NCBI GenBank assembly: GCA_023666125.1
Contig: JAMPCN010000025.1
Location: 1-34,675, forward strand
Length of the DNA: 34,675 nucleotides
Source of the DNA: Bacillus sp. (in: firmicutes)
Lineage (GTDB): Bacteria; Bacillota; Clostridia; Lachnospirales; Lachnospiraceae
Reading direction: 5' to 3'
Every line of letters begins with the position of its first letter. The first letter of the stretch is position 1. Positions 1-34,675 of the stretch are shown here, piece by piece. Position numbers and translations under genes: made by a program. Below the pieces are notes generated by a model. It did no database searches, was not told the DNA's origin, and saw nothing but the letters and a program-made list of their open reading frames with translations.

Positions 1-1242
1 ATTGACTCCTAACAGATATCCGCTGACGCCGCAGGCAAACTCAAAGAAATAGAACAGTTCACCCAGATAGAACTCGTTTACTTCCGGAATATTCACTACA
101 AAGTTCGGAACCTGTCCGTCCGTATGCGCTAATATAGTTCCATTCATTGCGCTCTTATTGACAAAGTCTACATTTTTACCGGCAAGGTAGTTCAGACCAT
201 CCAAATCGACAGGTTCTTCACCGATTAAAATTTCTTCTCTGCTTGTTTCGATGTTTAAAACCGTTTCAAACATAATTCTTGCGCCGTCCTGAATGAACTG
301 ACCCATGGAATGCAAATCCGTCGTTAAATCAACGCTTGCCGGAAAGATACCTTTCTGGTCTTTTCCTTCGGACTCGCCGTATAACTGTTTCCACCACTCG
401 GAAACATAGTGCGCCGCCGGTTCATAATTGGCAAGAATCTCTACATGTTTTCCTTTTCTAAGTAATATGTTACGAAGCGCCGCATACTGCACCGCGTCAT
501 TTTCCTCGAAAGGAGCTTCTAACGCCATCTTTCTGCCTTCTGCCGCACCCTCCATCAGTTTATCGATATCCGCGCCCGAAACTGCGATAGGCAGCAAGCC
601 GACTGCGGTAAGCACGGAGAAACGTCCTCCGACGTCATCCGGCACTACAAAGGACTCATAACCTTCTTCCGTTGCAAGATTCTTCAAAGAACCTCTTGCT
701 TTATCTGTCGTAGCGTAAATTCTCTTCGCTGCGCCCTCTTTACCGTATTTCTTTTCCGCCATTTCCTTAAACACACGGAATGCAATCGCCGGTTCCGTTG
801 TCGTGCCGGACTTGGAAATCATATTGATAGAGAAATCCCTGTCGCCGATAACGTCAATCAGGTGTTTAATATAAGTAGAACTGATAGAATTTCCTACAAA
901 ATAAATTTCCGGTGTTTTTCTGATGGATTTATCCACTACATTATAGAAGCTGTGTCTTAAAAATTCAATCGCCGCTCTTGCGCCCAGATAGGAACCGCCG
1001 ATACCGATTACCAGCAATACTTCGGAATCGCCCTGAATCTTTTGTGCCGCTTTTTTGATTCTCGCAAACTCCTCCTTGTCATAATTCACCGGCAAGTCAA
1101 TCCAGCCAAGGAAATCGTTTCCCGCGCCTGTTTTGCTCACAAGAACTTCTTTTGCATCCAAAGCCAGATGCTTCATGGATTTTACTTCTTCTTCAGAAAT
1201 AAAAGAAGCCGCTTTGGAATAATCAAATTTAATTTTGCCCAT
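1..1242 (-). CDS. pgi: Glucose-6-phosphate isomerase, 3' end cut by window edge
   Basis: Interconverts glucose-6-phosphate and fructose-6-phosphate in cytosolic glycolysis and gluconeogenesis. The reverse strand reads open from an ATG at 1242 to the window edge (414 codons, against about 450 in Bacillota relatives), so only the last few dozen residues are missing. Family landmarks seen: the [11 protein letters not shown] phosphate-binding loop, [10 protein letters not shown], and [16 protein letters not shown]. The start is supported by GAAGGAGAG eight bases upstream and a sigma-A-like promoter at 1283-1311. It is divergent from the SIR2 gene and is an ordinary housekeeping gene that marks the chromosomal backbone. 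Confidence 0.96.
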
Positions 1243-1282
1243 CGTTTACTCTCCTTCTCATAGCTTCATATTTATTTCTTTT

Positions 1283-1311
1283 AGTGTAGCATTGCTTATC
1301 CGCTTTTTCAA
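1283..1311 (-). promoter_or_regulatory. Putative sigma-A promoter of pgi
   Basis: On the minus strand TTGAAA (1311-1306) is separated by 17 bases from TACACT (1288-1283), about 40 bases before the pgi start codon. Read by eye against the TTGACA/TATAAT consensus. Confidence 0.5.
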
Positions 1312-1331
1312 TCTAAAATTCTCTAAAATAA

Positions 1332-1360
1332 TTGCAATTTTATTATCCGCATGTTATACT
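1332..1360 (+). promoter_or_regulatory. Putative sigma-A promoter of the SIR2-domain gene
   Basis: TTGCAA (1332-1337), a 17-base spacer, then TATACT (1355-1360). It predicts a 5' leader of roughly 55-60 bases before the ATG at 1425. The gene therefore seems to be expressed independently of pgi, which points the other way. Confidence 0.55.
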
Positions 1361-1424
1361 TTGTATCATCTATTCATTATCTGTTTTACGAAACAACTCA
1401 ATTATTTTATCAATAGGAGGCATC

Positions 1425-3023
1425 ATGTATACTTCTGTCTTAGAAAAAATTGTAGAAAAAAAGCGAATGCCTGTATTATTTATCGGTTCTGGTATTTCTA
1501 AAAGATATTTATATAAATATCCCGATTGGGAAGAACTGCTCGATTTATCCTATTATAAAACCGGAAATGATTTTTATAAACTTCAAAAATATAAAGACCA
1601 ATTCACTAGACAAAATCTCTCACAATTTGAAATTAATATTAAAATAGCTTCTATCATTGAAGATGAATTTAATGCGGCATTTTTTGACAGAAAAATAAAA
1701 CTTGGGCGGGTTAAAAATCCCACATGGGTTAAACGCGGCATTTCACCATATAAGATGTTTCTTGCTCAATACTTTAAAGATATGACTCTATATAAATCAA
1801 CCAAAACTACAGAGGAATTAATTAAGTTAAGGGCATTGAAAAATAAAATTTCTGCGGTTATCACTACTAACTTTGACTTGTTCCTTGAAACAGAAGTATT
1901 TGCTAATGATTTTAAAGTTTTTGTTCACCAAAATGAACTTTTTTCCGCTAACAGCTATAATATTGCAGAAATTTATAAAATACATGGCAGCGCTACAGAC
2001 GCAAATTCAATTATTATAACTGAAAATGATTATGATCATTTTACTGATACGAGAAAACTAATTATTGCTAAAATGCTAACACTATTTGCAGAATCTCCTA
2101 TCGTTTTCCTTGGCTATTCCTTTACCGATGAAAACATTCAAAAAATCATAACTGATTTTTTATCATGCCTTACTTATAAAGAACTAAAAAATATTGAAGA
2201 ACATTTTGTATTTATTAGTTATAAAAAACACGAAAAAAATTTAATAGAAATCAGACGTACTATAACAACCAAGAAAGGATTAGAAATTCCTATTACAGAA
2301 ATTCAAACAGATAATTTCTCTCTTGTATACGATATCCTAAATAGAATTACACCAGGTATCTCCCCTGTGAGAATACGCGAAACCAAAATGTTTGTTAAAA
2401 CAATCGTGGACCAAAGTATCAGCCAAAACGATGCTGAAGCCCTCATTTTGGGCATTGATGCTTTAGATGACATAAATTTTAAAAATAAACCTCTTGCTAT
2501 TGCCATTGGGTATAAAGAAAATATTTTAAATAAATTTGGATATGGATTATTATCCGATGACATGATTTTTGAAGATATTCTTTTTGACAATAAACACTTT
2601 GACGCAGATGAAATGTGCCTTTCCCGTTTTAAATCCATTTCATCTACCCGTTTACTTCCGGTTCATAAATATATGAAAAATGCTTCTGTTCCAATCAGCA
2701 CAAATGAAAAACTGGAAAACTATGCCACATTACATAATACAAAGGAAAAACTAATTCCTTCCAATATTCAAAAACAAATTAAAACCCTGCCCTCAATATC
2801 TGATTATGATGCCTTACTGGATGAAATGAAAAAAGTTGATGATATTAATAAAAAAGCCGGTCTGTTATTAAAAAGTATAGACTCTTTTTCCCTTACACAA
2901 ATACGGGAAGTATGTCAAAATTTATTTCATCTTGATAGAAACGCAGCTATGAAATCCACACATTTTAAACGCTGTGTTATGTATATAGATTTATCATTAT
3001 ATTATTCTGATAATAATAAATAA
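1425..3023 (+). CDS. SIR2-family protein, probable anti-phage NAD-consuming effector
   Basis: 532 residues starting at the ATG behind AGGAGG (1415-1420); an upstream in-frame start at 1332 overlaps the promoter and has no ribosome site. The N-terminal half carries SIR2 motifs: GSGIS at 21-25, TTNFD at 147-151, the catalytic-type histidine in KIHGS (H187), and GYSFTDENI at 230-238. This matches the SIR2_2-like group found in phage defence (relatives of ThsA, DSR and SIR2-HerA effectors, which hydrolyse NAD+ on infection). Residues from about 300 to 532 form a second region I do not recognise, possibly a sensor or oligomerisation domain. No partner gene such as TIR, HerA or Argonaute lies nearby. 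Base composition is far more AT-rich than both neighbours and codons are rich in ATA and AGA, suggesting transfer. The defence role is inferred from family. Confidence 0.85.
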   Translation: MYTSVLEKIVEKKRMPVLFIGSGISKRYLYKYPDWEELLDLSYYKTGNDFYKLQKYKDQFTRQNLSQFEINIKIASIIEDEFNAAFFDRKIKLGRVKNPTWVKRGISPYKMFLAQYFKDMTLYKSTKTTEELIKLRALKNKISAVITTNFDLFLETEVFANDFKVFVHQNELFSANSYNIAEIYKIHGSATDANSIIITENDYDHFTDTRKLIIAKMLTLFAESPIVFLGYSFTDENIQKIITDFLSCLTYKELKNIEEHFVFISYKKHEKNLIEIRRTITTKKGLEIPITEIQTDNFSLVYDILNRITPGISPVRIRETKMFVKTIVDQSISQNDAEALILGIDALDDINFKNKPLAIAIGYKENILNKFGYGLLSDDMIFEDILFDNKHFDADEMCLSRFKSISSTRLLPVHKYMKNASVPISTNEKLENYATLHNTKEKLIPSNIQKQIKTLPSISDYDALLDEMKKVDDINKKAGLLLKSIDSFSLTQIREVCQNLFHLDRNAAMKSTHFKRCVMYIDLSLYYSDNNK

Positions 3024-3030
3024 AAGGAAA

Positions 3031-3076
3031 AAACTGACAGACATTTTCTAGTACACACTAGAAACACCATCAGTTT
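3031..3076 (-). terminator. Nested hairpin, probable terminator read from the minus strand
   Basis: Outer arms AAACTGA (3031-3037) and TCAGTTT (3070-3076) enclose a perfect 8-bp inner hairpin TTTCTAGT (3045-3052) / ACTAGAAA (3057-3064) with a four-base loop. On the minus strand the outer stem runs into TTTTTTCCTTTT, a good intrinsic terminator tail, so it probably ends the GntR/ABC operon or a small RNA from 3168. On the plus strand the T tail is poor. Confidence 0.6.
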
Positions 3077-3094
3077 ATCCTTCTTAAAATATTT

Positions 3095-3123
3095 AAGAAC
3101 ATTTCTGTTCCATGTTCTTTTAT
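3095..3123 (+). terminator. Putative terminator of the SIR2-domain gene
   Basis: AAGAACAT (3095-3102) pairs with ATGTTCTT (3112-3119) around a nine-base loop and merges into a short T-rich tail. An overlapping alternative hairpin, TTCTTAAA (3081-3088) / TTTAAGAA (3092-3099), shares its right arm with this stem, so the two would be mutually exclusive folds. Confidence 0.4.
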
Positions 3124-3173
3124 ACACGTCAACTTATCAATATTATAATTGATTCTACTGTCAACTTGTGTAT

Positions 3174-3202
3174 ATTTTAGTATATTCATTTAGGAATGTC
3201 AA
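3174..3202 (-). promoter_or_regulatory. Possible minus-strand promoter between convergent genes
   Basis: TTGACA (3202-3197), 17 bases, TAAAAT (3179-3174). It sits downstream of the ABC permease stop codon and points at the 3' end of the SIR2 gene, with the nested terminator about 100-140 bases further on. It could drive a small untranslated RNA; the region is AT-rich, so a chance match is quite possible. Confidence 0.3.
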
Positions 3203-3241
3203 CATACAATTATTTTCCTATCAAATAAGCAATTAACATTC

Positions 3242-3913
3242 TTAAAATTCTCTCGCCAGCATAACTCTCCTGCTTACACAGTACGATACCGCCGCGCCCG
3301 CCGCAAACACCAGACAGATAAGCAACGCCATAACGCCCTTTTGCAGGGAAAGGAAACCTACGACTATATTCCTGATGAATTCGCCCGCAACGCCGTCCAT
3401 ACTGAAAATACGGGGAAAACTTTTTACAAGCGACGCCGAAAGAACCGTTACAACCGCTAGCAGCCCTAATAATATCATTCTTGCCTTTTCACCGTTTTCT
3501 CCGCTGAATTTGAGCTGAATCGGCAGCATGATAAGCTGCACTACCGCCATAACCAGATAGATAAGAAACGCTACTATTATACTCTGTACAGCGCTCTCCG
3601 GATGCATCAACACACAGGCAAGACTCATCAACACAGTGCCTAAAAAACTGAACGCAAACATCAATATATATTTCTCCGCCACATAAGACACTCTTTTAAT
3701 AGGCGTCGTCATCCAGAAAGAAGTGCTTTTATAATATTCGTCCAATGATATTGTGTTTAACACTAACAAAATAAATATCATTGTGCCATACGCGATTAAG
3801 AAACTATAGTTACCGTAATTGCGGGAGGCTATTACCATCACTAATAATATCGCAAGAAACAGTCTTTTATTATACCATATTAATTTCAAGTCCTTAAGAA
3901 ACAACCCTTTCAT
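3242..3913 (-). CDS. ABC-2 type transporter permease (YtrC/D-like position)
   Basis: A 223-residue membrane protein that would form the channel for the ATPase encoded just upstream. It has about six hydrophobic segments, beginning with a short basic N-terminus (KDLKLIWYNKR) typical of ABC-2 permeases, and no large extracellular domain. Its ATG overlaps the ATPase stop codon in an ATGA arrangement, showing translational coupling. With the GntR regulator it makes a three-gene operon of the YtrA-YtrB kind, which in Bacillus responds to cell-wall-active compounds. The substrate cannot be told from sequence. Confidence 0.8.
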   Translation of the reverse strand: MKGLFLKDLKLIWYNKRLFLAILLVMVIASRNYGNYSFLIAYGTMIFILLVLNTISLDEYYKSTSFWMTTPIKRVSYVAEKYILMFAFSFLGTVLMSLACVLMHPESAVQSIIVAFLIYLVMAVVQLIMLPIQLKFSGENGEKARMILLGLLAVVTVLSASLVKSFPRIFSMDGVAGEFIRNIVVGFLSLQKGVMALLICLVFAAGAAVSYCVSRRVMLAREF

Positions 3914-4761
3914 ATCTTTTCCCCTTTCGTCACAATTAACATCACGTCGTCAATGTTCCCTTTCTCTATGACAATGTCCGGATAATTATCCCGATAAAAC
4001 TGTTTTTGCTTTGTTAAAAGTTCATAGCCGAACGCCTCTTTCTTCCGATAACTGACATGGCTTTTATCCAGCGTCCGATACTGTTCTTCACTTACTTTTA
4101 ACACAGCGTAATCGGATAAAATCACATCCATATCTTCATGAAATAACACTTTTCCGTCCTGTAAAAAATACAAATCGTCGCAAAGCCCCTCCAAATCGGA
4201 GGAAATATGGGAACTGACTAAAATCGCCCTGTCGCCCGCGCTCATATATTCCCGCATTTCGTCTAACAGCTCGCTTCTGACAACCGCGTCGAGTCCGGCA
4301 GTCGGTTCGTCTAATATCAAAAGTTTCGCATCGTAACTCATCGCCAGCAAAAGTTTAAATTTCGCTTTCATACCGGTGGAAAATTCTTTTATCGGTTTTT
4401 GTAAAGGCAGTCCGTACTTTTCGCATTTCTGAAAAAAATCTTCCTTATGAAAGTTTGCATACATCGCTTTCATAACTACCGCCGCATCCTTGATTGTCAA
4501 AATGCCGTTAAAAGTGCTTTCCGACAGAACTGTTCCTATCTGCTCCCTGTCCGTTCCCGTCAGATTTTTTCCGTCTTTTCCAAATATTTCTATCATTCCG
4601 CCGTCTGTCTGAATCAAACCCAGAATCGCCTTAAACGCTGTACTCTTTCCGGCTCCGTTCGTGCCGATAACACCTGTTATATAACCCTCGTCCACCTGCA
4701 TGGAGCAATCCAGGTTAAAATCCCCGTATCTTTTCTGCACATTTTCCATTTTCAGCAGCAT
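3910..4761 (-). CDS. ABC transporter ATP-binding protein (YtrB-like)
   Basis: Cytosolic ATPase that would power export by the neighbouring permease. Motifs counted from the chosen start: Walker A GTNGAGKST (33-41), signature STGMK (128-132), Walker B LLILDEPTAGLD (147-158) and the switch histidine in VSSH. The signature is STGMK in place of LSGGQ, common in this ABC-2 subgroup. About 283 residues. A GTG at 4773 extends the frame by four codons but lies directly on the AGAAGGAG ribosome site, so the ATG at 4761 is preferred. It follows the GntR gene by under 40 bases. Confidence 0.9.
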   Translation of the reverse strand: MLLKMENVQKRYGDFNLDCSMQVDEGYITGVIGTNGAGKSTAFKAILGLIQTDGGMIEIFGKDGKNLTGTDREQIGTVLSESTFNGILTIKDAAVVMKAMYANFHKEDFFQKCEKYGLPLQKPIKEFSTGMKAKFKLLLAMSYDAKLLILDEPTAGLDAVVRSELLDEMREYMSAGDRAILVSSHISSDLEGLCDDLYFLQDGKVLFHEDMDVILSDYAVLKVSEEQYRTLDKSHVSYRKKEAFGYELLTKQKQFYRDNYPDIVIEKGNIDDVMLIVTKGEKI

Positions 4762-4799
4762 ATGTTGATTCACTCCTTCTAATATTCATATCTTTTACA

Positions 4800-5171
4800 C
4801 TACTCGTTAATGATTAAATCAAACAGTTCTCTGATTTCCTCATCTTTCATACCGCACTTTCTTCCCTCCTGCACGGCAGATTCCAGTTTGTTTTCCACTT
4901 CCCTGCGCTTTTCCTCCTGTAATAAGTTCTGGTTTCCCTGCGCAACAAAGCTTCCCTTTCCATGTACCGTAACGATAAATCCATCCTCTTCGAGGCAGTC
5001 GTAGGCTTTCTTTACCGTCAGTGCGCTGATTTTTAAATCTTTGGACAAAGACCTGACCGAAGGCAGCATCGTTTCCTCCTGCAGTCTCCCATCCATAATC
5101 ATAGCCTTAATCTGTCCTATGATTTGTTCATAAATTGGCTCCATCGATGAATTGCTTATTATGATTTTCAT
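4800..5171 (-). CDS. GntR-family transcriptional regulator, YtrA subfamily
   Basis: A 123-residue repressor-type protein: an N-terminal winged helix-turn-helix (about 10-78, with PSVRSLSKDL, ALTVKKAYDCLEEDGFI and the wing VHGKGSFVA) followed by only about 45 residues, mostly helical. The short tail lacks the effector domains of FadR, HutC or MocR types and matches the YtrA group, which usually controls an adjacent ABC transporter. It is the first gene of the operon and probably autoregulates through the repeat array over its promoter (5221-5250). The inducing signal is unknown. Confidence 0.9.
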   Translation of the reverse strand: MKIIISNSSMEPIYEQIIGQIKAMIMDGRLQEETMLPSVRSLSKDLKISALTVKKAYDCLEEDGFIVTVHGKGSFVAQGNQNLLQEEKRREVENKLESAVQEGRKCGMKDEEIRELFDLIINE

Positions 5172-5220
5172 TATTACCTATATGCCTTTCTTAATATGCG
5201 CATTTGCCCCTTGCAATAAA

Positions 5221-5250
5221 CAGTATATAACAGTACATATCAGTTGTCAA
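5221..5250 (-). promoter_or_regulatory. Promoter of the GntR-ABC operon with 10-bp repeat array
   Basis: On the minus strand TTGACA (5250-5245), 17 bases, TATACT (5227-5222): near-perfect sigma-A elements. Three units starting ACTGATATGT, ACTGTTATAT and ACTGTTTATT repeat every 10 bases through the spacer and the -10 element (CAG at 5221, 5231 and 5241 on the plus strand). One helical turn per unit is compatible with an operator for the GntR protein; that role is inferred. Confidence 0.6.
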
Positions 5251-5269
5251 TGATTTTTCTTAAGAATTT

Positions 5270-5299
5270 TTGCTTTTCCCCTTTTTATTGTGTTATAGT
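5270..5299 (+). promoter_or_regulatory. Putative promoter of the two-component operon
   Basis: TTGCTT (5270-5275), 18 bases, TATAGT (5294-5299), followed about 40 bases later by AAAGGA (5337-5342) and the response-regulator ATG at 5350. Confidence 0.4.
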
Positions 5300-5349
5300 G
5301 ATTACGATAAAGAAAATGATACAGTACTAACCCCCGAAAGGACGCTCTT

Positions 5350-6030
5350 ATGAAAATCTTAATTATCGAAGATGACGCCGGACTAAACCGCGGCATTTCC
5401 TTTGCGCTGGAACAGGACGGCTGCCAAGCGTTATGTGCGCGGACGCTGAAAGAAGGCTTAACCCTTTTTGAAAAAGAAACTCCCGACGCCGTTATATTGG
5501 ACTTGAACCTGCCGGACGGAGACGGCATGGACTTTTGCAAAACCATACGCAGACTTCCCGGGGAAAAAGCAAAGACCCCGTTATTAATGCTGACCGCGCG
5601 GGATATGGAAGTCGATGAAATTATGGGGCTTTCCAGCGGCGCAGACGACTATATGACAAAACCTTTTTCCATCTCCGTTTTAAAAATCAGGCTGCAAAAC
5701 ATTATACAGCGCAGAGTTTCCGACAAGGAAACGCCGCATATGCTGACGTCCGGGAAAATAACCATAGACACAAGCGCATTCCGCGCTTTTAACGAAGATA
5801 CGGAAATTGTTTTAAGCATAACAGAGTTCAGGTTGCTTCAATATTTTCTGGAAAATAAAAATAAAGCGCTTTTAAAAGAACAGATTTTGCAGCATGTATG
5901 GGATGCGGACGGCAATTTCGTGGAAGAAAATACGCTCTCCGTCAATATCAGCCGTCTGCGCAAGAAGCTGGGCGGAAACTATATCCGTACCATTCAGGGC
6001 ATCGGCTATTTATGGGAGGAGAATCCATGA
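5350..6030 (+). CDS. OmpR/PhoB-family response regulator
   Basis: Cytosolic DNA-binding regulator of 226 residues. The receiver domain (1-115) shows the acidic pair E7/D8-D9, the phospho-acceptor D51 in VILDLNLPD, T82 and K104 in MTKPF. The C-terminal winged helix (about 130-226) has EFRLLQYF, ENTLSVNISRLRKKLG and the closing IRTIQGIGYLW. Its stop overlaps the kinase start (ATGA), so the pair is coupled. The probable target is the ABC operon at 8496-11829, whose upstream region carries an inverted repeat; the ClC gene lies between on the other strand. Confidence 0.95.
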   Translation: MKILIIEDDAGLNRGISFALEQDGCQALCARTLKEGLTLFEKETPDAVILDLNLPDGDGMDFCKTIRRLPGEKAKTPLLMLTARDMEVDEIMGLSSGADDYMTKPFSISVLKIRLQNIIQRRVSDKETPHMLTSGKITIDTSAFRAFNEDTEIVLSITEFRLLQYFLENKNKALLKEQILQHVWDADGNFVEENTLSVNISRLRKKLGGNYIRTIQGIGYLWEENP

Positions 6031-6956
6031 CGAAAGACCATGTTATTATCCTGCTTGCTCTGACTCTTTTTCTATGCCTTACCATTCTTATTATCGGCAC
6101 GCTCTATTTTTTACGGGAATGGAAAAAACTGGACAGCATATTGGACAGTTTTTGGAAAAACGCCCCGGAAAACGCATACGGGCAGGAATATTATGAAACG
6201 AGGGAATCCCGCGTCGCAAGCCAGCTTCGCCGTATTTTAAGCAGCGCCCGTTTTCGGGAAAATCAGGCGGTTAAAGAAAAAGACCAGGTCACGGAGTTAA
6301 TTTCCGACCTTTCCCACCAGTTGAAAACGCCTCTGGCAAATATCGTAATGAATATGGAAATTCTCCAAAACGACGCTCTGACAGAAAAAGAACACAGGGA
6401 ATTTTTAGAACATACCAAAAGCCAGGCAGATAAAATGACCTGGCTGATGAAAAATCTTTTAAAGGCTTCCCGCTTAGAAAACGGCATCATTCAATTTGAC
6501 GCGGAATATACCGGCATCAAGGAAACGATTGCCCGCGCGCTTGAAGCCGTCTATGCGCAGGCGGCTGCCAAAAATATCCTGTTATCGGCAGAGGAATTTC
6601 CCGACTTTTCTCTCTATCACAATCCGAAATGGACAGCGGAAGCCATGTCAAATATCTTGGAAAACGCCATAAAATATTCGCCGGAAAACAGCCGCATCCA
6701 AATAACCGTTGAGTGGCTGGATATCTATACGCAGATTACGATTACCGACGAGGGCGTCGGCATTCCTGAAAATGACTATAACAATATCTTCAAACGCTTC
6801 TACCGTGGCGAAAATGTGGCGCAGCTGGATGGAAACGGTCTTGGTCTATATTTAGCGCAACTTATTTTACAACATGAAAAAGGCTACATTACTGTAGCCT
6901 CTAAAATCGGTCAAGGAAGCAGTTTTTCACTGTTTCTGCTAAATACCGCTCCTTAA
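6027..6956 (+). CDS. Sensor histidine kinase with one N-terminal TM segment
   Basis: 309 residues starting at the ATG behind GGGAGGAG; longer in-frame starts run back into the regulator gene. A single hydrophobic segment (about 5-29) is followed at once by a cytoplasmic linker. HisKA has the phospho-acceptor H97 in SDLSHQLKTPL. HATPase_c shows the N box NILENAIKYS, the G1 box DEGVGIPE, FKRFYRG and GNGLGLYLA. No extracellular sensor domain or HAMP is visible, so the stimulus is probably sensed in the membrane or relayed by another membrane protein such as the nearby permease. That last point is inferred from similar kinase-ABC modules. Confidence 0.93.
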   Translation: MTKDHVIILLALTLFLCLTILIIGTLYFLREWKKLDSILDSFWKNAPENAYGQEYYETRESRVASQLRRILSSARFRENQAVKEKDQVTELISDLSHQLKTPLANIVMNMEILQNDALTEKEHREFLEHTKSQADKMTWLMKNLLKASRLENGIIQFDAEYTGIKETIARALEAVYAQAAAKNILLSAEEFPDFSLYHNPKWTAEAMSNILENAIKYSPENSRIQITVEWLDIYTQITITDEGVGIPENDYNNIFKRFYRGENVAQLDGNGLGLYLAQLILQHEKGYITVASKIGQGSSFSLFLLNTAP

Positions 6957-6959
6957 GCG

Positions 6960-8219
6960 CTACTCCGCTTTCCTGTTAATAAACAATGTCTTATATTTGG
7001 AATACATGATTTTCTGGCTGTGATACAGACCATAATAGCCGGAAAACATATAACTGAACGCTACCGTCAACAGAAAATACGGCATTCCCTCATAGCCGAA
7101 CAGCTCGAAACAAATGAGAAGCGACGTCAACGGACAGTTTGTTACGCCGCAGAATACCGCCCCCATGCCGACCGCCGTACAAAGTGCGGGCGAAAATCCA
7201 ATCAACGTACCAAACAGACAGCCGAATGTTGCGCCGATACAAAAAGAAGGTACGATTTCGCCGCCCTTATAACCGGCGCCTAACGTTACCGCCGTAAATA
7301 ATATTTTCATCAAAAACATTTCCGGTCTCACGCTGCCTTCCATGCAGCCCTCAATCAGGTTCATGCCGGAACCGTTATATCTCTGGTCTCCTACTAACAA
7401 TGTTAAAACTATCACAATACAGCCGCCCGCAAAAATCCTGATATACGGATTTTTTAAAAACCTCTGGTAAAGATGCGCCGCCTGATGCAGTAAAACACAG
7501 AACAAAATACTGACGAATGCGCACAATACAGCAAGAACCGCCACTTTTACCGCCGAACTGACGCCAAAAGCCGGAACCGATTCTAAAATAAACACCTCAT
7601 CCGGCGTTTTGAAAAAGACGGCGACGCCGCGCGCCACTAAAGCGGCGATAACGCAGGGTACCAACGCGGCATAATACATAATGCCGACGCTCACCACTTC
7701 CAGTGAAAAAATCGCCGCCGCCATCGGCGTTCCGAATAATGCGGAAAAAGCCGCGCTCATACCGCACATCGTCATAATATGCCTGTCTTTTTCATCCAGC
7801 TTAAGCAGTTCCCCGATTTTATTGCCGATACTGCCGCCAATCTGCAGTGCCGCGCCCTCGCGCCCCGCCGAACCGCCGCATAAATGCGTAATCAGCGTCG
7901 AAAGAAAAATAAGCGGCGCCTGCCGGGCGGGCAGTTTATCCCCCGAATGAATCGAAGAAATTACCAGATTCGTTCCCGCGTCGTTTTCATCATGGAGCAG
8001 ACGATAGGCTCCTACGATTAAAAGCCCGCCAAACGGCAGCAGCCAGAGAACGTACGGATACTGCGCGCGCGTATTAGTAACCCAGGATAAACAGCGGTGA
8101 AAAAGCGTACCGATTGCCCCGATAACAACCCCGGAGACGGCCGCCAGAATAACCCATTTCATGGAAGCCACGTTTCTTTGTAGTGCCTGTGACAGTTTTT
8201 CTTTGAATTTTTCCCCCAT
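6960..8219 (-). CDS. ClC-family anion channel or transporter
   Basis: About 419 residues with ten or more hydrophobic segments, moving chloride or a similar anion across the membrane. ClC signatures: GSAGREGAALQIGG (the external-gate glutamate is present), the GTPMAAAIFSLEV re-entrant helix, and CGVTNCPLTSLLICFELFG near the end. The usual GSGIP anion-binding loop is absent; that position reads SSIHSGDKLP. Proline after GREG is replaced by alanine, as in some fluoride-type ClCs, so the ion is uncertain. No CBS domains. The ATG at 8219 is chosen although its ribosome site is weak; TTG codons at 8231 and 8261 extend the frame. It lies antisense between kinase and ABC genes, three bases from the kinase stop. 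Confidence 0.88.
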   Translation of the reverse strand: MGEKFKEKLSQALQRNVASMKWVILAAVSGVVIGAIGTLFHRCLSWVTNTRAQYPYVLWLLPFGGLLIVGAYRLLHDENDAGTNLVISSIHSGDKLPARQAPLIFLSTLITHLCGGSAGREGAALQIGGSIGNKIGELLKLDEKDRHIMTMCGMSAAFSALFGTPMAAAIFSLEVVSVGIMYYAALVPCVIAALVARGVAVFFKTPDEVFILESVPAFGVSSAVKVAVLAVLCAFVSILFCVLLHQAAHLYQRFLKNPYIRIFAGGCIVIVLTLLVGDQRYNGSGMNLIEGCMEGSVRPEMFLMKILFTAVTLGAGYKGGEIVPSFCIGATFGCLFGTLIGFSPALCTAVGMGAVFCGVTNCPLTSLLICFELFGYEGMPYFLLTVAFSYMFSGYYGLYHSQKIMYSKYKTLFINRKAE

Positions 8220-8312
8220 AATGTCAATCAAATACCTTTCTCTTTTGTTATAATAAATCAAATTGCGCGTAACTTATTTCTATATCAAATTTAGCATTTT
8301 CTTCCTCTCTTT

Positions 8313-8341
8313 ACAATAGACAACGGATGATTTTCTTACAA
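8313..8341 (-). promoter_or_regulatory. Possible promoter of the ClC gene
   Basis: Minus strand: TTGTAA (8341-8336), 17 bases, TATTGT (8318-8313). The -35 element falls inside the left arm of the inverted repeat at 8333-8385, so a regulator bound there could act on both divergent genes. Confidence 0.35.
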
Positions 8342-8385
8342 AACTGTCATATCTTTCTCTCTGTTTTGTCAGAACGCTGTAAGAA
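8333..8385. promoter_or_regulatory. Inverted repeat between ClC and ABC genes, possible regulator site
   Basis: TTCTTACA (8333-8340) and TGTAAGAA (8378-8385) form a perfect 8-bp inverted repeat 37 bases apart. Inside it lie two similarly oriented AACTGTCA / TTTGTCAG boxes (about 8342-8349 and 8365-8372). The layout is compatible with binding of an OmpR-type regulator such as the one at 5350-6030. A TAAAAT at 8394-8399 could be part of the ABC promoter, though no good -35 is spaced correctly. Confidence 0.35.
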
Positions 8386-8415
8386 GCATCTGATAAAATA
8401 AAAAATATAAGACAA

Positions 8416-8429
8416 CGTACCCGGGTACG
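8416..8429. repeat. 14-bp perfect palindrome in the ABC leader
   Basis: CGTACCCGGGTACG, a GC-rich dyad in an otherwise AT-rich leader, 66 bases before the ATPase start. It may be a dimeric operator. Function unknown. Confidence 0.5.
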
Positions 8430-8495
8430 CGCTTCATCTGCTGATTCGTGAAAATATGCGATGCAGATAGAAAGAATTTGGAACGGAGGTTTCTC

Positions 8496-9194
8496 ATGAA
8501 CATATTAGAAACAAAAGATTTAAAAAAATATTACGGTTCCGGCGATACGCAGGTAAAAGCGTTAGACGGCGTAACCCTATCGATAGAAGAGGGGGAATTT
8601 GCCGCCGTTGTCGGCACTTCCGGCTCCGGCAAGTCCACGCTTCTTCATATGTTGGGCGGTCTCGATTATGCGACAAGCGGCTCCGTCACCGTTGCGGGCA
8701 AAAAGATTTTTGACTTGAACGAAAACGACTTAACCATTTTCAGGAGACGGCAGATTGGCTTTGTTTTCCAAAGTTATAATCTGGTTCCGATTTTAAGCGT
8801 CTATGAAAATATCGTTCTGCCGCTGGAACTGGATGGACGGACGGTAGATAAAACTTTCGCAGGAGACATTATTCAAACGCTCGGTCTGCAAAGCAAACTG
8901 GATAATCTTCCCGGACAGCTTTCCGGCGGACAACAGCAGCGGGTCGCCATTGCCCGCGCGCTGATTACCAAACCTGCGATTATTCTTGCCGACGAGCCGA
9001 CCGGCAATTTGGACAGCAAGACAACGCAGGAAGTGCTTGGGCTTTTAAAACTGACCGGGGAGCAATTCCACCAGACGATTGTTATGATTACCCATAACGA
9101 AGCGTTAGCGCAGCTTTGCGGCAGAGTCATTCATATTGAGGACGGCAGGATTGTGGATGAGCGCAGGAAAGGGGGCGCTTTACATGAAAAATAA
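8496..9194 (+). CDS. ABC transporter ATPase, MacB/LolD/BceA-like
   Basis: 232 residues, starting at the ATG six bases behind GGAGG. Walker [10 protein letters not shown] (40-48), Q-loop FQSYNLVP, signature LSGGQQQRV (142-150), Walker [13 protein letters not shown] (162-173) and switch histidine MITHN. This is the small ATPase class that pairs with FtsX-fold permeases and drives mechanotransmission or peptide removal at the membrane in place of ordinary channel transport. It overlaps the permease gene by 11 bases. Lying after a two-component pair, it most resembles antimicrobial-peptide or envelope-stress modules. Confidence 0.93.
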
Positions 9195-11829
9195 TAACAG
9201 CGCCTCTATCCGTAAACTTTCCCGCCGCAGTCTGCAGAATAACCGTATGAGAAATATTTTTGCCATTGCAGCGATTATGCTGACGGGAATCCTTTTTACC
9301 GCCGTCTTTTCCTTAACAAGCGGCATTATCCAGATGACGCAGGAAAGCACGATGCGCGAAGTCGGCACAAAAATGCACGCAGGATTGAAAGCGGCGACAA
9401 AAGAGCAGTATGAAAAAGTGATTGCCGACCCGATGGTAAAGTCAAGTTCCTATAACATTTATATAGGCATGGCGGACAATATTTTAAAACGGCAGGCGGA
9501 GCTTCGCTATGTTCCCGATGAAAATACACTGGACGCTATGTTTATTACATTGGAAGAGGGGCGGCTCCCCACTGCGGAAAACGAAATTGTTGTAGATACT
9601 TTTATTTTCGATGAACTGCATCTTCCTCATGCGCTGGGAGAAAAAATTCCCATCACTTTTACTTTTATGGGTGAGACGATAGAAGAGGAATTTATCGTAA
9701 GCGGCTGGTATCAGGGCGACTATGTTTCCCATGCCAGTGAACTGTGCCTGTCGGAAAGCTACTGGACGAAATTAAAAGGTTCTTTGACCGACAATGATTT
9801 TCTTGCCTGGGGAGAAGAGCATCCTGATGACGCCAATGCGGGGTTATATGCCGTCAATATCTTTTTTGATAACGCTTCAAAACTGGAAGATAAAATCCGG
9901 ACAGTCATCCAAAACGCCGGATACGAACCGGATACCGAACTGCGCTACGGCGTCAACTGGGCATATATGGGAAACCGCGTGGAATCGATTGATATGCTCA
10001 GCGTTATGGTTCTTCTTGGCGCGGTTGCAATTATTTTGATAACGGGGTATCTGATTATTTATAATATCTTTCAGATTTCCGTTATCAACGATATCAGGTT
10101 TTATGGCTTATTAAAGACCATCGGCACGACGAAAAAACAGATTCGCAGATTATTACTGCGCCAAGCCGCCGTTTTGTCAGTTATCGGCATTCCCGCTGGC
10201 ATTCTTATCGGTTTTTGTATCGGGAAATTTGCTCTGCCGCTTGTATCGAGTATCGGAGATTTTTCAGGCGCTTCCGCGTCTTTGCATTTTAACGTCTGGA
10301 TTCCGATATTCAGCGTACTCTTCTGCGGTCTGACCGTATTTTTAAGCTGCCGGAAACCGGGGAAAATCGCTGGAAGCGTTTCTCCTATCGAAGCTGTGAA
10401 GTATACGGAAGTCAGTAATATGAAAAAAGGCGCTTCCAAAAAGAAGAAAAAAAGCAGCCGGTTCAGCGCAGTTTCCATGGCGTTATCTAACCTTGGACGA
10501 AGCAGGCGCACTACCATAGTCGTAATAAGCGCAATTTCTTTCAGTATTATTTTGCTTGCCATTGTTGTGACAGGCGTGCAAAGTTTCCAAATAGAGTCTT
10601 ATTTAGAGGGACGGATTGCAGGAGACTTCCAGCTTGGCAATGTGAATTTTACCGCCGATGCAAAAACAAACGAATATGATATCGAGCCTGAATATCTTGC
10701 GTTAGCGGACAGTCAGGAGGGCATTGAAAGCCGGACGGAAATGTGGTTCCGCTATACTTGTTTTCTAAACATGAATGAAAAAGCGATGGAACAATTCCGG
10801 AAACTGGACGCGGAGGGCAGGCTTTGGCGTGACTCATACACAAGCCACACACTGGATAGAATGCTGCGGGGTGAAGAACAGCTGGGACACAACTTTTACG
10901 GCTATAGCGAAGAACTTCTCTCCCAGTTGACCGTACTGGAGGGCAGTCTGGACATAGATAAATTTTTAAGCGGCGATTATGTCCTGCTGACACAAATGTT
11001 AGGCAGTGATGATTTTATTCCGGCGGATGAGCATGTTTACCATCCGGGGGATAAGGTAAGCATAGATTTTTTTACGGATGATTCCGAATCTTATCCCATT
11101 ACGGACGAAACGGGAGAAGCCATTGACGTCCGTTATGAAAATCTTCTCACAAAAGAATATGAAGTTATGGCTATCGTTGGACGTCCAAGCAGTATGAATC
11201 TGCCTTTCTATTATCCTAATCACTGCGACATTATCCTGCCATTGTCGGAATTGACGTTTGATAACTCCGATAGGTGCCATTGTTTCTCCGTATCTTATCA
11301 GATAGCGGATGATAAACAGGAAGCGTTCGCACAAGCGATAGAATCTTATGCCGACACCCACGCCATGATGGGGTATATCTCCATGGATACGCTGCGGGAA
11401 TCCTTTGAGAATATGACGATGGTTATTGCGGCTGTCGGCACGACGCTTGCGGCAGTGGTTGGCTTAATCGCTATTTTGAACTTCATCAATGCGATGGTAA
11501 CGGAAATCATTTCCAGAAGACAGGAGTTTGCCATGCTGCAGAGTATCGGCATGACACAGGCGCAGCTGCAGAAAGTATTGATATATGAGGGCGTCAGCTA
11601 TGTCGCCATTGCCATTATTATCAGTTTCGTTTTGGGAAGCGTTTTATCCCGGTTTATCCTAAGTGCTTTAAACGACGTTATTTCCGCTTTCAGCTATCAG
11701 TTTCAGATACTTCCGTTTTTTATTATGCTGCCGCTGCTTTTAATCGTAGCCGCTCTTACGCCTCTTTTTGCCTGGCGGAAAATTAAACGGAAAAGCATCG
11801 TGGAAAGGCTGCGGGAAAATGAACTATGA
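9184..11829 (+). CDS. FtsX/MacB-type ABC transporter permease, two FtsX units
   Basis: 881 residues with a ribosome site AAAGGGGG; the start overlaps the ATPase stop. Hydrophobic segments lie at roughly 25-45, 265-290, 325-350 and 360-380 for the first half and 440-465, 770-795, 820-845 and 850-875 for the second. Each half is one TM, a large external domain, then three TMs, i.e. a duplicated FtsX unit with two extracellular domains (about 210 and 300 residues). This differs from BceB, which has ten TMs and a single external domain, and resembles the large YtrF/LolC-type permeases of Clostridia. The loop around 420-435 is strongly basic (KKGASKKKKKSS). Probable role: peptide or lipid handling at the membrane under the upstream two-component system. 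Confidence 0.9.
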   Translation: MKNNNSASIRKLSRRSLQNNRMRNIFAIAAIMLTGILFTAVFSLTSGIIQMTQESTMREVGTKMHAGLKAATKEQYEKVIADPMVKSSSYNIYIGMADNILKRQAELRYVPDENTLDAMFITLEEGRLPTAENEIVVDTFIFDELHLPHALGEKIPITFTFMGETIEEEFIVSGWYQGDYVSHASELCLSESYWTKLKGSLTDNDFLAWGEEHPDDANAGLYAVNIFFDNASKLEDKIRTVIQNAGYEPDTELRYGVNWAYMGNRVESIDMLSVMVLLGAVAIILITGYLIIYNIFQISVINDIRFYGLLKTIGTTKKQIRRLLLRQAAVLSVIGIPAGILIGFCIGKFALPLVSSIGDFSGASASLHFNVWIPIFSVLFCGLTVFLSCRKPGKIAGSVSPIEAVKYTEVSNMKKGASKKKKKSSRFSAVSMALSNLGRSRRTTIVVISAISFSIILLAIVVTGVQSFQIESYLEGRIAGDFQLGNVNFTADAKTNEYDIEPEYLALADSQEGIESRTEMWFRYTCFLNMNEKAMEQFRKLDAEGRLWRDSYTSHTLDRMLRGEEQLGHNFYGYSEELLSQLTVLEGSLDIDKFLSGDYVLLTQMLGSDDFIPADEHVYHPGDKVSIDFFTDDSESYPITDETGEAIDVRYENLLTKEYEVMAIVGRPSSMNLPFYYPNHCDIILPLSELTFDNSDRCHCFSVSYQIADDKQEAFAQAIESYADTHAMMGYISMDTLRESFENMTMVIAAVGTTLAAVVGLIAILNFINAMVTEIISRRQEFAMLQSIGMTQAQLQKVLIYEGVSYVAIAIIISFVLGSVLSRFILSALNDVISAFSYQFQILPFFIMLPLLLIVAALTPLFAWRKIKRKSIVERLRENEL

Positions 11830-11837
11830 AACACATT

Positions 11838-11860
11838 GGGAGAATGCTTTGCATTCTCCC
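11838..11860. terminator. Bidirectional hairpin terminator
   Basis: GGGAGAATGC / GCATTCTCCC, a perfect 10-bp stem with a TTT loop, lies between the permease stop (11829) and the convergent 96-aa gene, whose stop codon begins directly at the hairpin edge. The T tails are short on both sides. Confidence 0.75.
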
Positions 11861-12151
11861 TCATTTACCCTCTTTCGCTTTTAACCAGTTTAAATTCCTT
11901 GCTTCTTTTACTCCGTCCGGAAAATCCACTTCTTTCCACGGCGACCTTGTGCATTTCTCTCTGTCCTCACACTGTTTACACGCCATCTTATTGGCGTAGC
12001 GCACCTCGCCGCTTTTCTTCACGGCTTTTCTGCGCAGTATTTCTCCTGTCGGGCAATATACGCGGTCTTTTTCCAAATCTCTTACGAAATAACCCTTGGC
12101 CGCTCTTTTTTTCATCTGTTCTTCTATTAAAGCATATTCTTCTTTTGTCAT
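11861..12151 (-). CDS. Small transposase-like zinc-ribbon protein (orphan domain)
   Basis: 96 residues. The central part (VYCPTGEILRR, RYANKMACKQCEDREKCTRS) resembles the cysteine-rich insert preceding the last catalytic part of IS1182-type DDE transposases, with paired cysteines likely to bind zinc. No catalytic DDE segment, inverted repeats or other transposase remnants flank it. The frame has a clean ATG, a GAGG...GGGG purine stretch upstream and a stop directly before a terminator, so it may be an intact, repurposed protein and not debris. It is 35 bases downstream of murG on the same strand. Fragment or domesticated gene cannot be settled by eye. Confidence 0.55.
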   Translation of the reverse strand: MTKEEYALIEEQMKKRAAKGYFVRDLEKDRVYCPTGEILRRKAVKKSGEVRYANKMACKQCEDREKCTRSPWKEVDFPDGVKEARNLNWLKAKEGK

Positions 12152-12186
12152 CTTGATTGTCCCCGTTTCCTCATAAGACTCTGAAG

Positions 12187-13269
12187 TTATTTGTCTTTTC
12201 CTCCTGCCGCCACCTCTTCGATGACCGCCGTAATCGTAGCGATTGCGTCTCTTTGTGAACTTTTGCTCATGGCATCTATATAGGTAAGCCTCGTAAAGTA
12301 AAGCTCCTGCACTTTCTCTACTAAAAGCTTTGTCGTCAAATCGTCCTCATCTACTACGATACTGAACCCCTGCGCCTCAAAAGATTTGGCATTGAGAATC
12401 TGGTCGCCGCGGCTGCTGGCAGACGGTAACGGAATCAAAAGATTTGGTTTTCTCAATGCAAGCAGCTCATTGATGGCGTTTGCTCCTGCTCTGGAAATGA
12501 CAACATCTGCCATGGCAAAAATATCCTTTAATTCCGATTTTATATATTCAAACTGCTTATAGCCTTTTGTCGTCAAAAGCAGATTATCCATCTTTTCTTT
12601 TCCACATATATGGACAACCTGAAAGTCTTCCAAAAGCTGTGGCAGGGCGTCTCTGACCGCCTGGTTAATGGCTGCCGAGCCAAGGCTTCCACCGATTACC
12701 ATGACGACGGGTCTTGACGCATCGAAGCCGCATAACCGGTACGCCGCCTCCTTATTTCCCTTTAACAACTCCTCCCGAATCGGTGAACCCGTTAAAATCG
12801 CTTTCTCGGCAGGCAGCAGTTTAAACGTTTCCGGAAAATTGCAGCAGACTTTTTTCGCCGCCGGAATACAAAGTTTATTCGCCAATCCCGGCGTCATATC
12901 CGACTCATGCACCACGCAGGGAATCTTTAAAGACGACGCCGCCCGCACGACCGGTACGCTGACAAATCCGCCTTTGGAAAAAACAACGTCCGGTTTGATT
13001 TCCCGTAAATATTTTTTTGCCTCCGACATGCCCTTTAATACGCGGAACGGGTCGGAAAAATTTTTCGGGTCAAAATATCTGCGGAACTTTCCTGTTGCAA
13101 TTCCGTAATAAGGGATATCAAAATCCTCAATCAATTTTTTTTCTATTCCATCATAGGAACCCATATAGGAAATTTCATAGCCCAACTCTCTTAACTTAGG
13201 AATCAAGGCAATATTGGGCGTTACATGTCCGGCGGTGCCGCCGCCGGTTAATACAATTTTCTTATCCAT
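12187..13269 (-). CDS. murG: MurG-type UDP-GlcNAc:lipid I GlcNAc transferase
   Basis: 360 residues, the usual MurG length. It transfers GlcNAc from UDP-GlcNAc to lipid I to make lipid II on the cytoplasmic face of the membrane. Seen: the N-terminal GGTAGHVTPN loop (normally GGTGGH), HESDMTPGLANK, the hinge loop GGSLGSAAINQ, and the UDP-GlcNAc site SRAGANAINELLALRKPNLLIPLP. The start is supported by TAGGAGG upstream. It lies outside any division/cell-wall cluster, behind a small TSCPD gene, so it could be the only copy or a second MurG-like enzyme; the window cannot show which. Confidence 0.92.
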   Translation of the reverse strand: MDKKIVLTGGGTAGHVTPNIALIPKLRELGYEISYMGSYDGIEKKLIEDFDIPYYGIATGKFRRYFDPKNFSDPFRVLKGMSEAKKYLREIKPDVVFSKGGFVSVPVVRAASSLKIPCVVHESDMTPGLANKLCIPAAKKVCCNFPETFKLLPAEKAILTGSPIREELLKGNKEAAYRLCGFDASRPVVMVIGGSLGSAAINQAVRDALPQLLEDFQVVHICGKEKMDNLLLTTKGYKQFEYIKSELKDIFAMADVVISRAGANAINELLALRKPNLLIPLPSASSRGDQILNAKSFEAQGFSIVVDEDDLTTKLLVEKVQELYFTRLTYIDAMSKSSQRDAIATITAVIEEVAAGGKDK

Positions 13270-13307
13270 GCAAGAGAAGCCTCCTAAACAAATAGATTAT
13301 ATCGGAA

Positions 13308-13556
13308 TCAATTTGTGCCTTCTGCAATTTTCTCCAATGCACATGCCAACTGGTCGGGGCAGGATGTATTTTTAAAGCCGCATTTTATCCCTTTCAGTTT
13401 GCGGATAGCGTCTTCTACTTTCATATCTGTTACCAAACTGGAAATTCCCTGCAAATTACCGTTGCATCCGCCCGTAAACTCAACATATTTGATAACTCCG
13501 TCCTTTACTTCGATATCAATAGCATTGGAACATACTCCCTGTGGTTTATATATCAT
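13308..13556 (-). CDS. TSCPD-domain protein (TIGR03905-like)
   Basis: 82 residues with four conserved cysteines: VCSNAI, GGCNGNLQG, IKCGF and TSCPDQLACAL, the last giving the TSCPD name. The domain also occurs at the C-terminus of class II (B12-dependent) ribonucleotide reductases; the stand-alone form is common in Clostridia and its role is not established. The pattern suggests metal binding or a redox function. The start follows GGGAGG by eight bases. It is 38 bases upstream of murG and probably co-transcribed with it. Confidence 0.85.
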   Translation of the reverse strand: MIYKPQGVCSNAIDIEVKDGVIKYVEFTGGCNGNLQGISSLVTDMKVEDAIRKLKGIKCGFKNTSCPDQLACALEKIAEGTN

Positions 13557-13724
13557 AGCTTATACCTCCCGGATAATTACATACAAATCATTGACCCCAC
13601 TATATCACAAATTCGTCACAGTTTCCAGTCCCAAGCGACCAAAATCCCCCAAATCTTACATCTTCTGTCACAATTTACCTATAAAAAAGAAGAAATTTGT
13701 TGACGCCTTACATGTTCCGGGTGA

Positions 13725-13753
13725 TTGAGATTCTTTTCCGGTCTGCTTATAAT
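13725..13753 (+). promoter_or_regulatory. Sigma-A promoter of the 224-aa membrane protein
   Basis: TTGAGA (13725-13730), exactly 17 bases, consensus TATAAT (13748-13753), then AAAGGAAG before the ATG at 13791. Confidence 0.7.
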
Positions 13754-13790
13754 AGAATTTGTAAAAAGATTTTGTAAAGGAAGTGTTTGT

Positions 13791-14465
13791 ATGCTGCAGA
13801 TTTTATTTCAACATCCGGAATTTATGATTCCTACTCTGATTTTATTATCCTTAAGTATCATATGCCAAATCAGTATGGGTGTGCTATGCCATAAACTCAT
13901 CCGGGAAACCGAAAATATGGCTTCCACTTCCAATAAGTCTTTACAACAGTTGAAGCTAAAATTTTCAAGCTGCTGTAAACTTCATGAGGGTATTTCCAAT
14001 ATCCCCGTTTTTGTGGACAAGTATCTGAATAAAATAACGGTACACGGTATTTCGCTCAGTACGTTAAAACACCTTTCCGGCCAGCTTGTCTTATTGTCCG
14101 TCCTTATTTCCGGCATCGGCGCTTGCAAAGGTATCATGCTGGACGAATCCGTTATTTATATTATTCCTTATTATATCATCAGTTTTTTGGGATTATACTG
14201 CTATTTCGCAATTTCCTCGCTTGTGGATATCTCCGGCAAGACCAGGATACTGCGCACAAATCTGATAGATTATCTGGAAAATCATCTCGCAAACCGCATG
14301 GAGCAGACCGCGCTCGATTTAAAGCTGGTAGAGGGTATGGAAACAGACGCCAAAAAAGAACCCGACGCGCCCTCTGCGGACAAGCAGGATAAACAGGAGA
14401 CTCCAGTCCTTTCCCATACGGAAGCGAAAGAACTGGAGTCTTTGTTGAAAGAGTTTTTGGCGTGA
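13791..14465 (+). CDS. Membrane protein of unknown function
   Basis: 224 residues, start supported by AAAGGAAG and a consensus promoter. Three hydrophobic stretches: about 10-33 (FMIPTLILLSLSIICQI), 96-115 (LVLLSVLISGIGACKGI) and 122-145 (VIYIIPYYIISFLGLYCYF). Between the first and second lies a soluble helix-rich loop with SCCKLHEG; the C-terminal 60 residues are charged and probably disordered (TDAKKEPDAPSADKQDKQE) before a final helix. I recognise no family. It is monocistronic between its own promoter and a strong terminator. The layout weakly resembles proteins that scaffold at the membrane, but nothing specific supports a function. Confidence 0.75.
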   Translation: MLQILFQHPEFMIPTLILLSLSIICQISMGVLCHKLIRETENMASTSNKSLQQLKLKFSSCCKLHEGISNIPVFVDKYLNKITVHGISLSTLKHLSGQLVLLSVLISGIGACKGIMLDESVIYIIPYYIISFLGLYCYFAISSLVDISGKTRILRTNLIDYLENHLANRMEQTALDLKLVEGMETDAKKEPDAPSADKQDKQETPVLSHTEAKELESLLKEFLA

Positions 14466-14474
14466 TATTAAAAA

Positions 14475-14512
14475 GCCGCTTCCCATTCCCCGGGAAGCGG
14501 CGTTGTTTTTTG
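14475..14512. terminator. Strong bidirectional intrinsic terminator
   Basis: GCCGCTTCCC (14475-14484), a seven-base loop, GGGAAGCGGC (14492-14501). Plus strand continues GTTGTTTTTT; minus strand continues with TTTTT. It ends the 224-aa gene and, from the other side, the glycan operon. A weaker inverted repeat GAAGCTGT (14515-14522) / ACAGCTTC (14553-14560) follows. The rest of 14513-14661 is AT-rich with no gene seen. Confidence 0.88.
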
Positions 14513-14661
14513 TCGAAGCTGTTAGAACCGAATACATTTAAGAAACAACTCCACAGCTTCATTCGCTATTTGATTATCTAAATGATGAATTTATTATATC
14601 ATCTATTTATGTCCAAACTATGACATATTTATAAATGATTTCTAAAAATCCTAAACAAATT

Positions 14662-16272
14662 CTAATGATAAACGGAAACAGTCGGTCCTGTTCCATATTC
14701 CTTAAGAGAGTATCGGAACATATCAAAATATCCAACCCGGAATTTCCACTCTTTTCCGTAGGTAATTCCCTCACACGACTGCTCCAATGTATAGCCGCTC
14801 AATTTGCTTTCATAAGCGGCTTTTAATTCCGGATACATATCGTGGCCCTGCATTATCAGATAGTCGTTTTTCTGGCTGAAATATTTCGTTGCGTACTCCA
14901 CCTCTATATAATATTCATCTTCCGCCAAAGTGTCCGGCAGTTTTGCAAATTCTTCCCCGATATCTATGATATGATATTTTTCCGTATCCAGAACAGGCGC
15001 ATAGGACGTCGCATAAATCGTTGCTCCCTCCGGGATATTTTCCTCTATCCATGGTACTATCCGTGTATATGTCAGCTCGTACCGATATGTGTTTACCGCG
15101 GCCAAAATATTTATCAAAACCATAACCGCCACGACTGCCGGAACAATCCACGCGGCTTTTGCCGATAACTTTTCCGTCAGTCCTTTCTTTGCTATCACTT
15201 TTTTTATACCGTCCTCTAACGCCATCAGTCCGTATACCCAGAAAAGATAAGCAAACGGAATCACCAGCGAAAGATTCCTTCCTAACATAATATGATATCT
15301 GGATAAAAAAAGAATTACAAATACCGGCATAATCAAATAAAGAGCAAGCTGTTTCCATTTTTTATGGCAAATCATAACCACTATTCCGAGCAGTAACAGC
15401 AGTCCGCCAACAATGCCGTAGCTTGTAAGCCCGTACGCCTCCAGATGCCCTAAAAGCGGCAGATTATGCTCGATGCCCGGATGCCCCCATGCGTAGTGCT
15501 GTAAATTATACAGATTATCACCGACAAAGCGGGGAAAATGAAAAAACATAGAATAGTTACAAATGCAGAATACCAATGCAAGCACAATGCAGTTTAAAAA
15601 GAAAAGATAGTTGTTCCGGTACGATTTCCAGTATTTTTTTACGATATGCAAAATCAGCCAGAACAGACCGAATAAAATACCGTGATATTTCGCCGCCGTC
15701 GCAAGCCCGATACAAATTGCCAGAAGCGGATACCACAGATAAACGCTTCTCTCCTCATTCTCCTCTTTATAAATCAGCGTGCCAAGCAATATGATAACAT
15801 TGGCAACCGCATACATCATCGTATCGGGGCCGGTATAATACAAATAGGAAAAACTGTATAAGGAAAAAACCGAAAGCGCAAATCCGATATATGCCCATTT
15901 CCTGCTGCCTGCTATCTTACGGAGCGTAAAATATACGCACGCATTGGAAAGCAGCGCGGTTCCACAGATAATAAAGCGTATCAGGATATCCATATCCCAT
16001 CCGCCCAATATCCTGCTTATAATACGAAACCCCAGCAGCGCATAGTAAAATGTCAGATGCGGATAGCGGAAAAAGTCCAGTATGTAAATATCCCCCGCAT
16101 AAATATGCTGATTTAACAATTCATGAATACAATCTAACGACAACAGCTCGTCCACATTCGGATAACCCGGCAGTTCAAACTGCCAGTGTTTATAAAAAAC
16201 AAGGATACCGGCAAGCAATGTCGCAAATACTGCCGCCGCCATGCCGATTTTTTTCTTTATCTCACTGCTCAT
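14662..16272 (-). CDS. GT39/GT-C-like membrane glycosyltransferase
   Basis: 536 residues with about ten to twelve hydrophobic helices and a C-terminal soluble part (about 420-536). The first external loop carries acidic residues (PNVDELLSLD) where GT-C enzymes have their catalytic aspartate, followed by FFRYPHLTFYYALLGFRI, a pattern seen in PMT/ArnT-like transferases. Such enzymes use polyprenyl-phosphate sugars and act on the outer face of the membrane. It is the last gene of the glycan operon, nine bases after the GDPD-like gene, with GGAGG overlapping that gene's stop. Acceptor and sugar are unknown. Confidence 0.8.
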   Translation of the reverse strand: MSSEIKKKIGMAAAVFATLLAGILVFYKHWQFELPGYPNVDELLSLDCIHELLNQHIYAGDIYILDFFRYPHLTFYYALLGFRIISRILGGWDMDILIRFIICGTALLSNACVYFTLRKIAGSRKWAYIGFALSVFSLYSFSYLYYTGPDTMMYAVANVIILLGTLIYKEENEERSVYLWYPLLAICIGLATAAKYHGILFGLFWLILHIVKKYWKSYRNNYLFFLNCIVLALVFCICNYSMFFHFPRFVGDNLYNLQHYAWGHPGIEHNLPLLGHLEAYGLTSYGIVGGLLLLLGIVVMICHKKWKQLALYLIMPVFVILFLSRYHIMLGRNLSLVIPFAYLFWVYGLMALEDGIKKVIAKKGLTEKLSAKAAWIVPAVVAVMVLINILAAVNTYRYELTYTRIVPWIEENIPEGATIYATSYAPVLDTEKYHIIDIGEEFAKLPDTLAEDEYYIEVEYATKYFSQKNDYLIMQGHDMYPELKAAYESKLSGYTLEQSCEGITYGKEWKFRVGYFDMFRYSLKEYGTGPTVSVYH

Positions 16273-16281
16273 GGATGAATC

Positions 16282-16872
16282 CTACCTCCAGTCTTTGATA
16301 TGGTAGCTTTTCGTACAAACGGCGTCAAATATAAAGCCCTGCTCGTCCAGATACTTTTTATAGGCGGGAAGTTTTTCCTCCTGCCCCTCTAACTCCGGGG
16401 AAACAAAACACAATTTATAGCCGAGAGCTTTTAATTCCCGATAGCTTTCCTGGTCTAGCGGTATCTTCGTAAAGCAGTCCACCCAGACCCAATCCGCCTT
16501 TCCCGCCATATTTCGGATAGTGTCAAGCCCCTCTAACTCGCTGAAACGGAGCGCGATATCTTTCACTCCCATATCCGTCAGCAGTTTTATCATCGGAAAA
16601 GAAGAGTCCAGAAAAAAATATTTTTCAATATGATACTTTTCCATAAACTCTAATATTTTATGCTCAATCCGCTCGCTTTTTACATTTAGAATCATCGTGC
16701 CGTGTTGATACTCTTTGCAATACTCTTCAAAATCCTCCCCTGGCTCGAATGGATTGTGGGAAATATAAATCCTGCCGTTTAAATCGTCTCGCAAATCCAG
16801 TTCTACCCCGTATTCCGTCTCCAGCTCGCGAAGTTCTTTTATCGTATTAACCCGATGCGCTATATATTCCAT
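16282..16872 (-). CDS. Short GDPD-like (PLC-type TIM barrel) protein
   Basis: 196 residues. The N-terminus matches glycerophosphodiester phosphodiesterases: AHR (H6-R7), VELDLRD (E24, D26) and SHNP (H39), which provide the two catalytic histidines and the metal ligands. The protein is shorter than typical GDPDs (about 240 residues) and lacks a signal peptide, so it should be cytosolic. In a glycan operon it might cleave a phosphodiester intermediate or a CDP-polyol-like compound; this is inference. It lies 21 bases after the GT2 gene and nine before the GT39 gene. Confidence 0.75.
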   Translation of the reverse strand: MEYIAHRVNTIKELRELETEYGVELDLRDDLNGRIYISHNPFEPGEDFEEYCKEYQHGTMILNVKSERIEHKILEFMEKYHIEKYFFLDSSFPMIKLLTDMGVKDIALRFSELEGLDTIRNMAGKADWVWVDCFTKIPLDQESYRELKALGYKLCFVSPELEGQEEKLPAYKKYLDEQGFIFDAVCTKSYHIKDWR

Positions 16873-16893
16873 CTTAATCTCCTCTCTGATATC

Positions 16894-17595
16894 CTATCTT
16901 AGTCCGCCCTTTTTCAATTTTACACTGAAATCTATAGTCCTTTTAATAAATTTCCACTTTGCTTTTAAACCGGTATTCCACTTTGACTCCCCGTGGATTC
17001 TCTCCGGAAACAGTACCGGAAAACGAATCACTTTCAGTCCTTTTACTCCTGCCATATACAAGGCGTATAAATCCAGAGAAAAATCATGCGGCGGATTCTC
17101 CCACGCTTCATAAAATGTCTTTGGAAACAGATTTGGCTGCGCATTGATATCATATAAAGGCATTCGCAGATAACAGCTCTCAAACAGACTCATCCCCATT
17201 GTGAAAAAGACATCAAAAAGCGGTCTCCCTTTCCGGTTCCCTTTTACAAAAACCGGCTCGCCGACCCTTTCTATGATATGAAGCGCTTTTATGATATCTT
17301 TCGGGTCGGTCTGCATATCCGCATGCGTCCAGCCGACATATTCCCCCCGACATTTTTTTAATCCCTGTAAAATGCCATACCCATATCCCTGATTGACAGG
17401 CACGAGCGTTGTCTTTGCAAAAGGATAGCGGGGTAAAAGTTCCTCCAGTACGGCGGCCGTATTATCCGTAGAACCGTTATTGACAAGAATTACCTCGATA
17501 TCTTTTCTCTTTATCACTTTCTCAAACCGCTCCAAAATAAGCGGTATATTTTCCTCTTCGTTATAACAGGGTACTACAACCGATAATTTCATCAT
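16894..17595 (-). CDS. Family 2 glycosyltransferase (DPM1/polyprenyl-P sugar synthase-like)
   Basis: 233 residues, GT-A fold: LSVVVPCYNEEENIP at the N-terminus, VNNGSTDNT for nucleotide binding, and THADMQTDP as the metal/acceptor motif. It has no C-terminal TM pair. Length and motifs fit dolichol/undecaprenyl-phosphate sugar synthases, which would supply the lipid-linked donor used by the two GT-C type membrane proteins of the same operon. AAAGGA precedes the first of two consecutive ATG codons by eight bases. Confidence 0.85.
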   Translation of the reverse strand: MMKLSVVVPCYNEEENIPLILERFEKVIKRKDIEVILVNNGSTDNTAAVLEELLPRYPFAKTTLVPVNQGYGYGILQGLKKCRGEYVGWTHADMQTDPKDIIKALHIIERVGEPVFVKGNRKGRPLFDVFFTMGMSLFESCYLRMPLYDINAQPNLFPKTFYEAWENPPHDFSLDLYALYMAGVKGLKVIRFPVLFPERIHGESKWNTGLKAKWKFIKRTIDFSVKLKKGGLR

Positions 17596-17620
17596 ACTTA
17601 CATTCCTTTCTCTGAATTTT

Positions 17621-18349
17621 TCATTCTTTCATCACGGACAGCAGTTGTGCATAATCAGAAATTTCTTTATAAGAAATCTCCCGGTTGGTATGCTCATCCC
17701 AAAGCTTCCTTTCAACAACGTTACCGGACGATTCCGCCGTCCGCCGGAACCATACAGGCTGCATCCCCGCCTGCGCGGCGCCTTTGATATCTTTTTCAAA
17801 ATTATCTCCCACATACCATATATGCTCCGGCGGCAGTTTTAATTTTTCCAGACATAAAGCAAAAACCTCTTTTGCGGGTTTTTCCCTGCCTGCCTCTTCG
17901 CTGCTTACAAGATAATTAATATCCGCGGCGATTCCTAACGCCTCTATTTTACGATGCTGAATATGCGCCGTCAAATCCGTACATATCATAATCGGTATCC
18001 GCTTTTGCCTTAAATAGCCGATAACCTCCTTTGCCCCCGGAAAAAGCGTCATATTCTGCAAAAAAGTATTCCAGTATTCATCATATATCCTCAAAGACAT
18101 GGGCATCGGTGAAATGCCCAGATATTCCAGCATTTTCTGAAAATACAACAATCTGTTGTGTCCTGCTCCAAAATCCGATAACTGCCGTTTGGTTTCCTTT
18201 CTGCCAAAAAGATACGCCTCTCTGAATTTATCCGCACCGATACCCAGCATTTTACAGGTAAACGCTTCCACATTCTGTCCGGCTCTTTTATCCAGTTCGT
18301 CATAATCATATAACGTACCATCCAAGTCAAATATGACCGCTTTTAACAT
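17621..18349 (-). CDS. HAD-superfamily phosphatase (subfamily IA)
   Basis: 242 residues: motif I FDLDGTLYDYD (D8, D10), motif II ICTDLT, a motif III lysine in GREKPAKEVF, and motif IV VGDNFEKDIKGA. A helical cap lies between motifs I and II. Cytosolic phosphatase or phosphoglucomutase-like enzyme; within this operon it probably removes a phosphate from a sugar or polyol intermediate. Its start is one base after the stop of the GT-C/kinase fusion, so the two are translationally linked. Confidence 0.88.
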   Translation of the reverse strand: MLKAVIFDLDGTLYDYDELDKRAGQNVEAFTCKMLGIGADKFREAYLFGRKETKRQLSDFGAGHNRLLYFQKMLEYLGISPMPMSLRIYDEYWNTFLQNMTLFPGAKEVIGYLRQKRIPIMICTDLTAHIQHRKIEALGIAADINYLVSSEEAGREKPAKEVFALCLEKLKLPPEHIWYVGDNFEKDIKGAAQAGMQPVWFRRTAESSGNVVERKLWDEHTNREISYKEISDYAQLLSVMKE

Positions 18350-18350
18350 A

Positions 18351-20450
18351 TTAAGTACTCACTTTCATAATTTCTCCGATTACCAACATAACCATCAACT
18401 GCACCGCTCCGTTCAAGCCGTCTTCCCAGACAATCCTGCTGCCCGCCAAATCCTCTATCTGCGGAATTGCCTGCAATGCCGTTTCTTCCCACACTTCTTT
18501 TGTGATATGCAGGCTCTCGCTTTCTATCACAATTCTCTGATGCAGCAAATCATCATAGATAAGCTTCGCTTCCACGCCCCGTTCCTGCAATAAGGCAAGG
18601 AGCGGTTCTGCATTAATGCTGACGTCCATTATAAATTCCACGCCTATCTGAAGTTCATAGGCTTCATTATCCTTATTCTCAGCAAGCGCAAGTCCTTTAT
18701 CAAAGTATCGGATAACCAAATCCGCATACTGCTTTTGCGGATAAATATATTTTTCCGCATCTTCTCTGCGTTCTTCTATCTGTTTTATAATTTCCTCTTT
18801 TTGATGCCCTCTATGGCTTACATCCCGGTATATCTTCCAATAACGCCGTATATCCTCATCCGTATCAAGAAATATCTTCATATCCAATACCTGCCGCATC
18901 TGCGGAAGATATAGAGAATGCAGTCCGCACAGCACAATATAAGGCTTTGGCGTTACTCTTCTCCGGTTTGTAAAAATACCGGTATCATGGTCGTACTCCA
19001 CTCTTTTCACCGCATTGCCATCCCGCAGAATGCGCAAATCCTCCGCCTGCCTGTACAGATAATTGGCGCGGGGATTTAAATGCGTTATATCCTTCCAGTT
19101 TTCACTGCCCCGCTCCCATTTGTGGTCGCCGTCTCCCTCGATATTCAAAATATGATTTTCATCTAACAGTTCATCCAGCATCAAAAGCAGCCTGCTTTTT
19201 CCGGAACCGCTGTCGCCCGCAATGCCAATAATAAAAGGACGGCTTCTTCTTTTATAGTAGGAATTGCTGTTTACCCCGTACTGATACATGGAAAAGACAA
19301 GCACCAAAAATACGCCGACCATAAGCGTAAACACGATGTTTTTCATATCCGTGTCCTGTATTTTCAGACAGGATAAATCCCTGCCCAAAAAGTATAAATC
19401 TATAAACTGCGTCGCATGGAAACAGATATAATAAAGCAGATACAAAAGATAAAAAATACCGAAAATCAATACCATTTTTCCTCTGCTTTCCCGCTGTCTC
19501 GCAAGATACAGCATGAAAAACGGCACGACCCAGATATACCACGCCGGCATCGCCGGAACAAAGGCTAAAAAGACGGAAAACAAAAGACCCGTCATGCTGA
19601 TTAGTAAATCCCTGTTCATCTGGTTGATGCGAAATGCCTGAAAATAAATAAACAATAAAAGCAGTACCGACAACAGCAGCCTCGCGCTTCCATAATCTAT
19701 ATAGACATTATCAATCGCACTCTGCTCCTTGTTAAATAAAACCATATTGGCAAAACCGCTGCCCCAAAACGGCAGCACAATCGCCACAGTTGCCAGTATC
19801 GGAAGTCCTGTCATGATAAACGCCAATTTAGGCCCCCTCTTTTTATAAATATACAGAAAGAACAGCGGCAGCGCCGCCACGATATGAAACTTTGACGCCA
19901 GCGCAAGCGTCAGAAAAATGCCGTACTTCCATTCGCTCCCCGTTATACCGCTCTGCGTCAGATAATAAATCGCACCGAGCAAAAAAACCGTAGGGATAAT
20001 GTCAAGCTGCCCGTGCATATAGGACGCGTATAAAATAACAGGGGATAAAAAATACAACGCCAGAATATATTTTCTTTTTGACTGGGAAATCTTCATTAAA
20101 TAGAACAGCCCCAGCAAATCCATCCCTAAAATCGGCAGTTTAAAAAGCAAATTTTGCAAAAAAATCGGCAAATTTTGCAGATATGTCACAAAAACGCCCC
20201 CGATACACTCAATCAAAAGCATCACGGGCGGATAAGGAAACGAAGACAGTAATTGATTATCATAATAATATTGATAGGGATTTCCCTCTCCCGTTAAAAA
20301 ACGCCTTACAAACGGAATAAACATTAAATCCTGATAATCGGACGAAAAAAGTCCCATCAGCAATAACTTGAATAAAACTGTCAGTATAATGGCAGTCTTA
20401 AGGTATCTTTCATAGTTCTTCTCAATGTCAGGCATTCTTATTTTCTTCAT
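18351..20450 (-). CDS. GT-C membrane protein fused to uridine-kinase-like domain
   Basis: About 699 residues. Residues 15-395 hold eleven or so hydrophobic helices with an early SSDYQDL acidic loop and a PAMPAWYIWVVPFF motif, like DUF2029/ALG-type mannosyltransferases. After a basic junction comes a P-loop, GIAGDSGSGKS (409-419), and a kinase of the uridine kinase/phosphoribulokinase group (GDGDHKW, the R-rich TNRRRVTPKP stretch, VLCGLHSLYLP), then about 90 residues that I do not recognise. A membrane transferase joined to a small-molecule kinase is unusual. The ATG at 20450 is behind AAAGGA and overlaps the previous gene by 23 bases; upstream starts lie deeper in that gene. Confidence 0.85.
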   Translation of the reverse strand: MKKIRMPDIEKNYERYLKTAIILTVLFKLLLMGLFSSDYQDLMFIPFVRRFLTGEGNPYQYYYDNQLLSSFPYPPVMLLIECIGGVFVTYLQNLPIFLQNLLFKLPILGMDLLGLFYLMKISQSKRKYILALYFLSPVILYASYMHGQLDIIPTVFLLGAIYYLTQSGITGSEWKYGIFLTLALASKFHIVAALPLFFLYIYKKRGPKLAFIMTGLPILATVAIVLPFWGSGFANMVLFNKEQSAIDNVYIDYGSARLLLSVLLLLFIYFQAFRINQMNRDLLISMTGLLFSVFLAFVPAMPAWYIWVVPFFMLYLARQRESRGKMVLIFGIFYLLYLLYYICFHATQFIDLYFLGRDLSCLKIQDTDMKNIVFTLMVGVFLVLVFSMYQYGVNSNSYYKRRSRPFIIGIAGDSGSGKSRLLLMLDELLDENHILNIEGDGDHKWERGSENWKDITHLNPRANYLYRQAEDLRILRDGNAVKRVEYDHDTGIFTNRRRVTPKPYIVLCGLHSLYLPQMRQVLDMKIFLDTDEDIRRYWKIYRDVSHRGHQKEEIIKQIEERREDAEKYIYPQKQYADLVIRYFDKGLALAENKDNEAYELQIGVEFIMDVSINAEPLLALLQERGVEAKLIYDDLLHQRIVIESESLHITKEVWEETALQAIPQIEDLAGSRIVWEDGLNGAVQLMVMLVIGEIMKVST

Positions 20451-22074
20451 GCTGGATAAATCCTTTAAAGTATTGATATGTTTTCTGATATGCCTCATAA
20501 TCATCAGGCGTTCCCCAACCCACATATCTGTCGATATCAAAAATTTTCGCACTGTACCCCAGTTCCAGTACATGTTTTATGGTCTGGTCCACGTAAAATT
20601 CCTGATTGATGCGGTCGTTCTCCGCAATCATTTTTTTCGTTGCCTCTATGAATATTTTCGCCTTTTTAAACCAGAAAGTTGCAACCACCGCCGGGTCTTC
20701 CATCGGCGTATCAGAAATTGCTTTCTTAATGGACGTACCCGTAATATTCCCTTGTCCGTCCGCAATCATCCAGCCATAAGCGTTCGGATTAACCAGTACC
20801 GACTCGTTGTGGCGGTACGTAAAAACAATGCAGTCACATTCTTTTTTCAACGCTTCATACTTTTTCTCATCAATATCCATGCCGTTATCACACCCCGCAA
20901 TCAATAGCGGCTCTTCCGGATTCAGGTACTCTTCGGCAAGCATACAGGTACATGCCTGTCCCTGCGTCAAATGGTCTATCGTAATAAACTCCACTTCCGG
21001 ATAATAGGCGCGGATGGCATCCTCCACACCATCGCTTTTATGAAACGTTCTGTCCACATAAATAACATTTTCACCAGACGCTGCCACATCCGGTAAATCC
21101 GCGGTTGCACATACCACCATCGGTTTTTCTTCCCCGCACTTTCTATCTATCGTCATAATCGCCGGTTTATGTACTTGATATCCCGCATCAGTAAAACGCT
21201 GTCCTGCACCTGCCATTGGAATTAAAACTTTTCCATTAGGAATTTGTGATGATACCCCCGTATTTTCATTCTTCTTTCGGCTGTCATTACGGATTAAATC
21301 CGTCCAATATACAAATTCCCGCAAATCCTCCGGCGTACCCCATTGGCAGAAATAATCGATGTCTGTGGGTATCCATACTTTCAGGCCGTCCTTTACCATA
21401 AACTGATAGGGCAGGCTCGCATAAAATTCCCCGTTAATGGCGTACTCTTCATGTTCTGTCAATATTTGGCAATATTTTTCCATGACTTCGCCGCTTTTAA
21501 AATAATAAGTTCCCGGGGAATGTTTTGCTTTTGTCTTATCTTTTTCAAACGAATATTTCTCCCGGATTTCTATTAAATTATCCTCCGCGTCCGTCAGGCA
21601 GGATGCGTAATAATTCTTTTCGGGCAGCAGATGCGGATGAAACCCCGTATAACAGGGAACCGCGCCGTCACAGTTCCTTGCTGCCGCCTCATCGGCAAAT
21701 GCCCGGTAATCCCATACCATATAAAAATCACAATAGTTGATAATACAAGGCGCTTTTGTATCTATCTCTCCCGCCTCGCATAACATACTGTAAGCGCGAA
21801 GCACGTCATAGACCGGACCTTTTTTGACCCAGTCTTTTATTGCGACAATCTTTGTTTTCGGCGCAAGCGCCATAAGCCTGTCTCGCATGGACGCATCTTT
21901 TTGCAGATGCTCGTCGCGGCAGGCAAAGATAAAATTAACGTCATCAGAATACATTCTCGTTACAATCCATTCGATAACCGGCCTGTCCAGAACCCGGATA
22001 AAGGGTTTTAACTCCTGATACCCCGCCGCCACAAACCGGGAACCGTATCCTGTCATGGGAATTATAACATTCAT
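20428..22074 (-). CDS. Tandem two-domain sugar nucleotidyltransferase
   Basis: 548 residues made of two RmlA-like GT-A domains in line. Domain 1 (1-262) opens with IPMTGYGSRF (5-14) and KPF, has a metal-binding-type aspartate in NYCDF (D116) and ends with WGTPEDL. Domain 2 (281-548) repeats IPMAGAGQRF (285-294), KPA, GCDNG (D396) and GWGTPDDY. Both retain the GxGxRF...KP signature and both could be active, giving one protein able to activate two sugar or polyol phosphates, or one active and one regulatory half. A linker of about 18 residues separates them. First gene of the glycan operon; ribosome site GAGGAAA eight bases before the ATG. Confidence 0.88.
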   Translation of the reverse strand: MNVIIPMTGYGSRFVAAGYQELKPFIRVLDRPVIEWIVTRMYSDDVNFIFACRDEHLQKDASMRDRLMALAPKTKIVAIKDWVKKGPVYDVLRAYSMLCEAGEIDTKAPCIINYCDFYMVWDYRAFADEAAARNCDGAVPCYTGFHPHLLPEKNYYASCLTDAEDNLIEIREKYSFEKDKTKAKHSPGTYYFKSGEVMEKYCQILTEHEEYAINGEFYASLPYQFMVKDGLKVWIPTDIDYFCQWGTPEDLREFVYWTDLIRNDSRKKNENTGVSSQIPNGKVLIPMAGAGQRFTDAGYQVHKPAIMTIDRKCGEEKPMVVCATADLPDVAASGENVIYVDRTFHKSDGVEDAIRAYYPEVEFITIDHLTQGQACTCMLAEEYLNPEEPLLIAGCDNGMDIDEKKYEALKKECDCIVFTYRHNESVLVNPNAYGWMIADGQGNITGTSIKKAISDTPMEDPAVVATFWFKKAKIFIEATKKMIAENDRINQEFYVDQTIKHVLELGYSAKIFDIDRYVGWGTPDDYEAYQKTYQYFKGFIQHEENKNA

Positions 22075-22118
22075 TTGTACTTTCCTCTTTTCCGGATATT
22101 GCTCATTGTTTTTATTCT

Positions 22119-22148
22119 ATCATATCCCTATGGATTTTTCTATCGCAA
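22119..22148 (-). promoter_or_regulatory. Putative promoter of the glycan operon
   Basis: Minus strand: TTGCGA (22148-22143), 18 bases, TATGAT (22124-22119), about 45 bases before the nucleotidyltransferase start. It begins just after the lipoprotein stop codon at 22157, so read-through from the lipoprotein gene could add to expression. Confidence 0.45.
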
Positions 22149-22156
22149 GATATCAG

Positions 22157-22771
22157 TTATCGTAAAATAGCCTTCTCAAGAACATGAAGCGCCCTTTCAT
22201 TTTCTTCCTGGCAATAGGCAAGGATTTCCTTCCCTCCTTTATCCGCTACAATCGTTGTATCTGCCCCCAACTGCACGAAACAGATATAATTTTCTATCGT
22301 TTCTATCCGGGAGGCGGACGCCTTATTATAATTTTGCGGATACTGCTTATTTTCTTCAATCAGGCGGGTACGGTATTCTTCTAACGCCTCTTCAATCGCA
22401 CCAACATAATCCTCTTTGGCGCGTACAATAATCATCATATCAATATTGGATTTTAAACTCGATTCTTCCGCCAGAAATTCCACATACATATCCTGTATAA
22501 TCCCGGTCTTTTCCTCCAATTCCTCTTTGGAAAGAGTAATTTCCGGCCAGTAATTGTCTCCTAATTCTTCTTTTACGCTTTCCCGCAGTTTGGATAATGC
22601 CGGAGGCTTTCTCTCCGACACCATCGCCGCTACGTCCGCGCCGTCGCTCTGCAGGGCATTTTTGTATCCACCCTCCACTAGCTCGTCCGTCGGCGTGCTT
22701 TCTCCGCAGCCTGCCAATGTACATAAAATGAAACAGCCCGTCAATACTATAACCGTTACTTTTTTTACCAT
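22157..22771 (-). CDS. DUF4358-domain lipoprotein
   Basis: 204 residues. The signal peptide is basic (VKK), hydrophobic and ends in a lipobox LAGC with the lipidated cysteine at 22, so the protein is anchored on the outer face of the membrane. The middle and C-terminal part (about 80-190; MMIIVRAKEDYVGAIEEALEEYRTR and a late ENYICFVQLGAD strand) matches what I recall of DUF4358, a lipoprotein domain common in Lachnospiraceae and of unknown function. It is divergent from the MBOAT operon, sharing a 181-base control region, and 82 bases upstream of the glycan operon. Confidence 0.8.
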   Translation of the reverse strand: MVKKVTVIVLTGCFILCTLAGCGESTPTDELVEGGYKNALQSDGADVAAMVSERKPPALSKLRESVKEELGDNYWPEITLSKEELEEKTGIIQDMYVEFLAEESSLKSNIDMMIIVRAKEDYVGAIEEALEEYRTRLIEENKQYPQNYNKASASRIETIENYICFVQLGADTTIVADKGGKEILAYCQEENERALHVLEKAILR

Positions 22772-22893
22772 AAAATTGATTCCTTTCCCTTTCTTTTAAC
22801 CTGCGATTGAAAAATCTATGAATTTTCAATCCATATTTATTGTAACCCCTTTCCGAATTTGGTATACTTAACCAAGCTGGGTAAAAAGCATAT

Positions 22894-22921
22894 TTGACCG
22901 TTAAATATAGAAAAATACTAT
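22894..22921 (+). promoter_or_regulatory. Putative promoter of the MBOAT operon
   Basis: TTGACC (22894-22899), 16 bases, TACTAT (22916-22921), about 32 bases before the ATG. In the same intergenic region GATTGAAAA (22805-22813) and TTTTCAATC (22823-22831) form a 9-bp inverted repeat just upstream of the lipoprotein ribosome site. Confidence 0.45.
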
Positions 22922-22952
22922 TCAGGAACGAACATTATAAACCGGAGTTATT

Positions 22953-24479
22953 ATGTTATTTAATTCTTTTTTATTTATTTTTATCTTCCTGCCGCTTACC
23001 TTATTGGGCTGGTACGGACTAAATTACTGCAAACGATACGAACTGGCAAAGGTTTTCCTTGCTGGTATGTCTTTATGGTTTTATGGCTATTTTAATTTTT
23101 CTTATCTCGCCATTATCCTTATCAGCATTGCCGTAAACTATCTGTTAAGTTCTCTGCTTGCTCGTGTGAATAAAAGATTTTCTAATACAGACTCTGCAAA
23201 AATAAAACTGATAAACCGCATTGGCCTTTTTACCGGCATTATTTTTAATTTAGGACTGCTTTTTTATTTTAAATACTACGACTTTTTCGTCGAAAATCTA
23301 AACTACGCGCTCCATACGGACTTTACGCTCAAACATATCCTGCTGCCGCTCGGCATCAGCTTTTTTACGTTCCAGCAGTTATCGTTTATCATAGACCGCG
23401 CTCTGGGCAGAGCGGAGCATTACTCCTTTATCAACTACCTTACTTTCGTCACATTTTTCCCACAGTTGGTCGCGGGGCCGATTGTTTTATATAAAGAAAT
23501 GATTCCTCAGTTTGAAGATACCGCCAACCGGAAATTCAACGCGCAGAATTTTTCACAGGGCATTATCCTGTTTGTCCTCGGACTTTCCAAAAAAGTACTG
23601 CTTGCCGATGTATTCGCCCTTGCCGTGAATTACGGCTTTGCACAGACGTTCAGTCTGGATACGCCCTCGACTATCCTTGTTATTTTATCTTATACGTTTG
23701 AGATTTACTTTGATTTCAGCGGCTACTCCGATATGGCGATGGGACTTGGCAAAATGTTTAACATTACTTTGCCCGTCAACTTTAATTCCCCCTACCGCGC
23801 CTGCTGTGTCAAAGAATTATGGCAGAGATGGCATATGACCTTATCGCGCTTTTTTATCACTTATGTCTATATCCCACTTGGCGGCAGCAAAAAGGGAAAA
23901 GCGCGGACGATTATCAATACTGTCGTTATCTTTTTCCTAAGCGGACTTTGGCACGGGGCAGCATGGACCTATATTGCATGGGGTACGATGCAGGGGCTAC
24001 TTGTTGTCTGGGATAACCTCGGCGTCGTCGGCATTAAAGGACGGGAGGAAAAGCATCCGGCAAAATTCCACATCCCCGCGTGGCTCGGCTGGCTCTGCAC
24101 CTTTATATTCTTTAATTTGTCGCTCTTTTTCTTCCGCAGCGAAAGCATGATTGGCGCGGTGCAGATGTTCCGCAATCTGGGCGCATTAAATTATACGGGG
24201 AAAATGTTTGAAGTAGCGTCCACATTGGACATACCGGAATTTTATGTGATACAGGAAGCGCTCGGCATCCTTGCGCCGGGTCTTGTCGGATACGCTTATC
24301 TGGCGCTTTTATTCTTTTATCTGGGGCTGTCGTTTTATTTGATGTTTAGAAAAAACGCGTTACAGATTGCGGAAGAGGGAAAACTTTCCTCTAAAAAGTG
24401 CTGGGCGGTTTCCATCCTCTTTGTATGGTGTATTATTTCGCTTTCACAGGTCAGCACATTTTTATATTTTAATTTTTAA
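22953..24479 (+). CDS. MBOAT-family O-acyltransferase (AlgI/DltB-like)
   Basis: 508 residues, polytopic. It would move an acyl group from a cytosolic donor to a surface polymer. Family marks: TFFPQLVAGPI (168-177), the central YSDMAMGLGKM and NFNSPYRACCVKELWQRWHMTLS (H294), then FFLSGLWHGAAW with the putative catalytic H334. The length fits AlgI better than DltB (about 400), and the adjacent SGNH-type partner resembles AlgJ/AlgX or DltD systems. The substrate may be the glycan made by the operon next door; this is inferred from proximity. Ribosome site GGAG, weak. Confidence 0.93.
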   Translation: MLFNSFLFIFIFLPLTLLGWYGLNYCKRYELAKVFLAGMSLWFYGYFNFSYLAIILISIAVNYLLSSLLARVNKRFSNTDSAKIKLINRIGLFTGIIFNLGLLFYFKYYDFFVENLNYALHTDFTLKHILLPLGISFFTFQQLSFIIDRALGRAEHYSFINYLTFVTFFPQLVAGPIVLYKEMIPQFEDTANRKFNAQNFSQGIILFVLGLSKKVLLADVFALAVNYGFAQTFSLDTPSTILVILSYTFEIYFDFSGYSDMAMGLGKMFNITLPVNFNSPYRACCVKELWQRWHMTLSRFFITYVYIPLGGSKKGKARTIINTVVIFFLSGLWHGAAWTYIAWGTMQGLLVVWDNLGVVGIKGREEKHPAKFHIPAWLGWLCTFIFFNLSLFFFRSESMIGAVQMFRNLGALNYTGKMFEVASTLDIPEFYVIQEALGILAPGLVGYAYLALLFFYLGLSFYLMFRKNALQIAEEGKLSSKKCWAVSILFVWCIISLSQVSTFLYFNF

Positions 24480-24524
24480 CAATTCAATTTTAAATTTTTT
24501 ATTTTAGAAAGAGCGGTCATTTAT

Positions 24525-25553
24525 ATGGAACAGAAATTTATCAAATCATTTTTTATAAGGACAATCGTCATACTGTTTATCCTAATCGCGGCCGTGGTTT
24601 TATTCGACCCTTTTTACCAATACCATAAACCGCTGCCGGGGTTAAAGAGCGTCCTCTCGGACAAGGAGTACCAATGTGTCGGAACGCTCCGCACCTTTGA
24701 TTACGACAGCCTGATTGTCGGCTCGTCTGTTTGTGAAAATTATAACAATCATTGGTTCGATGAGGGATTTGACTGCACCGCCATCAAGGCAATCCGCTCT
24801 TACGGCGCAATCGCGGATTTATGTTATTTGCTGGATATCGCCTATCAGAATCAGGATTTAAAATATGTCTTTTTTAATATCGACCCGGATTCCCTGACCG
24901 CCAGCACGGAAACGACATACGAATCCACGGGATGTCCGATGTATTTATACGATACGAATTATTTAAACGACTATTCCTATGTCCTTAACAAAGACGTTAT
25001 TATGAAAAAAATACCATATATGCTGGCTTTTTCCATGAAAAACGATTATGATGAAGGTAACTCCTATAATTGGGCGCAGTGGAAATACTTCGGCGCGGAT
25101 TTGGCGCTGGGTATGTATAACAGACGCTCTACCATAACCCCGATGCGTGAAAAAAACTGTCATCAGGCAGAACTTGACGCTAACATCGCGCTATTGGAAG
25201 AACAGGTACAGGCGCATCCCGAAACGACTTTTAAATTTTTCTTCTCGCCCTATTCCAAGCTCTGGTGGGATAACGCGTACCGAGGCGGAGAAAGAGACGC
25301 GCACCTGTATAACGAGGAACAGGCTATTGCCGCGCTGTTAGAATATGATAACGTGGAAATTTACTATTATCAGGATGAAGAGGAAGTCATCACCAATCTG
25401 GATAATTACATGGATATGATTCATTTTTCCAAAGAGATTAACCAACTCATCTGCGATAAAATGATAGCAAAAGAGGGTAGGCTGACAAAAGAAAACTATC
25501 AGTCCAGACTACAGAATATGTATGAACTCTCGGAAAGGATACTATTGCCATAA
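24525..25553 (+). CDS. SGNH/DltD-like membrane-anchored acylation partner
   Basis: 342 residues with an uncleaved N-terminal anchor (about 9-28) and an extracytoplasmic domain. Block I appears as [10 protein letters not shown] (the GSS holds the candidate nucleophile at 67-68) and the late MDMIHFS supplies the Asp-x-x-His pair expected of SGNH esterases/transferases. MBOAT acyltransferases of the AlgI and DltB types work with such a protein to complete acyl transfer outside the cell. It lies 45 bases behind the MBOAT gene, and its stop overlaps the exonuclease start by one base. Full family assignment needs profile searching. Confidence 0.8.
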
Positions 25554-26317
25554 TGAAACTGATTTCATGGAACGTAAACGGATTAAGAGCCTGCATGGGC
25601 AAAGGATTTATGGAATTTTTTGAAGCGCAGGACGCCGATATCTTCTGCCTGCAGGAGACCAAATTACAGGAGGGGCAGATTCAACTGGAACTGCCGGGTT
25701 ATCACCAGTACTGGAACTATGCCGAAAAAAAGGGCTACTCCGGCACTGCCATCTTTACAAAAAAAGAACCTCTTGCTGTCACCTATGGCATCGGCATCGA
25801 AGAACACGACCATGAGGGGCGCGTCATTACCTTGGAATTTCCGACGTTTTATATGATTACCGTCTATACGCCCAATTCCAAAGACCAGCTCGCCAGACTT
25901 GACTACCGCATGAGGTGGGAAGATGACTTTCTTGCCTATATCAAAAATCTGGAGGAAAACAAACCCGTTATTTTCTGCGGCGACTTAAATGTGGCACATC
26001 AGGAAATCGACCTGAAAAATCCGAAAACCAACCGCAGAAACGCCGGTTTTACCGATGAGGAGCGCGCCAAATTTACAACGATTACCCAATCCGGTCTCAT
26101 TGATACGTTCCGCTATTTTTATCCCGATTTGGAAAACGCCTATTCCTGGTGGTCTTACCGTTTTCACGCGAGGGAGAAAAACGCCGGATGGCGCATCGAC
26201 TATTTTATTGTTTCCGAATGCTTACGGGATAATTTGCAGGATGCGCTTATCTATAACAATATTATGGGTTCCGACCACTGTCCGGTCGGACTGCTTACAA
26301 AAGGTGCTATTTGCTGA
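25553..26317 (+). CDS. xth: Exodeoxyribonuclease III
   Basis: 254 residues, the usual length of the ExoA/Xth type. A 3'-5' exonuclease and AP endonuclease of base-excision repair. Motifs: SWNVNGLRA (N7), LQETK (E35), [20 protein letters not shown], and the C-terminal GSDHCPV (D241, H242) forming the catalytic Asp-His pair. It is coupled at both ends: TAATG overlap with the SGNH gene and TGATG overlap with the CotH-like gene. DNA repair inside a surface-modification operon is unexpected and probably reflects co-expression, not shared function. Confidence 0.96.
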
Positions 26318-28086
26318 TGAAAACAAAAACGATTATTGGTATCTTAATATGTTCCCTGCTGCTTTTTATCCTGGGCTTTCAAAAGCTTTCTGATGCCAAA
26401 GAGGCATATGATACGCCGACAGGATTCAATTCAGATACGGTTTATATTAACATATCCGGTCATAAAGTTGCTTTATGGCAGCAGGAGGAAAATCTCTATG
26501 CCTTTCTTCCCTCCGCTTGCAAAGATGCCGGAATTAAGCCGAAGATTCCTGCCATAATCGACTCTTCTTCCATCATTCAGGTGTATTCCGAAAACATCCC
26601 CGCAGTCTTTATCGAAACCGAATCAGGCACATCAGAACAGATAAACAGCGATAAAGACATAAGAGAACCCGGAAAAATATCCGTATTGGACGCTGATGGC
26701 CATACTGTCACATTCCCGCTCGATTATATAAAAGGCCGGGGAAATACTTCCTATACGGAATTCGAGAAAAAATCCTACCAGATAAAACTAAGAGAATCCG
26801 CGCCGTTTTTAGGTATGCAATCTTCTAAAAAATGGATTTTTACCGCCAACGCCGCCGACTCCTCTCTGCTTCGCAACGCGCTTTCCAGAGACCTTGCAGA
26901 CCATCTTGGACTGCCGCAGTCGAAAGAGGGCGTCTTTGTAGACCTATATTTAAACGGCGAATACGCGGGCAATTATTATGTAACGGAAAAAGTGGAAGTG
27001 GCAAAGACGCGTCTTAACATCACCAATCTGGAAAAAGAAATGGAAATACTGAATAACGACGTCAACTTAAGCCTTTACGATACCGCCTGGACAGAAAAGA
27101 CCAAGGCGAAACAGATTCCCATAGAACCGGAAGATATCACGGGCGGCTATCTGATAGAGCGCGACTTCGACGCCAGATTTATTAAAGAAGTTGAGACAAA
27201 CGGAAGCTATTTTATTACGCAGGCGGAAGAATGCTTTATCCTCCGCTCTCCGGAATACGCTTCCGAAAATCAGGTCGCTTATATAAACGATTTCGTCCAG
27301 AGCGTGGAAAACGCCATCCTATCCCCTGATGGTATAGACGCCCGGAGCGGAAAATATTATACGGATTTAATAGACGTAAAATCTTTTGTACGAAAATACT
27401 TATTAGAAGAAGTAACAGCCAACTATGACGGCGGCGTGGCAAGCTCCTATTTCTATAAGGATATTGACACGGTATCCGATAAACTCTACGCCGGACCTGT
27501 CTGGGACTACGACGTTACCTGGGGGAACTCGCCCGCCTATCTGGGCTATCTGTCCACCTCTCCGAACAGGCTTACCAAACTTGCCTCTCATACCGACTCT
27601 TCCGTCTGGTTCTGCGCATTGTACGACAAACCGGATTTTTATAAGGAAATAACCGCCTGTTATCAGAATGAAATAAGCTCTTATCTACAAACGCTCGCCG
27701 AAAAAACGCTCCCGCGGCTTGCCGAAACGACGAACGCTTCCGCCGCGATGGACAGGCTCCGCTGGCAAAGCCAGTATACGAAAAATGAAGTAACAAGAAG
27801 CCGTGAAGAAGAGATTGCCTTTCTATCCGACTATATCATGCAGCGCAAATCTTTTCTTGACAAAGCATGGATTGAACAAATACCGCTACACCAGATTACG
27901 CTTATGGTGGAAGATACGGTTTATGATACGCTATATGTTTTCGACGGGGAACCGTTACCCGTTCTTCCGGCAATAGACTCTGAGTATGTGCCGTTTATAT
28001 GCTGGCGCACGGAGGATGACGCCTTACCGGATATTGGAACTCCTATGTATACCGATATCGTATTCCATGCGGATTTGCAATACTAA
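26317..28086 (+). CDS. CotH-family protein kinase-like surface protein
   Basis: 589 residues beginning with a hydrophobic segment (about 4-22) that is a signal peptide or anchor. The body carries CotH features: IKGRGNTSYTEFEKKSYQIKL, LRNALSRDLADHLG, GEYAGNYYVTEKVEV, VRKYLLEEVTANYDGG and GPVWDYDVTWGN, the last holding the metal-binding aspartates of this atypical kinase fold. CotH of Bacillus phosphorylates spore-coat proteins; in anaerobes many relatives are secreted and have no known target. An extra N-terminal domain (about 30-140) and a short C-terminal domain (about 520-589) flank the core. The start overlaps the xth stop. Confidence 0.9.
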   Translation: MKTKTIIGILICSLLLFILGFQKLSDAKEAYDTPTGFNSDTVYINISGHKVALWQQEENLYAFLPSACKDAGIKPKIPAIIDSSSIIQVYSENIPAVFIETESGTSEQINSDKDIREPGKISVLDADGHTVTFPLDYIKGRGNTSYTEFEKKSYQIKLRESAPFLGMQSSKKWIFTANAADSSLLRNALSRDLADHLGLPQSKEGVFVDLYLNGEYAGNYYVTEKVEVAKTRLNITNLEKEMEILNNDVNLSLYDTAWTEKTKAKQIPIEPEDITGGYLIERDFDARFIKEVETNGSYFITQAEECFILRSPEYASENQVAYINDFVQSVENAILSPDGIDARSGKYYTDLIDVKSFVRKYLLEEVTANYDGGVASSYFYKDIDTVSDKLYAGPVWDYDVTWGNSPAYLGYLSTSPNRLTKLASHTDSSVWFCALYDKPDFYKEITACYQNEISSYLQTLAEKTLPRLAETTNASAAMDRLRWQSQYTKNEVTRSREEEIAFLSDYIMQRKSFLDKAWIEQIPLHQITLMVEDTVYDTLYVFDGEPLPVLPAIDSEYVPFICWRTEDDALPDIGTPMYTDIVFHADLQY

Positions 28087-28123
28087 CTTTTATTTGTTTG
28101 GAGGATGATGAAAGAAAAATATA

Positions 28124-28152
28124 TTGCGATAGGATTTGAGTATAGATATAAT
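28124..28152 (+). promoter_or_regulatory. Sigma-A promoter of the 78-aa protein
   Basis: TTGCGA (28124-28129), 17 bases, consensus TATAAT (28147-28152). The predicted transcript starts close to the ribosome site GGAAGGAAG, giving a leader of about 20 bases. Confidence 0.6.
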
Positions 28153-28177
28153 ATTATATAGGGAAGGAAGTGATTTT

Positions 28178-28414
28178 ATGGCAGAAAGATTAACATGGGA
28201 ACAGATTCAAAAAAAATATCCCGACCAGTGGATAGGACTTACAGAAGTTCAATATAGAAATAATGACGGCATTTCGGTAGAATCTGCTGTTGTAAAATAC
28301 ACTGATAAGACAAAAGCAGAACTTACCAGAATGGTTTTAAAAGGAGAAATAATATCCCGTCATACAAATCCGGAAGGGCATTTGCAGTTAGGAGCGGTAG
28401 GCATACCCGAATAA
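28178..28414 (+). CDS. Small uncharacterised protein
   Basis: 78 residues, start chosen at the ATG behind GGAAGGAAG; an in-frame start at 28136 falls in the promoter. Sequence opens ERLTWEQIQKKYPDQWIGL and ends with an extended part rich in beta-type residues. No signal peptide, membrane helix or cysteine. The opening resembles small proteins annotated only as hypothetical in Clostridia. It ends seven bases before the convergent permease gene with no terminator between, so transcripts of both strands probably overlap. Function not recognisable. Confidence 0.75.
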   Translation: MAERLTWEQIQKKYPDQWIGLTEVQYRNNDGISVESAVVKYTDKTKAELTRMVLKGEIISRHTNPEGHLQLGAVGIPE

Positions 28415-28421
28415 CAGAAAC

Positions 28422-29513
28422 TTACTGCCCTCTATACTTTCGATACGACATCACAATACACAGCACAGAAACCGCCACGGAAATTCCTATCAGCATCAAC
28501 CAGACATCGTAAATATCTTCAATGATACGATAAATCCCCATAAAAACAGGCGCGGCATACAACATTCTGGCAATTCCATACATGTTTATAAACATCGCCG
28601 CCAGAACAGGCGCGCCGTAGCAGATCGCGGAAATAACCACCGCATGAAAAACGCTTCTCTGTCCTGCCGAAATACACATTGTCATAAAGCATAAAGAAAC
28701 CATACCAAAAAAGCTAAGCCATACCGCTATCATAAGATAACGCCCCATCGGTATCAAACACATATCTGCCGGAGCCAGAAACCAGACAACCTGTCCATTA
28801 TAACAGTGCAGCCCGTCAAAACCGTAGACGCTGCCGCATAACAGTATATCCAGCAAAAATATGGTAAGCCAGACGCCAAGCGTCACCGTAAACGCTGCCA
28901 TCACTTTGGCATGAACATCCTTTTCTTTCCCCTCTTTGGTCGTAAATAACAACGCGGTCATCTTCGTCTGCCCCTCGTTTGCAAAAACCCCGGCAAGACA
29001 GCATAGAATCAAAATGCTTCCCGTCGTCATGCCAAAGGATAACACTTCCAAAAACGTATTCCAGCCCTGATAATATTCCAGTATGATTTCTTTTCCGGTG
29101 TAATCTATGACCTCTTGCAGTTCCGTATCGGCAATCGGATAAACTTTCGTCGCCACATGATAGTTATACTCATCATTCATATAGCCGTCCGATAAATAAT
29201 CCATCACGAACTGATTTAAAAAATTCGCATCCCTGAAATAGTTCCAGCCATGCTCCACTTTCGAGGGGAATCCGTATTTCTCTGCAATCCGCTCCACTTT
29301 TTCATCCGTAATGGCGCCCTTAAATTCTTCCGTAATTTCTCTATTGACCTGTACGGCGCGGTACCCCGTATACCGCACCCCGTCAACCGTCGCTTCCTCG
29401 TCCGCAACCCCAACCCCGAACCTGATAAGCGCAATCGCGATGACGCAGACCGCCCCGACAATAAAAATTTTCTTATGACAGATTTTATATAATTCCATTT
29501 TATATAATTTCAT
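28422..29513 (-). CDS. ABC-2 type permease-like protein, paralogue B
   Basis: 363 residues: one TM (about 15-33), an external domain (about 35-160) and then five or six TMs. The external domain is closely related to that of the preceding gene: VDGVRYTGYRAVQVNREITEEFKGAITDEK. The conserved stretch VFANEGQTKMTALLFTTKEGKEKDVHAKV resembles the coupling region of ABC-2 permeases. Last gene of the ECF-ABC operon, 18 bases behind its paralogue, so the two probably form a heterodimeric channel for the ATPase at 30713. The ribosome site is weak (AAAGG, 13 bases upstream). Confidence 0.8.
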   Translation of the reverse strand: MKLYKMELYKICHKKIFIVGAVCVIAIALIRFGVGVADEEATVDGVRYTGYRAVQVNREITEEFKGAITDEKVERIAEKYGFPSKVEHGWNYFRDANFLNQFVMDYLSDGYMNDEYNYHVATKVYPIADTELQEVIDYTGKEIILEYYQGWNTFLEVLSFGMTTGSILILCCLAGVFANEGQTKMTALLFTTKEGKEKDVHAKVMAAFTVTLGVWLTIFLLDILLCGSVYGFDGLHCYNGQVVWFLAPADMCLIPMGRYLMIAVWLSFFGMVSLCFMTMCISAGQRSVFHAVVISAICYGAPVLAAMFINMYGIARMLYAAPVFMGIYRIIEDIYDVWLMLIGISVAVSVLCIVMSYRKYRGQ

Positions 29514-29531
29514 TTTTCAGCCACGCCTTTC

Positions 29532-30674
29532 TTATGCCAGTCTTTTATATTTTCTGTACGCACATACCGTACCCTGTACTATGCCTGCCACCGATAAACA
29601 CGCTAACAGTTTCCAGCTTCCGTAACAATCAATAATCGAATCAAATCGGACTAAATATATCGGCGACGCATATATGAAACACACAACGACGGAACGAATC
29701 AGCCTGACTATCAAACCGCCTATATCAAAAATTACCAAAAACATAAAAACTAACACAGGCGCCATCCAGATAAGCGCAGCGCTTACCACCGCATGAAAGC
29801 AGCTTGGAAAACGCGCTGAAAGATATATTGTGACAGAGCATAACAGCAAAATGCCAAGCAGGGAACGAAACAATATGATTTCCAGTAAAACGCCTATGGA
29901 TAGCATGGAAAGCGGTCTGTTAAAATCCATACTGCCCATTAAGATTTCGGTTGTGCCAGCCATACATTCTAACCCGTCCAGCCCGTACACGCTGTTACAT
30001 AACAGATAATCCAAAAGAAAAACCCCAAGCCATACGCCGACAGCCACGGTATACGCCGCCGCAATTTTAGCATAAATATCTTTTTCTTTCCCATCTTTTG
30101 TCGTAAACATAAGCGGCAGCATTTTCGTCTGTCCTTCGTTGGCAAAGACAATGGAAACGCTAAATACAATTAAAATGCTCCCAATAATAAGCCCTATTAC
30201 AGAAACACCGCAAAAAGTATACCATCCGTTATTGTATTCCAAAATGATTTCTTTTCCTGCTGTTTCAGCGGCTTTTCCCAATTCCGTATCGGCAAGCGGA
30301 TAACCAAAAGATGCGATTTTATAATTATCCCAGTCGCGGTAATAACCATCTGATACGTATTGCTCCGCCCATTTATTTAAAAAGTTACTATCCTGATAAT
30401 ACGGATAATTCTCTTTCACCTCTTTGGGGAAACCGTACTTTTCCACGATTTTTTCTACTTTTTCATCCGTAACAACGCCCTTAAATTCCTCTGTGATTTT
30501 TCTATCCATCTGCACCGCCCGATAACCCTGATAACGGACGCCGTCCACATAACTGCTTTCCTGTGATACCCTCATCCAGAAAAAAAGAAGAAATATGCCT
30601 ATCGTACATATGACGCCAATTTTAAAAAGTTTTCTGTGGCAAAGCTTATATAATTCCATTTTATATAACCGCAT
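29532..30674 (-). CDS. ABC-2 type permease-like protein, paralogue A
   Basis: 380 residues with the same plan as its neighbour: N-terminus MRLYKMELYKLCHRK, one TM, an external domain containing VDGVRYQGYRAVQMDRKITEEFKGVVTDEK, then about six TMs, with VFANEGQTKMLPLMFTTKDGKEKDIYAK in the coupling position. The two genes clearly arose by tandem duplication. The external domain, about 125 residues with many aromatic and charged residues, is unlike the loops of simple ABC-2 exporters and may bind a ligand or the substrate. It lies 38 bases after the ATPase stop. Confidence 0.8.
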   Translation of the reverse strand: MRLYKMELYKLCHRKLFKIGVICTIGIFLLFFWMRVSQESSYVDGVRYQGYRAVQMDRKITEEFKGVVTDEKVEKIVEKYGFPKEVKENYPYYQDSNFLNKWAEQYVSDGYYRDWDNYKIASFGYPLADTELGKAAETAGKEIILEYNNGWYTFCGVSVIGLIIGSILIVFSVSIVFANEGQTKMLPLMFTTKDGKEKDIYAKIAAAYTVAVGVWLGVFLLDYLLCNSVYGLDGLECMAGTTEILMGSMDFNRPLSMLSIGVLLEIILFRSLLGILLLCSVTIYLSARFPSCFHAVVSAALIWMAPVLVFMFLVIFDIGGLIVRLIRSVVVCFIYASPIYLVRFDSIIDCYGSWKLLACLSVAGIVQGTVCAYRKYKRLA

Positions 30675-30712
30675 AGCAATAACCGTTCCTTTCTGTCATC
30701 CTGCCGCATTTT

Positions 30713-31579
30713 TTACCCGTTCTGGATGCAATATAAATAAATATCCTCCAGCGTCACCTCTAACGGCTCGGCGTCCGCGACGGGTTTCTGTCTTGATACA
30801 ATACGCAGCTCCACCTCATCACCCTGATTTTTCAGATTGCTCACGATATACTGCTCGTTTAATTCCATCGCCTCTTTTTCCGATACAAGGCATTTCCATA
30901 CGCAGTCTTTTACCTCTTTTGCCAATTCCTCTTCCGTTCCCGTTTTTATCATCTTTCCGTTTTTCATAATCATAATACGGTCGGCGATATACTCCACGTC
31001 CGAGACGATATGCGTCGATAAAATGATAATCCTGTTTTTCCCAAGAGAACTGATAATGTTACGAAACCGCACTCTCTCTTTCGGGTCCAAACCGGAAGTC
31101 GGCTCATCCAAAATCAAAATTTCCGGATTGTTCAAAAGCGCCTGCGCAATGCCGATTCTGCGAATCATGCCGCCGGAAAAGGTCTTTAACTTCTTATCTT
31201 TTACCGCATATAAATCCACCGTCTGCAAAAGCTCGTCAACCTTATCTTTCGCATATTCTTCAGGAATCGCTTTTAACGCCGCCATATAATGCAAAAAACG
31301 GTGTGCGCTGAAATCCTCATAATATCCGAAATCCTGTGGCAGATACCCTAACAGGCTCCTATATGCCCCCCCCATCTCTTGTATTCTCATGCCGTCACAC
31401 ATAATATTTCCCTGTGTCGGTTCTAAAATACCGCATATCATCCGCATAAGCGTTGTCTTTCCCGCGCCGTTTTCCCCTAACAGCCCGTATATGCCATGCT
31501 CTAAACGGACGTTAATATCCTGCACCGCCGCTTTTTCCTTAAATGATTTTCCAATATTGACAAGTTCTAATTCGTGCAT
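30713..31579 (-). CDS. ABC transporter ATP-binding protein
   Basis: 288 residues starting at the ATG behind AGAGGGA; the longer frame upstream lies in the neighbouring gene. Walker A LLGENGAGKTT, Q-loop LPQDFGYYED, signature FSGGMIRRIGIAQALL, Walker B ILILDEPTSGLDP and switch histidine LSTHIV. A C-terminal extension (about 215-288) is typical of exporters of the drug/bacteriocin type. It overlaps the membrane-protein gene upstream by 13 bases. Expected to energise the two paralogous permeases that follow. Confidence 0.93.
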   Translation of the reverse strand: MHELELVNIGKSFKEKAAVQDINVRLEHGIYGLLGENGAGKTTLMRMICGILEPTQGNIMCDGMRIQEMGGAYRSLLGYLPQDFGYYEDFSAHRFLHYMAALKAIPEEYAKDKVDELLQTVDLYAVKDKKLKTFSGGMIRRIGIAQALLNNPEILILDEPTSGLDPKERVRFRNIISSLGKNRIIILSTHIVSDVEYIADRIMIMKNGKMIKTGTEEELAKEVKDCVWKCLVSEKEAMELNEQYIVSNLKNQGDEVELRIVSRQKPVADAEPLEVTLEDIYLYCIQNG

Positions 31580-32334
31580 ATCATATTCCCTCTTTCGATT
31601 CCTCTGAATAATGTTTTTATCTGTATGCCCAATAACAGCACTCCGATGACAAAGGCGGCGCACCATATGGTAAGCCCGGTGACTCTGTACAACTCGGGTA
31701 TCAAAGCTATCACTAAATAGAAAACAACCGCAAAGACGCCGACCATAATAAGCACATAAGGGTTTTTGCGCCCCGCCTCCGTTAAAAGCGCCCCCAGGCA
31801 GCAGCACTGCGTTATCACAAACGGCACCAGTATATACAGTCCAATCTGTATCAGACTCACTTTCCACTGAATCCCTACGAAGAAAATGCCAAACAGCAAA
31901 AATGTAAGATTGATGATATCGGATAATACCATATGAAACGCTACTATCTGTTTAACATTGAAATAACAGCTTTCGCTCAATTCCGCAATTCCTGATGAGA
32001 AGATGCGCCCCGTCTGCACGATGGAAACAACGCCCAGAATACCTGCTAATATCATGGAAAAAACAATAATGTCCTCTCTCGGCGCTTCTTTATAATTCAT
32101 AAATACACCCACCGCCGCTATCATGATGCAAAAAAGCATATGCACGGCGAACACGGACTTATCCATATAACGTATCTGCCCCCATAAAATCCGTCGTCTG
32201 CTTTGCAAGACGCCTATCTGCTTTTCGGCAATATGGCTTTGTAAAATGCGCATTGTTTCTTCCTTTTTCTTTTCGTCAATCTGTACCTCTATTTTTTGTG
32301 TACGGAGTTTTTTCTGTATATCCCTATTTTTCAC
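31567..32334 (-). CDS. Membrane protein in anti-sigma position of an ECF-ABC operon
   Basis: 255 residues: a charged cytosolic N-terminus of about 60 residues (IQKKLRTQKIEVQIDEKKKEE) and six hydrophobic helices, with no zinc-binding HxxxCxxC motif. It starts with GTG, well placed behind GGAGGAAGAAA, and overlaps the sigma-factor gene by 11 bases. Position and the cytosolic head suggest an anti-sigma factor; alternatively it is a third permease-like subunit of the transporter. Seen: topology, overlap and start. Inferred: function. Confidence 0.75.
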   Translation of the reverse strand: MKNRDIQKKLRTQKIEVQIDEKKKEETMRILQSHIAEKQIGVLQSRRRILWGQIRYMDKSVFAVHMLFCIMIAAVGVFMNYKEAPREDIIVFSMILAGILGVVSIVQTGRIFSSGIAELSESCYFNVKQIVAFHMVLSDIINLTFLLFGIFFVGIQWKVSLIQIGLYILVPFVITQCCCLGALLTEAGRKNPYVLIMVGVFAVVFYLVIALIPELYRVTGLTIWCAAFVIGVLLLGIQIKTLFRGIERGNMICTN

Positions 32335-32845
32335 TTTCTTCCTCCATTATCTTTTTTAACTTGCCAAGCCCTGTATGATAGCGCGACTTGACGGTGGATA
32401 TATTACATCCGAGCATTTTCGCAATTTCCATAAATTTCAGCTCTTCATAGATTCTAAGTACAATCACTTCCCGCTGTTCCATAGAAATTTTCAAAAGCAT
32501 CTGTTTGATTAACAGCCCGTCCTCAATGCTTTTTATCTGTGCGTCGTCCTTGCCCGACTCCATGATTTCATCAATCCAGACTGTCTCTTTCTTATGACGG
32601 AAAAAATCAAAGCATAAGTTGCGCGCAATCATAAGCAGATACCCTTTTAAATTTTTATACTGATAGGAATCCACATATCTTATGAACTTTAAAAACACTT
32701 CCTGCGTAATGTCATAAGAATCTGTTTCATGCCCTGTCAGATAAAAACAAAACCGGTATATTTCATCATAATATTTACTGATAATCATACTGAGCGCTTC
32801 TTTATTTCCATTATGAACTTTCCGGATAAGTTCTCTGTCTGTCAC
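32324..32845 (-). CDS. ECF-type RNA polymerase sigma factor
   Basis: 173 residues. Region 2 (about 10-75): YYDEIYRFCFYLTGHETDSYDITQEVFLKF and the -10-reading helix GYLLMIARNLCFDFFRHKK. Region 4 (about 112-165): QREVIVLRIYEELKFMEIAKMLGCNISTVKSRYHTGLGKLKK, a helix-turn-helix for the -35 element. The start is GTG six bases behind GAGGA. It heads a five-gene operon and probably autoregulates through the ECF-like element at 32889-32915. ECF factors next to an ABC exporter and a membrane regulator often answer cell-envelope stress or peptide antibiotics. Confidence 0.94.
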   Translation of the reverse strand: MTDRELIRKVHNGNKEALSMIISKYYDEIYRFCFYLTGHETDSYDITQEVFLKFIRYVDSYQYKNLKGYLLMIARNLCFDFFRHKKETVWIDEIMESGKDDAQIKSIEDGLLIKQMLLKISMEQREVIVLRIYEELKFMEIAKMLGCNISTVKSRYHTGLGKLKKIMEEESEK

Positions 32846-32888
32846 TTGTGTCCTCTTTTCTTCCTGTAAAACGTCTTACATTATAAAT

Positions 32889-32915
32889 AACGTTTCTTTT
32901 GCAAAAAAAGTTGAA
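32889..32915 (-). promoter_or_regulatory. Possible ECF-type autoregulatory promoter
   Basis: Minus strand: TTCAAC (32915-32910), 17 bases, CGTT (32892-32889), close to the AAC...CGT pattern of many Gram-positive ECF promoters, 44 bases before the sigma-factor start. A TATAAT-like box is close by, so a housekeeping promoter is not excluded. Confidence 0.35.
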
Positions 32916-32970
32916 ATTAAAAAGTATTATTGCACAAAAAATTTTGCATATAAAAAGGTTTTACATACAA

Positions 32971-33018
32971 AACCGGCCAAATCATAAAACAGATTGCCCG
33001 CTTTCGACCTGACCGGTT
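32971..33018 (-). terminator. Putative terminator downstream of the chemoreceptor gene
   Basis: AACCGGCCA (32971-32979) pairs with TGACCGGTT (33010-33018) in a nine-pair stem that includes one G-T wobble on the RNA. The loop is long (30 bases) and the minus strand continues with TTTTG. It lies 33 bases after the chemoreceptor stop. Confidence 0.5.
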
Positions 33019-33050
33019 ATTAACTTCCTATTTTAAATTTTACGCACTTT

Positions 33051-34511
33051 TTAGATGGACTGCTTTAAATCCTGTGCCAGCATAAAGATATTTTCCAAAA
33101 TTTCTTTAGTCTTTTCCATATCTTTTACCGTTGTCTCGAATGCACTCAAACTTTCCGTGGAAGAAGCCGCCACTTCCTCGCTGGTTGCGGAAAGCTGTGA
33201 AATATTATCAGATATCGTACTGGTGGACGCCAGAATGCCCGCGATAATATGCTCCGTATTCTCGATATTTTCTACCAGCTCCGAAACTTCTTCGTCTACC
33301 TTTTCAAATTTTTCTCTTGTATTTTCAATCAGTTCATTCTGTCTTGTTACGGAAGCCACCGAGTTACCGATACTCTCGTTCGCCTGCTTCGTATCTTCGT
33401 TCAGTTCTCCGATAATGCTTGTAATATTATTGGAAGCTACTTTTGTCTGCTCGGATAACTGCCTGATTTCCTCCGCAACTACCGCAAAACCTTTGCCCGC
33501 CTCTCCGGCGCGCGCCGCTTCAATCGAAGCATTTAAGGCTAACAGGTTCGTCTGATTGGAAATGCTTAAAATATCGCCTACAAAATTCTGCACTTCCCCT
33601 ACCTTTGCCGTCAATCTCTCAATCACCTGTACGGTAACATTGCTTGCCTCTTCTACGTTCGTTGCCTGCTCTTTTAATTCCTTTACTACATTAGAACCCT
33701 CATTTACCATGGATTCCGTACTCTGGGAAACTTCCATCATCCGTTTCGTTCCCTCTTCCGCCTTATCCATGTTTTCCTGAATATCCGCACACATTGCCGC
33801 CTGATTCTGAATCGCCTCCGCGGTGCTTTCCGTACTTTCCACAATGTTACCCATAGCAAAATTACTGGTATCAATGCTTTCTTTCAGGTTCTTCAGCATT
33901 TCCATTGCGCCCTCAAAATGCTGCATGATATTTTCCGCAACGAGGGTCATCTTTTTATTACTCTCTTCCTGCTTCACCGCCGCCTGTCTGATATCTTCCA
34001 TATTCTCTTCATTAAAACGGAGGCGAAGCGATACGACACGAATAGAAGCGAATGCCGTAAGTACCATTACTATTACTGCAATTACCAAACTCTCCATGAC
34101 ATTCTGTTCACCAGTCACAATACACTTGGCAAACCGGATTATGATTATCAATAAAGTTACGGCATTCCCGCAGATAACGAGTCTAAGATTCAAATATGCG
34201 ATTGACGCAAATATAATCGGCAGCGCATACGACCATGTATTTACCGTAGTGCCAATCAAACTGACTATTGCATAAACACAAGCGGCGCATACCATCATAA
34301 CCGTTCCGCATATCTTTTTTGTCCTGTTTGTAATATAAATTGCGGTAATAATAACCATTGCGATTACGGAAGAAATAAGCTGCGCCCATGTATTCCACGA
34401 TGCCCCATTAGAAAACGCCCATAACAGCATAGAAATCGCAATATATCCAATTATAATCATAACAACCGGAAACATCGCACTGTTCACTCTTTTATATTGT
34501 TCTTCAGTCAT
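33051..34511 (-). CDS. Methyl-accepting chemotaxis protein, six-TM, no HAMP
   Basis: 486 residues. The N-terminal about 175 residues form six closely spaced hydrophobic helices with very short loops, so there is no periplasmic-type ligand domain; a short linker with no recognisable HAMP leads into a long coiled coil. The signalling tip [39 protein letters not shown] is intact, so coupling to CheA/CheW is expected. No C-terminal CheR-docking pentapeptide (the end is AQDLKQSI). Sensing is probably within the membrane, e.g. of energy state or a lipophilic compound. The start follows GGGGGGAAAGGG; two candidate promoters lie upstream. Monocistronic. Confidence 0.92.
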
Positions 34512-34556
34512 ACCCTTTCCCCCCTGCTATTTTACTTGATTTTAATATCCATTTTT

Positions 34557-34586
34557 ATTATAATACCTAATCTGTCATTTGTACAA
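34557..34586 (-). promoter_or_regulatory. Putative proximal promoter of the chemoreceptor gene
   Basis: Minus strand: TTGTAC (34586-34581), 18 bases, consensus TATAAT (34562-34557), 45 bases before the start codon. Confidence 0.5.
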
Positions 34587-34614
34587 ACTTTTTATTTTGT
34601 ATATTTAATTTTTT

Positions 34615-34644
34615 ATTATACGAGATTTTTCAAGGTAAGCGCAA
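34615..34644 (-). promoter_or_regulatory. Putative distal promoter of the chemoreceptor gene
   Basis: Minus strand: TTGCGC (34644-34639), 18 bases, TATAAT (34620-34615). A small dyad GCAACA / TGTTGC (34641-34655) overlaps its -35 side and might bind a regulator. The remaining bases to the window end show no gene. Confidence 0.4.
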
Positions 34645-34675
34645 CACCCTGTTGCAGTTATTCTGAAAAGCCCCC

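Follow-up and report, generated by a model that had tools for sequence, protein, structure and literature searches.

Introduction

Phosphoribulokinase (PRK) is usually taken as a marker of carbon fixation. In a different setting, GDP- and ADP-heptose are activated through the successive action of a kinase, a HAD phosphatase and a nucleotidyltransferase. A HAD phosphatase also acts in the haloarchaeal non-carboxylating pentose bisphosphate pathway, which is catabolic: ribulose-1,5-bisphosphate (RuBP) is formed from ribose-1,5-bisphosphate by an isomerase and dephosphorylated by a HAD-type RuBP phosphatase, and the resulting ribulose-1-phosphate is split by a class II aldolase (PMC9700705, in the portion of the article available). 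On the side of glycan assembly, pentofuranose addition in Citrobacter youngae O1/O2 (GT136) relies on a donor made via a polyprenyl phosphoribose synthase and on a MATE-family flippase, and the available portion of the article names no sugar kinase or nucleotidyltransferase step (PMC11127046).

Here we describe a fusion gene in a Lachnospiraceae genome. It lies in a stretch of 34,675 nucleotides (contig JAMPCN010000025.1 of assembly GCA_023666125.1), hereafter the window, and encodes a membrane part with a GT-C glycosyltransferase fold followed by a PRK-type kinase.

The fusion gene

The gene occupies positions 18351..20450 of the minus strand, where a first-pass annotation had correctly placed it, and consists of an uninterrupted frame of 699 aa, with fold matches for both halves. 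Residues 1-395 (19266..20450, minus strand) form the GT-C domain, with D38 of SSDYQ in the first loop, D111, and YMHGQLD at residues 144-150. The kinase domain follows at residues 403-697 (18360..19244, minus strand), and its P-loop, GDSGSGKS, is at residues 412-419 (19194..19217, minus strand). The longest mechanical ORF starts at 20573 and encodes 740 aa; we favour the 699-aa start, as the conserved region begins well within the shorter form and AAAGGA is located 10 bases upstream of the ATG at 20450.

The first-pass annotation had read the gene as a one-frame fusion that could be undone by a sequencing error merging two genes. Kinase and GT-C domain are encoded by a single ORF in all 58 related loci, including two (L070 and L074) that are truncated by contig ends yet cover the domain junction. 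Similarly, a scan of 61 relatives' genomes returned 25 match rows without any internal stop, and fusion frames of at least 698 aa are present in 22 of these genomes. The fusion is real and conserved. Assembly error or artificial merging of frames is ruled out by the 58 single ORFs together with the alignment.

A fold search assigns residues 6-394 to the GT-C membrane fold, as had been supposed for this part of the protein, with polyprenyl-phosphate-sugar users as best matches (9-12% identity). Asp 38, located in the first outer loop and likely the GT-C catalytic residue, is conserved in 54 of 57 aligned sequences; it is replaced by Gly in L075 and L078, so that these two proteins may rely on a different residue or lack transferase activity, and faces a gap in L073. 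With E-values up to 1 allowed, the GT87 family (PF09594) did not match the window protein; on L075 it reached 20.2 bits, under its gathering score of 25. Helix listing and charge analysis give about eleven transmembrane helices, close to the number first reported, except that a hairpin at residues 75-121 is ambiguous. The distribution of charges would place the kinase on the cytoplasmic side of the membrane and the GT-C site outside.

The kinase domain

The kinase had initially been described as uridine-kinase-like, a label that did not survive closer comparison. It matches PF00485, a family spanning both phosphoribulokinases and uridine kinases, at 125.5 bits (gathering score 22), and scores 196.4 bits with the NCBIfam phosphoribulokinase model PRK07429 (under its cut-off of 236) versus 93.7 and 79.1 bits with uridine kinase models (under cut-offs of 180 and 220.3). 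In the PDB, phosphoribulokinases are retrieved with E-values down to 1.6e-37 and uridine kinases with 1.6e-16. The PRK fold spans the whole domain in the fold search, so that what had been seen as the kinase's own C-terminal extension aligns as part of this fold. The lid motif, W-K-x2-R-D...I-x-P-Q, is PRK-like and differs from that of uridine kinases. Finally, fusion kinases form one group in a phylogenetic tree (support 99/99), and five uridine kinases constitute a separate group on a branch with support 100/100, to which a long-branch warning applies. Uridine kinase identity is ruled out by model scores, PDB hits, fold, lid motif and tree taken together.

Judging from its sequence, the kinase is nearer to phosphoribulokinases than to uridine kinases; ATP:ribulose 5-phosphate (Ru5P) activity is a prediction, and because the PRK07429 score lies under the cut-off, we speak of a PRK-type kinase rather than of PRK proper. 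This proximity makes a phosphosugar a likelier substrate than the nucleoside, simple polyol or polyprenol first considered.

Conservation was assessed on 57 sequences, namely the window protein and 56 loci (L070 and L074 were left out). The P-loop motif GDSGxGK is conserved with a single G-to-A exception and its Lys, K418, is invariant. D440, H443, R447, R542, D543, and R547, which we take to be the catalytic Asp and the Ru5P-side Arg/His/Asp set of phosphoribulokinases, are found in all 57 kinases. The Walker-B Glu (EGLH in most phosphoribulokinases) is replaced in every fusion (C in 47, S in 6, G in 2, T in 1, A in 1), although it is no strict PRK criterion, since two of the six ordinary phosphoribulokinases aligned (L083 and L084) carry R at this position. 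As to whether the domain lacks nucleotide-binding residues, a possibility raised at first reading, the P-loop and the acidic and basic residues are thus kept and the Walker-B Glu is not. We also considered a reciprocal swap, from Cys/Glu in phosphoribulokinases to Glu/Cys in fusions, and rejected it: four of five uridine kinases share the first Glu, and two phosphoribulokinases lack the second.

Partner genes in the window

The fusion is the second gene of a same-strand run extending from 22074 down to 14662, in the order tandem nucleotidyltransferase, fusion, HAD phosphatase, GT2, GDPD-fold protein, and second PMT-like membrane protein. The first gene (20428..22074, minus strand), which overlaps the fusion gene by 23 bases, encodes a tandem sugar-1-phosphate-type nucleotidyltransferase of 548 aa with weak NTP_transf_3, RmlA, and GalU matches; its PDB profile hits are 4evw and GalU enzymes. 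At several other loci (e.g. L052, L056, and L064), this protein is split into two adjacent genes. Upstream of it, the window carries a gene for a DUF4358 protein (22157-22771) and is devoid of the class II aldolase.

For the HAD phosphatase (17621..18349, minus strand), the nearest curated family is NF053830, the haloarchaeal ribulose-1,5-bisphosphate 5-phosphatase, with an E-value of 2.2e-51 and a score of 174.8 bits, about half the cut-off of 330. This family ranked first of 50, the second-best scoring 115.6 bits, and it ranked first for all four HAD proteins scanned. The GT2 protein (16894..17595, minus strand; PF00535, E 2.8e-24) resembles dolichol-phosphate-mannose synthase and ArnC, its best PDB match being dolichol monophosphate mannose synthase 5mlz (E 1.3e-12), followed by ArnC (4.8e-11); it is predicted to load a sugar onto polyprenyl phosphate. 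The next gene (16282..16872, minus strand) encodes a small protein of 196 aa for which Pfam gave no match at E up to 1. When a sequence profile of this GDPD-like family was run against the PDB, the single hit, at E 0.08, was not a GDPD. A fold search retrieved GDPDs, and the protein has the GDPD TIM-barrel with two His and a Glu/Asp pair; H6, R7, E24, D26, and H39 are invariant among 12 aligned sequences. The run ends with a second PMT-like membrane protein (14662..16272, minus strand), which matches PF02366 at E 3.1e-5, barely above the cut-off, and PF13231 slightly under it; this protein is accessory rather than core. No GtrA was found among the genes scanned in the run, and the genome carries four GtrA matches (PF04138) elsewhere, one of them partial.

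Other genes of the window include one for a GT28 protein that has both the N- and the C-terminal domain (12187-13269, minus strand) and that we take to be MurG-like; a family resembling it in length and appearance is present at 22 of the 58 loci. A divergent MBOAT acyltransferase and its partner protein (22953-25553, plus strand), found at 20 and 14 of the 58 loci, respectively, are perhaps a surface-glycan O-acylation pair. The window also encodes a protein of 563 aa containing a SIR2-like domain (PF13289; 1332-3023, plus strand), a type of protein known from defence systems, and a CotH kinase-family protein (26311-28086, plus strand).

Distribution and co-occurrence

The 58 loci (L021-L078; L036 contains unread bases) were obtained by scanning species genomes with peptide patterns of the query and are 35-97% identical to it. 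Most belong to Lachnospiraceae and many are metagenome assemblies; other labels are Oscillospiraceae, Treponema, Opitutales, Verrucomicrobia, Deltaproteobacteria, and Oleispira. Cultured carriers include Velocimicrobium porci and Clostridium sp. LS. The 58 loci and the 61 genomes are not independent samples, as they overlap (G006 and G462, for example, agree in contig and coordinates). Because the loci were found by query peptide patterns, a lone kinase of the fusion type could be missed among them. This gap is filled in part by a kinase-only profile run on 398 genomes of the phylum (best 5 candidates per genome), which gave two strong matches, in frames of 741 and 703 aa. The next five, at 204 to 175 bits in frames of 310-374 aa, look like free-standing phosphoribulokinases, and the remainder (at most 103 bits) are mostly short frames, five of which were aligned and are of the uridine kinase type.

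Partner genes recur next to the fusion: of the 58 loci, 55 have the nucleotidyltransferase, and the GT2 is found at 54, the HAD phosphatase and the GDPD-fold protein at 52 each, the class II aldolase at 47, the second PMT-like protein at 28, and GtrA at 16. The 19 misses of the first four partners comprise nine at contigs ending early, eight at L046 and L061, and two for the HAD phosphatase at L067 and L078. The fusion exists in records of several phyla and co-occurs with the tandem nucleotidyltransferase, a point the first-pass annotation had wished to see checked: fusion, nucleotidyltransferase, and GDPD-fold protein are present in the identical 22 of 61 relatives' genomes. The class II aldolase is carried by 20 of these 22 genomes (it is missing in the window's genome and in G006) versus none of the 39 others; its gene is usually located just upstream of the nucleotidyltransferase, and E100, H113, and H115 are invariant among 11 aligned homologues. 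In the phylum sample (best 8 candidates per genome), strong matches to the GDPD-fold protein come from the two genomes that also carry the fusion, and a third genome gives a single weak one (64.5 bits). Beyond the partners named in the first-pass annotation, the GT2 belongs to the core set, the GDPD-fold protein is a further partner, and the class II aldolase is found in most relatives. E. coli genomes searched at the DNA level, where a negative proves little, gave no match to GT2/GDPD and HAD-GtrA-GT2-GDPD stretches.

A few loci depart from this arrangement. At L046 and L061, the fusion has no partners nearby, and a nucleotidyltransferase is located elsewhere in both genomes. In the first of them (G457), aldolase, nucleotidyltransferase, HAD, GT2, and GDPD-fold genes are clustered with no fusion between them, and the sole fusion gene sits on a different contig, so that the full set is retained although unlinked. 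In the second (G458), where L061 is a second copy of the fusion, the kinase was duplicated together with the GT-C half, and the genome has one full tandem nucleotidyltransferase and two weak partial matches; a methyltransferase-like gene comes after the fusion at L061. Two further genomes, G010 and G012, each carry a second fusion copy 44% identical to the window protein. At L078 the HAD phosphatase was not found, and at L067 none was found in the available stretch, the genome of the latter yielding a single nucleotidyltransferase half. The L067 cluster encodes an inositol-monophosphatase-family protein (L067:6329-7138), a possible substitute for the phosphatase step. Kinases from L069 and L077, labelled Opitutales/Verrucomicrobia, nest within a mostly Lachnospiraceae group of the tree, which suggests horizontal transfer or mis-binned contigs.

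Rubisco (PF00016) was detected in none of the 22 fusion genomes; the only genome of the sample with a match, G057, has no fusion. A role in carbon fixation is unlikely for these 22 genomes.

A possible pathway and its alternatives

We infer the reactions, their order and the identity of the sugar from the above observations. In our main reading, to which we assign a probability of roughly 40%, the fusion is predicted to be a membrane enzyme with two functions in a glycosylation route that uses lipid-linked donors and most likely starts from ribulose 5-phosphate. The cytoplasmic PRK-type domain would phosphorylate a pentulose (or pentose) 5-phosphate at C1, most likely converting D-ribulose 5-phosphate into the 1,5-bisphosphate, from which the HAD phosphatase would strip the 5-phosphate to leave the 1-phosphate. 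The tandem nucleotidyltransferase would convert the 1-phosphate into an NDP-sugar, from which the GT2 would load the sugar onto polyprenyl phosphate. A flippase of the GtrA type, adjoining the fusion at some loci and encoded elsewhere in the window's genome, would flip the polyprenyl-P-sugar, which the GT-C half would use as donor for transfer at the outer face. The aldolase (absent from the window) and the GDPD-fold enzyme may carry out recycling or editing steps. The first-pass annotation had proposed phosphorylation, activation and then dephosphorylation by the same three enzymes; such a scheme is plausible, but by analogy with heptose activation the phosphatase more likely acts before the nucleotidyltransferase.

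We place the ribulose version first on account of the kinase, the HAD phosphatase and the aldolase: these three point to convergence on pentulose 1-phosphate via the 1,5-bisphosphate, and nucleotidyltransferase, GT2, GT-C, and sometimes GtrA would supply the standard steps by which a sugar phosphate becomes a lipid-linked donor and is transferred at the outer face. Several observations weigh against it: PRK07429 and NF053830 scores are both under cut-off, the Walker-B Glu is replaced, D38 is not universal, no HAD was found at L067 or L078, the aldolase is absent from two of the fusion genomes including that of the window, and the window run has no GtrA. The GDPD-fold enzyme is also without a clear place in it. 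Moreover, as the kinase would act several reactions ahead of the GT-C step, the fusion offers no obvious direct channelling; our guess is that it couples donor supply to the consuming transferase, which fits the co-duplication of both halves in G458. We regard as tentative, and rather doubtful, the more specific proposal of a dedicated ribulose-5-phosphate to ribulose-1,5-bisphosphate to lipid-linked ketopentose route for surface glycans, in which bacteria without Rubisco would have tied the kinase to the transferase that uses its product.

The main difficulty is chemical. The C1 phosphate of a ketose is not anomeric, so that an NDP-1-ketose would be no ordinary donor for GT2 and GT-C enzymes. 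This strains the ribulose version and favours either an aldose 5-phosphate as substrate or phosphotransfer, unless one more step is missing.

With an aldose, the same order of reactions would start from an aldopentose 5-phosphate (arabinose- or ribose-5-phosphate) phosphorylated at the anomeric OH, and would yield an NDP-pentofuranose and a polyprenyl-P-pentofuranose, the aldolase merely clearing ribulose-1-phosphate as a side-product. This alternative, which survives best though we find it unlikely, follows the logic of the ADP/GDP-heptose pathway and is chemically coherent with GT2 and GT-C donors; two genomes keep the remaining set without the aldolase. That a lipid-linked donor, a flippase and a GT-C can together add a pentofuranose is moreover established, with another donor synthesis, in the system described in the available part of PMC11127046. 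However, ketose chemistry is what the motifs of the kinase, the family ranking of the HAD and the aldolase itself, kept in 20 of 22 genomes, point to.

Phosphotransfer would instead involve an NDP-1-pentulose comparable to CDP-ribitol or CDP-glycerol, with pentulose-1-phosphate joined to the glycan as a phosphodiester that the GDPD-fold protein edits. Such a use suits a primary C1 phosphate and would account for a conserved phosphodiesterase fold that co-occurs with the fusion in 22 of 61 genomes, and CDP-pentulose has a precedent in CDP-ribulose, which is mentioned, among the matches listed, solely as the product of mammalian ISPD (cited in the available part of PMC4924997). We nevertheless consider it improbable: no polyol-phosphotransferase is apparent among widely shared neighbours, as judged by sizes and first residues, GT2 and GT-C are glycosyl-transfer families, and the GDPD activity is itself a prediction.

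Still less probable is a tethered kinase whose substrate, beside the GT-C site, would be a nascent or lipid-linked glycan instead of a free sugar phosphate. In favour of this are the single ORF at all 58 loci and the co-duplication of kinase and GT-C in a genome with one full tandem nucleotidyltransferase and two weak partial matches, but the residues taken to be the Ru5P side of phosphoribulokinases are invariant, and the charge distribution puts the kinase in the cytoplasm and the GT-C site outside. We hold it very unlikely that the genes serve to salvage or detoxify pentose phosphates, by converting Ru5P via RuBP and ribulose-1-phosphate into DHAP and glycolaldehyde, and lie in glycan loci by mere location; homologues of RuBP phosphatase and class II aldolase recall the haloarchaeal pathway, whereas co-occurrence with nucleotidyltransferase, GDPD-fold protein, and GT2, covalent union with the GT-C, and two genomes holding the kinase without the aldolase all speak otherwise. 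Finally, a non-catalytic PRK fold that would regulate the GT-C by sensing ATP or a sugar phosphate, as the loss of the Walker-B Glu in 57 of 57 fusions might suggest, is hardly credible given that the P-loop Lys, D440, R542, D543, and R547 are invariant in the same 57 and that the ordinary phosphoribulokinases L083 and L084 likewise lack this Glu.

Implications

A conserved PRK-type kinase joined to a GT-C in anaerobes without Rubisco (0 of 22) indicates a second likely role for the PRK fold, and cautions that PRK hits need not mean carbon fixation. The recurring gene set is a testable candidate for the making of an unusual, probably five-carbon, cell-surface building block. If the ketopentose route is true, glycan synthesis would pass through RuBP, and a biosynthetic origin would be at hand for pentulose residues such as ribulose or xylulose. 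Xylulose is known from a few bacterial polysaccharides, Eubacterium saburreum T15 being among the producers (PMC8707391, available portion); this species is now named Lachnoanaerobaculum saburreum. Other xylulose producers are E. coli O95, Campylobacter jejuni RM1221 and Devosia submarina. Lachnoanaerobaculum orale carries the gene set (L064), but the link is a weak lead, because the fusion occurs in only one of six genomes of the genus. The available part of PMC11380512 names no xylulose-donor genes, and among the matches listed, our literature search returned no donor or pathway for xylulose.

Comparison with known systems

The closest kind of kinase is the class II phosphoribulokinase of cyanobacteria, plants, and Methanospirillum, from which the window protein differs in being fused to a membrane GT-C, in the replaced Walker-B Glu, in the absence of Rubisco from the 22 fusion genomes, and in its signature, E(G/C)D(G/S)xHxWxR versus (C/T/A/E)LD(D/G)YHxLxR in the six phosphoribulokinases aligned. 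With the GT-C polyprenyl-phosphate-sugar transferases ALG3, GPI-MT-I, ALG6, PimE, and ArnT, it has in common the fold of residues 6-394 and the first-loop Asp (54 of 57), but it is only 9-12% identical to them and carries a kinase. Activation of GDP/ADP-heptose has a similar order of steps, with a kinase of another superfamily that is not known to be fused to a glycosyltransferase. The haloarchaeal pathway shares homologues of the HAD RuBP phosphatase and of the class II aldolase (PMC9700705, available portion). Each domain is known in itself; among the matches listed from PMC (title or abstract start), there was no GT-C/PRK fusion, and neither the combination of the two domains, nor the set of partner genes, nor the signature E(G/C)D(G/S)xHxWxR turned up in them. 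The closest published system is the three-component pentofuranose addition of Citrobacter youngae, which combines a lipid-linked five-carbon donor, a flippase, and a GT-C (PMC11127046, available portion).
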